DNA of 50,156 nt from Caryophanales bacterium (GTDB lineage Bacteria; Bacillota_I; Bacilli_A; RFN20; CAG-449), in the NCBI GenBank assembly GCA_029006735.1, contig JAQXGN010000006.1, positions 1 through 50,156 on the forward strand, given 5' to 3'. Made by a program: the position numbers and the translations under genes. The notes under the pieces were generated by a model. It was not told the DNA's origin and ran no database searches. It saw only the letters and a list, made by a program, of their open reading frames with translations. Of this stretch, positions 1 to 50,156 are shown in pieces (position 1 is the stretch's first letter; every line of letters begins with the position of its first letter).

Positions 1-626
1 TGGAAAATAAAAAGACCTCGCGATATGATAATTATGGTCTGGCAACCAAATTAACATAAAGGAGGTATCATTCATGAATGACGATTCTAGTTTATCACAC
101 ACAAGATGGAATTGTAAGTATCACATTGTATTTGTTCCAAAATATAGAAGAAAAGTAATCTATGGAAAATTACGAGCAGATATAGGAGCAATTCTAAGAC
201 AACTTTGCGCATACAAAGATGTCGAAATAATAGAGGCACACGCGATGCCTGATCACATAAACATGCTTGTGAAAATACCACCAAAAATGTCTATTTCAAA
301 TTTTATGGGATATCTCAAAGGTAAAAGCAGTTTGATGATATTTGAGAGATTTGCAAATTTGAAATACAAGTTTGGAAATAAGGTCTTCTGGACAAAAGGA
401 TATTACGTGTCAACTGTTGGCCTTGATACAAAAATTGTTGAACAATATATTCGTGATCAAGAAAAAGAAGACCTTATGACTGATAGTCTGTCAACAAAGG
501 AATATGTAGACCCTTTTAAAGGGTAGCAAGTATTGAGCACGGTTGTCAGACCTTCCATGGCCATTTATGGGTCGGTGGAGTATTAGCCCTTATAGGGAAC
601 AGTCAGAACAACGTGATTTCACGTTG
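1..626 (+). mobile_element. IS200/IS605-type insertion sequence, left end possibly outside the window
   Basis: The element consists of a single tnpA-type gene with flanking hairpins and no second orf. On the left, AGACC (13-17) and GGTCT (46-50) form an inverted repeat before the ribosome site. On the right, after the stop codon, there are two hairpins: CCCT/AGGG (587-597) and CAACGTG/CACGTTG (609-626, 7 bp stem, 4 nt loop). IS200-type elements carry imperfect subterminal hairpins rather than terminal inverted repeats, so the 609-626 hairpin is the probable right-end transposase recognition structure. The left border cannot be fixed, because the sequence starts only 73 bases before the gene. 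Confidence 0.8.
74..526 (+). CDS. tnpA: IS200-type Y1 transposase TnpA
   Basis: This 150-residue protein has the usual length of IS200-type TnpA, the single-strand HUH/Y1 transposase that moves the element by peel-and-paste. Family landmarks are YHIVFVPKYRRK near the N terminus, PDHINML (59-65), MGYLKGKSSLMIF (78-90), FWTKGYYVSTVG (105-116) and the catalytic-helix segment EQYIRDQ with nucleophile Tyr125 and Gln129. One point is odd: the metal-binding HUH motif reads His61-Ile62-Asn63, whereas the second position is normally His in this family, so the copy may be impaired. The start follows AGGAGG at 61-66 with good spacing. The gene ends in TAG. Confidence 0.95.
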   Translation: MNDDSSLSHTRWNCKYHIVFVPKYRRKVIYGKLRADIGAILRQLCAYKDVEIIEAHAMPDHINMLVKIPPKMSISNFMGYLKGKSSLMIFERFANLKYKFGNKVFWTKGYYVSTVGLDTKIVEQYIRDQEKEDLMTDSLSTKEYVDPFKG

Positions 627-651
627 GTACTATTTATAATATCTTATTATC

Positions 652-1818
652 TTATATGATATTTATTTCTTTTATAGAAGATGAATATTGACCTAATATA
701 GAATCTTTAAATAATTGATTACAACTTAATCTATAGGTAGTATCTAATATTCTATCGAAAATAGCGTAACTAATAATAATATTATAATAATCTTCAAAAG
801 ATTTAATCATAGTCTTTATTTCGTTAATATCTTTAATATTAATTAAAGCTGTTGATAAAGCATCAAGTATCACTCCATCTGCTTTACTAATTAAACATAT
901 TTGAGCATGGTAATTACTAGAATAACCAGTATCTGGATTTATAATATGACTTCTAAATACTGAATCTCCGTATTCATTGGTGGTAATAAAGTATTTTTCA
1001 TAATCACCACTAGTTGAAATATTATTCCCTCCAGCTACTTTAATAGTTAGTATTTGTGTTGATTGACCTTCTTTATTGTAATAAGCAGGTTCTTTTAGTC
1101 CAATAGAATAATAATCGCGTTCTTTTCCCGGAAAAACTCCATCTATATGAAGAGAAGAAGATCCTGCAGATACAATGGAAGATTTATCTTTAAATAGGTA
1201 ACTAGTTTGATCTAATACATAACCCTTTGAAAGAGCACCTAGATTAATATTTGTATAATAATTATTGGAAACAAGAGGGATCAAAGTGATTTCTTTTGCT
1301 TTTTCATCAACGATTAGATGCTCATCAATCGATTCATAAGAAGGAATAGTTTTTAAAGCTTCCTTAATATTATCTTCATCTGGATCTTCATTAATTACTT
1401 CGTTTTGATCAAACTTTTCTTTCCATATATCAATAACAGATCCCGTAAGAATATTCATTTTTCCATTTGTTAATTTTGTTAATTCTATGCCTTTTTTTAT
1501 TAATTCAACTAATGAATCATCTACTTTTACTTTTGTATTAGGATTATTATTTATTGTAAAAATATTGTTTATATCCTTATAAATAGAATAAGCGTCTACC
1601 ATTTTATGAAGAGAATATACTTTATTTTGAAAAATAGAAGATACCTCATTTAATTCAACCTTATCATACATTGTTATTGATACAACAGTATTTAATGGGG
1701 CATGATAAGTCATACCTTCAAAAAAACCAGGGCAAATAAAAGATTGTGGATTTACATTTGAATTAGTACATCCAGTCAATAACAATATAAGAGTTGATAA
1801 TAAAAATTTCTTTTTCAT
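652..1818 (-). CDS. apbE: ApbE-family FMN transferase lipoprotein
   Basis: This 388-residue lipoprotein has a signal with lipobox LLTGC (Cys17), so it should act on the outer face of the membrane. ApbE/Ftp proteins take FMN from FAD and attach it to Thr or Ser of exported proteins, using Mg2+. Family motifs are NLGALSKGYVLDQ, SAGSSSLHIDG (the usual LVNLGGN-type stretch is altered), STSGDYEKYF, HIINPDTGYSS and the metal-site DALSTALI segment. It lies about 95 bases downstream of a duplicated lipoprotein on the same strand, a possible substrate, but I see no clear ApbE acceptor motif there. A hairpin terminator separates the two genes (1861-1890), so this gene probably has its own or read-through transcription. 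Confidence 0.88.
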   Translation of the reverse strand: MKKKFLLSTLILLLTGCTNSNVNPQSFICPGFFEGMTYHAPLNTVVSITMYDKVELNEVSSIFQNKVYSLHKMVDAYSIYKDINNIFTINNNPNTKVKVDDSLVELIKKGIELTKLTNGKMNILTGSVIDIWKEKFDQNEVINEDPDEDNIKEALKTIPSYESIDEHLIVDEKAKEITLIPLVSNNYYTNINLGALSKGYVLDQTSYLFKDKSSIVSAGSSSLHIDGVFPGKERDYYSIGLKEPAYYNKEGQSTQILTIKVAGGNNISTSGDYEKYFITTNEYGDSVFRSHIINPDTGYSSNYHAQICLISKADGVILDALSTALINIKDINEIKTMIKSFEDYYNIIISYAIFDRILDTTYRLSCNQLFKDSILGQYSSSIKEINII

Positions 1819-1860
1819 AACGGCTTATATTATATTTAAATAATAATAAAAAGTAAAGAA

Positions 1861-1890
1861 AAAAGCCATAGATAAGAATCTATGACTTTT
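1861..1890 (-). terminator. Rho-independent terminator after the duplicated lipoprotein gene
   Basis: Read on the minus strand this is AAAAGTCATAGAT, a 4-base loop, then ATCTATGGCTTTT running into a T-rich tract that continues through 1855. It lies 22 bases beyond the stop of the 1913-2935 gene. Confidence 0.8.
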
Positions 1891-1912
1891 GTAAATAATT
1901 TTTTAAAAGATA

Positions 1913-2935
1913 TTATTTAGCAACTGGTTTGTCTGTGATAACGTCTTTTTGTGAGTAAGCAACAGCTTCTTTAGCAGCGTTAACAACACCGAGTTTGTTA
2001 ATTGTAACACCTGCGACTGTTTCGTCTTTATCTTCACATGTGAATGCAGCTACTTCAGCAACTGTTTTACCTGTAAAGAATGCATCAAGACTTTCCATTT
2101 GTGCTTTATATTCTTTACCGATTGGAGAAGCACCTGCCATAGCATAAAGGTCACCTAAATCTCTTTTTGATTTAATTGCTTGGCCTTGTTCTGCATTGTT
2201 AGAATATTTGTTTGCTACGAGTTCAACTGCGTCGCCTGATTCTGCAACAGCTGTTGTCCATGTTATACTGTCTGTGTATGAAGCAGCAACTTTTCCATCA
2301 ACAACTGCAGCACCTGAAATGAGTAATGATGCTTCGCCTTTTGATGATACGCCACCATCGATCATACCAACACCAGCTTTTACAGTTTTTGCTTTACCTG
2401 CATCAACTTTATGTGCATATGCATTTGCTAAAGCATCTTCGAATGCTGTAACTACGATTGTACAACCAGCCATATTTACTGGGCTACCAGCATGGTGTTC
2501 GCCGTCTTCAGTAACTTTTTCTGTAGCTTTGACTTCTGCAACTGTTTTACCAACAGTATATGCTGCCCAAGTATTGATTTGTTCATAAACTTCAGCAATA
2601 GCATTGCCATGGTCTTTCATACCGTAGTCTGTACCTAATTCTTGTTTTGATTTTTCGCCTGCTGTTTTGTTAACAGATTTAGTACCATTTTCTGCTGTAG
2701 CTACTGCAAATTTTGTTTGTGTAACGTCAGCTTGTGCTGATAATACTTTACCTGTAGCTTTGTCGAAAACTGCTGAAACAACTGTTGTATCCATTTGTTT
2801 GCCATTCCAGCTTGTAACATAACCAACGCCTAATTCGATATCTTTTGCTTCATCTTTAACTGGATTTCCGCCACATGAAGCTAATACACCGACAGATGCG
2901 AGTGCTGCAACTAATAATAATTTATTTGTCTTCAT
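1913..2935 (-). CDS. Lipoprotein with two copies of an LGxxYxM repeat domain, function unknown
   Basis: This 340-residue, Ala/Val/Lys-rich exported lipoprotein has its lipobox at VLASC (Cys21). The protein is an internal tandem duplication: residues about 34-172 and 185-325 align. Each half starts with GVG, has a GKV strand, then KSK-x2-LG-x2-Y-x-M (95-106 and 255-266) and GKTVAEV (129-135 and 289-295). I recall such domains from lipoproteins of Clostridia and related gut bacteria, where no activity is assigned. It sits upstream of an ApbE-type FMN transferase, which hints at flavin or redox work at the surface, but the classical D-x2-[ST]-GAT acceptor motif is not visible. A strong promoter and a good terminator suggest high expression. 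Confidence 0.7.
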   Translation of the reverse strand: MKTNKLLLVAALASVGVLASCGGNPVKDEAKDIELGVGYVTSWNGKQMDTTVVSAVFDKATGKVLSAQADVTQTKFAVATAENGTKSVNKTAGEKSKQELGTDYGMKDHGNAIAEVYEQINTWAAYTVGKTVAEVKATEKVTEDGEHHAGSPVNMAGCTIVVTAFEDALANAYAHKVDAGKAKTVKAGVGMIDGGVSSKGEASLLISGAAVVDGKVAASYTDSITWTTAVAESGDAVELVANKYSNNAEQGQAIKSKRDLGDLYAMAGASPIGKEYKAQMESLDAFFTGKTVAEVAAFTCEDKDETVAGVTINKLGVVNAAKEAVAYSQKDVITDKPVAK

Positions 2936-2969
2936 AATTTATTAAGTCCTCCCTTATTAGACGCCTATT

Positions 2970-2998
2970 ATTTTATCATTAAAAATTAATTATGTAAA
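2970..2998 (-). promoter_or_regulatory. Sigma-A-type promoter of the duplicated lipoprotein gene
   Basis: On the minus strand TTTACA (2993-2998) is followed, after exactly 17 bases, by TAAAAT (2970-2975). A GGGAGG ribosome site follows just before the start at 2935. Confidence 0.7.
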
Positions 2999-3050
2999 CA
3001 ATTATTTATAATAATTGATAAAAAGATACTAATTAATTTGAAAATAAAAA

Positions 3051-3072
3051 AAGATGATATTTATATCATCTT
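3051..3072 (-). terminator. Rho-independent terminator after rex
   Basis: AAGATGATAT (3051-3060) and ATATCATCTT (3063-3072) form a near-perfect stem. On the minus strand it is followed by a run of seven T (3044-3050). It lies 14 bases beyond the rex stop codon. Confidence 0.8.
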
Positions 3073-3085
3073 CTTAAATTTAATT

Positions 3086-3715
3086 TTACTTTTTATTATT
3101 TAAATGTCTAGATAAAATAGCTAATGAAGAAGCCATATTCTCGTTTTGGATGACAACATCTAAAGGAACATTAAGTTTTGTTGGTGCAAAATTCCATATT
3201 GCTTTACATCCAGCATCGACTAATTGATCACATATTTTTTGAGCAGCAGATGCAGGTACAGTGATGATACCAATTTTAATGTTGTTTTCTTTAATGGATA
3301 AGGCTAATTTATCCATAGAAAATACTTTAATACCTTTAATTTCATCACCAATAACAGATGGATAATTGTCAAAAGCAGCAACAATTTCTAAACCATATTC
3401 AAGGAATCCCTTATAACCTAATAAAGCTTTACCTAATGAACCAACACCTACTAATACAGCTTTATCTATTCTATTACATCCTAGATAAGTATTAATATCA
3501 GAGATTAGCTCGTTGATCTCATAACCAACTTTTGGTTTTCCACCAAGCTTACTTGCAGTTGCTAAGTCTTTTCTTACTTGAACATCATTTAAGTTTAGTT
3601 CTTTTGCTATTTGGCTAGAAGAAACATATTCTTCACCGTTTTTCTTTTTCTTTTTTAAAACATCAAGATAAAAAGGCAATCTTTTTAATGTTGATTTAGA
3701 AGCGTTTTCTTGCAT
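3086..3715 (-). CDS. rex: Redox-sensing transcriptional repressor Rex
   Basis: This 209-residue protein has the usual Rex length. It senses the NADH/NAD+ ratio and represses fermentation and respiration genes when NADH is low. Residues 1-75 form the winged helix, with the DNA-recognition segment NDVQVRKDLA (43-52). Residues 84-200 form a Rossmann fold with the dinucleotide loop VGVGSLG (89-95) and AAFDN (113-117) at the end of the second strand, then the TVPA stretch typical of the family. The ribosome site is AGGAG before the start at 3715. It is transcribed divergently from the hybrid kinase gene, and the 197-base gap holds candidate regulatory repeats. The last gene of this minus-strand block lies downstream behind a terminator. 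Confidence 0.95.
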   Translation of the reverse strand: MQENASKSTLKRLPFYLDVLKKKKKNGEEYVSSSQIAKELNLNDVQVRKDLATASKLGGKPKVGYEINELISDINTYLGCNRIDKAVLVGVGSLGKALLGYKGFLEYGLEIVAAFDNYPSVIGDEIKGIKVFSMDKLALSIKENNIKIGIITVPASAAQKICDQLVDAGCKAIWNFAPTKLNVPLDVVIQNENMASSLAILSRHLNNKK

Positions 3716-3787
3716 ATTTCAATTCTCCTACTTCATTACTATACAATATATTTTTTCTTTTGAAAAGTATTAATCAAATATATAAAA

Positions 3788-3828
3788 GAAACAGTTAAAA
3801 AACTTTCATTATGTTTTTTTAACTTTTC
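3788..3828. promoter_or_regulatory. AT-rich inverted repeat in the rex/kinase divergent region
   Basis: AGTTAAAAAAC (3793-3803) pairs with GTTTTTTTAACT (3813-3824) with one bulged T and a 9-base loop; flanking GAAA and TTTC extend the stem. It is followed by alternating ACAAT/ATTGT pentamers at 3831-3835, 3841-3845 and 3851-3855. The role is unknown; an operator for a divergent promoter is one reading. It does not match the 18-base Rex consensus. Confidence 0.35.
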
Positions 3829-3912
3829 AAACAATAAGTAATTGTGTATAACAATCAAAATCAATTGTTTTTTAGAAATGAAAAATATATCATAATTTTA
3901 GAGGAAGAAGCG

Positions 3913-6600
3913 ATGAAAAAGAAAAATAATTTTACATTACCATTAGTTATATATATTACAGCTGTAGTGTTTATTTTTATTGCGACTTTTATAGTTACTT
4001 TCGTATTGGGAATGGATTCTTTTTTGCTTAACTCATTGTACATTTTTTTGCCAGGTTTTTTAGTTATTACAGCAATTGTTATAGTTTATTACCTATTAAG
4101 TAAAAAGAGAAAGGCTTTTTATCAAAGAAAGATTGAAAACTTATCAAGGATTTATGATGTTTTGGTAAATGGAAACAAATTTGTTGTATTAATTGATATT
4201 AAAAATAATGTTGTTTTACTTAAAACAGCAAAATATGATGGTGATCCATCTTTTGTTGATAAGATTAAACTCACAAGTAATGAACTTACAATAGAAGAAT
4301 TCTTTAAAAGATATTCTGATATGTTTGAAATTAAAGAACTAAGTAATATCACTAAAGAATTATTAGAAGAAGTATATGAAAATGGAGAAACTGAATATCG
4401 TGTAGTTACTGTAATGAAAGAAAAGGATCGTAAGTTTCAATCTGTTCAAAGAATCGGCTTATTTTATGATAAAAATAATGGAGATTTTTTTGGTGTATTT
4501 TCTTCAAGAGATATTTCCTCTTCATATGAGGGATTTCTTGATAGAATGGCATATAGAAGAGAACAAATTAATAATTCTTTAGTAAAATTAATGCAATTAT
4601 CACATGACTTTATTATTGAAGTTAGTTTGAAGGAAGATACTTGGGAATTGTTTCAAAATGATTATAATAAAGTTACTTTTGAAAATGTTGCAAATTGTAA
4701 ATCATACGACCAAGCAAGCCAAATTGTATGTAATTCACTACCAGAACCATTCAATAAATTATTATATGATTTGATTAATAGAGAAACTCTTCTTCGCAAT
4801 TTTGAACCAAATAAATTATTAGTAAATGGTGAATTTCCAATTAATTCTATGTGTACCTGTTGGCAGGAGATTAGAGTTATTGCGATTGTAATTTCAGGAT
4901 CAAAATATTGTTATATATTAAGTAGAGATGTAACAGAACAAAGAAATGAACAAAGAAAACTTGAGGAAATTAATAATCGTTTAGAAATCTCATTAAGAAA
5001 TGAAACTCAATATTTTGAAGCATTGAAATCAAAAGCATTTTTAACTTTTTCAGTACTGTTGTCGCAAGGACAAATTGTTAATGGAATCACATATAAAAAA
5101 GATAATACTGATAATGAGATGGTTGGACTTGATAGTTTAAGAACTTGTACTGATTATAATGAATTCCATAAGTATTTTATTCCATTCTTATCCGAAAGTA
5201 CGAAAGAAACATATATTTCTAAATTAAATCTAGAAGCGTTACGTGAAGCATATGCTTCAGGAAATAAACAAGTTGAAGGTGAATTTGAATTCAAATTTCC
5301 AAATAATAAAATAAGATATTTAAGAACATCAGTTTTGCTTACTAAGGATATTTCATCAAATGAAACATATGCGTTAATTATTTGCTATGATATATCTCGT
5401 CAAAAAGAAGAAGAAAATCGTCAACGCGAGATTCTAATTTCTGCTTTAAATGAAGCAAAAGAAGCATCTCAATCAAAAACAGATTTTTTATCGAATATTT
5501 CTCATGATATAAGAACTCCATTAAATGCAATTGTGGGTATGACAGGAATTGCTAAAGAACATATTGATGACCGGTTAAAAGTTAAAGACGCACTAGAAAA
5601 GATTGAAACCTCAACATCACACTTATTGACTCTTATTAATGAAGTTCTTGATTTAAATAGAATTGAATCGGGTAAAGATAGATTAGATATAACTGATGTA
5701 AATTTCTTAAAATTTGTTGAAGAATTACGTGTGATGAGTTTTACTCAAGCGGAGACTAAAAATATTCATTTAACCTTTTTGCAAAAGAATATTATTTATC
5801 CTAATGTAATTATTGATGGAAATAAACTAAGTAATGCAGTATTAAATATTATTAATAATGCATTTAAATATACTCCTTCAAAAGGAAATGTAAAAGTTAT
5901 TGTTTCTCAAGAGTTTTCGCATCAAAAAGGTAGAGTAATATTAAGATTTGAAGTTGAGGATGATGGTATTGGAATGAGTGAAAAATTCCAAGAAAAACTA
6001 TTTGAACCTTTCGAAAGAGAAGCTAATACAACTAAAAGCAGTATTGAAGGTACTGGCTTAGGATTAGCGATTGCAAAAACCCATATTGATTTAATGAATG
6101 GTAATATTGAATGTAACTCTAAAATTGGTAAAGGAACAAAATTTATTATCACTGTTGATGTAAAAGTATCGGAAGCTGAAATTGAAGAAGATAAAGAAAT
6201 AGAAACAAAAATTATCGATATTACTGGATTAAGAATTTTATCTGTTGAAGACAACTTTATAAATAGAGAAGTTATTTCATCTATGTTAAAAGATAAAGGC
6301 GCGGAAGTTATTTCTTTAGAAGATGGAACTGATTTTGTAGAATATATGAAAACTATAAAAGAAGGAGAAATCGATCTTGTATTGTGTGATATTCAAATGC
6401 CAAAAATGAATGGATGGGATGCAACAAAGATAGTTAGATTAATGGATAATCCAGTTTGTAAAAAAATACCAATTATTGCTTTATCCGCGAATGCATTCAA
6501 AGATGATATTGAAAAATCAATTTCAGTAGGGATGAATGATCACATTTCAAAACCAGTGATGATTGATGAACTACTTCAAAAGATTTCAAAAAATCTATAA
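3913..6600 (+). CDS. Membrane hybrid sensor histidine kinase with C-terminal receiver
   Basis: This 895-residue signal-transduction protein takes the ATG at 3913 because GAGGAAG lies 6-11 bases upstream; an in-frame GTG at 3844 has no ribosome site. Two hydrophobic N-terminal segments (about residues 8-60) anchor it. PAS-like sensory regions follow. The kinase core shows phospho-acceptor His531 in SNISHDIRTPLN, the N box NAVLNIINNAFKYTP, the G1 box DDGIGM and the G2 box GTGLGLAI. The receiver (about 775-895) has the acidic pair in VEDN, phospho-acceptor Asp826 in CDIQMPKMNG and Lys880 in ISKPV. There is no HPt or DNA-binding output domain and no adjacent response regulator, so the partner lies elsewhere. 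Confidence 0.93.
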   Translation: MKKKNNFTLPLVIYITAVVFIFIATFIVTFVLGMDSFLLNSLYIFLPGFLVITAIVIVYYLLSKKRKAFYQRKIENLSRIYDVLVNGNKFVVLIDIKNNVVLLKTAKYDGDPSFVDKIKLTSNELTIEEFFKRYSDMFEIKELSNITKELLEEVYENGETEYRVVTVMKEKDRKFQSVQRIGLFYDKNNGDFFGVFSSRDISSSYEGFLDRMAYRREQINNSLVKLMQLSHDFIIEVSLKEDTWELFQNDYNKVTFENVANCKSYDQASQIVCNSLPEPFNKLLYDLINRETLLRNFEPNKLLVNGEFPINSMCTCWQEIRVIAIVISGSKYCYILSRDVTEQRNEQRKLEEINNRLEISLRNETQYFEALKSKAFLTFSVLLSQGQIVNGITYKKDNTDNEMVGLDSLRTCTDYNEFHKYFIPFLSESTKETYISKLNLEALREAYASGNKQVEGEFEFKFPNNKIRYLRTSVLLTKDISSNETYALIICYDISRQKEEENRQREILISALNEAKEASQSKTDFLSNISHDIRTPLNAIVGMTGIAKEHIDDRLKVKDALEKIETSTSHLLTLINEVLDLNRIESGKDRLDITDVNFLKFVEELRVMSFTQAETKNIHLTFLQKNIIYPNVIIDGNKLSNAVLNIINNAFKYTPSKGNVKVIVSQEFSHQKGRVILRFEVEDDGIGMSEKFQEKLFEPFEREANTTKSSIEGTGLGLAIAKTHIDLMNGNIECNSKIGKGTKFIITVDVKVSEAEIEEDKEIETKIIDITGLRILSVEDNFINREVISSMLKDKGAEVISLEDGTDFVEYMKTIKEGEIDLVLCDIQMPKMNGWDATKIVRLMDNPVCKKIPIIALSANAFKDDIEKSISVGMNDHISKPVMIDELLQKISKNL

Positions 6601-6606
6601 ATAATG

Positions 6607-6645
6607 AGCTATCGAATGAATATTTCATAACGATAGCTTTTTTAT
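6607..6645 (+). terminator. Rho-independent terminator after the hybrid kinase
   Basis: AGCTATCG (6607-6614) pairs with CGATAGCT (6631-6638). An inner ATGAA/TTCAT pair extends the stem, and a run of T follows. Confidence 0.85.
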
Positions 6646-6715
6646 TGAAGAATAAATACTTTATTCTTTAATTTATATTTCGTATGTTATAAAATTAATT
6701 TAAGGGTGATTAATT

Positions 6716-7588
6716 ATGAAACAATATTTAGATTTATGTCGCCATGTATTAGATAATGGCATGGTAAAAAAAGATCGTACAGGAACTGGAACGATTTCTT
6801 ATTTTGGGGAACAATTTCGTTGCGATTTAAGTGAAGGCTTTCCTTTATTAACAACAAAAAAAGTTTTTTATAAGGCAGTATTAGGTGAATTATTATGGAT
6901 TATTTCTGGATCTACTAATATTAGACCACTAGTATTACAAAATATTAGAATTTGGAATGAATGGCCATATAAAGCATATTGTGAATCAAATGACTATCAA
7001 GGGGAAACAATAGAAGAATTCATTGAAAAAATAAAAAACGATGAGGATTTTGCAAATAAACACGGCAATTTAGGCCCTGTATATGGCAAACAATGGAGAG
7101 ATTTCTTTGGTGTAGACCAATTATTGAAACTTGAAAAAGACTTAAAGGAAAATCCATTTTCAAGAAGACATATTATTTGTGCATGGAATCCAAAAGAAAT
7201 AGATAAAATGGCTTTACCTCCATGTCATGCATTTGTTCAATTCTATGTTTCTGGTGATGGTAAAAAGTTATCTTGTCAATTATATCAAAGAAGTGCAGAT
7301 ATATTTTTAGGTGTTCCATTTAATATTGCATCATATTCAACATTACTTGCTATTATGGCAGATACTTGTGGATATGAAGTTGGTGAATTTGTTCATACTT
7401 TTGGTGATGCACACATCTATTTAGACCATGTAGATTTAATTAAACAACAACTTGAAAGAGAGCCAAGAAAATTGCCTAGATTAATTATTAAAAATCATCA
7501 TAGTAGTGTTGTTGATTATAAATATGAAGATTTTGAAATTGTTGATTATGATCCATATCCTGCAATTAAAGGCAAGGTATCTGTATAA
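6716..7588 (+). CDS. thyA: Thymidylate synthase
   Basis: This 290-residue ThyA makes dTMP from dUMP using methylene-tetrahydrofolate, in the cytoplasm. It shows the folate/dUMP-site N-terminal stretch KKDRTGTGT, the catalytic Cys170 in ALPPCHAF, QRSADIFLGVPFNIASY and the C-terminal KGKVSV end expected of a full-length enzyme. A ribosome site (AAGGGTGA) precedes the start. The stop overlaps the folA start by one base (TAATG), so the two are translationally coupled. This pairing makes sense because ThyA releases dihydrofolate, which FolA recycles. Confidence 0.98.
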   Translation: MKQYLDLCRHVLDNGMVKKDRTGTGTISYFGEQFRCDLSEGFPLLTTKKVFYKAVLGELLWIISGSTNIRPLVLQNIRIWNEWPYKAYCESNDYQGETIEEFIEKIKNDEDFANKHGNLGPVYGKQWRDFFGVDQLLKLEKDLKENPFSRRHIICAWNPKEIDKMALPPCHAFVQFYVSGDGKKLSCQLYQRSADIFLGVPFNIASYSTLLAIMADTCGYEVGEFVHTFGDAHIYLDHVDLIKQQLEREPRKLPRLIIKNHHSSVVDYKYEDFEIVDYDPYPAIKGKVSV

Positions 7589-8052
7589 TGTTTAAAATTA
7601 TTGTTGCACACGATCCAAATAGAATTATTGGTAATGGTCCAGATATTCCCTGGCATATATCGGAAGATTTCAAGCATTTTAAACAAACGACATTAGGACA
7701 TACTATTGTTTATGGTAGTACTACTTATAAATCAATTGGACACGCTTTACCTAATAGAAAAAATGTTGTTCTTAATTTTTCAAAAGACTTTGACGCTCCA
7801 GGGTGTGAAGTTGTCACATCAATCGATGAAATTATCGAAAGATATAAAAATAGCGAGGAAGTAGTATTTATTTGTGGGGGAGCATCCATTTATCGTCAAA
7901 TGTTAGAACATTGTGATGAATTAATCATTTCGGAAGTAAAGAAAGAGTATGTTGGCAATATTTATTTCCCAGAATATAAAGATAAATTTGAATTGTTTAA
8001 AGAAGATCCACGGGAAGAATTTGTTATTAAATATTATAGAAAAATAAAATAA
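7588..8052 (+). CDS. folA: Dihydrofolate reductase
   Basis: This 154-residue enzyme reduces dihydrofolate with NADPH and completes the thymidylate cycle with the overlapping thyA. Visible landmarks are the N-terminal strand with IIGN, PW followed by the catalytic acid Asp27 in HISEDFKHFK, SIGHALPNRKNVV and the NADPH loop CGGASIYRQ. The usual MGRKT stretch reads YGSTTYKS, so the Arg that normally contacts the cofactor phosphate is Ser here; the rest of the fold looks intact. A bidirectional terminator follows immediately. Confidence 0.96.
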   Translation: MFKIIVAHDPNRIIGNGPDIPWHISEDFKHFKQTTLGHTIVYGSTTYKSIGHALPNRKNVVLNFSKDFDAPGCEVVTSIDEIIERYKNSEEVVFICGGASIYRQMLEHCDELIISEVKKEYVGNIYFPEYKDKFELFKEDPREEFVIKYYRKIK

Positions 8053-8061
8053 TGATATTAA

Positions 8062-8087
8062 AAAAGTGCGTGTATTCGCACTTTTTA
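8062..8087. terminator. Bidirectional terminator between folA and the acyltransferase pair
   Basis: AAAAAGTGCG (8062-8071), a 6-base loop and CGCACTTTTT (8078-8087) form a hairpin with A and T tracts at both sides. It serves folA on plus and the convergent gene ending at 8090 on minus. Confidence 0.9.
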
Positions 8088-8089
8088 TT

Positions 8090-9265
8090 TTATATTCCTA
8101 AGAAATCATCATTGAAATTATTTTGTTTATTTCTTATGTGATAATACATTTGTAAATATTTTACACAATTAAATCCTTCAGTGCTTGAAGAAATTCGATA
8201 AGAATCTAAATCGACATAGAATATTAACGTTTGTTTTCCAGAAACAGTCATTTCTTTTATATCATCAAAATTAAATTTAGAATTTCCAATTTGAATATAA
8301 GATGAAGTAAATATAAGTTTTCCTTGATCAAGAAGTTCATCATCACTATTTAAATTTAGTTTATGTAATATTGTATCTTCATCTTGATAAATACAAGCAT
8401 CATTCTCAATTTGATAATCTCTTACATAAGTTTCTTGCTCTTTATACCAATCGGCAACTGTCTTATGTTTGAATTCCTTTTTGTTTGCTTTAAACGTTAA
8501 GTTAGGTAAATATTCAGCGGTTAACCCACAAGAAGAACAAGATATTTCATTTCCTTTACTATGTAAAGTAGAGATTTCTCCACATATTGGACAACGATAT
8601 AAAACCCTTTCTAAATATTCAGCACGTGTAGAAGAAATATAGTCTGATGAAGAAGGAGCTTCAATAACAGTTAAATTCTCAATTACACATCTATATAATT
8701 CTTCAAAGGTCATTTTATTAATCTCTTCTCGAGTTACTATTTTTCTAATTTCACCATAGAATTTACCTTTTGAAGGAACTTTAGAAAAACGAGAATCTTT
8801 ACCAAAACCACCATGGAAATTGTAAAATACAATATCTACTTTTACTTTTTGTATTAATTTTATAGTTGATTCTGCGATATAACAAAGTTCACCAGAGAAT
8901 GTTCTATTTCCTTCAGGATAAAGATAGATAATATTACCTTCTTTACATACTTGAAGCATATTTTTTACTGCAGTTAAATCTTTTAATGTTTTGGCTTTAT
9001 AAATTGGACCAACCCATTTTTCTACTAATCTACGATATTTATGTGGAATAAAATCCTTTGCCATTACTGGATATTTTAAGTTTTTGAATGAACAATAAAG
9101 TAATAATGGATCCCATGTTGTTTGGTGATTAGCCAATATTAAATAGTTTCTTGAATCATCTAATTTATATACTTTACTTTTAAAATTATTCTTACTAAAA
9201 AGAATAACTTTTAATATTGGTCTAATTAATGTATTCATTATCACATGTCTTTTAGTTTTCCACAT
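8090..9265 (-). CDS. PlsC-family acyltransferase with C-terminal zinc ribbon (paralog 1)
   Basis: This 391-residue protein has an N-terminal lysophosphatidate-acyltransferase-type domain with catalytic NHQTTWD (His47, Asp52) and the acceptor-binding YPEGNRTFSGE (116-126). It then departs from ordinary PlsC: a CxxC...CxxC zinc ribbon (Cys225, 228, 243, 246) and a beta-rich tail of about 110 residues that looks PH-like, with a short strand ISSSTEGF. The substrate is unknown; fatty-acyl transfer to a lysophospholipid or another lipid is the family-based guess. The next gene upstream on the same strand is a clear paralog, 44 bases away. The start follows AAGGAGGA. Confidence 0.85.
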   Translation of the reverse strand: MWKTKRHVIMNTLIRPILKVILFSKNNFKSKVYKLDDSRNYLILANHQTTWDPLLLYCSFKNLKYPVMAKDFIPHKYRRLVEKWVGPIYKAKTLKDLTAVKNMLQVCKEGNIIYLYPEGNRTFSGELCYIAESTIKLIQKVKVDIVFYNFHGGFGKDSRFSKVPSKGKFYGEIRKIVTREEINKMTFEELYRCVIENLTVIEAPSSSDYISSTRAEYLERVLYRCPICGEISTLHSKGNEISCSSCGLTAEYLPNLTFKANKKEFKHKTVADWYKEQETYVRDYQIENDACIYQDEDTILHKLNLNSDDELLDQGKLIFTSSYIQIGNSKFNFDDIKEMTVSGKQTLIFYVDLDSYRISSSTEGFNCVKYLQMYYHIRNKQNNFNDDFLGI

Positions 9266-9309
9266 AAATCCTCCTTATTATATTTGCCTTTATCATCAGC
9301 TAATACTCT

Positions 9310-10491
9310 TTATAATGTATTGTCTAGTGTATTTTGTATTCTATTATACATTAAATAATATTTATAACTTGAAAATCTAGGTTCTCCATTGAACTGATAA
9401 TAATTTTCACCAATATAAAAGAGAACTTTATGTTTTCCTTGATTAACAACATTTGAAATATCTTTAAAATTAAATATATGCGTTTCTTTACCAACAATAG
9501 AGAAGTGATCACTATACATTTCTAATCTTCCTGTATCAATTCTTTCTTTTTGTTTTCCTTTTGCTACAAGAATCAAATCTACATTGTTATCAGAAAGAAG
9601 AACTTTATTATCTTCGACTACATAATCTTTTAAACAATCTTTTTGGAATCTTATCCAGTCATTTACTTTTTTTAATGCAAAAGGGCCGTTTTCTTTAGAA
9701 AAAGTCATGTTTTCATTATATTTTAATTTTAATCCACAAGTACAATAGACCATATCTTTATTAGAAGAGATAGACTCAAAAGAATGGCACTCTGGACAAA
9801 TAAATAGAACTCTTTCTAAATATTCAGCGTTGTTTTTTGAGCGATATTTTAAATTAGAAGAAGGTGCTTGTGATAAATTATCAACGACAATCTTTAATAA
9901 TTCATCATCTTTTAAGGATTTAATTTCTTCGATTGATAATTCTTTTACAACTCTACCATTAGCACCATTTGATTTTCTTCCACCTTTTCCCCAACGTGGA
10001 TCAATACCATAACCTCCATCAATATAATAAATTAATAAAGGTAATTTTAATAAACGAACAAATTTTACTAATGATAATTCTATATTACCTAATTCTCCGG
10101 AAAAAGTCCTATTTCCTTCAGGGAATAATCCAATATTTCCACCTTCTTTTGCGATGGAAACACATTGTTTAATACATCCTAAATCAATAGATCCTTTTCT
10201 AATAGGAATAGGCGCGACGCAATGTTCCATAAACTTAGATGCGAATCGATTTTTAAAAATATCATCACTTGCAACATAATAGATAGGTTCTTTTAGGGAT
10301 AGGCTAATAAAGAATGGGTCTAAAGTGCATGTATGATTAGAAATAATGATATAGTTTTGATTTTTAGGTCCTTTATAAGGTATTCCCTTAAAATTATATT
10401 TTATTTTACAAAGTAATCTAAAGATAGGACGTAAAGTTGCAAACCAAACTTTATGGCGAAAGTGACACCATTTATTTTTCTTCTTTTTCAT
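9310..10491 (-). CDS. PlsC-family acyltransferase with C-terminal zinc ribbon (paralog 2)
   Basis: This 393-residue paralog of the downstream gene has the same architecture: catalytic NHTCTLD (His53, Asp58), FPEGNRTFSGE (123-133), then a Cys cluster Cys232, Cys235, Cys250, Cys252 and a beta-rich tail. The second Cys pair is C-x-C, not C-x2-C as in paralog 1. Both share NAEYLERVL/RAEYLERVL just before the ribbon, which points to tandem duplication of a gene that already had the tail. The start follows GGAGGG. With the downstream gene it forms a two-gene minus-strand operon. Confidence 0.84.
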   Translation of the reverse strand: MKKKKNKWCHFRHKVWFATLRPIFRLLCKIKYNFKGIPYKGPKNQNYIIISNHTCTLDPFFISLSLKEPIYYVASDDIFKNRFASKFMEHCVAPIPIRKGSIDLGCIKQCVSIAKEGGNIGLFPEGNRTFSGELGNIELSLVKFVRLLKLPLLIYYIDGGYGIDPRWGKGGRKSNGANGRVVKELSIEEIKSLKDDELLKIVVDNLSQAPSSNLKYRSKNNAEYLERVLFICPECHSFESISSNKDMVYCTCGLKLKYNENMTFSKENGPFALKKVNDWIRFQKDCLKDYVVEDNKVLLSDNNVDLILVAKGKQKERIDTGRLEMYSDHFSIVGKETHIFNFKDISNVVNQGKHKVLFYIGENYYQFNGEPRFSSYKYYLMYNRIQNTLDNTL

Positions 10492-10593
10492 ATTACCCTC
10501 CGCTAAGTTATGCTGTAATTAGCATAAACGATTTAACTAATAAAGTAAATTAAAAAGGGAAAATAACTAGCAATAGAATTGTGTATTTTTTTC

Positions 10594-10622
10594 TTGAAAC
10601 TAATTTTATATTTTTTTAAAAT
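10594..10622 (+). promoter_or_regulatory. Sigma-A-type promoter before the AEC permease
   Basis: TTGAAA (10594-10599), 17 bases, TAAAAT (10617-10622). It lies 20 bases before the start at 10643. Confidence 0.7.
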
Positions 10623-10642
10623 ATAGTGGTTGAGGTAAGCAT

Positions 10643-11671
10643 ATGGAAAAAGCACTTCAAGCATTAGCTAATCCAAATTTTATTTCTGCTATTGTATTAA
10701 CGATATTAATGATTGCAATAGGTTTTTTCTTTACAAAAAAAGGATGGTTTGGTGAAGGTGCAGCTAAAGTATTAACTACTCTATGTATGAAATTAACTTT
10801 ACCATGTTTAGCTTTAGTTGGTTTTATTTCTGATTTTGATTTTGAACAATTCGGAGTATTTATTTTTACTTTTATTGTATATGTGGTCATATTATTGTTA
10901 GGGAGAATATTCTTTTTACCATATCCTAAAGAAGATAGAGGAATATATCGAGTTATTTTTGCCATTGGACAAGTAACTCTATTTGGTCTTCCAGTTGCAA
11001 GCGCAATATATGGAGATAGTGTATTGTCATCTGCAAATATGGCAATTTTTTCTTTTAGATTGTTCTTATATATTTATGCATATTTTGTTATTTCTAGTGC
11101 AAAAATTGATGCTAAATCAATTGGTAATACGTTGAAAAATACCTTTTTAAATCCAATCATGATTTGTATGATTATTGGTTTAATCGTTTGGGGAACACAG
11201 CCTCTTTTACCAAAAATTGAAATAGATGGGAAAATGGTTTCAATATTTAGAATCGATTATACACTCCCTTGGCTATATACAGTAATAAATACAATTGGGA
11301 AGCTTTCTATTCCACTAGGAATGTTATTAGTTGGTTGTACTTTGGCTACAACCGAATTGAAAAGTGCTTTTTCTAATGCAACAAGTTATATTGTTTCAGC
11401 TATGAAAAGCTTTTTATCGCCACTTATTGCAATTCTATTATGTTTATTGTGGCAGTTTGTTTTCAAAGAAACAAATGTATTCCATTTTACTAAAGCTACT
11501 ATTGCTACAATTTGTATTTGTTTTGCTTCACCGGTTAGTGTGACGATGAACGCTTATTGTGTTAGCTTTAATAGGGGAAAATTAATAACAAGTGATGCTA
11601 TATTAATGTCGACAATTATGTCAATATTAGCTATTCCATTAACAATATTTATGGTTGAGTTATTATTTTAA
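10643..11671 (+). CDS. AEC-family permease
   Basis: This 342-residue integral membrane protein has about ten hydrophobic segments arranged as two halves around a central hydrophilic loop, the layout of the auxin efflux carrier (AEC) family. Family-like stretches are LTLPCLALVGF, GLPVASAIYG with a Gly-Pro pair in a membrane segment, and SIPLGMLLVGCTLA in the second half. Bacterial members move malonate, malate or other small carboxylates. The sequence gives no substrate, and the neighbours (purine genes) do not decide one. The start follows GAGGT. Confidence 0.85.
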   Translation: MEKALQALANPNFISAIVLTILMIAIGFFFTKKGWFGEGAAKVLTTLCMKLTLPCLALVGFISDFDFEQFGVFIFTFIVYVVILLLGRIFFLPYPKEDRGIYRVIFAIGQVTLFGLPVASAIYGDSVLSSANMAIFSFRLFLYIYAYFVISSAKIDAKSIGNTLKNTFLNPIMICMIIGLIVWGTQPLLPKIEIDGKMVSIFRIDYTLPWLYTVINTIGKLSIPLGMLLVGCTLATTELKSAFSNATSYIVSAMKSFLSPLIAILLCLLWQFVFKETNVFHFTKATIATICICFASPVSVTMNAYCVSFNRGKLITSDAILMSTIMSILAIPLTIFMVELLF

Positions 11672-11676
11672 TATTT

Positions 11677-11699
11677 TTATTTATGTTAATCATAAATAA
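11677..11699. promoter_or_regulatory. Perfect AT-rich palindrome before purB
   Basis: TTATTTATG (11677-11685), TTAAT, CATAAATAA (11691-11699): a perfect 9-base inverted repeat with a 5-base spacer. No T run follows on plus, so it is not a good terminator. It ends 15 bases before the purB ribosome site and could be an operator or an mRNA hairpin. Confidence 0.45.
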
Positions 11700-11726
11700 T
11701 GGTATTATTGAAAAGGAGAATTGCCT

Positions 11727-13010
11727 ATGATTGAAAGATACACATTACCAAAAATGAAAAAAATATGGGAAGATAAAAGTAAGTTCGAAGCATTTTTACA
11801 AGTTGAAATTGCATCCACTCACGCTTTTAGTCAAACGGGAGTAGTTCCATATGAAGATTATCTAAAAATAAAAAATAATGCAAAAATTAGTATTGATCGT
11901 ATTTTAGAATTAGAACAACAAACAAAACACGATGTTATCGCTTTTACAAGAAATGTCTCTGAATCATTAGGAGAAGAAAAAAAGTGGGTTCACTATGGTC
12001 TTACTTCTACTGATGTTGTTGATACTGCAAATGGTATTTTATTTAAACAAGCAAATGATATTATCCAAGAAGATTTAGAAAAAATGTTAAATATTTTAGC
12101 ACAAAAAGCTAAGGAATATAAAAATACTCCAATAATGGGTAGAACCCATGGAATGCATGCAGAAATTACTTCGTTTGGATTAAAGTATGCATTATGGTAT
12201 GACGAATTATTACGAGACTATAAAAGATTTTTAGAAGCAAGAAAAGATGTTGAAGTGTGTAAATTATCCGGTGCAGTAGGTAATTATGTAACTACTTCTA
12301 TTGAAATTGAACAAATGGTTTCTGATGAATTAGGTTTACAAAGAGCAAATATTTCTACACAAGTATTATCAAGAGATAGACATGCTTATTATATTTCAGT
12401 TCTTTCATTAATTGCTTCGTGTCTAGAAAAGATGGCAACTGAAATTCGTAATTTATCTCGTCAAGAAGTTCATGAAGTAGAAGAAGGCTTCTCAAAAGGA
12501 CAAAAAGGTTCTTCGGCAATGCCACATAAAAGAAATCCAATTGGCAGTGAAAATATTTGTGGATGTGCAAGAGTTATTAAAGCATATGTAAATACCGCCT
12601 TAGATAATAATGTTTTATGGCATGAAAGAGATATTTCTCATAGTAGTGCAGAAAGAATTATTATGGCAGATTCAACTATTCTTCTTGATTATATGCTCAA
12701 TAGATTTAGTAAGATATTAGAAAACCTAGTCGTGTTTAAAGAAAAAATGATTGAAGATATTTATCTTACTCATGGTGTTATTTTTTCAGGAGCAGTATTA
12801 AATTACCTAGTTTCTTTAGGATGGGTTAGAGAAGATGCATATGATAAAATTCAACCTATTGCATTTAAAGCATTAAATGAAAAGATTTCATTTAAAGATT
12901 TAATAAGAGAAACTGGTTGGCTTAGTGAAAATCAAATTGAAGAAATATTTGATTTGAATCGATATTTAGTTAATGTTGATAAAATTCTACAAAGTGTAGG
13001 AATTGAATAA
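11727..13010 (+). CDS. purB: Adenylosuccinate lyase
   Basis: This 427-residue enzyme of the fumarase/aspartase superfamily cleaves SAICAR and adenylosuccinate with release of fumarate, the last step to AMP. The signature SSAMPHKRNP is intact, as are the HYGLTSTDVVDTAN and GRTHGMHAE active-site stretches. I place the start at the ATG at 11727, which has AAGGAG 8 bases upstream; an in-frame TTG six bases earlier is too close to that site. purA follows 16 bases later, so the two enzymes converting IMP to AMP form one transcription unit. Confidence 0.97.
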   Translation: MIERYTLPKMKKIWEDKSKFEAFLQVEIASTHAFSQTGVVPYEDYLKIKNNAKISIDRILELEQQTKHDVIAFTRNVSESLGEEKKWVHYGLTSTDVVDTANGILFKQANDIIQEDLEKMLNILAQKAKEYKNTPIMGRTHGMHAEITSFGLKYALWYDELLRDYKRFLEARKDVEVCKLSGAVGNYVTTSIEIEQMVSDELGLQRANISTQVLSRDRHAYYISVLSLIASCLEKMATEIRNLSRQEVHEVEEGFSKGQKGSSAMPHKRNPIGSENICGCARVIKAYVNTALDNNVLWHERDISHSSAERIIMADSTILLDYMLNRFSKILENLVVFKEKMIEDIYLTHGVIFSGAVLNYLVSLGWVREDAYDKIQPIAFKALNEKISFKDLIRETGWLSENQIEEIFDLNRYLVNVDKILQSVGIE

Positions 13011-13026
13011 AAAGGAAGTGGATTTT

Positions 13027-14322
13027 ATGAAGAAAAAAGGAAAATCTGTTGTTGTAACTGGTGGAGTCTGGGGCGATGAAGGTAAAGGTAAAATTACCAA
13101 TTATCTTGGTGAACAATCGGATATGGTAGTACGTTTTTCTGGAGGAGATAATGCCGGACATACAATTGTATTTAATGGAAATACATATAAACTACATATT
13201 GTTCCATCAGGAATTTTTAAACCATCAATTAAGAACGTTTTAGGAAATGGATGTGTTGTAAATCCAAAAGCATTGCTTGAAGAAATGGCAGTATTAAAAG
13301 AATCAGGTTTTGAATGTAACAATCTATACATTTCTGATCGTGCAAATGTTCTATTTGATTACCATAGAACTTTAGATGGAATTCAAGAAGATAGATTAGG
13401 CGCAAGAAAGATTGGTACAACTAAAAAAGGTATTGGTCCATGCTATACAGATAAAGTAGCAAGAATGGGAATCCGTATGTGCGATTTTATCAGTAAAGAT
13501 TTTAAAGAGATTTATCGTGATGTTTTAAAAATCAAAAACGAAGAACTTGCAAGATATAATTCTCCTACTATTGATTTTGAAACAAGTTATCAAGAGTATC
13601 AAAAAGTCGCTGATGCAATTAGACCAATGGTTTGTGATACTATTAGTATGATTAATGATGCATATGATAATGGAGCAAAGATTTTATTTGAGGGAGCTCA
13701 AGGAACATTGCTAGATATTGATTTTGGTACATATCCTTTTGTTACTTCATCTAATCCTTCTTCAGGTGGAGTATCTACTGGTTCAGGATTAGGTCCAACA
13801 AAAATAGACGAAATTATCGGTGTTACTAAAGCATATACAACAAGAGTTGGAGAAGGCCCTTTCCCAACAGAAATGAACGATAATGTTGAATTAGCGCAAG
13901 AAATTAGAGATCGTGCTAATGAATATGGTGCAACTACAAAACGTCCAAGAAGAATAGGATGGTATGATGCAGTCATTATGAAATATTCATGTAATGTTAA
14001 TGGCTTTACAGGTTTATCAATGATGCTTCTTGATGTATTATCAGGAATAAAAAAATTAAAGATTTGCGACTATTATGAATTAGATGGTAAAATAATTTAT
14101 GCACCAAGTGCAAAAATCGATGATTTTGCTAGGTGTAAACCACATTATATTGAAATGGATGGTTGGGATGAAGATATTACAGGAGTCCATTCATTCGATG
14201 AATTACCAATAAATTGTCAAAGATATATTAATAAGATTGAAGAAATTTTAGGGGTTCCAGTTGTTATTTTTTCAGTTGGACCAGATAAATATCAAACAAT
14301 TGTAAGAAGAGAAATTTATTAA
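13027..14322 (+). CDS. purA: Adenylosuccinate synthetase
   Basis: This 431-residue enzyme joins IMP and aspartate using GTP, the first step from IMP to AMP. P-loop WGDEGKGK, GGDNAGHTIVF, GTTKKGIGP and the GTP-specific end SVGPDKYQTI are all present. The start at 13027 follows AAGGAAG; an earlier in-frame TTG (13003) lies inside purB. It forms an operon with purB upstream and probably with the FAD protein 18 bases downstream. Confidence 0.98.
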   Translation: MKKKGKSVVVTGGVWGDEGKGKITNYLGEQSDMVVRFSGGDNAGHTIVFNGNTYKLHIVPSGIFKPSIKNVLGNGCVVNPKALLEEMAVLKESGFECNNLYISDRANVLFDYHRTLDGIQEDRLGARKIGTTKKGIGPCYTDKVARMGIRMCDFISKDFKEIYRDVLKIKNEELARYNSPTIDFETSYQEYQKVADAIRPMVCDTISMINDAYDNGAKILFEGAQGTLLDIDFGTYPFVTSSNPSSGGVSTGSGLGPTKIDEIIGVTKAYTTRVGEGPFPTEMNDNVELAQEIRDRANEYGATTKRPRRIGWYDAVIMKYSCNVNGFTGLSMMLLDVLSGIKKLKICDYYELDGKIIYAPSAKIDDFARCKPHYIEMDGWDEDITGVHSFDELPINCQRYINKIEEILGVPVVIFSVGPDKYQTIVRREIY

Positions 14323-14340
14323 TTAGAGAGGAGAAACTAT

Positions 14341-15765
14341 ATGGAAAAGAATTATGATGTTATTATTGTCGGAGCAGGCCCGGCTGGAATTTATTCAACA
14401 TATGAATTTATTCGAAAGGCACCTGATTTAAAAGTTTTATTAATTGATAAAGGGAGAGACATTTATAAAAGAAATTGCCCTATTTTACAAGGTAAATTAA
14501 AACACTGTCCAGTAAATCCTTCAGGGGAATCTGGCTGTTTACCAGCATGTTCTATGACCGCAGGATTTGGCGGCTCAGGCGCTTATTCTGATGGTAAATT
14601 TAATATCACAAGTGAATTTGGTGGTTGGATGACTGATTATTTACCAGAGGATATAGTATTAGATTTAATTAAATATGTTGATGAAATCAACTTAGAACAT
14701 GGTGCTCCAAACGAATTAACTGATCCATACACTCCAGAAGTAATTGAAATTGAAAAGAAAGCTATCGGTGCAGGCTTAAAATTATTAAGAAGCCAAGTAA
14801 GACATTTAGGAACAGAAATAAATTTAAAAGTATTACAATCAATTTATGAATATATGAAACCTCATGTTGATTATGCATTTTGTACAGAAGTTAAAGATGT
14901 TGTTATTGAAGATGGAGTCGTTAAAGGTATTAGATTAGCAAATGATGAAGTAATCGGTGCTAAATATGTCTTCTTAGGTGTCGGTAGAAATGGCTCAGAA
15001 TGGTTAACAAAAGCATTATCTTCTCATGGTGTTGAATTCCATAATAATCGTGTTGATATTGGTGTAAGAGTTGAAACAAATGACGTTATTATGTCAGATA
15101 TTAATAAATATTTATATGAAGGAAAATTCATCTTTAATACTTCAGTTGGTACAACAGTAAGAACATTCTGTTCAAATCCATCTGGTCATGTCGTTATTGA
15201 AAATCATAATGGAACAATGGTTTGTAATGGACACTCATACCATGATCCAAAACTCGGTTCAAAAAATACAAATTTTGCTTTATTAGTTTCTCAAGAATTT
15301 GATGAACCATTTAAAGATGCGAACGTTTATGGTATTAGATTATCAAGAATTGCAAATAAATTGAGTAATGGTGCCGTTATTGTTCAAAAATATGGCGACA
15401 TTAAAAAAGGACGTAGATCAACAGAAAAACGTATTTCTGAAGGATTTGTTACACCTACATTAAAAGAAGCAATCCCTGGTGATTTAGGCTTAGTATTACC
15501 ATATAATACAATGAAATCTTTAATAGAAATGATTGAAGCTTTAGATAAAGTTACTCCAGGTATTGCAAATGACCATACATTATTTTATGGTGTTGAAGCA
15601 AAATTCTATTCAGAACGTCCAGAAGTAAATGATAAATTTGAAACCAAAATCAAGAATTTATATGTAGGCGGCGACGGAGCAGGTATCACTAGAGGTTTAG
15701 CGCAAGCTGGTGCAAATGGTGTATGGGTTGCTCGTGATATTATTGAAAAAGAACATAATAAATAG
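14341..15765 (+). CDS. FAD-dependent dehydrogenase (COG2509-like)
   Basis: This 474-residue protein has an N-terminal Rossmann dinucleotide site GAGPAGIYS (11-19) after the strand YDVIIVG, and a second FAD-contact segment YVGGDGAGITRGLAQAGANG near the C terminus. In between are a Cys-rich stretch (KHCPVNPSGESGCLPAC) and GGSGAYSDGKFN, typical of uncharacterised FAD-dependent oxidoreductases found in many anaerobes. The substrate is unknown. The gene directly follows purA with an AGAGGAG site, so it may be co-transcribed with the purine genes, but nothing ties its chemistry to purines. Confidence 0.85.
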   Translation: MEKNYDVIIVGAGPAGIYSTYEFIRKAPDLKVLLIDKGRDIYKRNCPILQGKLKHCPVNPSGESGCLPACSMTAGFGGSGAYSDGKFNITSEFGGWMTDYLPEDIVLDLIKYVDEINLEHGAPNELTDPYTPEVIEIEKKAIGAGLKLLRSQVRHLGTEINLKVLQSIYEYMKPHVDYAFCTEVKDVVIEDGVVKGIRLANDEVIGAKYVFLGVGRNGSEWLTKALSSHGVEFHNNRVDIGVRVETNDVIMSDINKYLYEGKFIFNTSVGTTVRTFCSNPSGHVVIENHNGTMVCNGHSYHDPKLGSKNTNFALLVSQEFDEPFKDANVYGIRLSRIANKLSNGAVIVQKYGDIKKGRRSTEKRISEGFVTPTLKEAIPGDLGLVLPYNTMKSLIEMIEALDKVTPGIANDHTLFYGVEAKFYSERPEVNDKFETKIKNLYVGGDGAGITRGLAQAGANGVWVARDIIEKEHNK

Positions 15766-15786
15766 TTCTATTAAATGAGGTATTTG

Positions 15787-17196
15787 ATGAGAAAAATTAA
15801 AAGCAAAGGGTTAATTCTTTTATATAGTCTTTCTGGTCTTGGTTGTAATTTACTCAATATGATAATGGGATCATATTTATGTGATGCATTAATGATTGAA
15901 GGATTTGACAAAAATATTGAAAATTGGACATATTTGAATAAGACAATTATTGTTGCTTTTGTATGGAGTATTATGGTTACTATCGCTAAAATTATTGATG
16001 GTGTTATTGATATTCCTATTGCCGGAGTAGCAGATAATTTTAAATCTAGATTCGGCAAAAGAAGACTATTTATTCTAATTGGACTTATTCCAATGATTAT
16101 TTTCTATTGCTTATTCTTAGTACCTATTTTTCCAAATGCTACTTCCGATACTATTGGTTATTTATTAGGTAATACCATTTGGTTTGGAGTAATTCTATGT
16201 GGATTCTATATTTCATATACCACAGTAATGGTTACTTATTATGCAACTTTTTCTGAGATTGTTGATAATGATAAAGATCGTATAAGATTATCAAATTATA
16301 AATCAACTTTTGATATTGTATATTTTGTTCTTGGCTATGCATTAATTCCATTATTAATTGGTAATTTAAATATTCGAGTAATTGCATTAATAATGTTACC
16401 TATTTCTTTAACTATGCTTATTCCAATTTTCCTAATTAAAGAAAAAGATAATCGGGTAAAAAAACAAGAAGAAAAAGAAATTGTTGAAGTAGAAGGACAA
16501 TTAATGGAATTTGAAAAGAGTGAAGAAGAAGTTGGATTTTTTGAATCTTTAAAATACACTTTTAAGAATAAAGTTTTCTGGATTTGGATGATTGCTTTTA
16601 GTTTGTTACAATTCGGATTACAAATATTTTTAACAGGACAAAATGTTTATTATTCAGGAACGATGGGATTTACTGGTATTAATATTACCATTATTATGGC
16701 TTGTGCATTTGTACCTGCACCATTTATGTTAATAATTTATAACAAGATGGTAAATAAATATGGATTTAAAGCAGGGTATATTTATGCTTTGTCTTCCTTT
16801 TTAATCGCGATGATTATTATGACAATATGTAATAAAAATATTATTACAGATGATACAATTCGATTAGTAATTGCTTGTGTAGGAGGATTAGTCAGTTCCA
16901 TTGGTATTGGTGCGTTTTTCTCGGTTGGATATTCAATCCCAAGTCAAATTGCATCAGATGAAGCAAAGAAAACTGGAAAATCTCATCCAGCAATGTATTT
17001 TGCTGTTCAAGGATTAGTTTCTGGAGCAGTTACTGCGATTGCAACCGGATTAGTTTGGATTAATTTAAAAGATGATGGATTATCATTTTTATTAACAACA
17101 ATTGTATCAGTTGGTATTTTAGGATCTTTAATCGCAAGTTTCTTCTTACCTAATTATTTTAAAAAGATTGGTCAAGTAGATGATAAAAATGATTAA
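15787..17196 (+). CDS. GPH-family (MFS) sugar:cation symporter
   Basis: This 469-residue transporter has twelve predicted membrane segments. IIDGVIDIPIAG followed by FKSRFGKRR matches the melibiose-permease (GPH) loop between helices 2 and 3 with its acidic helix residues. A charged central loop (about residues 215-250, rich in Glu and Lys) separates the halves. GPH proteins import glycosides, pentosides or hexuronides with Na+ or H+. I chose the ATG at 15787 because GAGG lies 6 bases upstream; an in-frame ATG at 15775 has no ribosome site. No sugar enzyme lies nearby to suggest the substrate. Confidence 0.87.
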   Translation: MRKIKSKGLILLYSLSGLGCNLLNMIMGSYLCDALMIEGFDKNIENWTYLNKTIIVAFVWSIMVTIAKIIDGVIDIPIAGVADNFKSRFGKRRLFILIGLIPMIIFYCLFLVPIFPNATSDTIGYLLGNTIWFGVILCGFYISYTTVMVTYYATFSEIVDNDKDRIRLSNYKSTFDIVYFVLGYALIPLLIGNLNIRVIALIMLPISLTMLIPIFLIKEKDNRVKKQEEKEIVEVEGQLMEFEKSEEEVGFFESLKYTFKNKVFWIWMIAFSLLQFGLQIFLTGQNVYYSGTMGFTGINITIIMACAFVPAPFMLIIYNKMVNKYGFKAGYIYALSSFLIAMIIMTICNKNIITDDTIRLVIACVGGLVSSIGIGAFFSVGYSIPSQIASDEAKKTGKSHPAMYFAVQGLVSGAVTAIATGLVWINLKDDGLSFLLTTIVSVGILGSLIASFFLPNYFKKIGQVDDKND

Positions 17197-17214
17197 TAGG
17201 AGTAAATGTATTTT

Positions 17215-18834
17215 ATGCAAGATAAAATAACTGCAAAATTATTCAAAGATATGATGTTAAATGGAGTAAATAATCTTTCCAATAATGTTAAAGAAATCAA
17301 TGAATTAAATGTATTTCCTGTTCCAGATGGTGATACAGGAACAAATATGAGAACAACTTTAGCAGGTGGAGTTTCTTCCATCTCTCAAGTAGATTCTTTT
17401 TGTGATATGTGTTCTATATTTGCTAGAAATTGTTTATTATCTGCAAGAGGGAATTCAGGAGTAATTTTATCGCAATTCTTTAATGGATTAGCTTTTGTTT
17501 TAAAAAATTTTGATTGTTTAGATGTTAACAATATATATGCTGCTTTTGAAAGTGGTGTTGAATATGCTTATAACTCGGTAGTATCTCCTAAAGAAGGGAC
17601 TATTTTAACTTGTTTTAGAATACCTTTAGAAAAGGTGAAAAATAATTATTCATCTTTAGATGAATTTTTTTCTATTTATATTCAAGAATTAAAAATTGTT
17701 ATTCCTCAAACAAAAATGATGCTTCCAGTTTTATTAGAAGCAGATGTAGTAGATTCTGGGGGTAAAGGATGGCTTTATATTATTGAAGGTATGTATGAAG
17801 CTTTTAAAGGTGTAACTATTGAATCTAATACGGATTTGGATCACATTGATAAAAATGGAGAAGTTAATAATAAACAAATATCTTTAGAAGATGGAATAAA
17901 CTATGGTTATTGTACTGAGTTTATTGTTTTTTTAGCAAAGAATAATCTTTCTTCTTTTGATAAAGAAAAATTCATCAAGAAACTAGAAGAAATGGGAGAT
18001 TCGATTGTTTGTATAAAAGATGATTCATTAGTTAAAGTTCATATTCATACTAAAGAACCAGGTGACGTTATTAACTTTGCCCATAAATATGGTGAATTTA
18101 TTTCATTAAAAATAGAAAATATGTCTTTACAAAATCAAGAGGTTAAGAAAAAGAATAAGAAAGCAAAAAAGCATAAAAAGAATGCGATTATTTCTATTTC
18201 AACAGGAGACGGCTTTGAAACAATTTTTAACGATTTGAATGTTGATGTAATTATTAATGGTGGACAAACAATGAATACTTCTTGTCAAGAGATTATGGAT
18301 GCTTTTGAATTAGTAGATGCAGATAACATTTTTGTTTTACCAAACAATAAAAATATCTTGTTAGCAGCGTTACAAGCAAAGGAATTGACAAAAGATAAGA
18401 ATGTTATAGTTATTGATACAAAAACTCTTGTTGAAGGATATTTTGCCCTATCTTGTATGACTGATCCTAATGGTGAAGAAAAGCAAATTACACAAGAATT
18501 AATTGAAGGAAAGCAAGCAGTTCTTTCTTGTAAAATCACTAAAGCAATTAGAGACTCATCTATTAATGAATTAACTATTAAAGAAGGCGAATATATTGGT
18601 TTTTGCGATGAAAACTTAGTTGTAAATAATACTAATTCACTTGAATGTTTAATTTCTTTATTAGGAAAAATTGATGATTTAGAATCTCATAGTATTGTAA
18701 TTTTTGTTGGACAAGAAGAAAAATATGAACTAGAGGAAATTGAATCGACAATCTATGATAACTATCCAAATGTTGAAATAGGTTTGATATATGGTGGTCA
18801 AGATGTATATCACTATTTAATAGGGGTGATTTAA
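17215..18834 (+). CDS. fakA: Fatty acid kinase catalytic subunit FakA (DAK2/DegV-like)
   Basis: This protein of about 539 residues has an N-terminal DhaL-like kinase domain, with the metal/ATP loop PVPDGDTGTNM (35-45), SARGNSGVILSQFFNG and the DSGGKGW turn, then a linker rich in Lys (KKKNKKAKKHKK) and a C-terminal domain as in FakA. FakA phosphorylates fatty acids held by a DegV-type FakB protein to acyl phosphate, which PlsX and PlsY use for phospholipid synthesis. plsX begins one base after this stop and a DegV protein lies at 24860. Start choice is uncertain: 17206 is 3 bases from the AGGAG, while 17215 aligns better with family N termini. Confidence 0.92.
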   Translation: MQDKITAKLFKDMMLNGVNNLSNNVKEINELNVFPVPDGDTGTNMRTTLAGGVSSISQVDSFCDMCSIFARNCLLSARGNSGVILSQFFNGLAFVLKNFDCLDVNNIYAAFESGVEYAYNSVVSPKEGTILTCFRIPLEKVKNNYSSLDEFFSIYIQELKIVIPQTKMMLPVLLEADVVDSGGKGWLYIIEGMYEAFKGVTIESNTDLDHIDKNGEVNNKQISLEDGINYGYCTEFIVFLAKNNLSSFDKEKFIKKLEEMGDSIVCIKDDSLVKVHIHTKEPGDVINFAHKYGEFISLKIENMSLQNQEVKKKNKKAKKHKKNAIISISTGDGFETIFNDLNVDVIINGGQTMNTSCQEIMDAFELVDADNIFVLPNNKNILLAALQAKELTKDKNVIVIDTKTLVEGYFALSCMTDPNGEEKQITQELIEGKQAVLSCKITKAIRDSSINELTIKEGEYIGFCDENLVVNNTNSLECLISLLGKIDDLESHSIVIFVGQEEKYELEEIESTIYDNYPNVEIGLIYGGQDVYHYLIGVI

Positions 18835-18835
18835 T

Positions 18836-19804
18836 ATGAAAAGAATTATTATTGATACTTTAGGTGGAGACAATGGAGAAAATGAAATCGTTTTAGGTGC
18901 GATTGAATGGATGAAAAACCATCAAAACTACGATGTTTTATTTGTCGGTCATGCAGCTAATATTATTTCTCTATGTGAAAAAAATCAAATACCAGAGGAT
19001 AGATATTTAATAATTGATGCGATGGAAGAAATAACTAATCTTGATAATCCAATGTCGTTATTACATGATAAAGAAAATACATCAATGGTTAAAGCTTTAA
19101 CTGCATTAAATGATGAAAATAATATTGGTTTATTTTCTTGTGGAAGTACTGGATGTTTATTAGTTGGAAGCATTTTTAAAATTGGATTATTTAAAGGTTT
19201 ACGATTTCCTTTTTTAGCTGCAGAATTAATCAAATTTGACTCTTCTCCTTTATGTCTTACTGATTGTGGAGCGAATATTGATGTTAAAGAAAATGATTTA
19301 TTAAATATTGCTAAAGCAGGTAGTGCTTATATTAAATCTTTATATCATAATGAATCACCTAGAGTAGGATTGTTATCTGTAGGAAAAGAAGATCATAAAG
19401 GAAACGAAGTGACAAAAAAAGCATTTAATTTATTAAAAAAATCAGATCTTAATTTCATCGGAAATATTGAAGGAAATGATGTTTTTAAACCCAATATTGA
19501 TGTAGTTGTATGCGATGGGTTTGTTGGGAATATTATTTTAAAAAACGCGGAAAGTGTCGCGTATTCTGCGATGGACATATTAGATAAAATTGGAAATGAT
19601 CCATTATTGGAACAAGCTAAAATAGCAATTTACAAACGTTATGGATATAATAGCCAAGGTGGCTCAGTATTTTTAGGAACTAAAGAAATCATTGTTAAAG
19701 GACATGGAGTTGCATCATCTAGTACAGTTATTAGTTGTATAGATAAGATTGTTAAACTATATGAAAATAATTTTATTTCTTTATTAGAAGAAGAATTTAA
19801 TTAA
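18836..19804 (+). CDS. plsX: Phosphate acyltransferase PlsX
   Basis: This 322-residue enzyme interconverts acyl-ACP and acyl phosphate, the link between carrier-bound and kinase-derived fatty acids. Family stretches seen are IDTLGGDNGENEIVLGA (6-22; the usual DAMGGD reads DTLGGD), SCGSTGCLLVGS, LTDCGANIDVK, VGLLSVGKEDHKGN and VVCDGFVGNIILK. It begins one base after fakA and is followed one base later by a phosphopantetheinyl transferase gene, so the genes are tightly coupled. The GGGGTGA site lies inside the end of fakA. Confidence 0.95.
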   Translation: MKRIIIDTLGGDNGENEIVLGAIEWMKNHQNYDVLFVGHAANIISLCEKNQIPEDRYLIIDAMEEITNLDNPMSLLHDKENTSMVKALTALNDENNIGLFSCGSTGCLLVGSIFKIGLFKGLRFPFLAAELIKFDSSPLCLTDCGANIDVKENDLLNIAKAGSAYIKSLYHNESPRVGLLSVGKEDHKGNEVTKKAFNLLKKSDLNFIGNIEGNDVFKPNIDVVVCDGFVGNIILKNAESVAYSAMDILDKIGNDPLLEQAKIAIYKRYGYNSQGGSVFLGTKEIIVKGHGVASSSTVISCIDKIVKLYENNFISLLEEEFN

Positions 19805-19805
19805 T

Positions 19806-20360
19806 ATGGAAAAGATATATTATTCTTTAAGAAAATTTAAAGATTTGGATTATGTAAATTTACCTTCAAACATTGTTTCGCATTTAGAAAAATATCATTT
19901 GAAAAAGCAAAAAGATATATCTACTTATGCTTGGATATCTCTTGGAAAATTAATGGAAAAGGTAATTGGAAAAAACATATTAAATCAAGTGTTTTTTTCT
20001 ATTAATGGAAAACCATTATTAAAAGACTTTTATGTGTCAATGTCACACGACGAAGAATATGTTTTAGTATCATTATCTAAAATAAATCATGGGGTAGATA
20101 TTGAAAAAATAAAAGAAGATTATAATGAAAAAGCAATAACTAAATTCAATGATATTGTGATTAAGAATAAAGAAGATTTTTTTCTATATTGGACTAGAAG
20201 AGAAACCATTATTAAAGTTGAAGATATCTCTTTATTTTCAAAAGTAAACTATTTAGATTATAATTTTAATAGTTTTATCGAAAATGATTATATGATATCA
20301 ATTGGTAGTAAAGAGGAAGAAGAATTAATTAGGGTTAACTTAGATGAGTATGGAGAATAA
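19806..20360 (+). CDS. 4'-phosphopantetheinyl transferase (Sfp-like)
   Basis: This 184-residue protein installs the phosphopantetheine arm of CoA on carrier proteins. The Mg-binding GVDIE (96-100) and the WTRRE-x3-K motif (129-137) are both intact, and VSMSHDEEYV (78-87) matches the first Sfp motif. It is shorter than Sfp (about 220) but longer than AcpS (about 120), as in reduced single-domain Sfp types. Two carriers are encoded directly downstream (Ser603 of the next gene and Ser40 of the protein at 23530) and are the obvious targets. It overlaps the ligase gene by 17 bases. Confidence 0.9.
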   Translation: MEKIYYSLRKFKDLDYVNLPSNIVSHLEKYHLKKQKDISTYAWISLGKLMEKVIGKNILNQVFFSINGKPLLKDFYVSMSHDEEYVLVSLSKINHGVDIEKIKEDYNEKAITKFNDIVIKNKEDFFLYWTRRETIIKVEDISLFSKVNYLDYNFNSFIENDYMISIGSKEEEELIRVNLDEYGE

Positions 20361-22275
20361 GAATAAGATTGTTAGACAACACTGCAGATTATTAGAGAAT
20401 TCAAATAAAACATTTGAAGATATTTTTAATGTGATGTTTCTTATGGAAGATCATATTTTTATTGAATATGAAGATAAATATAAAATAGTTGAAGAAACAT
20501 ATGGTCAAATAAAAAATAAAATCAAAGATGTAGCTTTTTCTATTGAACAAAAACTACAAATTAAAAACCAATATATTGCTTTAGCTATGGAAAATTCTAG
20601 TGCTTGGATTATTACATTTTGGGCGATATTAATGAGTGGGAATAAACCATATTTATTAAATTTAAGACACCCTAAATCTCTAAGTGAAAAGATTATGCAT
20701 ACATTGAATATACAATATGTTATTTCTTTAGAAGAAGATACTTATTTAGGCGTAAAAACCGTAATATTTAATCAATTAGATTTAGTGGTTAATAATGAAT
20801 ATAAGTATCATTTTGGAAATGAGATTGCTCTTTCAACAAGTGCGACTTCACTAAAAGAGAAAATAGTATTTTATAAGGGAGAAAACTTCGCAGAACAAAT
20901 ATTAAATGCAAGAAGTTTAATTAAAAGAAATCCGATTCTAAAAAAACATTATAAAGGACATTTGAAGTTACTTGCATTTCTTCCTTTTTATCATATTTTT
21001 GGATTAATTGCTTGTTATTTTTGGTTTTGCTTTTTTGGTAGAACAGTTGTTTTATTAAAAGATTATTCACCAGATTGTATTATTAGAACTATAAAAAAAC
21101 ATCAAGTAACGCATGTTTTTGCAGTCCCGTTATTGTGGCATACGATAGAACAAAAAATTATTAAGAAAGTCCATCAAATGGGAGAAAAAAAAGAAACGAC
21201 ATTTAATAAAGCGATTGATTTTTCTATTAGATTACAAAATATTTTTCCTCATTTAGGTAAAATTATTGCAAGAAAAATTTTTAAGAAAGTAAATGAAAAT
21301 TTATTTGGAAATTCGGTTGTAATGTGTATTTCTGGAGGATCGTATATTAAGGATTCTTCACTTAAATTAATAAATGCATTAGGATATCCTTTATTTAATG
21401 GATATGGAATGAGTGAGATAGGTATTACAAGTGTCGAATTAAGGAACAAACCAAAGTATCGACTACTAAATTCAATTGGAAAACCTCTTGATTCTGTCCA
21501 GTATTATATTAAAGATAACGTTTTATTTGTTAAGGGGAAATCTACTTCATATAAGCTTTGTGTTGATGGAGAATATATTAATAATGATGATATTTTTAAT
21601 ACATGCGATGTTTGTAAAATGGATGATAAAGGATATTTCTATATATTAGGGAGAAATAATGACATTGTTATATCTGATTCAGGAGAAAATATTAATCCTG
21701 ATTTAATTGAAAAAGAATTTATTTTAAATACTTCATATCGTTATTCAATTTTAGGGTTAAAGAATAGTGATAATAATGATGAATTATCTCTAGTTATTGA
21801 ATTAGATAGAAGCACAACTAAAATGCAGATTATTAAATTAATCGATGAGGTAAATAGTTTAAATAATCAATTAGATTTAGTTTATCGCATTAAGCATTTC
21901 TATTTTACTTATGATTTAATTTCATCTCAACGAGCGATAAAGGTAAGTAGATCCTATTTAATAAATGGAATTAAGAATAAAGAAATTAATTTAATTGATT
22001 TTAAGACAATGCAAGATTTAAAGAATAGAAAAGATGATTGTGAATTAGAATTAGTCGATATAATTAAAGAAATATTTGCTGATGTATTACACAAAAATAT
22101 CGAAGAAATAGATAATAACGCTCATTTTTTCAATGATTTAGGAGGGACGAGTTTAGATTATTTTGATTTGATATCAAAAATAACTAATCGATTTGATGTT
22201 TCTTTGAATTTTTCTAAAGATGAGGTTGCAAATACAGTCAATGAATTGGCTATAGTAGTGGGGAAAAAGATATGA
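20344..22275 (+). CDS. AMP-forming acyl ligase fused to a C-terminal acyl-carrier domain
   Basis: This 643-residue protein has an ANL adenylation domain (about 1-545) with LPFYHIFG (213-220), NGYGMSEIG (352-360), YFYILGRNNDIV (431-442) and a candidate catalytic Lys533. A carrier domain (about 565-643) has phosphopantetheine Ser603 in LGGTSLD. It should activate an acid as acyl-AMP and load it on its own carrier. The A3 phosphate loop is abnormal: STSATSLKEK (164-173) lacks the Gly and Pro of the consensus but keeps Lys. The gene starts inside the transferase gene and its TGA stop overlaps the next ATG (ATGA); that TGA is the only one in the window, and TAG follows three codons later. The substrate is unknown; a fatty acid is inferred from the neighbours. 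Confidence 0.87.
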   Translation: MSMENKNKIVRQHCRLLENSNKTFEDIFNVMFLMEDHIFIEYEDKYKIVEETYGQIKNKIKDVAFSIEQKLQIKNQYIALAMENSSAWIITFWAILMSGNKPYLLNLRHPKSLSEKIMHTLNIQYVISLEEDTYLGVKTVIFNQLDLVVNNEYKYHFGNEIALSTSATSLKEKIVFYKGENFAEQILNARSLIKRNPILKKHYKGHLKLLAFLPFYHIFGLIACYFWFCFFGRTVVLLKDYSPDCIIRTIKKHQVTHVFAVPLLWHTIEQKIIKKVHQMGEKKETTFNKAIDFSIRLQNIFPHLGKIIARKIFKKVNENLFGNSVVMCISGGSYIKDSSLKLINALGYPLFNGYGMSEIGITSVELRNKPKYRLLNSIGKPLDSVQYYIKDNVLFVKGKSTSYKLCVDGEYINNDDIFNTCDVCKMDDKGYFYILGRNNDIVISDSGENINPDLIEKEFILNTSYRYSILGLKNSDNNDELSLVIELDRSTTKMQIIKLIDEVNSLNNQLDLVYRIKHFYFTYDLISSQRAIKVSRSYLINGIKNKEINLIDFKTMQDLKNRKDDCELELVDIIKEIFADVLHKNIEEIDNNAHFFNDLGGTSLDYFDLISKITNRFDVSLNFSKDEVANTVNELAIVVGKKI

Positions 22276-23546
22276 GACACTTTTTAGTTTGGCTTGCTAA
22301 AATAACAGGATGGCCTATATACTTTTTTATGTTTAGAAAAAAGGTATATTACGAGAATAGAAAAATACAAGGAAGAAATATCAAAAAGAGAGCGATTATT
22401 GTATCAAATCATCGATCAATAAAAGATTTTGTTTTATATTTAGGCGTTTTTCCATGGCGATTTATCCATTGTTTAGTTGGTGAAATGGTTTATCAAAAAA
22501 ATAAATTATTAAATTTTATCTTATGGTCTATTGGAGCAGTTAAAGTTGATCGTCAAATTCATGATTTAACCTTCATGTCCAAAGCTGAAAGTTTATTAGA
22601 AAAAGAAAAAGTTTTATTAGTTTTTCCAGAAGGTAAATTATCATTAAATGGACGAGTTGATAAATTTTATGAAAGTTATGTTTTACTTGCTTTAAAAACA
22701 GGATCACCAATTATTCCAGTATATACTGACGGTAATTATTCGTTTAAAAAAGGGGCTAATGTCATTATTGGTGAGCCTATTGATTTACGTGATTATGTCA
22801 ATAGTGATAATCCAACTAAAGAAGAAATCACGCGTTTAAATAAGATTGTAAGAACTAAGATTATTTATTTAGGGAGATTATTAGAAGAGAAAAAAGGACT
22901 TAAAAAGCCAAATATTTTTAGACTTCTTTTCTGGGATTTAGGTAGAATATTATTTTATTTTTCTAATTTCCGTTATCGAGTAAAACCGATTTATAAGGAT
23001 AAAAAAGATTTAAAAGTTAAAGGTAAATCAATTATTATTTCTAATCATTCTAGCTTTTCTGATGTCTTTATTATTGTTGATACATTCTGGAGAAGAAGAT
23101 TAAATATTTTAGCAGCAGAGATCGTATTTGACAATCATCCAATTAGATCGTTTTTTTTAAAAGGCCTTGGGTGTATTAGAATAGATCGAACAAAGAATGA
23201 TATTGACGCAATAAGACGATGTCAAAATGCATTAAATAGAGGGGGAGCGTTATTAATTTTCCCAGAAGGAAGAATTATTAAAGATAACACTTTGTCATCA
23301 TTTAAACAGGGAGCGGTTTTACTTGCAGTACAAACAAAAACAGATATTACTCCAACATATATTTCACCAAAAAAGGAAAAGGGAAGAACGATTATTTATG
23401 TGGGAGAAAGAATAAAAGTTAGTGAAATGTTTGGAGACAAACTTCCATCTTTAGAAGAAATTGATTTAATCTCTAACACATTATATGATAGAATCAATAA
23501 GATGAAAGAAATAGATGATGGTAGAAAAGATGGAAGAAATATTTAA
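22272..23546 (+). CDS. Double PlsC-type acyltransferase
   Basis: This 424-residue protein carries two complete acyltransferase modules in one chain. Module 1 has NHRSIKD (His47, Asp52) and FPEGKLS (118-124); module 2 has NHSSFSD (His259, Asp264) and FPEGRI (329-334). Both keep the catalytic H-x4-D pair and the acceptor-site EG motif, so both may be active. Hydrophobic N-terminal stretches (LVWLAKITGWPIYFFMF) suggest peripheral membrane binding. Such an enzyme could put both chains on glycerol phosphate or transfer to two different acceptors. It is coupled to the ligase gene by an ATGA overlap, and the carrier gene starts inside its end. Confidence 0.88.
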   Translation: MRHFLVWLAKITGWPIYFFMFRKKVYYENRKIQGRNIKKRAIIVSNHRSIKDFVLYLGVFPWRFIHCLVGEMVYQKNKLLNFILWSIGAVKVDRQIHDLTFMSKAESLLEKEKVLLVFPEGKLSLNGRVDKFYESYVLLALKTGSPIIPVYTDGNYSFKKGANVIIGEPIDLRDYVNSDNPTKEEITRLNKIVRTKIIYLGRLLEEKKGLKKPNIFRLLFWDLGRILFYFSNFRYRVKPIYKDKKDLKVKGKSIIISNHSSFSDVFIIVDTFWRRRLNILAAEIVFDNHPIRSFFLKGLGCIRIDRTKNDIDAIRRCQNALNRGGALLIFPEGRIIKDNTLSSFKQGAVLLAVQTKTDITPTYISPKKEKGRTIIYVGERIKVSEMFGDKLPSLEEIDLISNTLYDRINKMKEIDDGRKDGRNI

Positions 23547-23778
23547 TAAATTAATTGAAATATTAAAAAATCTAGCCTTTAATAAAGAACTAGATTATTC
23601 AAAAATAACAATGGATTCACGAATTGTTGAAGATATTGGGTTAAATTCAATCGGTATGTTATATATGGTAATTGCGTTTGAAAAAGAATTTCAAATTCAA
23701 GTTCATAACATATCATCAGATTTATTTGTAACAGTAAGAGATGTCGTTAAGTTTATCGATGAAGAGATAAATGGCTAA
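23530..23778 (+). CDS. Free acyl carrier protein
   Basis: This acidic protein of about 82 residues has the four-helix carrier pattern and Ser40 in DIGLNSIGML as the phosphopantetheine site. It overlaps the end of the double acyltransferase gene in another frame; starts at 23515 or 23530 are both possible. It diverges from housekeeping AcpP, which normally has DSLD at the attachment site, so it is probably a dedicated carrier of this operon and not the main fatty-acid-synthesis ACP. A terminator overlaps its last codons. Confidence 0.87.
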   Translation: MEEIFNKLIEILKNLAFNKELDYSKITMDSRIVEDIGLNSIGMLYMVIAFEKEFQIQVHNISSDLFVTVRDVVKFIDEEING

Positions 23779-23790
23779 CCATCTCTTTTT
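23763..23790 (+). terminator. Terminator of the lipid operon, overlapping the carrier gene end
   Basis: AGAGAT (23763-23768) pairs with ATCTCT (23781-23786), with an inner TGG/CC pair, and TTTTT follows. The stop codon of the carrier gene lies in the loop. Confidence 0.65.
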
Positions 23791-23793
23791 ATA

Positions 23794-24753
23794 TTAATAA
23801 TTTTTGTTTTCTTCAAGGAAAGAAGCAATCTCTGCATCATATTTTTCTTCATCATTAATTCTTACATGAGAATGTGCACCTTTATCAAACCAAACTAGTT
23901 TTTTATTACTGCTTCCGCATTTATTAAATAATATAACTGCTTTTTTTGGTAAAGAAAATTGATCTTGTTTAGTATAGATAAATAAAATTGGAATTTTAAT
24001 GTCTTTTACTTTATGAATAGGGCCAATCCAAGGGTGAGTTTTTGCCTTAAATTTTTGCATTAACATTACTTCATAATAAACAGGAAAAATAGGGCGATGA
24101 TCAACAATCATATGCCTTTTGAATGTTTCGGCAAAATGGACATAAGTTCCATCAACAATGATTCTATTTATATAAGGAGGGCAGTTTTTACTAGTAATCG
24201 CATAAATAGATGTAGCTGCACCAATACAAATACCATGTAATATTATTTCTTTGATGTGATATTCATCATGAAGGATAGTGGACCATTTTAATATATCTTT
24301 ATATTCTTGAAACCCTACAGCGTTATATATTCCATCACTTAATCCATGGGCTCTAATATCCATAACTAAGATATTATAACCAAGTTTTGCATATGGAATA
24401 GCAAAGTAATAAGAATATAATAATGATTCAGTTCTTCCTTGAGAGATAATGACACATTTATCTGAACCAAAATCAAAGTATTGAGCGTAAAGATTTAATC
24501 CATCATTAACCATATGTAAATCAGTGATTTTATCTTTGTTTTCGTTTGCCCATTTTATTCCTCGATTAAACATTGTTACTTGTTCTTCATTATCAGGCGC
24601 AGAACAGCTTCTTCCCCATTTTTCTTTAGAATCTCTAACCAAGTTGTCTTTAAAAACTTTTTTGGCGATTGGAAGAGTCATTGTTATCATAATAATAAAT
24701 GATAGGATTATTATTGAAAAAACAATAATCAATATTATTTGCCATATCTCCAT
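23794..24753 (-). CDS. Membrane-anchored alpha/beta hydrolase with Cys at the nucleophile position
   Basis: This 319-residue protein has an N-terminal membrane segment (IILIIVFSIIILSFIIMI) and then an alpha/beta hydrolase domain: DIRAHGLSDG, the nucleophile elbow GICIG (Cys176), an acid in YTKQDQF and the catalytic His in GAHSHVRI. Close relatives in Firmicutes usually read G-x-S-x-G, so Cys in place of Ser is notable and would favour a dienelactone-hydrolase-like or other thiol mechanism, or loss of esterase activity. The start follows GGAGGA. It converges with the lipid operon and diverges from degV behind a shared repeated motif; a role in lipid turnover is a guess. Confidence 0.82.
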   Translation of the reverse strand: MEIWQIILIIVFSIIILSFIIMITMTLPIAKKVFKDNLVRDSKEKWGRSCSAPDNEEQVTMFNRGIKWANENKDKITDLHMVNDGLNLYAQYFDFGSDKCVIISQGRTESLLYSYYFAIPYAKLGYNILVMDIRAHGLSDGIYNAVGFQEYKDILKWSTILHDEYHIKEIILHGICIGAATSIYAITSKNCPPYINRIIVDGTYVHFAETFKRHMIVDHRPIFPVYYEVMLMQKFKAKTHPWIGPIHKVKDIKIPILFIYTKQDQFSLPKKAVILFNKCGSSNKKLVWFDKGAHSHVRINDEEKYDAEIASFLEENKNY

Positions 24754-24779
24754 ATAAATTCCTCCATTTAATAATGGGA

Positions 24780-24810
24780 TTATAACAAATAAATGTTATA
24801 TTTATAACAA
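24780..24810. promoter_or_regulatory. Repeated TTATAACAA operator-like motif between hydrolase and degV
   Basis: The 9-mer TTATAACAA occurs at 24780-24788 and again at 24802-24810, 22 bases apart (two helical turns), with the inverse TGTTATA (24794-24800) between them. The inner pair forms TGTTATA-TT-TATAACA. The second copy overlaps the candidate -35 region of degV (24804-24809), with TATAAT at 24827-24832 after 17 bases. It suits a repressor site controlling one or both divergent genes. The 24793-24810 part matches 11 of 14 fixed positions of the Rex consensus as I remember it. Confidence 0.55.
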
Positions 24811-24859
24811 TATTAAGAAAAATATGTATAATAATATTTATTATGAGGAGAAGAAAGAT

Positions 24860-25792
24860 ATGAATGATTATGTAATTATACCAGATGTTACATGTGATCT
24901 CCCTAAAGAATTACGTGAAAGATTTGGAATTGTTGATTACGTCCGTAGTCACTTAAATTTACCTGATGGAACTGATATTCCATCTGATTTAGAATGGGGT
25001 TACTCTAATCCAACAGATTTTTACAAAATGATGAAGAATAAGAAAAATGTTTTTTCTACATCAACTCCAACACCAGAAGATTTTATTGCTTGTTGGGAAA
25101 AATTTTTAAAAGAGGGTAAAGATATTATTTCCGTTACTATTTCAAGTGCTTTAAGTGGAAGTTATGGTTTTTCTTGTAAAGCAAAAGAAATGTTGGATAA
25201 AAAATATCCAGAAAGAAGAATTGTATGTATTGATTCATTACGTTATTCAACAGCATTTGGTGTCATTTGTTGTTATGCAGGTGAGAAAAGATTAAATGGT
25301 GCGACATTTGATGAAGTTGTTTCTTGGATTAATGAAAATAAAAATTGTTTCCATCAAATGGGACCAATGGAAGATTTATATTTCTTAGCAAGAAAAGGAA
25401 GAATAAATAATTTTAAAGCTTTCATGGGAACATTAGTTGGAGTTAAACCTTGTGGTGATTTTAATAATGATGGTATGACAACAGTTTTATATAAACCAAA
25501 AGGACAAGAAGCAACATATAATTTCTGTATTGAATATATTCGTAAAACAATCATTAAACCAGAAGAACAATATATTTTTATTTCTAATACTGCAAGAAAA
25601 GAACAAGCAGAGGAATTATCTAGAAGAATTAAAGAAGCGTTTAATCCAAAAGAAGTATTCGTTGTTGATGTTCAACCAGCATGTGGAATAAATGTTGGTC
25701 CAGGCTTATATGCAGCATATTATTACGGTAATAAGATTGAAGATGATATGGCATATGAAAAACAAGTTGTTTCAGAAATAACAAAACAATAA
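24860..25792 (+). CDS. DegV-family fatty-acid-binding protein (FakB-like)
   Basis: This 310-residue DegV protein binds a fatty acid and presents it to FakA for phosphorylation. Family features are the N-terminal VTCDLP, TSTPTPEDF, SSALSGSYG for head-group binding, and LARKGRINNFKAFMGTLVGVKP. The start at 24860 follows GAGGAG with a 9-base gap; an upstream in-frame ATG at 24824 lies in the promoter -10 region and is unlikely. It stands alone, 7 kb from fakA, so the two may be separately regulated, here through the repeats at 24780-24810. Binding preference cannot be read from sequence. Confidence 0.9.
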   Translation: MNDYVIIPDVTCDLPKELRERFGIVDYVRSHLNLPDGTDIPSDLEWGYSNPTDFYKMMKNKKNVFSTSTPTPEDFIACWEKFLKEGKDIISVTISSALSGSYGFSCKAKEMLDKKYPERRIVCIDSLRYSTAFGVICCYAGEKRLNGATFDEVVSWINENKNCFHQMGPMEDLYFLARKGRINNFKAFMGTLVGVKPCGDFNNDGMTTVLYKPKGQEATYNFCIEYIRKTIIKPEEQYIFISNTARKEQAEELSRRIKEAFNPKEVFVVDVQPACGINVGPGLYAAYYYGNKIEDDMAYEKQVVSEITKQ

Positions 25793-25807
25793 TAATTTAG
25801 ATATTTT

Positions 25808-25872
25808 AAAGAGCTTATTCTTTAAATTTCACATTAAACAGTGAGAAGAGAAGAAAATAAGCTCTTTTTTGA
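25808..25872 (+). terminator. Long-loop terminator after degV
   Basis: AAAGAGCTTATT (25808-25819) pairs perfectly with AATAAGCTCTTT (25856-25867), and a run of T follows. The 36-base loop holds a smaller TCAC/GTGA hairpin. Confidence 0.75.
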
Positions 25873-25924
25873 TAGAATATTTTATTTTTATCTCAAAATG
25901 ATATTTGTCTTATAAATTAGTGAA

Positions 25925-25952
25925 TTGTGAAAACAAAAAAATGGGTTATAAT
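25925..25952 (+). promoter_or_regulatory. Promoter of the second GPH symporter
   Basis: TTGTGA (25925-25930), 16 bases, TATAAT (25947-25952). The start at 25984 follows AAAGGAG. Confidence 0.65.
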
Positions 25953-25983
25953 TTAATTATAAAGGCAAAGGAGATGCTGGATA

Positions 25984-27591
25984 ATGGTTAATAAAAGGAA
26001 TAAGTGGAGCTTATCTCTTGGATGTATTGGAAGAGATATGTGTTACACTCTAGTAAGCTTGTTTTTACTTACTTATTTACAATTTACAGGACTTGTAGAT
26101 ACTAAACAATTTGTTGTTTTAACTGTAATAATTGTTTTATGTCGTATTTGGGATGCGATTAATGATCCAATGATGGGTACAATAATTACCAATACAAAAA
26201 CTAAATTTGGTAAATACCGTCCTTGGGTTTTAATTGGTGCTCTTACTAATGCTTTAGTAATGGTATTGATGTTTACAGTTAGATTCAATAATGGGTGGGC
26301 AAATGTAGCTTTTATCGGTGTAATGTATCTATTATGGGGTATGACTTTTACAATGAATGATATTTCTTATTGGGATTTATTACCTGCTTTAACAAGCGAT
26401 AAAAAGGAAAGAGATTCATTAACAACTAGTGTTGCAGTATTCGCATCTTTAGGTGCTTTTATTTCTGGAGGAGTTGTTCCTATTCTTACTCCAGGACGTA
26501 TGGTTATGGCTTATAGAATTATTTCAATTGTCTGTGCTTTAGTATTTGTTGGATGTCAATTATTGGTTTTCTTTGGGGTTCATGATAATAAAGATGATTC
26601 TTTTATTGAACGTAAACATGAAGAAGATGAAGATAAACAAGAAAAAGTCACCTTAAAAGGAATGGTAAAAATTCTTATTTCCAATAACCAATTAATGGTT
26701 ATGGCAATTGTTATTCTTTTATATTCATTAGGGAGTGCAATATTAAACGCATTTGGTCAAAACTTCTTTTATTTTAAATATGGATATATCACTAATGATG
26801 GAACGATGTCTGGTGGAACAATGATGACGATTTTCACAGTTATTTATGGTGTAGGGACATTGATTTCACAAGCAATCTATCCAGCATTAGCAAATAAGTG
26901 GAAGAGAAAACAATTGATTAATTTTTCCATTATTTCTTTAATAATCGGATATGTAGTTTTCTTTGCTATTTCTATTATTCCTGGATTACCAAAAGTTGTA
27001 TCATTTATCATCTTATGCATCATAGGATTATTTATCTTTGCCGGCCAAGGTGTATTTTACTTAACAATGCTTGTTATGTTGACAAATACGATCGAATATG
27101 GAGAATGGAAAACAGGTAAAAATAACGCGGCAATTACATTCACTATTAGACCATTTATGGTTAAACTTGCTGGAGCTATTCAATATGGAATCGTTGCGTT
27201 AACTTTAGTTATTTGTGGTTTAAATGTTATTACAAATAAGGTTGGAGATGTAGAAACTGTATTAGGTATGTTACAAGAAGGTAAATTAGCTTCAATAAGT
27301 GAGTGTATTACATATCTAGAAACAAATATGGGACATTCTGCTTCTACAATTTATGAGTTTATTGACCCAATAGCAGGATTAAGTGTCGATACATTAAAAG
27401 CATATTCTGAATCATTATTCCAACAAGCTACTACTGGCTCAGTAATTGGTTTAACTGCAGTTATGTGTATTGTTCCTATTTGTTTATTTATCATCGCTTG
27501 GATTGTTGCAAGAAAGAAATATATTATTGATGAAGATAAATATAATGAAATCATGATGGATTTAGAACGACGTAAAAACGAGAATAATTAA
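25984..27591 (+). CDS. GPH-family (MFS) sugar:cation symporter
   Basis: This 535-residue membrane protein has twelve predicted segments. WDAINDPMMG followed by TKFGKYRPW is the characteristic GPH loop and carries the Asp residues that bind the coupling cation in melibiose permease. Between the last two helices there is an insert of about 70 residues (VGDVETVLGMLQEG onward), which makes it longer than usual GPH proteins (about 450-480). It is transcribed alone from a clear promoter and closed by a terminator. The sugar is unknown. It is only distantly like the symporter at 15787. Confidence 0.9.
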   Translation: MVNKRNKWSLSLGCIGRDMCYTLVSLFLLTYLQFTGLVDTKQFVVLTVIIVLCRIWDAINDPMMGTIITNTKTKFGKYRPWVLIGALTNALVMVLMFTVRFNNGWANVAFIGVMYLLWGMTFTMNDISYWDLLPALTSDKKERDSLTTSVAVFASLGAFISGGVVPILTPGRMVMAYRIISIVCALVFVGCQLLVFFGVHDNKDDSFIERKHEEDEDKQEKVTLKGMVKILISNNQLMVMAIVILLYSLGSAILNAFGQNFFYFKYGYITNDGTMSGGTMMTIFTVIYGVGTLISQAIYPALANKWKRKQLINFSIISLIIGYVVFFAISIIPGLPKVVSFIILCIIGLFIFAGQGVFYLTMLVMLTNTIEYGEWKTGKNNAAITFTIRPFMVKLAGAIQYGIVALTLVICGLNVITNKVGDVETVLGMLQEGKLASISECITYLETNMGHSASTIYEFIDPIAGLSVDTLKAYSESLFQQATTGSVIGLTAVMCIVPICLFIIAWIVARKKYIIDEDKYNEIMMDLERRKNENN

Positions 27592-27596
27592 GATAT

Positions 27597-27653
27597 AAAG
27601 TATTTATTGGGAAGCGAATTTATTATGTGTTTATTTCGATAAATACTTTTTTT
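27597..27653 (+). terminator. Long-loop terminator after the second GPH symporter
   Basis: AAAGTATTTAT (27597-27607) pairs with ATAAATACTTT (27639-27649), and a run of T follows. The 31-base loop holds CGAA and TTCG. Confidence 0.75.
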
Positions 27654-27742
27654 ATATTTATATAAATATAATATATTATATGCTCTTTAATTTTTATTTA
27701 TTTTATATTAAAATAGAATTATACATGTACAGGAGGTAATAT

Positions 27743-28264
27743 ATGAAAAAAATAGAAACTGATAGATTAATCATTCGTGATGTTGAAGTCACAGATAGTG
27801 ATTTTATTCTTAAACTTTTTTCTCACCCTTTAGTCACAAAAAATTTATTTAATAATGAACCAATGAGCTCAATAGATGAAGCAAAAATCTTGATAGATTT
27901 TTACCTTCAAAAAGAACCATCTAATCAACATCGTTGGATTATTTTTAGTAAAGAAATTAATAGAAGAATTGGTACATTTGGGTACCATTCTTATAAACGC
28001 GATAAAAAGACAGTTAGAATTGGCTTTGATCTTTACCCAAAACACTGGAAAAATGGATATATGACAGAAGCATTACCAGTATTAATTGATCATATTAAGA
28101 ATAAATTAGATGTAGATCGTATTGAAGCAAGAATTTATCCTGAAAATATCGATGCAATTAAAGTTGTTGAAAAATTAGGATTTGTTGATTCTAATGAGAA
28201 AATTGAATATGACAGAGATGGGGAAAAATACATTCACCATATCTATGTTTTAAATGTTAGATAA
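27743..28264 (+). CDS. GNAT-family N-acetyltransferase (RimJ-like)
   Basis: This 173-residue acetyltransferase follows the RimJ/RimL pattern: ETDRLIIRDV at the start, IGFDLYPKHWKNGYMTEAL (the acetyl-CoA loop, with the usual R/Q-x2-G-x-A replaced by KNGYMTEA) and ARIYPENIDAIKVVEKLGF. Such enzymes acetylate ribosomal-protein N termini, other proteins or small amines. The target cannot be told. The start follows AGGAGG. It has its own terminator and is probably a single-gene unit. Confidence 0.88.
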   Translation: MKKIETDRLIIRDVEVTDSDFILKLFSHPLVTKNLFNNEPMSSIDEAKILIDFYLQKEPSNQHRWIIFSKEINRRIGTFGYHSYKRDKKTVRIGFDLYPKHWKNGYMTEALPVLIDHIKNKLDVDRIEARIYPENIDAIKVVEKLGFVDSNEKIEYDRDGEKYIHHIYVLNVR

Positions 28265-28282
28265 TTAATTTATTAATGGATG

Positions 28283-28312
28283 AAATCGAAGTTTTTTCTT
28301 CGATTTTTCTTT
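28283..28312 (+). terminator. Rho-independent terminator after the GNAT gene
   Basis: AAATCGAAG (28283-28291), TTTTTT, CTTCGATTT (28298-28306), then TTT CTTT. It lies 18 bases after the stop. Confidence 0.85.
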
Positions 28313-28360
28313 ACACAATTAATATTATTATTAATAATAAATTTGAGGTGTATTAATGTT

Positions 28361-29557
28361 ATGTATTCAATAAAAGAACTATATAAAATTGGTAATGGTC
28401 CATCTTCATCACATACAATGGGTCCCAAAAATGCAGTTAGATATATTTTAAAGAAATATCCGGATGCATTATTTTACGATATGACTTTATATGGATCTTT
28501 AGCGTTAACTGGTAAAGGCCATTTAACAGATGTTGTTGTAGAGAATACATTTAAGGATATTCCGCATGCACTTCATTTTAATTATGAAGAACTAGAATTA
28601 GATCATCCTAATACAATTAAATTTGTCATTACATTAACAAATAATGAAAAGAAGGAAGTTACTATATATTCTATCGGTGGAGGTTTAATTCAAATTAAAG
28701 GAGAAACAGATAAATATCGTGAACATGTTTATCCACACAAAAACTTCACATCAATTAAACAATACTGTCTAGAAAATCATCTTTCTTTAATTGAATACAT
28801 TGATAAATTTGAAAGTGGCGATACTAGAGAATATATTGAAAAAATATATATAGTGATGAAAGAAATGGTTGATAATGGATTAATGAAAGAAGGTGTTTTA
28901 CCAGGTTCATTAAAGGTAAAAAGAAAAGCTAAAGAAATATATAATAAAGGAGTTCCAGAAGAAAATCCAACTAGAAAAGAAAAAAGATTAATTTCTGCTT
29001 ACGCATTTGCTGCATCTGAAGAAAATGCATCTGGAGAAGAAGTGGTTACTGCTCCTACATGCGGATCTTGTGGAATTATGCCAGCATTAGTTCGTTATTA
29101 TGAAGAACAAGGATATTCGCATGAAGTAATTATTGATGCATTAATGGTTGCAGGATTAATTGGATTAATCGTTAAGCATAACGCTTCAATTAGTGGAGCA
29201 GAATGTGGATGTCAAGCAGAAATTGGAACAGCAATATCTATGGGGGCAGCTTTTGTTAGTCAATTGAAAGGGAAAGATATTGAAATAATTGAAAGAGCAG
29301 CAGAAATTGCAATGGAACATACATTAGGATTAACTTGTGATCCAATTTCAGGGTATGTTCAAATACCTTGTATTGAAAGAAATGCGATTGGAGCATTAAG
29401 GGCAATTGAAGCTTCTGCACTCACTGATTTTATGGATTCTACCTCATCAAAAATATCATTTGATTTAGTAGTAGAAACGATGTATGAAACAGGATTAGAT
29501 TTATCAAAAAATTATCGAGAAACATCAATTGGTGGTTTGGCAAAAACATATAAATAA
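28361..29557 (+). CDS. sdaA: L-serine dehydratase, iron-sulfur, single chain
   Basis: This 398-residue enzyme deaminates L-serine to pyruvate with an oxygen-sensitive 4Fe-4S cluster. The beta part is N-terminal (IGNGPSSSHTMGPKNAV) and the alpha part C-terminal, with the cluster cysteines in APTCGSCG (Cys234, 237), GAECGCQAE (Cys282, 284) and LTCDPISG (Cys326). The chain is about 50 residues shorter than E. coli SdaA. The start is the ATG at 28361 after GAGGTG; a longer in-frame ORF would begin inside the preceding terminator. Pyrophosphatase follows 11 bases later. Serine as a carbon and pyruvate source fits an anaerobic fermenter. Confidence 0.94.
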   Translation: MYSIKELYKIGNGPSSSHTMGPKNAVRYILKKYPDALFYDMTLYGSLALTGKGHLTDVVVENTFKDIPHALHFNYEELELDHPNTIKFVITLTNNEKKEVTIYSIGGGLIQIKGETDKYREHVYPHKNFTSIKQYCLENHLSLIEYIDKFESGDTREYIEKIYIVMKEMVDNGLMKEGVLPGSLKVKRKAKEIYNKGVPEENPTRKEKRLISAYAFAASEENASGEEVVTAPTCGSCGIMPALVRYYEEQGYSHEVIIDALMVAGLIGLIVKHNASISGAECGCQAEIGTAISMGAAFVSQLKGKDIEIIERAAEIAMEHTLGLTCDPISGYVQIPCIERNAIGALRAIEASALTDFMDSTSSKISFDLVVETMYETGLDLSKNYRETSIGGLAKTYK

Positions 29558-29568
29558 AGGAGAGAAGT

Positions 29569-30099
29569 ATGAATATTTGGAGAGATATTGAAGAAGAAAG
29601 AATTGGCATAGATGAGTTTATTGCATGTGTAGAAATTTCTAAAGGTAGTAAGATGAAATATGAATTGGATAAACCAACAGGAAGACTTATATTAGATCGT
29701 GTTTTATTTACTTCAACTCACTATCCACAAAACTATGGATTTATTCCTAGAACTTATGCGGGAGATAATGACCCACTTGATGTTTTAGTACTATGTACAG
29801 AACCTATTGTTCCACTATGTTTAGTTAAATGTTATCCAATCGGTGTTATTAAAATGATTGATTCAGAGATGGCAGATGAAAAAATTATCGCGATTTGTTC
29901 TCATGATCCTTCTTTAAATTGCTATAAAAATATCCATGAACTTGCACCTCATTTATTAGATGAAATTAAACATTTTTTCCAAGTTTATAAACAATTAGAA
30001 GGAAAAACTACTTATGTCACAGAAATTTTAGGTGTAGATGAAGCAAAGATGATTATTAAAGAAGCAATTAATAACTATAAAGATAAATTTGGAAAATAA
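29569..30099 (+). CDS. ppa: Inorganic pyrophosphatase, family I
   Basis: This 176-residue cytoplasmic enzyme hydrolyses pyrophosphate and pulls biosynthetic reactions forward. The metal-binding signature is DNDPLDVLVL, preceded by HYPQNYGFIP. The C-terminal KTTYVTEILG and the rest are as in family I. It is probably co-transcribed with serine dehydratase (11-base gap, GGAGAG site). A long hairpin follows before the ribosomal operon. Confidence 0.96.
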   Translation: MNIWRDIEEERIGIDEFIACVEISKGSKMKYELDKPTGRLILDRVLFTSTHYPQNYGFIPRTYAGDNDPLDVLVLCTEPIVPLCLVKCYPIGVIKMIDSEMADEKIIAICSHDPSLNCYKNIHELAPHLLDEIKHFFQVYKQLEGKTTYVTEILGVDEAKMIIKEAINNYKDKFGK

Positions 30100-30151
30100 T
30101 AATTGAAAATATTTTATTATTTACATAGTAAATAAAAGTAATAAAAAAAAT

Positions 30152-30216
30152 AACAACTTATCCAAGTGTTTCAAAAAAAATAAAAAAAATTAAAAAAATA
30201 CTTGTTAAGTTGTTTT
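30152..30216 (+). terminator. Terminator after ppa
   Basis: AACAACTTA (30152-30160) and CAAGT (30163-30167) pair with ACTTG (30200-30204) and TAAGTTGTT (30206-30214) across an A-rich 32-base loop. TTT follows, so the T tract is short. The 3' arm contains the -35 box of the next promoter. Confidence 0.6.
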
Positions 30217-30230
30217 TCATTTATTATACT
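30202..30230 (+). promoter_or_regulatory. Promoter of the str operon
   Basis: TTGTTA (30202-30207), 17 bases, TATACT (30225-30230). Transcription would start near 30237 and give a leader of about 109 bases before rpsL. Confidence 0.75.
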
Positions 30231-30236
30231 AATAAA

Positions 30237-30330
30237 GCGTGTGCCAAAACACGGTGTTTATGATGCGAAAGCATCTATTATTTATAACCAAATATGAAAC
30301 ACCCGGTGTTGTGGATTACAAGACAAAATG
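30237..30330 (+). ncRNA. Structured 5' leader of the str operon with alternative pairings
   Basis: Hairpin A is CGTGT/ACACG (30238-30253). Hairpin B is GATGC-GAAA-GCATC (30262-30275) with a GNRA tetraloop. An outer stem GGTGTTT (30253-30259) with AAACACC (30297-30303) encloses B. GGTGTT is repeated at 30305-30310 and can pair with the same AACAC segment, so two folds exclude each other. It could be an autoregulatory site for a ribosomal protein; I do not recognise a named family. Confidence 0.5.
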
Positions 30331-30345
30331 AAAGGAGAATTCAAA

Positions 30346-30765
30346 ATGCCTACAATTAACCAATTAGTTCGTAACGGTCGTTCCGAAACAGTTGTTAAAT
30401 CAAAATCACCAGCATTAAATAAACGCTGGAATTCACTCGCAAAGAAAACAAAAGATCAAAGCGCTGCTCAAAAGCGTGGTGTTTGTACTCGTGTTGGTAC
30501 TATGACACCTAAAAAACCTAACTCAGCTTTACGTAAGTACGCTCGTGTACGTTTATCAAATGGATACGAAGTCACAGCTTATATCGGCGGAGAAGGTCAC
30601 AACTTACAAGAGCATAGTACTGTTTTAATTCGTGGTGGACGTGTTAAAGATTTACCAGGTGTTAGATATCATATCATCAGAGGTACATTAGATTGTGCTG
30701 GTGTAAACGATAGAAAACAAGGAAGATCATTATACGGTACAAAGAAACCAAAAGAATCAAAATAG
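30346..30765 (+). CDS. rpsL: Small ribosomal subunit protein S12
   Basis: This 139-residue protein of the decoding centre contains the invariant [17 protein letters not shown] and [14 protein letters not shown]. The lysines at the two usual streptomycin-resistance sites are both present, so it looks streptomycin-sensitive. The start is the ATG at 30346 ([11 protein letters not shown]) after AAAGGAG, not the in-frame ATG at 30328, which precedes that site. It is the first gene of the str operon. Confidence 0.99.
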
Positions 30766-30821
30766 TTTCGAATACGTTAAAAAATCTTATTATTATAAAA
30801 CATTAGAAAGGAGGATTTTTA

Positions 30822-31292
30822 ATGCCACGTAGAGGAAATATTGCTAAACGCGATGTGTTACCAGATCCAATTTATAGTTCAAAATTAGTAACACGTTTAA
30901 TTAACAAAATTATGATCGATGGTAAAAAGGGCACTGCTCAAACCATCTTATACAATGCATTCAATAAAGTTGAAGCAAAAACTGGAAAGCCAGCTATGGA
31001 AGTTTTCGAAGTAGCACTTGGAAACATTATGCCAGCTCTTGAATTAAAAATGAGAAGAGTTGGAGGTTCTAACTATCAAGTTCCTGTTGAAGTATCAGCA
31101 GAAAGAAGAGTTACATTAGGCTTAAGATGGTTAGTTAATTATGCACGTTTAAGAAATGAAAAAACAATGGAAGATAGATTAGCAGCAGAAATTATTGATG
31201 CAGCTAACGGAACTGGCGCTTCTGTTAAGAAGAGAGAAGATGTTCATAAGATGGCAGAAGCTAATAAAGCTTACGCACATTATAGATGGTAA
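30822..31292 (+). CDS. rpsG: Small ribosomal subunit protein S7
   Basis: This 156-residue primary 16S rRNA-binding protein shows [28 protein letters not shown] and the [10 protein letters not shown] stretch. The usual length is complete. It follows rpsL by 56 bases with AAAGGAGG. In E. coli, S7 represses its operon by binding between rpsL and rpsG; here the gap is AT-rich with no obvious structure, so any feedback may act in the leader instead. Confidence 0.99.
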
Positions 31293-31312
31293 TCGGGGGA
31301 AAAGAATAGTTT

Positions 31313-33415
31313 ATGGCACGTGATGTTAAAATAGAAATGACACGTAATATCGGTATCATGGCTCACATTGATGCTGGTAAAACAACATGTTCTGAAAGAA
31401 TCTTATTCTACACAGGTAAGATTTATAAAATTGGTGAAACTCATGATGGTTCTGCAACAATGGACTGGATGAAACAAGAACAAGATAGAGGTATTACAAT
31501 TACTTCTGCTGCTACAACTTGTTACTGGGTTAAAAACCAATGGAAACCAAATCCAACAAACGAGAAATACCGTATTAACTTAATCGACACTCCTGGTCAC
31601 GTCGACTTTACAGCTGAAGTTGAACGTTCACTCCGTGTTCTTGATGGTGCTGTCACAGTTCTCGATGGTAAAAACGGTGTTGAACCACAAACTGAAACAG
31701 TTTGGAGACAAGGTACAAAATATTCTGTTCCAAGAATTGTTTTCGTTAATAAACTCGATGCTATCGGTGCTGACTATGAAATGTCAGTAAGATCAATCGG
31801 AGAAAAATTAGGCGCAAATGCTGCTCCAATTAACTATCCAATTGGTTTAGAATCACAATTAAAAGGAATTATTGATATCATTGAAATGAAAGCATATGCT
31901 TATTCAGATGTCAAAGGTGAACACCCAGTAGAAATTGCTATTCCAGAAGAATATCTTGATAGAGTTACTGAATTAAGAGCTCAATTAATTGATAAATTAG
32001 CAAACTATGATGAAGAATTCATGATGAAATATCTTGAAGGTGAAGAACCAACAATCCCTGAAATCAAAGCAGTTATTAGAAAAGCTGTTTTAACAGCTGA
32101 TTTCTTCCCAGTTTTAGCTGGTTCTGCTTATAAAAATAAAGGTATTCAACATTTATTAGATGCAGTTGTTGAATATTTACCATCTCCAATTGATATTAAA
32201 CATGCAGTTGGTCATGATGATATGGGTAATGAAGTTGAATGTGCTCCAACAGATGATGCTCCATTAGCAGCATTAGCATTCAAGATTATGACAGACCCAT
32301 TCATTGGTAAATTAGCATTCTTCAGAGTTTACTCTGGTGTTGCAAAAGCAGGTTCATACGTCTATAACTCAACAAAAGGAGTTAAAGAAAGATTCTCACG
32401 TTTAGTTATTATGAACTCAAATAAGAGAGAAGAAGTTGAAGAAGTCAGAGCAGGTGATATCGGTGCTGCAGTTGGTTTAAAAGCAACAACAACAGGTGAT
32501 ACACTCTGTGATGAAGATCATCAAATCGTTCTTGAAGCAATTAAATTCTCAGATCCAGTTATTTCTGAAGCTATTGAACCAAAAGCAAAAGGCGATCAAG
32601 ATAAGATGACAGCAGGCTTATTAAAACTCTCAGAAGAAGACCCAACATTTAGATTCTATACAAACCAAGAAACAGGTCAAAGTATTATCGCTGGTGTTGG
32701 TGAATTACACTTAGACGTTATGGTCACAAGATTAAAAGACGAATTCAAAGTCGATGTTAATGTTGGTGCACCACAAGTCGCATACCGTGAAACAATCCGT
32801 AAAGCAGCAGATTGTGAAGGTAAATATATTAAACAATCAGGTGGTCATGGTCAATATGGTCACGTATGGATTAACTTTGAACCAAACCCAGGCAAAGGCT
32901 TCGAATTCGTTGATGCAGTTGTCGGCGGTGTTGTTCCAAGAGAATACATCAAACCAACTATGGAAGGATTAAAAGATTCTTTAGATAGAGGTTTAGTTGC
33001 AGGCTTCCCAATTATTGACATTAAAGCAACATTACATGATGGTTCTTACCATGATGTTGACTCAAGTGAAGCTGCATATAAAGTAGCTGCATCTTTAGCA
33101 CTTAAAGAAGCTGCAAGAAAGTGTGACCCAGTCATTCTTGAACCTATTGTCAAAGTTGAAGTTACAACTCCAACTGAATACTTAGGTGATGTCATGGGTG
33201 ATATTTCTTCAAGACGTGGTGAAATTCAAGGACAATCAGAAAGAGGTAATGCTCAAATCTTAGATGCATTCGTTCCACTTGCTAATATGTTTGGCTATGT
33301 TACAGATTTAAGATCTATGACAAAAGGACGTGCAAACTACACTATGGAAATGGATCATTATCAAGAATGTCCTAAGTTCATTCAAGAAGAAATCATCAAG
33401 AAATCACAAAAATAA
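31313..33415 (+). CDS. fusA: Elongation factor G
   Basis: This 700-residue translocation GTPase has G1 AHIDAGKTT, switch 2 DTPGHVDF, G4 NKLDAIGA (NKxD) and domains II to V including GGHGQYGHV. One small variation is Cys at KTTCSER after the P-loop Thr, where Thr is usual. It is preceded by GGGGAAAAG, 20 bases after rpsG. Codon use is biased, as expected for high expression. Confidence 0.99.
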
Positions 33416-33505
33416 TTTCAATAGTTTAAAGATTATTGATTTTATAAATAAAATGCTTTATTATAATTTCGTTGAAATTCAAAATTACTAGGAGGGAATT
33501 TAACA

Positions 33506-34690
33506 ATGGCAAAAGAAAAATTTGATAGAAGTAAAACTCACGTTAACATTGGTACTATCGGTCACGTTGACCATGGTAAAACAACTTTAACAGCAGCTAT
33601 TACAACTGTTTTAGCAAAGAAAGGCTTATCAGAACAAAAAGCATACGATCAAATCGACGCTGCTCCAGAAGAAAAAGCACGTGGTATTACAATTAACACA
33701 GCTCACATTGAATACCAAACAGCAACAAGACACTATGCTCACGTTGACTGCCCAGGCCACGCTGACTATGTTAAAAACATGATTACAGGTGCTGCTCAAA
33801 TGGATGGTGCAATCTTAGTTGTTGCAGCTACAGATGGTGTTATGCCACAAACAAGAGAACATATCTTACTTGCAAGACAAGTTGGTGTTCCATATATCGT
33901 TGTCTTCTTAAACAAAGTAGACTTAGTTGATGATCCAGAATTAATCGACTTAGTTGAAATGGATGTTAGAGACATCTTAAATCAATACGGCTTCCCAGGA
34001 GATGATACTCCAATTATCCGTGGTTCAGCACGTGAAGCATTAGATGGAAATCCAGATGCAGAAGCTGCAATCCTTGAATTAATGGATGCATGTGATTCTT
34101 ATATTCCAGCTCCAGCAAGAGATACAGATAAACCATTCTTACTCGCAATTGAAGACGTCTTAACAATTACAGGTCGTGGTACAGTTGTTACAGGTAGAGT
34201 TGAACGTGGTGCTGTCCGTATGGGTGAAGAAGTTGAAATCGTCGGTATTAAACCAACAAAGAAATCAGTTGTTACAGGTATCGAAATGTTCAGAAAAACT
34301 CTTGATTATGCAGAAGCAGGCGACAATGCTGGTATCTTATTAAGAGGTGTCAACCGTGACGAAGTAGTCCGTGGACAAGTTTTAGCAAAACCAGGTTCAG
34401 TTACTCCACATACAAAATTCACTGCATCAGTCTACGTTTTAACAAAAGAAGAAGGCGGCCGTCATACTGCATTCTTAACAAACTACAGACCACAATTCTA
34501 TTTCCGTACAACAGATATTACAGGTGTTATTACTCTTCCAGCTGACGTTGAAATGGTTATGCCAGGTGATAACGTCACATTAACAGTTGAATTAATTCAC
34601 CCAGTTGCTATCGAAAAAGGTACAAAGTTCTCAATCCGTGAAGGTGGTAGAACAGTTGGTGCTGGTACAGTTTCTGAAATCATTAAATAG
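33506..34690 (+). CDS. tuf: Elongation factor Tu
   Basis: This 394-residue GTPase delivers aminoacyl-tRNA. G1 GHVDHGKTT, switch 1 [19 protein letters not shown] and the C-terminal [13 protein letters not shown] are complete. The 90-base gap after fusA contains TATAAT (33462-33467), though I see no well-spaced -35, so a separate promoter is only possible. AGGAGG gives a strong start. Confidence 0.99.
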
Positions 34691-34715
34691 TTTTACATAC
34701 TGTTAAATAATTATT

Positions 34716-34747
34716 AAAGGGCTATCATTTATTTGATGCCCTTTTTA
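34716..34747 (+). terminator. Rho-independent terminator after tuf
   Basis: AAAGGGC (34716-34722) pairs with GCCCTTT (34738-34744), with inner ATCA/TGAT, followed by TTT. It closes the str operon. Confidence 0.9.
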
Positions 34748-34813
34748 CTTTGTAAATTAATTGTTTTTTTAACATTTTTATGTAATAATATTATTTACAT
34801 AAGGAGAGAAAAG

Positions 34814-35782
34814 ATGATTAATACAATACATTATCAAAAGTCATCAATTTTCAGAAGGATTGCCGCTTCTATATTTGATTTTATTGTATTGATTTCACTT
34901 TTTTTCTTATTAGAAAGTTTAGTTGTTACACCAATAATTAAAAAAACAACGGATTATAATGCAAAATATCAAGAGTATTGTTCTTCTTTAGAAGCTACCC
35001 ATCTTTTTAAATATTATAAAGAATACGATTCAGTTACTTTAATAAGTAGTAATTATGATGAACAATTAACCTTATTTTATAAAGAGAATTTTATTGGACA
35101 TAATATTGAAGAATATTACACGATTAAATATGAAAATTCAGATGTTTTTACTAACGAAAATGGAGAAAAATTACAACTGCCTTTATTTATTTATATTAGC
35201 GATACTGAGTATAGCGAAAATAAATATCAACAAGATTCTGAGGGAAATTTTATCGTTGATTCTGATGGAAAAAAATTGATTGATGCTAAAAAGCAAGAAG
35301 AACTTAAAACTTTTTATAGTGAATTAGTTAATAAATTAGCAAATGAATATTGTGAACAAGAAGAAATAACAAATTTAACCATGCATTTATCGGCATTAAC
35401 CATGCTTTCTTATTTGATTTCAATCGTTCCTAGCTACTTGTTTGTATATTTGTTGTTTCCTTTAGTCTTTAAAGATGGAACAACAATAGGGAAAAAACTA
35501 TTACAAATGCAAGTAATTGATCAAAAAAGTGGAAAACTTGCTTCAAGATTTCAAAACTTTATTCGCTTTACATTCAATACATTATTATCTTTTATTTTAG
35601 CGTTATTTTCTTATGGAATTACATTATTAGTCTCATTAATAATGCTTTTTGCTACTAAAAATCGTCAAACTCTTGCGGATTTTATCGCAAAAACAATTGT
35701 TGTAAAGAGTAATACATCATTTAATGAAACTGAACAAGAAAAAGATATGATTTCTATAACTTTTGATGATGGTAAACAATAA
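34814..35782 (+). CDS. RDD-family membrane protein 1
   Basis: This 322-residue protein has three to four membrane segments. It starts with SSIFRRIAASIFDFIVLI, the Arg- and Asp-containing first RDD helix, and has KDGTTIGKKLLQMQVID after the second. Between the first two helices is a large extracellular insert of about 140 residues, acidic and Tyr-rich, unlike a plain RDD protein (about 150). RDD proteins have been linked to ion or small-molecule transport but most lack a defined role. The start is the ATG at 34814 after AAGGAGAG. Its stop overlaps the first ATG of the next gene. Confidence 0.8.
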   Translation: MINTIHYQKSSIFRRIAASIFDFIVLISLFFLLESLVVTPIIKKTTDYNAKYQEYCSSLEATHLFKYYKEYDSVTLISSNYDEQLTLFYKENFIGHNIEEYYTIKYENSDVFTNENGEKLQLPLFIYISDTEYSENKYQQDSEGNFIVDSDGKKLIDAKKQEELKTFYSELVNKLANEYCEQEEITNLTMHLSALTMLSYLISIVPSYLFVYLLFPLVFKDGTTIGKKLLQMQVIDQKSGKLASRFQNFIRFTFNTLLSFILALFSYGITLLVSLIMLFATKNRQTLADFIAKTIVVKSNTSFNETEQEKDMISITFDDGKQ

Positions 35783-35796
35783 TGAAGGTGGGTAGT

Positions 35797-36603
35797 ATGA
35801 AAACAAAAGAAAATAACAATTCAATTTATATTCCAAAACAACCTAAGACAATTAAAAGAATAGCTGCATGGATTGTCGATTTTATTATTGTTATTGTCTT
35901 AGCGACTGGTTTTGCTTTTTTAACCAGTCTAATTTATCATTATGATGATTATTATAATACATATATTGAGAAGCAAATCCAATATGAATTATATGTAGAA
36001 GCAGAAGAAGGAACGCTTACTTTTCAAGGGAAAAACTATGTTCTATACTCATCTTTAGATGGACATAATGAAGAGTTATTAAAAGAAAGAGAAATGGCTT
36101 GTGGTAATGATGAAGAATTCAAATTTGCAAACCACAAAGTATTAATGGGGCAAATAATAATCCCTATTACAGGTGCTTTTGCATCGCTTTTAGTGTGTGA
36201 ATTTATTTTACCATTATGTTTTAAGCATGGGCGAACAATAGGTTTGTTTTTCTTTGGAATCGGCTATGTTACTGAAGAAGATATTGATGTCAAAATTAAA
36301 AATGTTTTTATCCGGTTTTTGTTTGGAAAATTTATTGTTGACGTCTTTATTCCTTTCACGGGTATTTTGTTAGTTATTATGAATACAGGTTATGGAATTA
36401 TTGGCTTAGTGTGCCTACTAGGAATTCCAATTGCAAACATAGTTTTATTATTATCTTCCAAAGATAAAAGAGGGATCCATGATTTTATTGCTAGAATGAA
36501 ACCATGTGATAATACTTGTCAAATTTATATTAAGACGACGGAAGAATTAGCAAAATGTAAAGCAGAAGAGGATTTAATAACTAAACCTGGCACAAAGTAT
36601 TAA
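35797..36603 (+). CDS. RDD-family membrane protein 2
   Basis: This 268-residue protein is built like the previous one: TIKRIAAWIVDFIIVIVLA (first RDD helix), an external stretch of about 80 residues, then KHGRTIGLFFFG and a final helix before KDKRGIHDFIARM. The start at 35797 has AAGGTGGG 6 bases upstream; ATG 35782 overlaps the stop of protein 1 but has no site. The two are a tandem, diverged pair in one operon, and may form a heteromeric membrane complex. The function is unknown. Confidence 0.78.
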   Translation: MKTKENNNSIYIPKQPKTIKRIAAWIVDFIIVIVLATGFAFLTSLIYHYDDYYNTYIEKQIQYELYVEAEEGTLTFQGKNYVLYSSLDGHNEELLKEREMACGNDEEFKFANHKVLMGQIIIPITGAFASLLVCEFILPLCFKHGRTIGLFFFGIGYVTEEDIDVKIKNVFIRFLFGKFIVDVFIPFTGILLVIMNTGYGIIGLVCLLGIPIANIVLLLSSKDKRGIHDFIARMKPCDNTCQIYIKTTEELAKCKAEEDLITKPGTKY

Positions 36604-36622
36604 TTAATAATTAATAACCAGA

Positions 36623-36651
36623 TTGAAATGCAAGAAAAAATAATATAAAAT
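36623..36651 (+). promoter_or_regulatory. Promoter before the anchored OB-fold protein
   Basis: TTGAAA (36623-36628), 17 bases, TAAAAT (36646-36651): the same two hexamers and spacing as before the AEC permease. GGAGAG precedes the start at 36706. Confidence 0.7.
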
Positions 36652-36705
36652 TATCTTGGACAATTAATTATTAAGTAATGTAAAAAAATAAAGGAGAGAA
36701 AAAGT

Positions 36706-37896
36706 ATGCAAGAAAGAGTTTTAGGGGCAATAATCATTGGTGGTATTGCATGTGTTGGTGTTTTATGGGCATTAATCGCCGGTATTCCACCATTAATTCA
36801 AGCAAAGAATCAAGAAAAGACTTTAGAACAAAAATTATTAAAAGAAGTTAAAGCTATTGATAATGAAGTTACTTCTATTGATATTAGAAGAGTTACATTT
36901 AAAACAGTCACTGAACAAGAAGAAGATAAATGGGGTGATATGAAGGATGTAATTAAAGCTGTCATATCTCTTGAAGGCTACAATAACAAAGATGAAAATA
37001 TCAAATGTGATATAAAAGCAGAAAACTATTATATCAATGATTTACAAAATAAATTGTCTTCTAACTCTCTTACTGCAAAAGAAGCATTGAATAATAATAT
37101 TTATCAAAATTATTCAATGACTACTGCAAAATTACTTAATGATATCTTAGAAGAAACAGAATATTTTAAATATTTTATTGGACAAGGAACTTATGGTGCT
37201 CTCTTCTCTAACGAAGGTACAAGAATTGTATCATTAGGCGATCCAATGAAAGCAAATGGTATGTTTAATAATCCATTTACAGTCAAAGATGCTTTATCTT
37301 TAGAAGAAACTACTGGTGTAGTATATACATATGGAAGGGTTAAAGAAGTATCTAAAGATGAATACAAAGGGAATGACTACTTCAATGTAGTATTAGAAGA
37401 TATAAATGATGCAACAAAAACTATTAATGTTGCAAATATGGCTTTGAGTACTGGCATTTCTTCAATCGAAAAAGAAAATATCATTATGGTTCAAGCACCA
37501 ATCAATGTTACTTCAAGTGGAAACATCATAAAAGAAAATGATACTAATGGAGTATGTAAAATAGTTAATAAAGATGAAATATTCACATTAAAAGATAATG
37601 TAAAATCGGTTAAAGATGTTGAACAAGATTATTCAAAATTATCTTATGGACAAGTAACTGAAAGTAAATATTATATTTATGGAAAAGTAACATCGATTAC
37701 TTCTGAAGTTGCAAACGGAAAAACAATTTATAATATAGCATTAGAAACAGAAGGTAAAGATGATAACCATCAATTCAATGTTTATAATGCGACAATTGAT
37801 AGAACAAATGTAATTAGTTCAGAAATTAATGTTGGAGACACAATCGTTTGCTCTGGACAATTAATGTCTGATATGTTCTATGGCGAAATAAAATAA
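36706..37896 (+). CDS. Membrane-anchored protein with OB-fold-like domains, function unknown
   Basis: This 396-residue protein has one N-terminal membrane segment (residues 5-28, GAIIIGGIACVGVLWALIAG) and a large outer part. Two later regions look like OB folds: VYTYGRVKEVS...YFNVVLED (about 205-275) and YYIYGKVTSIT...INVGDTIVCSGQL (about 322-390). The same strand pattern recurs in the nuclease and large lipoprotein at the end of this locus. I do not recognise a named family. It has its own promoter and is followed by a structured 145-base gap before the ABC genes. A binding or scaffold role at the surface is inferred only. Confidence 0.65.
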   Translation: MQERVLGAIIIGGIACVGVLWALIAGIPPLIQAKNQEKTLEQKLLKEVKAIDNEVTSIDIRRVTFKTVTEQEEDKWGDMKDVIKAVISLEGYNNKDENIKCDIKAENYYINDLQNKLSSNSLTAKEALNNNIYQNYSMTTAKLLNDILEETEYFKYFIGQGTYGALFSNEGTRIVSLGDPMKANGMFNNPFTVKDALSLEETTGVVYTYGRVKEVSKDEYKGNDYFNVVLEDINDATKTINVANMALSTGISSIEKENIIMVQAPINVTSSGNIIKENDTNGVCKIVNKDEIFTLKDNVKSVKDVEQDYSKLSYGQVTESKYYIYGKVTSITSEVANGKTIYNIALETEGKDDNHQFNVYNATIDRTNVISSEINVGDTIVCSGQLMSDMFYGEIK

Positions 37897-37904
37897 TAGG
37901 TTAT

Positions 37905-37974
37905 TACATTGCGAAATGTTTTATAGCTGAAATGCTGAAGTAGAACTTCATGACACAGCAAAGTAAGCAATGAA
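37905..37974 (+). ncRNA. Nested hairpins upstream of the ABC importer operon
   Basis: Three nested pairings are visible: CATTGC (37907-37912) with GCAATG (37967-37972), GCTG (37926-37929) with CAGC (37956-37959), and TGAAGT-AGA-ACTTCA (37936-37950). No T run follows, so it is not a normal terminator. GCTG recurs at 37934-37937 and could swap partners. It is possibly a leader element or a processing site; no known riboswitch was recognised. Confidence 0.4.
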
Positions 37975-38041
37975 GAAATTCATTAATTATAAGTGTCTTA
38001 AAACCAATCATTAATATTTTCATTATTAGGAGGAGAAAACA

Positions 38042-39124
38042 ATGAGAGTTAAATTAGAAAACTTAACTAAGATTTTCCCAAACAAGAAGAATTCTGGAGA
38101 AGTAATTGCAGTTAATAATTTCGATTTTGAAATTCCTGACGGTACATTAATTGGTCTTCTTGGTCCATCTGGATGTGGGAAATCAACAACATTATTCATG
38201 TTAAGTGGATTATTAAAGCCAAGTTCAGGTCATATTTATTTTGGTGATGAGGATGTTACTAACTTACCACCAGAAAAAAGAGGCGTCGGCTTAGTTTTCC
38301 AAAACTATGCTTTATATCCACATATGAGTGTTAAACAAAATATCATGTTCCCATTACAAAATCAAAAGATGGGTAAATCAGAGATGATGGCTCGTGTTGT
38401 CGAAGCAGCAAAATTAGTTCAAATTGATGAATTATTAGAACGTAAACCATCAGAATTATCTGGTGGTCAACAACAACGTGTTGCGATTGCTAGAGCATTA
38501 GTTAAATCACCAAACGTTTTATTACTTGATGAACCATTATCAAACTTAGATGCTAGATTAAGATTACAAACTCGTGAAGAAATTAGACGTATTCAAAGAG
38601 ATACAAAGGTTACAACAATTTTCGTCACTCACGACCAAGAGGAAGCTATGAGTATTTCTGACTATATCGTCGTTATGAAAAAGGGTGTAGTTCAACAAAT
38701 CGATGTTCCTCAAAAAGTTTATGATGAACCAATTAATCTATTCGTTGCTAAATTCTTAGGTACTCCTCCAATCAATGTTTTTAAAGGAAGAATAGAAAAT
38801 AACCAATTATTTATTGGCGAAGAAATGATTACAAAATATAAAGCAGATGATCAACTAGTCTACGTTGGAATCCGTCCAGAAGGATTCATCGTTGATGCAA
38901 ATGGTCCATTAAGTGGAGAATTTAAATCATTAGAAGTTATGGGTAGAGATAGCTCAGTTGTTTCTACTAATCCAAATAGCGAATCACCAATTATTCGTTC
39001 AATTGTTCCATCTGATCAAGAAATTGCTCCAGATGAAAAAGGAAAAGTACACTTCTTTGTTAAACCAAAGAAATTTTTCATCTTTAATGCGGATACAGAA
39101 GAACGTATTTTTGAAAAAGAATAG
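38042..39124 (+). CDS. ABC importer ATPase, MsmK/UgpC-type
   Basis: This 360-residue CUT1-type ATPase energises the two permeases downstream. It shows Walker A GPSGCGKST (41-49), Q-loop VFQNYALYPHM, signature LSGGQQQRVAIARAL, Walker B LLLDEPLSNLD and the His switch VTHDQEEAM. The C-terminal 120 residues form the TOBE/regulatory region seen in MalK and UgpC. In this class one ATPase often serves several importers, but here it is encoded with its own permeases. The start follows AGGAGGAG. Usual substrates are oligosaccharides or glycerol phosphates. Confidence 0.96.
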   Translation: MRVKLENLTKIFPNKKNSGEVIAVNNFDFEIPDGTLIGLLGPSGCGKSTTLFMLSGLLKPSSGHIYFGDEDVTNLPPEKRGVGLVFQNYALYPHMSVKQNIMFPLQNQKMGKSEMMARVVEAAKLVQIDELLERKPSELSGGQQQRVAIARALVKSPNVLLLDEPLSNLDARLRLQTREEIRRIQRDTKVTTIFVTHDQEEAMSISDYIVVMKKGVVQQIDVPQKVYDEPINLFVAKFLGTPPINVFKGRIENNQLFIGEEMITKYKADDQLVYVGIRPEGFIVDANGPLSGEFKSLEVMGRDSSVVSTNPNSESPIIRSIVPSDQEIAPDEKGKVHFFVKPKKFFIFNADTEERIFEKE

Positions 39125-39135
39125 GGAGTTGCGTT

Positions 39136-40164
39136 ATGGTAGATTCAAGACAACAATGGAAGGCTTGGCTTTACTTATTACCAGCATTAATTCTTCTAGC
39201 AGTATTTACAGTATATCCAATTATTAATACAGTAAAGATTGCTTTGCTTGAAGGTTATCAACCTTTAGGTGCAATGGGTGGAGAATTATATGCATTTGGA
39301 TTTTCTAATTTTAGCAAAGTCATTCATTACAAAGATTTCTTAACATGTTTAAAAAATACGGTTATCCTCTGTGTAACAACAGTTCCACTCTCATGCTTTT
39401 TAGCTTTGATTGTAGCAGTATGTTTAAATTCTATTAAATATTTAGGTAAGGTTCTTCAAACAATTTATTTCTTACCATATGTTACAAACACAATCGCTAT
39501 TGGTATGGTATTTGCAATGATGTTTAATATCGTTGGTTTAACAGCAGTTAATGCTGATACATATCAAGGGGCTCTTCAAGTTTATAATATTTATACAAAT
39601 AGCCAAGGTGAACATATAGGTTACGTTGCTCAATCTTGGGGTATTATTAATAACATTATTCAAGCTTTCGGTGGTAATCCTATTAACTGGATTAATGCGG
39701 GTGTTAATATTAATAGACCTGGAGCAAATACATATATTGCAAATATCACAGTTATGATTGTTTATATTGTATGGAATGCATTACCATTTAAAATTTTAAT
39801 CTTATTAGGTGGGTTGCAAGGTGTCAATAAACAATATTACGATGCAGCAAAAATTGATGGTGCATCAAAATGGAGAGTATTCTGGAGGATTACTTGTCCA
39901 CTATTATCTCCAATGATTGCTTACGTTGTTATTACCGGATTCATTGGTGGATTTAAAGAGTATTCATCGGTTGTCGGTATCTTCGGTGAAGATATGGGAC
40001 CTGCAGGTAATGGTTCATTAATGACAATCGTTGGTTATATTTATAAAGCAATTTCTTCAAATAACTATGGTACAGCTTCTGCGGCTTCATTAATATTATT
40101 CGGAATTATCTTATTAGTTACATTAGTTAACTTATATGTAAGTAGTAAGAAGGTTCACTATTAG
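39136..40164 (+). CDS. ABC importer permease, UgpA/MalF-type
   Basis: This 342-residue permease has six membrane segments. The ATPase-contact EAA loop is YYDAAKIDGASKWRVFWRIT, followed by CPLLSPM. Between segments 3 and 4 it has an external loop of about 60 residues (VNADTYQGALQVYNIY onward) longer than in common MalF-like UgpA proteins, which might contact the binding proteins. It lies 11 bases after the ATPase gene, with GGGAG before the start. Confidence 0.94.
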   Translation: MVDSRQQWKAWLYLLPALILLAVFTVYPIINTVKIALLEGYQPLGAMGGELYAFGFSNFSKVIHYKDFLTCLKNTVILCVTTVPLSCFLALIVAVCLNSIKYLGKVLQTIYFLPYVTNTIAIGMVFAMMFNIVGLTAVNADTYQGALQVYNIYTNSQGEHIGYVAQSWGIINNIIQAFGGNPINWINAGVNINRPGANTYIANITVMIVYIVWNALPFKILILLGGLQGVNKQYYDAAKIDGASKWRVFWRITCPLLSPMIAYVVITGFIGGFKEYSSVVGIFGEDMGPAGNGSLMTIVGYIYKAISSNNYGTASAASLILFGIILLVTLVNLYVSSKKVHY

Positions 40165-40180
40165 TAGGAAGGAGGAAAAT

Positions 40181-41158
40181 ATGGAAAATAATCAAAATAA
40201 TCCACAAGGAGAAATTAGAGAATATTCTGCTTTAACTTCTTCAAACAATACTCTTTCGGAATCTTTAAAAAGAGATGCTGCAACTTACGATGTTAAAAAA
40301 GTTGAAAGAAGAGCAAAAGCACAAAAAATAATTTCTAATATTATTGTTTATATTTTCTTAATTGCTTTAGCTGTTATTGTTATCTTCCCATTTTATTGGA
40401 TGTTGATTTCTTCAGTTAAAACTTATGATGAATATACTCAATCAAATCCAACTTTCTGGCCTCAAATATTTAATTGGAAAAACTATGCAGATGCTTATAG
40501 TGCCGCAAGTTTGGGAACACTATTTTTAAATACAGTTTATGTTGGTATTGTCTCTACATTATTATCACTTATTATTACTGTATTATCAGCATTCGCATTT
40601 GCAAGATTAGAGTTTAAGGGTAGAGATTCAATGTTTGCTTTCTTACTTGCAACAATGATGATTCCAGGTGAATTATTTACAATTACCAATTATCAAACGG
40701 TTGTTGTCTTCTTGCATTGGAAAGACACATTCTCTGCACTTATTATTCCATTCTTGGTTTCTGTTTTCTATATTTATTTATTGAGACAAAACTTCAAACA
40801 AATTCCGAATGAATTATATTTAGCAGCAAAAGTTGATGGTAAATCAGATTTCGAATATTTGATTAAAGTTATGGTTCCATTAGCTTTACCATCATTAATT
40901 TCTATTACTATTTTAAAGATGATGGGTGCTTGGAACTCTTATATTTGGCCTAGACTTGTTACAACAGATACAACTCACCAACTAATTACAAATGGTTTAA
41001 GAGGTGCTTCATTCTATTTAGATGGTGATAATACAAAAGTTAACTATCCAGCACAAATGGCAGCAGTTGTATTAGTATCTATTCCATTATTTATTGTCTT
41101 TATTTGTTTAAGAAAATACATCATGAAAGGTGTATCACGTAGTGGTATCAAAGGTTAG
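40181..41158 (+). CDS. ABC importer permease, UgpE/MalG-type
   Basis: This 325-residue partner permease has a charged N-terminal cytoplasmic tail of about 50 residues, then six membrane segments. The EAA loop is LYLAAKVDGKSDFEYLIKVM, followed by VPLALPS. The tail is longer than usual and Asn/Ser-rich at the start. The start follows AAGGAGG. It forms the transmembrane pore with the UgpA-type protein encoded 16 bases upstream. Confidence 0.95.
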   Translation: MENNQNNPQGEIREYSALTSSNNTLSESLKRDAATYDVKKVERRAKAQKIISNIIVYIFLIALAVIVIFPFYWMLISSVKTYDEYTQSNPTFWPQIFNWKNYADAYSAASLGTLFLNTVYVGIVSTLLSLIITVLSAFAFARLEFKGRDSMFAFLLATMMIPGELFTITNYQTVVVFLHWKDTFSALIIPFLVSVFYIYLLRQNFKQIPNELYLAAKVDGKSDFEYLIKVMVPLALPSLISITILKMMGAWNSYIWPRLVTTDTTHQLITNGLRGASFYLDGDNTKVNYPAQMAAVVLVSIPLFIVFICLRKYIMKGVSRSGIKG

Positions 41159-41160
41159 AT

Positions 41161-41180
41161 TATAATTTTAAAAAATTATA
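41161..41180 (+). other. AT-only hairpin between permease and binding-protein genes
   Basis: TATAATTTT and AAAATTATA form an inverted repeat with a 2-base centre. Stem-loops at this point in importer operons often protect the binding-protein mRNA, giving it higher abundance; that role is inferred here. Confidence 0.35.
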
Positions 41181-41209
41181 TTAACATAAAATTTTAGAAA
41201 GGGAGAATT

Positions 41210-42727
41210 ATGAAAAGAAAATTGATTACAGTTTCTATGCTTTTATTAGCAGGAACATTATTTAGCTTAGTAGGCTGTGGTGGCTCGGGTGAAGATAAGA
41301 AAAACGGAGCTTATGTTGTTCCAGAAGGTGGTTTTGACACAACAAAAGATGTAGAAATCACATTCTATTCAACAATGGGTGATAGTTTACAAAGTGTGTA
41401 TAACGCTTATATTGATGAATTTAACGAAATTTACCCAAATATTAAAGTTACTCATACTCAACCAACAGGTGGGTATGATGGATTACTAGAACAAGTTAAA
41501 ACAGAACTATCGGTTGGAGAAGGACCTGATTTAACTTATTGTTATTCTGACCACGTTGCTTTATATAATAAAACAAAATCAGTTGTTACATTAGATAACT
41601 TAATGGAAGATGATGATTTAGGTTTTACAAAAGAAGAATATCAAAGCTATATTAAAGGATATTTAAATGAAGGAAGACAATTTGGCGATGGATTAATGTA
41701 TACTTTACCATTCTCAAAATCAACAGAAGTCTTATATTACAATAAAACAGAATTTAATAGATTAAAATTACAAGTACCAGATCATTGGTTCTCTGAAGGC
41801 AATAATGATGTTACTTCAATGGAATATGTATGTAGAGAATTGAAAAAAGCTCATGGTGATTCACAACCTTTAGGTATTGACTCAGAAGCAAACTTATTTA
41901 TTCAAATGACTGAACAATTACAAACACCATATACAAGCGCAAGTGGTGAACACTTCTTATTTGACAATGCTGAAAATAAAGCATTTGTTCAAAAATTTAA
42001 AAATTTATATGATGAAGGTTTATTAACAACACAAAAAATTTTAGGATCATATACTTCAAGTAACTTCAATGATCAAAAATCATATATGTCAATTGGATCT
42101 AGTGCTGGTGCAACTCACCAAGTTCCTTCTAAAGATGAAGTAGGTAATTATCCATTTGAAGTAGGTATTGCAGAAATTCCTCAAGCAAACAAAAACAATA
42201 AGAAAGTTATTTCTCAAGGACCATCTGTTGCAATTTTAAATCATGGAGATGATCAAAAGGTTATGGCTGCATGGTTACTTGCAAAATTCTTAACAACAAA
42301 TGCAAATTTCCAAGCAGAATTCTCAATCGCTTCTGGGTATGTTCCAGTTGTTACTACAGTGGATTCTTCTAGTGAATATCAAAAGCATTTAGCAAAAACA
42401 GAAAAACAATTAGCTCAATACTATACAAAAGGTGAAGAATTCTGGGAATTTACAGATCCATATGTAGAAAATGCTACACCAGTTGCAACAACAGTACCTG
42501 TAACTTCACCAAATCCAGGTGTTGATCAAAAAGATAGAATTGCAGCTGAATCTGCAAAATTATGTTTAGCACAAAAGGATAATTATTTTACTTCTCCTGC
42601 TTTCATTGGTTCTAGTGAAGCACGTAATCAAGTAAATAACCTTGTTGTTGCATATTTATCAGGAACAACAACTGATATTAATGTTGCATTTAAAGATGCT
42701 ATCGATAAATGTAATGCAAGTATTTAA
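41210..42727 (+). CDS. Extracellular solute-binding lipoprotein, family 1 (paralog A)
   Basis: This 505-residue lipoprotein (lipobox SLVGC, Cys23) would catch the ligand for the importer encoded just upstream. The mature part starts VPEGGFDTTKDVEITFYSTMG, then NEIYPNIKV, and has the family-1 hinge patterns LPFSKSTEVLYYNK and VPDHWF. It shares long stretches with the next gene and has a C-terminal insertion of about 45 residues (region EFWEFTDPYVEN) missing from the paralog. The ligand is unknown; the family usually binds sugars. The site GGGAG gives a strong start. Confidence 0.92.
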   Translation: MKRKLITVSMLLLAGTLFSLVGCGGSGEDKKNGAYVVPEGGFDTTKDVEITFYSTMGDSLQSVYNAYIDEFNEIYPNIKVTHTQPTGGYDGLLEQVKTELSVGEGPDLTYCYSDHVALYNKTKSVVTLDNLMEDDDLGFTKEEYQSYIKGYLNEGRQFGDGLMYTLPFSKSTEVLYYNKTEFNRLKLQVPDHWFSEGNNDVTSMEYVCRELKKAHGDSQPLGIDSEANLFIQMTEQLQTPYTSASGEHFLFDNAENKAFVQKFKNLYDEGLLTTQKILGSYTSSNFNDQKSYMSIGSSAGATHQVPSKDEVGNYPFEVGIAEIPQANKNNKKVISQGPSVAILNHGDDQKVMAAWLLAKFLTTNANFQAEFSIASGYVPVVTTVDSSSEYQKHLAKTEKQLAQYYTKGEEFWEFTDPYVENATPVATTVPVTSPNPGVDQKDRIAAESAKLCLAQKDNYFTSPAFIGSSEARNQVNNLVVAYLSGTTTDINVAFKDAIDKCNASI

Positions 42728-42764
42728 TATATTTTCTTAAATACTTTCAAAGAAAGGAGTTATT

Positions 42765-44126
42765 ATGAAAAAACAATTATTATTTTCTTTATTATCAATT
42801 GTTTCAGTATGTTCAATATTAACTTCTTGTGGTGGAGGATATAAAGGGGAAGTAAACTTTAAAGTACCTGAAGGTGGATTTGATACAACAAAAGATGTAA
42901 CTATTAAATTCTATTCAACAATGGGTGATACTTTACAAAAAACTTTCAATAGTTATTTAGAAGATTTCAATGAAATTTATCCTAATATCCATGTTGACGC
43001 TCAATTTATTGGTGGTTATGAAGATGTTCGTAACCAAATGTCAACTGAATTAGCTGCAGGAAAATCAGAAGTTAATTTAGCATATTGTTATCCAGACCAT
43101 GTTGCTACATATAATAATGCAAAATCAGTTATATGTTTAGACAACTTAATTGAAGATGAAGAATATGGTTTTACATCGGCAGAATATAAAGACTTTGTTA
43201 AAGCATTCTACGATGAAGGAAAGAGCTTTGGCGATGGAAAGATGTATTGCTTACCATTTTCAAAATCATCAGAAGTAATGTATTACAATAAAACATTCTT
43301 TGATGAAAACAACTTAAAAGTTCCAGATCATTGGTTCACTCAAGGAAATAATGATGAAACATCAATGGAATATGTTTGCAAAAAAATCAAACAACTTGAT
43401 GGAGACTCAATTCCACTTGGTTATGATAGTGAATCAAATTTGTTTATTACATTATGTAAACAATTAGATACCCCATATACTTCTGCGACAGGTGAACATT
43501 ATTTATTTGATAATGAACAAAACAAAGAATTCACTTTAAAATTAGCAAATTGGTATAAAGATGGTTTAATTACTACAAAAGCATTATATGGTTCATATAC
43601 ATCAGGATTATTTACTTCAACTGAAACAAAAAGATGTTATATTTGTATCGGTTCTAGTGCTGGTGCATCATATCAAGATTCCGATCAATTTGAAGTAGAA
43701 ATCGCACCAATCCCACAAGAAGATAAGAATAATAAAGCTGTTATTCAACAAGGACCAGATGTTTGTATTTTTGCAAATAAAGATCCACAAAAAGTTATGG
43801 CGAGCTGGTTATTATTAAAATATTTTACTACTAATGTTGGATTCCAAGCAGAATTCTCAATGAAATCTGGCTATACTCCTGTAATTAGATCTGTATTTGA
43901 TAATGAGATATATAAAGAATTCTTAGCTGAAGGTGATAAAGGTAATTTACAAGCTAAATCAATTAAAGTTTGTGGAGAACAAGAATCAGCATACTTTACT
44001 TCCGATGCTTTCGTAGGATCAAGTGAAGCTCGTAAACAAGTGGGTAATATTATTACTCAAACTTTTGCTGAACCAAGTAAGATTAATACAATCTTTGCGG
44101 ATGCAGTAAAAAAATGTAAGGGATAG
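42765..44126 (+). CDS. Extracellular solute-binding lipoprotein, family 1 (paralog B)
   Basis: This 453-residue paralog of the preceding gene has its lipobox at ILTSC (Cys22). FDTTKDVTIKFYSTMGD, FNEIYPNIHV, LPFSKSSEVMYYNK, VPDHWF and GSSEARKQV are shared almost residue for residue, so it comes from recent tandem duplication. It ends in TAG with only 9 bases before the nuclease gene, so nuclease and importer are on the same message. Two binding proteins for one pore imply two ligands or a wider range. Confidence 0.92.
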   Translation: MKKQLLFSLLSIVSVCSILTSCGGGYKGEVNFKVPEGGFDTTKDVTIKFYSTMGDTLQKTFNSYLEDFNEIYPNIHVDAQFIGGYEDVRNQMSTELAAGKSEVNLAYCYPDHVATYNNAKSVICLDNLIEDEEYGFTSAEYKDFVKAFYDEGKSFGDGKMYCLPFSKSSEVMYYNKTFFDENNLKVPDHWFTQGNNDETSMEYVCKKIKQLDGDSIPLGYDSESNLFITLCKQLDTPYTSATGEHYLFDNEQNKEFTLKLANWYKDGLITTKALYGSYTSGLFTSTETKRCYICIGSSAGASYQDSDQFEVEIAPIPQEDKNNKAVIQQGPDVCIFANKDPQKVMASWLLLKYFTTNVGFQAEFSMKSGYTPVIRSVFDNEIYKEFLAEGDKGNLQAKSIKVCGEQESAYFTSDAFVGSSEARKQVGNIITQTFAEPSKINTIFADAVKKCKG

Positions 44127-44135
44127 GTAAAAAAG

Positions 44136-45944
44136 ATGAAAAGAAAGAATATTTTAATTGGCTTAGCCCTTGTGATGGCTTCTTCTACATTGCTTGCAAA
44201 TGTTGTTTCATGCGGTAGTAAAGTTGATAAACCATTTGAAGAAATTAAATTATCAGAATTCGTTGATTATGCAACTGAATTAAAATTAGATAAGAATTCA
44301 GGAAGAAAATTTCTTGAAGTAAATAGTATTAAATCATTAGTTGATGGTGATACTTCTCATTTCTATGTTAATGATAGTGATATTTCTCAATTTCCACCTT
44401 CATTAGAAGTTGATAATGGTGGTATTATCAAGATTAGATATTTAGGTATTGATACTCCTGAATCAACTGGACAAGTTGAAGAATGGGGAAAAACAGCATC
44501 TAATTTCAATAAAGAACATTTAAAAAATGCGGAATCAATCATTATTGAATCAAACGATTCTAAATGGAATCCGGATTCAACTGGTGGACGTTTACTTGCA
44601 TATGTTTGGTATCGTAATGCAGGAGAAACTGAATATAGAAATCTTAATTTAGAGATTTTACAAGCTGGTTTATCTTATGCAAAATCATTAGGTGATTTAT
44701 GTTATAAAGATGATTTCCAAAAAGCATATAACCAAGCTAATGAACATAAGTTATACGTTTTCTCAAAAGCTGCTTCTTCATGGCAACTTGAAGCTAGTAA
44801 AAATGCATTAGTAGATTCAAATGGTTGGATTGTTGGTTCAACAGGATCAAATCAATCAATTATTTCATTTAATAGAGATAAGATTGAAAAAGTGAATACT
44901 CTAGGTGTTTATAATTCTAATGGTGATTTATTAAAATCAACAAAACTTATTGAATTAGTCGCTCAAGATGCTGAATTTAGATTAGGTTTAGAGATTAAAG
45001 GAAAAACATATTATGTGTTAGGTGATCTTCAAGATGGTAAAGGCGAAGTAACAGAAGACATTGATTTAGCAAGAGTTTATCATATTGAAAAAGATGCTTC
45101 TAAAAAAGGCTACTACAACATTTATTATCAATTAGAAGAAAACGAACCAAAAACTTTCTTCACAATTAATAACTCAAATAATATCTCTTATATGCAAAGA
45201 GATCCAAATTTCTATTACGGTTCATTTATTAATACAACAATTAAACAATTAAGAACGATGAAAGATGATGAAGAAAAAGGATATCTAAGCAAATTAGTTC
45301 GTTTTGAAGGAATTGTAACTAGAATCTCTGGTCAAACTGTATACGTTCAAGATTATGATTCAGAAAGAGATTTAAATTATGGTATGCAAGTTTATTTAGG
45401 ATATAACTTCTCAGGTGGGTCATTAATGGAAGTAGGTAATCGTCTGTCAATTTGTGGAACATTTACAAAATATGAAGAAGCTGGTACTTATCAAGTTTCA
45501 GGCTTAGAATACATGAGAACAAAACCTAATTATGAGAAGAACACAAAATTAATATCTACTGGTAATGAGATAACAAGAAGAACATTAACACCAGCAGATT
45601 TTACTAGAACAACAGTTGAAGAATCAGAAAAAGATGAAGATGGTTATGGCGTTTCTTTCATTGAAGCTTTGATGAATTCGGAAGTGGAAATGAATGATGT
45701 AACTGTTACTAAGGTATATACTACTCAAAGTGGTACTTCTCAAGGAGCGATGACTTTAACAGTTAAAGATGCAAGTGGTAAAACTTGCACAGTAAGAACT
45801 GAAAAGATTTATAAAGAAAAGAATGTTCTTGCAACAGAAGAAGATTTCTTAAATAAAACAATTTCAGTTAAAGGAATAGTTGATTGCTATAATGAATCTT
45901 ATCAATTAAGATTATTCTCATATAGTGATGTCACATTTAAATAA
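44136..45944 (+). CDS. Surface thermonuclease-type lipoprotein with OB-fold tail
   Basis: This 602-residue protein has an N-terminal lipoprotein signal (Cys26). The SNase domain (about 62-215) keeps the staphylococcal-nuclease active set: Asp70 and Asp72 in VDGDT, Arg101, Asp106 and Glu109 in IRYLGIDTPES, and Arg152 in GGRLLAYVW. SNase enzymes cut DNA and RNA with Ca2+. The rest contains OB-fold-like modules: one around LVRFEGIVTRI with VYVQD and VGNRLSICGTF, another near the end (EVEMNDVTVTKVY with KTISVKGIVDC). It follows paralog B by 9 bases. Extracellular nucleic acid is the likely substrate, with products perhaps taken up by the neighbouring importer. Confidence 0.87.
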   Translation: MKRKNILIGLALVMASSTLLANVVSCGSKVDKPFEEIKLSEFVDYATELKLDKNSGRKFLEVNSIKSLVDGDTSHFYVNDSDISQFPPSLEVDNGGIIKIRYLGIDTPESTGQVEEWGKTASNFNKEHLKNAESIIIESNDSKWNPDSTGGRLLAYVWYRNAGETEYRNLNLEILQAGLSYAKSLGDLCYKDDFQKAYNQANEHKLYVFSKAASSWQLEASKNALVDSNGWIVGSTGSNQSIISFNRDKIEKVNTLGVYNSNGDLLKSTKLIELVAQDAEFRLGLEIKGKTYYVLGDLQDGKGEVTEDIDLARVYHIEKDASKKGYYNIYYQLEENEPKTFFTINNSNNISYMQRDPNFYYGSFINTTIKQLRTMKDDEEKGYLSKLVRFEGIVTRISGQTVYVQDYDSERDLNYGMQVYLGYNFSGGSLMEVGNRLSICGTFTKYEEAGTYQVSGLEYMRTKPNYEKNTKLISTGNEITRRTLTPADFTRTTVEESEKDEDGYGVSFIEALMNSEVEMNDVTVTKVYTTQSGTSQGAMTLTVKDASGKTCTVRTEKIYKEKNVLATEEDFLNKTISVKGIVDCYNESYQLRLFSYSDVTFK

Positions 45945-45963
45945 TTTTGGAAAGGGGAGTAAA

Positions 45964-48315
45964 ATGAAATTAAATAAAATATTGACATTATCTGCATCTG
46001 TATTAATGGCATTAACATTAGCAGGTTGTGGAGGCAACAATAATAGCAACGAAGGAAATAACAATAACGATGTTCTTGTTGCTGCAGCAGAATATTTATT
46101 CCAAATGTATAGAGAAGACAATGGATCTGTATTAAATGGGGATAAAGATCTTGTAACATTAGTTGTTATTGAAGGTAAAAAGATTAACGTTACATGGGAA
46201 CTTAATGTTACATCAGGCGTTCAAGATGTAATTAAAATTGAGAAAAAAGACGATAAACACGTTAGTATCGTAACAGGTTATTGGGACGGAAAGATTACAG
46301 AAGAAACATCATTCACAGTTACTCCAACAATGACTTATGAAGATACATCAAAATCTATTACAGAATTATTAGAAGATAATAAAGGTGTATTAAGTTTTAC
46401 AACTTCTGCTTTAACTTTGGGAACTCATGATGATTGGGTCAATCTCGCAAATGATAAAACAACACCAATTACTTTAAAAGGTACTGTTGTAGCAATTAAT
46501 AACCCAGAAGGATCATCATCTTCTAAAGGTTCTATTTATTTACAAGATAAAGATGGATTTGGTTATTATGTATATAACGCAGTTCCAAATGATGGAAAAA
46601 CATATGCTAAAGCAGGCGATACAATTATTGTTTCTGGTACAAGAAGCGATTATAGCGGTCAAGAAGAATTTGCAAAAGAAGCAAAATATGTTATTTTAGA
46701 TACTACATCAGCAGATGTTGTTTATTTAGATGCAACTGAAGCATTTGCTTCTGCAACTTCAAACGCTTCATCTGTTCTTGGAGCAACATATCAAAATAGA
46801 CCTATTGAATTAAAAGGTTGTACTCCAGTTAGTGTTGATGGTTCTTATTATTATTTTACAGTCGGTTCAGGAACAACAAAATTTAATATTTATAAAAATA
46901 ATTATTTCTTAACAACAGAAGAAAATAATGCTTGGACTAAATTATTCGAACAAGCTTTATCTGAAGGAAGAACATTTGATCTTAAAGGTATTGCAACAGT
47001 TTATTCAAATGCATATCAAATTTATTTCAATAGTGATAGCAAAAATGCAAATATTACTTTAGGTCAAGGGTTATCATTAGAACAAAAGAAAGAAAGTGTC
47101 AAATTAGCATTTGAATCTGCAATTAAAGATTCTTATGATAAAGATGGTGAAATCACATTTAATCTTCCTACATATGTTACAAGTTATACATTATCTTCAA
47201 CAGGTACAACAATTGTTCCAAGCGAAGATAAGCAAAAATTTGTTGTTACATTAACAAATAGTGAAGTAACAAATGATTTAACTATTGTCGCTAAAATCGG
47301 TGATGAAGAAGCTACATTTACAAAAACTGCAGTAACTGAAGATAATACATATGATAAATACGAAGGAACATTGTTATGGTCTGATTTACAAGCTACTACA
47401 GAAGAAAAAACAAATACAATTAAAGCATCTAAAGGTGCAAATTTAGTAGATGTAAATGTTAGATATAATAATATTGGTGATAAATCTTCTTATAATGAAA
47501 TGGATTTATTAGCAAAATCTGATACATGTGAAGGTGGATATATCCATTTATCAGTAGAAGAAGGCACTATCTTAAAAGTAATCGTTCATTTATATAGATT
47601 TGATAATGTTGATATTTATGCAGGTTCAGATAATACTTCAGCAGCATTATCAGAAACAAAAGAAACAAGTTCAAATGATTTATATGTTACTGCTACTCCA
47701 AATTCAAAAGAAGTCTATATTCATAACGCATCTAGCCATAACAATTCTGTTATGGATGTAAAAGTTGTGGTTGGTAAACTTGCTTCTGAAGATACTCCAG
47801 TTCTCAAACAAGGTATTAATTTAAATAGTATCCCTGCCTTTGCTAATTTAGATAAAGGTGCTGTATATTTTGATGGAGTTACAGTAGAATTTACATATGA
47901 AGGGGCTAAATGGACAACAAATCCAGAAAAAGTATTTGGTAGACCAGCAGAAGCATATAATCCTACTCTTAATTCATTAGGTGTTATGCAATTTAAGAAA
48001 GAATCTACTATTATGCAAAATGTTGAACCAATGGCAGGGTATAAAACAGTTACAATTAATTGGTATGCAACATATAGCTCAGAAGCAACAAACTATTTCC
48101 CAATTGTTGCTGCAGGTACAAGTGCAGATAGTTTAGTTGATGTAACGGCAGATCAAAAAGAAGCATTAAATGGTGTTGATACTGGCTTAAAAGATGGTAA
48201 TTACTCAGTTTATAAATACCAAAATACATATACTCTTCCTGCAGATGCTACATATTTTGCAATTAAATCTGGTTCAGGATTAGTTTTCGCAGACGAAATT
48301 ATTTTTGCTAAATAA
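45964..48315 (+). CDS. Large surface lipoprotein with OB-fold domain
   Basis: This 783-residue lipoprotein has lipobox LAGC (Cys22) followed by an Asn-rich linker. Residues about 40-125 look like an Ig-type beta domain. An OB-fold domain follows at about 168-246 (ITLKGTVVAI, IYLQDKDGFGYYVY, AGDTIIVSGT), matching the pattern in the nuclease tail. Then come further beta-rich stretches without catalytic motifs that I recognise. The start is the ATG at 45964 after AAAGGGGAG, not an earlier in-frame ATG at 45925 that lies inside the nuclease gene. It is the last gene of the importer operon; binding of nucleic acid or another polymer is inferred from the OB fold alone. Confidence 0.72.
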   Translation: MKLNKILTLSASVLMALTLAGCGGNNNSNEGNNNNDVLVAAAEYLFQMYREDNGSVLNGDKDLVTLVVIEGKKINVTWELNVTSGVQDVIKIEKKDDKHVSIVTGYWDGKITEETSFTVTPTMTYEDTSKSITELLEDNKGVLSFTTSALTLGTHDDWVNLANDKTTPITLKGTVVAINNPEGSSSSKGSIYLQDKDGFGYYVYNAVPNDGKTYAKAGDTIIVSGTRSDYSGQEEFAKEAKYVILDTTSADVVYLDATEAFASATSNASSVLGATYQNRPIELKGCTPVSVDGSYYYFTVGSGTTKFNIYKNNYFLTTEENNAWTKLFEQALSEGRTFDLKGIATVYSNAYQIYFNSDSKNANITLGQGLSLEQKKESVKLAFESAIKDSYDKDGEITFNLPTYVTSYTLSSTGTTIVPSEDKQKFVVTLTNSEVTNDLTIVAKIGDEEATFTKTAVTEDNTYDKYEGTLLWSDLQATTEEKTNTIKASKGANLVDVNVRYNNIGDKSSYNEMDLLAKSDTCEGGYIHLSVEEGTILKVIVHLYRFDNVDIYAGSDNTSAALSETKETSSNDLYVTATPNSKEVYIHNASSHNNSVMDVKVVVGKLASEDTPVLKQGINLNSIPAFANLDKGAVYFDGVTVEFTYEGAKWTTNPEKVFGRPAEAYNPTLNSLGVMQFKKESTIMQNVEPMAGYKTVTINWYATYSSEATNYFPIVAAGTSADSLVDVTADQKEALNGVDTGLKDGNYSVYKYQNTYTLPADATYFAIKSGSGLVFADEIIFAK

Positions 48316-48345
48316 TATTCAATTTTAGGAAAATAAGGACAAATA

Positions 48346-48374
48346 AAAGGCAATTCGCAAGGATTGCCTTTTTT
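48346..48374. terminator. Bidirectional terminator between the importer operon and the LysM gene
   Basis: AAAGGCAAT (48346-48354), an 8-base loop, ATTGCCTTT (48363-48371), then T to 48374. The convergent minus-strand stop codon at 48373-48375 abuts it. Confidence 0.88.
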
Positions 48375-49056
48375 AATGGAGAATCAGAATCTTATTGATT
48401 ATATAGATTTGCCTCATAGCGTCTTTAAAGACCGTTTCTGCTGTAGAAAAGTCTCTTATTAGTAATTTTAAGGCAAGAGTCTCATTCTCTTTATTTAGGT
48501 CTTCTAAAGCATTATTTAATAGGTCTTTATTCATTCCTGAATTTAAAGTGATTAAATCTTCTTTTAAATTATTTAATTTTTCTTTTGATGTGATGCGATA
48601 TTGTTCTAATGATTTTTTATCTTTAGATTTTAATACAGGGATCAATTCGAATAATTGATCTGTGATAGATGATAATCTTTCACGATATCTAATTAATGTT
48701 AAATCATCAATTCCTTCTAATTCATTTAAAATAATATCGAATTTATCTTGTAAAGATAATTTAACAACTTCTAAATTGTCTTTGGTAAATAGAATAGAAA
48801 AAAATCCTTCTTTGATTAGATGCTCAATTTCTACTAGAGCTAAAGATATTTTTTCGTTCTCTAATTTCATATTTAATACTTGTTCTTCAGAAAAAGAAAC
48901 GATATGAAGGGGTTGACCTTCTACTAAACGGACATATTTAGTAATTCTGTTGTAACGATAAAAGACTTTTTTAGATATATTGTATTTTTCACAGATAGAG
49001 TCTACAGTGTCTCCTTTTTGAACAATATATAAATTTACAATTGATGTTATTTCCAT
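48373..49056 (-). CDS. LysM-domain protein without signal peptide
   Basis: This 227-residue protein has an N-terminal LysM (about residues 9-53): YIVQKGDTVDSICEKYNIS with NRITKYVRLVEGQPLHI. The remainder is Leu/Lys/Glu-rich and probably helical or coiled-coil. No membrane segment or export signal precedes the LysM, which normally binds peptidoglycan outside the cell; it could be released by another route or act inside, as LysM proteins of spore coat or phage-tail type do. I see no partner genes for either. The start is weakly supported by AAGAGGA upstream. Confidence 0.7.
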   Translation of the reverse strand: MEITSIVNLYIVQKGDTVDSICEKYNISKKVFYRYNRITKYVRLVEGQPLHIVSFSEEQVLNMKLENEKISLALVEIEHLIKEGFFSILFTKDNLEVVKLSLQDKFDIILNELEGIDDLTLIRYRERLSSITDQLFELIPVLKSKDKKSLEQYRITSKEKLNNLKEDLITLNSGMNKDLLNNALEDLNKENETLALKLLIRDFSTAETVFKDAMRQIYIINKILILH

Positions 49057-49115
49057 ATAATAAATATCCTCTTAATTAAGAATATGTAAAAAAAATGTTT
49101 TCGTATTACAATTAT

Positions 49116-49144
49116 TTGGAAATATTTATTAAGTATTTTATAAT
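49116..49144 (+). promoter_or_regulatory. Promoter of uridine kinase
   Basis: TTGGAA (49116-49121), 17 bases, TATAAT (49139-49144). It lies 33 bases before the start. Confidence 0.7.
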
Positions 49145-49176
49145 AATAATGATAAATAGTGATGAGGAAGTAAAGT

Positions 49177-49797
49177 ATGAAAAAGGCAATAGTAATCGCA
49201 GTTGCAGGTGGCTCTGCAAGTGGAAAATCTACAGTTGTTGATGAAATATATCATGCATTAGATGGAAAGGATGTCATCGTAATTAAACATGATGATTATT
49301 ATAAAGATCAATCTACACTTACAATGGAACAAAGAAGATTGACAAACTATGACCATCCATCTTCTTTAGAAAATGATCTATTGATTAAGCAATTGAAGCA
49401 ATTAATAAAAGGGGAAGCGATTGATAAACCTATTTATGATTTTAAAAATCATAATAGAAGCGAAATGACTCAACATATTGAACCAAAAAAGGTTATTATT
49501 TTGGATGGTATTTTAGTATTAGAAGATAAACGAATTAGAGATTTATGCGATATTAAAGTGTATGTTGAATGCGATGAAGATATTCGTCTAATTAGAAGAA
49601 TAAAAAGAGATATGGAAGAAAGAGGAAGATCATTTGACTTTGTTATTTCTCAATATTTAACAACAGTTAAACCAATGCATCATTTATTTGTTTCCCCAAC
49701 TAAAAGATATGCGGATATTATTATTCCTAATGATTTTTCTCATGTCGTGGGAGCAGATATTCTGATTGAAAAAATAAAATCTGTGATAAAAGCTTAA
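49177..49797 (+). CDS. udk: Uridine kinase
   Basis: This 206-residue kinase phosphorylates uridine and cytidine, feeding salvaged nucleosides to UMP and CMP. P-loop AGGSASGKST (10-19), HDDYYKD, NYDHPSSLENDLL (the pyrimidine-site Asp-His) and the lid RRIKRDMEERGRS are complete. It is transcribed alone from a clear promoter. Together with the surface nuclease locus it fits use of external nucleic acid, although udk is common in Bacilli anyway. Confidence 0.97.
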   Translation: MKKAIVIAVAGGSASGKSTVVDEIYHALDGKDVIVIKHDDYYKDQSTLTMEQRRLTNYDHPSSLENDLLIKQLKQLIKGEAIDKPIYDFKNHNRSEMTQHIEPKKVIILDGILVLEDKRIRDLCDIKVYVECDEDIRLIRRIKRDMEERGRSFDFVISQYLTTVKPMHHLFVSPTKRYADIIIPNDFSHVVGADILIEKIKSVIKA

Positions 49798-49853
49798 ATT
49801 TATCAATTAATATTTCAAAATTAATAAATATATTTTATTATAATTTAGAAATT

Positions 49854-49929
49854 GAGCCAATAGCTCAGTTGGTAGAGCAACTGACTCTTAATCAGTGGGC
49901 CCGGAGTTCGAGTCTCCGGAGGCGCACCA
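49854..49929 (+). tRNA. tRNA-Lys(CTT) with an irregular acceptor stem
   Basis: This 76-base cloverleaf has D stem GCTC/GAGC with GG in the loop, anticodon stem ACTGA/TCAGT with loop CTCTTAA (anticodon CTT, reads AAG), T stem CGGAG/CTCCG with TTCGAGT, and an encoded CCA. The acceptor arm GAGCCAA / GAGGCGC pairs at only four of seven positions (mismatches at 2, 6 and 7), whereas the other three stems are perfect. It may be a decayed or chimeric gene, or an assembly join near the right-hand IS. Confidence 0.8.
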
Positions 49930-49979
49930 TATTGAAAGCGTAGGTTTGATACCAAGAAAAATAATGGTTTCAAGCCTTT

Positions 49980-50010
49980 TTTGTTACTTTGAAACCTATT
50001 TTTGCATTGT
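49980..50010 (+). repeat. Inverted repeat at the end of the IS66-type element
   Basis: GGTTTCAA and TTGAAACC enclose about 15 bases; a further AGGTTT copy lies upstream near 49942. It lies between the tRNA and the transposase stop and may belong to the element end. Exact borders of the element are not clear. Confidence 0.3.
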
Positions 50011-50051
50011 TCTTCGTATCCGTAAAAGATTTCCAGACTTGAACTGATGAA

Positions 50052-50156
50052 CTACGAAAGATTATATAGTTTGGAAATATTCCAAGGCAAAAGGCTATCT
50101 AACTCATCATCAGACATATTCGGTTTAATTAATTCTAAAACTTTGGCAATGTATTT
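50052..50156 (-). CDS. IS66-family transposase, C-terminal fragment (cut by the window end)
   Basis: The last 34 codons of a gene running leftward from beyond the window. The peptide has the pattern ELIKPNMSDDELDSLLPWN, matching the conserved end of IS66 TnpC transposases (a leucine-rich helix, then LPWN). It ends in TAG at 50052-50054. The element end lies within the 120 bases between here and the tRNA. Confidence 0.75.
   Translation of the reverse strand, partial: KYIAKVLELIKPNMSDDELDSLLPWNISKLYNLS

Follow-up and report, generated by a model that had tools for sequence, protein, structure and literature searches.

Several bacterial systems activate free acids or acylate lysolipids with enzymes of the kinds considered here. 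The LplT-Aas system of E. coli, reported from Gram-negatives only (PMC11416262), couples acid activation onto acyl carrier protein (ACP) with PlsC-type transfer to a lysophospholipid acceptor, with the synthetase fused to the transferase and an adjoining MFS transporter of the LplT family. Exogenous fatty acids are used by the FakAB-PlsX-PlsY-PlsC pathway, and in E. faecalis the carrier AcpB, encoded beside plsX, receives acyl groups from acyl-phosphate via PlsX (PMC6509188). Soluble synthetases of the AasS type act on the cell's own ACP. LRAT-domain proteins, the LRAT/PLAAT group, are phospholipase/acyltransferases acting on phospholipids. The scavenging of glycerophosphocholine and lysoPC by mitis-group streptococci needs a transporter and two successive acylations, and the streptococcal acyltransferases and transporters for such lysolipids and glycerophosphodiesters have been reported as unidentified (PMC6805115).

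The locus described here is a variant of these acyl-activation and lysolipid acylation systems, whose gene set is itself apparently unnamed. With LplT-Aas it shares acid activation onto a carrier and PlsC-type transfer, an Aas-like motif III and an adjoining MFS transporter, and by analogy a lysophospholipid acceptor may be expected here too. However, the cluster has two carrier arms, two PlsC lineages and FakAB-PlsX, its ligase is a protein separate from the transferase and fused instead to a carrier, and its transporter belongs to the MFS_2 family. We rejected membership in LplT-Aas because both the synthetase-transferase fusion and LplT are absent. FakA, FakB, PlsX and a free ACP adjoining plsX are shared with the exogenous fatty acid pathway and AcpB, to which the cluster adds an ANL-carrier ligase, a tandem PlsC, a phosphopantetheinyl transferase (PPTase), a hydrolase and a transporter. 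Like AasS, the ANL ligase would be expected to make acyl-ACP, but on its own fused carrier. The transporter and two acylations of the streptococcal route are functions that the cluster could supply. LRAT proteins (PF04970) occur in the clusters of relatives, some fused to PlsC, and none was found in the genome studied here. In function, the locus may resemble a split and duplicated Aas joined to the Fak pathway.

The locus lies in a window of 50,156 nucleotides, the whole stretch analysed, from a Caryophanales bacterium whose genome assembly is 1.49 Mb long and 94% complete. Six genes on the forward strand occupy positions 17206-23778. The first, fakA, encodes the fatty acid kinase catalytic subunit of the YloV family (17206-18834; TIGR03599 519 bits, E=1.3e-155; PF13684; PF02734), and it is followed by a plsX paralogue for an acyl-phosphate:ACP acyltransferase (18836-19804; PF02504 222 bits, E=9.5e-66), an Sfp-type PPTase (19806-20360), an ANL acid ligase with a C-terminal acyl carrier domain (20344-22275), a tandem PlsC acyltransferase (22272-23546; PF01553 in two stretches) and a free ACP (23515-23778), the successive gaps being +1, +1, -17, -4 and -32 bp. 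A preliminary description of this DNA had reported these six genes in this order and this tightly packed, and domain searches and spacing bear it out. Its limits were nevertheless too narrow, since three further genes recur with the set: a transporter of the MFS_2 (GPH-type) family (15775-17196, forward; PF13347 E=9e-38), which ends 9 bp 5' of fakA, an alpha/beta hydrolase with an N-terminal helix and a Cys nucleophile (23794-24753, reverse; PF12146 E=7.5e-12), and a FakB/DegV-type fatty acid binding protein (24824-25792, forward; PF02645 E=4e-51; NF038249 E=9e-25). Kinase and binding protein are thus both present, with matches that do not reach the more stringent NCBIfam equivalog thresholds for FakA and FakB1. 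Promoter-like sites at the operon were fewer than in shuffled sequence and terminator-like sites were weak, so the operon limits were set by gene spacing.

The ligase (PF00501 101 bits; PF00550 41.7 bits) retains the adenylation residues and catalytic lysine of the ANL superfamily, with E358, D422, R437 and the A10 lysine K533 invariant in a 56-row alignment. MenE and generic FadD types are its best sequence models, it scores better against FadD than against Aas, and acid-CoA ligase models outscore the amino-acid adenylation model about twofold, so the amino-acid preference that had been named as a possible refutation of the operon's role leaves no sign in the scores. An AlphaFold model (pLDDT 89.9) has amino-acid A-PCP didomains, MenE, MatB and acyl-ACP synthetases as Foldseek neighbours, and PDB matches include 8jyl and 8hsy, a point of likeness to AasS-type acyl-ACP synthetases. 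Gene context makes a fatty acid the likely substrate. In the carrier domain Ser603 lies in an intact DLGGTS, and the free ACP (TIGR00517 E=1.5e-10; PF00550 E=0.006) has DIGLNS, with a serine that is invariant across 13 homologues and is numbered 45 from the first ATG, or 40 if Met6 is the start. Domain assignments in the six genes are strong apart from that of the PPTase, which gives weak matches to PF01648 (E=0.056) and NF047349 (E=2.5e-7) and has intact Sfp-type GVDIE and WxxxExxxK motifs (GVDIE at 96, WTRRETIIK at 129); a clearer homologue stands at the same place in a relative (locus L053; PF01648 E=1e-9). No other PPTase candidate was found in the genome, which has three carriers, two of them inside the operon and one ACP elsewhere. 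For the free ACP the TIGR00517 score is far higher than that for DltC, and no MBOAT or DltD was found among the operon proteins scanned, which speaks against a D-alanylation (DltA/DltB/DltD) or teichoic acid system.

The tandem PlsC divides into module 1 (roughly residues 1-212) and module 2 (roughly 213-424), with HX4D at 47 and 259 and the motifs FPEGKL and FPEGRI, respectively. Key residues are therefore intact in the transferase, both carriers and both acyltransferase modules, as had been claimed. HX4D was found in all 142 PlsC modules from the clusters. In a FastTree phylogeny, which has long distances in the L055-L060 group, first- and second-position modules, whether fused or split, form two separate clades with one change over the 142 modules, and the single modules (21/21) are nearest to the position-1 clade. 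Motif III of window module 2 matches E. coli Aas (FPEGRITT) and not PlsC (FPEGTRSR), whose EGTR is not the common form in cluster modules. The module-2 profile gives 55 bits with the N-terminus of E. coli Aas against 50 with PlsC, and the module-1 profile scores equally with both.

The hydrolase has the nucleophile motif GICIG and a Cys176/Asp264/His294 triad that is invariant in 36/36 homologues from ligase clusters; its AlphaFold model (pLDDT 96.1) has the Pf2001 esterase and monoacylglycerol lipases as nearest folds. The MFS_2 family (cluster MFS14) is present in 17 of the best 80 of 374 ligase loci, and the window protein is 36-48% identical to members in other ligase clusters. It is not LplT (hhalign 0.08% probability), and the transporter alignment had no match among PDB sequences. 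MFS_2 members commonly move sugars; our guess at the cargo here is a lysolipid or glycerophosphodiester. An alternation of MFS_2 with PlsX (counts 15/1/38/14) gained no support from independent pairs and is not claimed. LRAT proteins are encoded in 35 loci. In eight genomes of the order an LRAT match lies 72-690 bp downstream of the ligase, and in five of these, additional to the 35 loci, it coincides with the place of the PlsC gene; the proteins tested from these five (4/4) are PlsC-LRAT fusions. Taken together, the LRAT proteins, the hydrolase and the PlsC motifs, as predicted from sequence, favour remodelling or scavenging of exogenous lipid over plain phosphatidic acid synthesis. Absent from the preliminary description, FakB, the transporter, the hydrolase and the LRAT enzyme of relatives move the reading toward scavenging or remodelling of exogenous lipid.

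A single-sequence search with the ligase over genome contigs returned nothing; an alignment-based search found 374 stretches encoding ligase relatives, the best 80 of which come from Bacilli, Mycoplasmatota-labelled and Clostridia metagenome-assembled genomes (MAGs). Many of these MAGs represent uncultured bacteria of gut and rumen, and full-length ligase-carrier relatives are found in many genera of the order. Near the ligase in the best 80 of the 374 loci we found PlsC in 76, hydrolase in 61, FakA in 60, FakB in 51, PlsX in 41 and ACP in 38, raw counts that include near-identical MAGs and duplicate genomes, the duplicates having been dropped for trees and association tests; free ACPs absent from the ORF map were recovered by a six-frame search. 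The preliminary description had proposed a search for the gene order, and gene maps show four arrangements that recur: FakA-PlsX-(PPTase)-ligase-PlsCC-ACP with hydrolase and FakB, a compact FakB-FakA-MFS_2-ligase-PlsC-hydrolase, ligase-(MFS_2)-PlsC-PlsC-second ligase-ACP-LRAT-PPTase, and FakA-ligase-PlsC/LRAT fusion-FakB-hydrolase. The arrangement is far beyond chance, as the same order is found again in other families. A further ligase subfamily occupies a fixed position beside rpsT-, holA- and comEC-like genes (loci L073-L081). For the ligase, PlsC tandem and ACP, no specific curated NCBIfam model passed its cut-off, the general acyltransferase domain model TIGR00530 being the only one to do so. 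It had also been said that no named pathway has this exact set, and indeed no curated pathway model covers the cluster; a limited literature search found no paper naming it.

The co-occurrence of the parts indicates how they may work together. If PlsX, or a carrier-less second ligase of roughly 505 aa, is taken as the loader of the free ACP, then ACP and loader are both present at 54 loci and both missing at 17, with ACP only at three and loader only at none (Fisher 5e-14, a value that, the loci being related, is no probability of function). Among phylogenetically independent pairs, the 4-5 that are informative are all concordant. PlsX serves as loader at 45 loci and the second ligase at nine, and the two are never found together. 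Second PlsC and free ACP are both present at 58 loci and both missing at 17, with nine and four exceptions, and about two informative independent pairs, all concordant. FakA and PlsX had been treated as mere neighbours of the operon, but PlsX is confined to loci with a free ACP and alternates with the second ligase, and so FakA/PlsX look, from this distribution, like one arm of the system. We infer that the ligase's own carrier supplies module 1 and that module 2 draws on the free ACP, charged via PlsX or the second ligase; charging via PlsX would match the precedent of E. faecalis AcpB (PMC6509188). Clusters of the form FakA-PPTase-ligase-PlsCC-LRAT (such as L092, L101, L112 and L159) have neither free ACP nor PlsX, so module 2 would need another donor there.

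We regard the locus as, with somewhat better than even probability, a two-arm acylation system in which exogenous acids go into making or rebuilding a diacyl glycerolipid, probably so that membrane lipids can be restored from remnants of host or dietary lipid. In one arm, the ANL ligase would adenylate a free acid and load it onto its own fused carrier, from which PlsC module 1 would take it. In the other, FakB and FakA would turn exogenous fatty acid into acyl-phosphate, which PlsX would use to acylate the free ACP, and this ACP would supply PlsC module 2. Both carriers would be activated by the PPTase. Release or shuffling of acyl chains is the probable task of the membrane-anchored hydrolase and, in relatives, also of LRAT-type enzymes; MFS_2 probably imports the acceptor, for example a lysolipid or glycerophosphodiester, perhaps a scavenged lysolipid. 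We infer the direction of flow, the assignment of carriers to modules, the nature of the acceptor and that the ligase takes fatty acids. The gene set, intact residues and recurrence support the proposal of a self-contained unit for acyl activation, loading and transfer with dedicated carriers, as far as sequence can indicate, but not the "specific lipid" that had been named as its product.

The genomic background bears on whether such a unit replaces fatty acid synthesis (FAS). Neither the ketoacyl synthase (KS) C-domain nor the FabH-type PF08545 has a match in the window genome, which does encode both PlsX and PlsY of the exogenous fatty acid pathway: PlsY on contig C55 (E=8.8e-44) and three PlsX genes, the other copies lying on C54 (37%) and C37 (30%). 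KS is missing from 272/279 genomes of the order and from 35 of 50 ligase holders in the species-genome search, the latter an absence count that is inflated by MAG incompleteness. The Bacilli order RF39 has been reported to be devoid of fatty acid synthesis, with only a Fak-type route proposed (PMC6784871), and the missing KS and FabH fit this picture, the window genome being a putative member of RF39 to judge by its relatives. The preliminary description had asked whether holders lack fabH/fabF: KS is missing in the window genome and these 35 holders and is present in the other 15. The operon as a stand-in for FAS was rejected: seven same-genus genomes have no KS and no match to the ligase either, which marks the operon as accessory, and the 15 holders with KS point the same way. 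The ligase is present in 1/8 same-genus genomes, which suggests transfer or loss, and in the tree the window row is not inside any well-supported small clade. Base composition was set aside as a criterion for horizontal transfer, because the difference in GC between the operon genes (0.23-0.28) and the window (0.29) is not decisive.

These data also weigh on other readings of the locus. It is rather unlikely that the cluster just duplicates the standard FakAB-PlsX-PlsC phospholipid pathway, with an ACP of its own and the ligase as an auxiliary acyl-ACP synthetase, and yields ordinary phosphatidic acid out of exogenous fatty acids. FakA, FakB, PlsX, ACP and PlsC are indeed the textbook parts for exogenous fatty acids in Firmicutes (PMC6509188), and a genome without KS and FabH should need such acids. 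However, PlsY, another ACP and two further PlsX genes are already there, KS-less genomes of the same genus manage without the ligase, EGTR, as in E. coli PlsC, is not the usual form in cluster PlsC modules, and a standard pathway has no need for a fused carrier, LRAT proteins or a transporter. Also conceivable is a secondary lipid of specialised kind or a lipopeptide-like metabolite, for which an unusual, aryl or amino acid would be loaded and then joined to a head group consisting of a sugar or an amino alcohol. A carrier fused to the ligase and a PPTase of the Sfp type are reminiscent of natural-product machinery, the top Foldseek match of the ligase is an NRPS A-PCP didomain and glycosyltransferase genes lie close to some clusters; yet no condensation, ketosynthase or other assembly-line domain was found in the cluster proteins scanned, the amino-acid adenylation model falls far below the acid-CoA ligase models, and the genes that constantly accompany the ligase are those for fatty-acid salvage and hydrolases, so that we consider this quite improbable.

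That the genes are co-transcribed housekeeping lipid genes, neighbours without joint function, would fit their common families and the loci at which one or more are missing. This reading is largely refuted by the co-occurrence data, and the overlapping genes, the content that stays constant though rearranged in distant lineages, and the rule linking loader and ACP leave it very little probability. More specific than the two-arm acylation system that we prefer, and considerably less probable, is the possibility that the cluster is a complete pathway of lipid scavenging, which imports a glycerophosphodiester or lysolipid (e.g. host glycerophosphocholine or lysoPC) and acylates it once or twice with exogenous acids from the two separately charged carriers, which would give FAS-less gut bacteria host-type membrane lipids.

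For uncultured lineages without FAS, two loading routes and two acyltransferase lineages offer a concrete and testable answer to the question of how membranes are assembled. In Gram-positive bacteria, the genes of the cluster are candidates for acylating lysolipids or glycerophosphodiesters, and the cluster may bear on the poor culturability of such gut bacteria.

Two neighbouring PlsC-type acyltransferases lie on the minus strand (window 8090-9265 and 9310-10491), their C-terminal regions weakly resembling zinc ribbons, and a protein similar to them adjoins the ligase in one of the compared loci (L045). A second MFS_2 transporter is encoded shortly downstream of FakB (window 25984-27591), and we saw no membership of it in the recurring set. 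The window's own genome also carries, on another contig (G000:C54, locus L062), a second FakB-FakA-PlsX cluster without a ligase, with an FAD oxidoreductase and an alpha/beta hydrolase close by.

Among the compared loci, PlsC is fused to an LRAT domain in single genes at L055:10152-11105, L056:6890-7864, L057:9621-10592 and L060:2351-3313. One subfamily of the ligase-carrier proteins, about 665 aa long (loci L073-L081; for example, L076:8420-10420), occupies a constant genomic position in many genomes of the window's order, where its neighbours are rpsT-, holA-, comEC- and lepA-like genes, and the locus gene maps show neither PlsC nor FakA beside it. In nine ligase-holding genomes, one open frame roughly 800 aa long matches the ketoacyl synthase C-domain twice and so represents an unusual tandem ketoacyl synthase (G281, G285, G293, G302, G304, G308, G297, G299 and G292, corresponding to loci L088, L092, L101, L112, L114, L122, L106, L108 and L100, respectively).

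Immediately 5' of the MFS_2 transporter of the set, the window encodes an FAD-dependent oxidoreductase (PF21688; 14341-15765), and in several Lachnospiraceae clusters (L106, L108, L129, L132 and L153) a PF21688 oxidoreductase lies immediately 3' of the ACP. This enzyme may possibly be an additional component of the recurring set.
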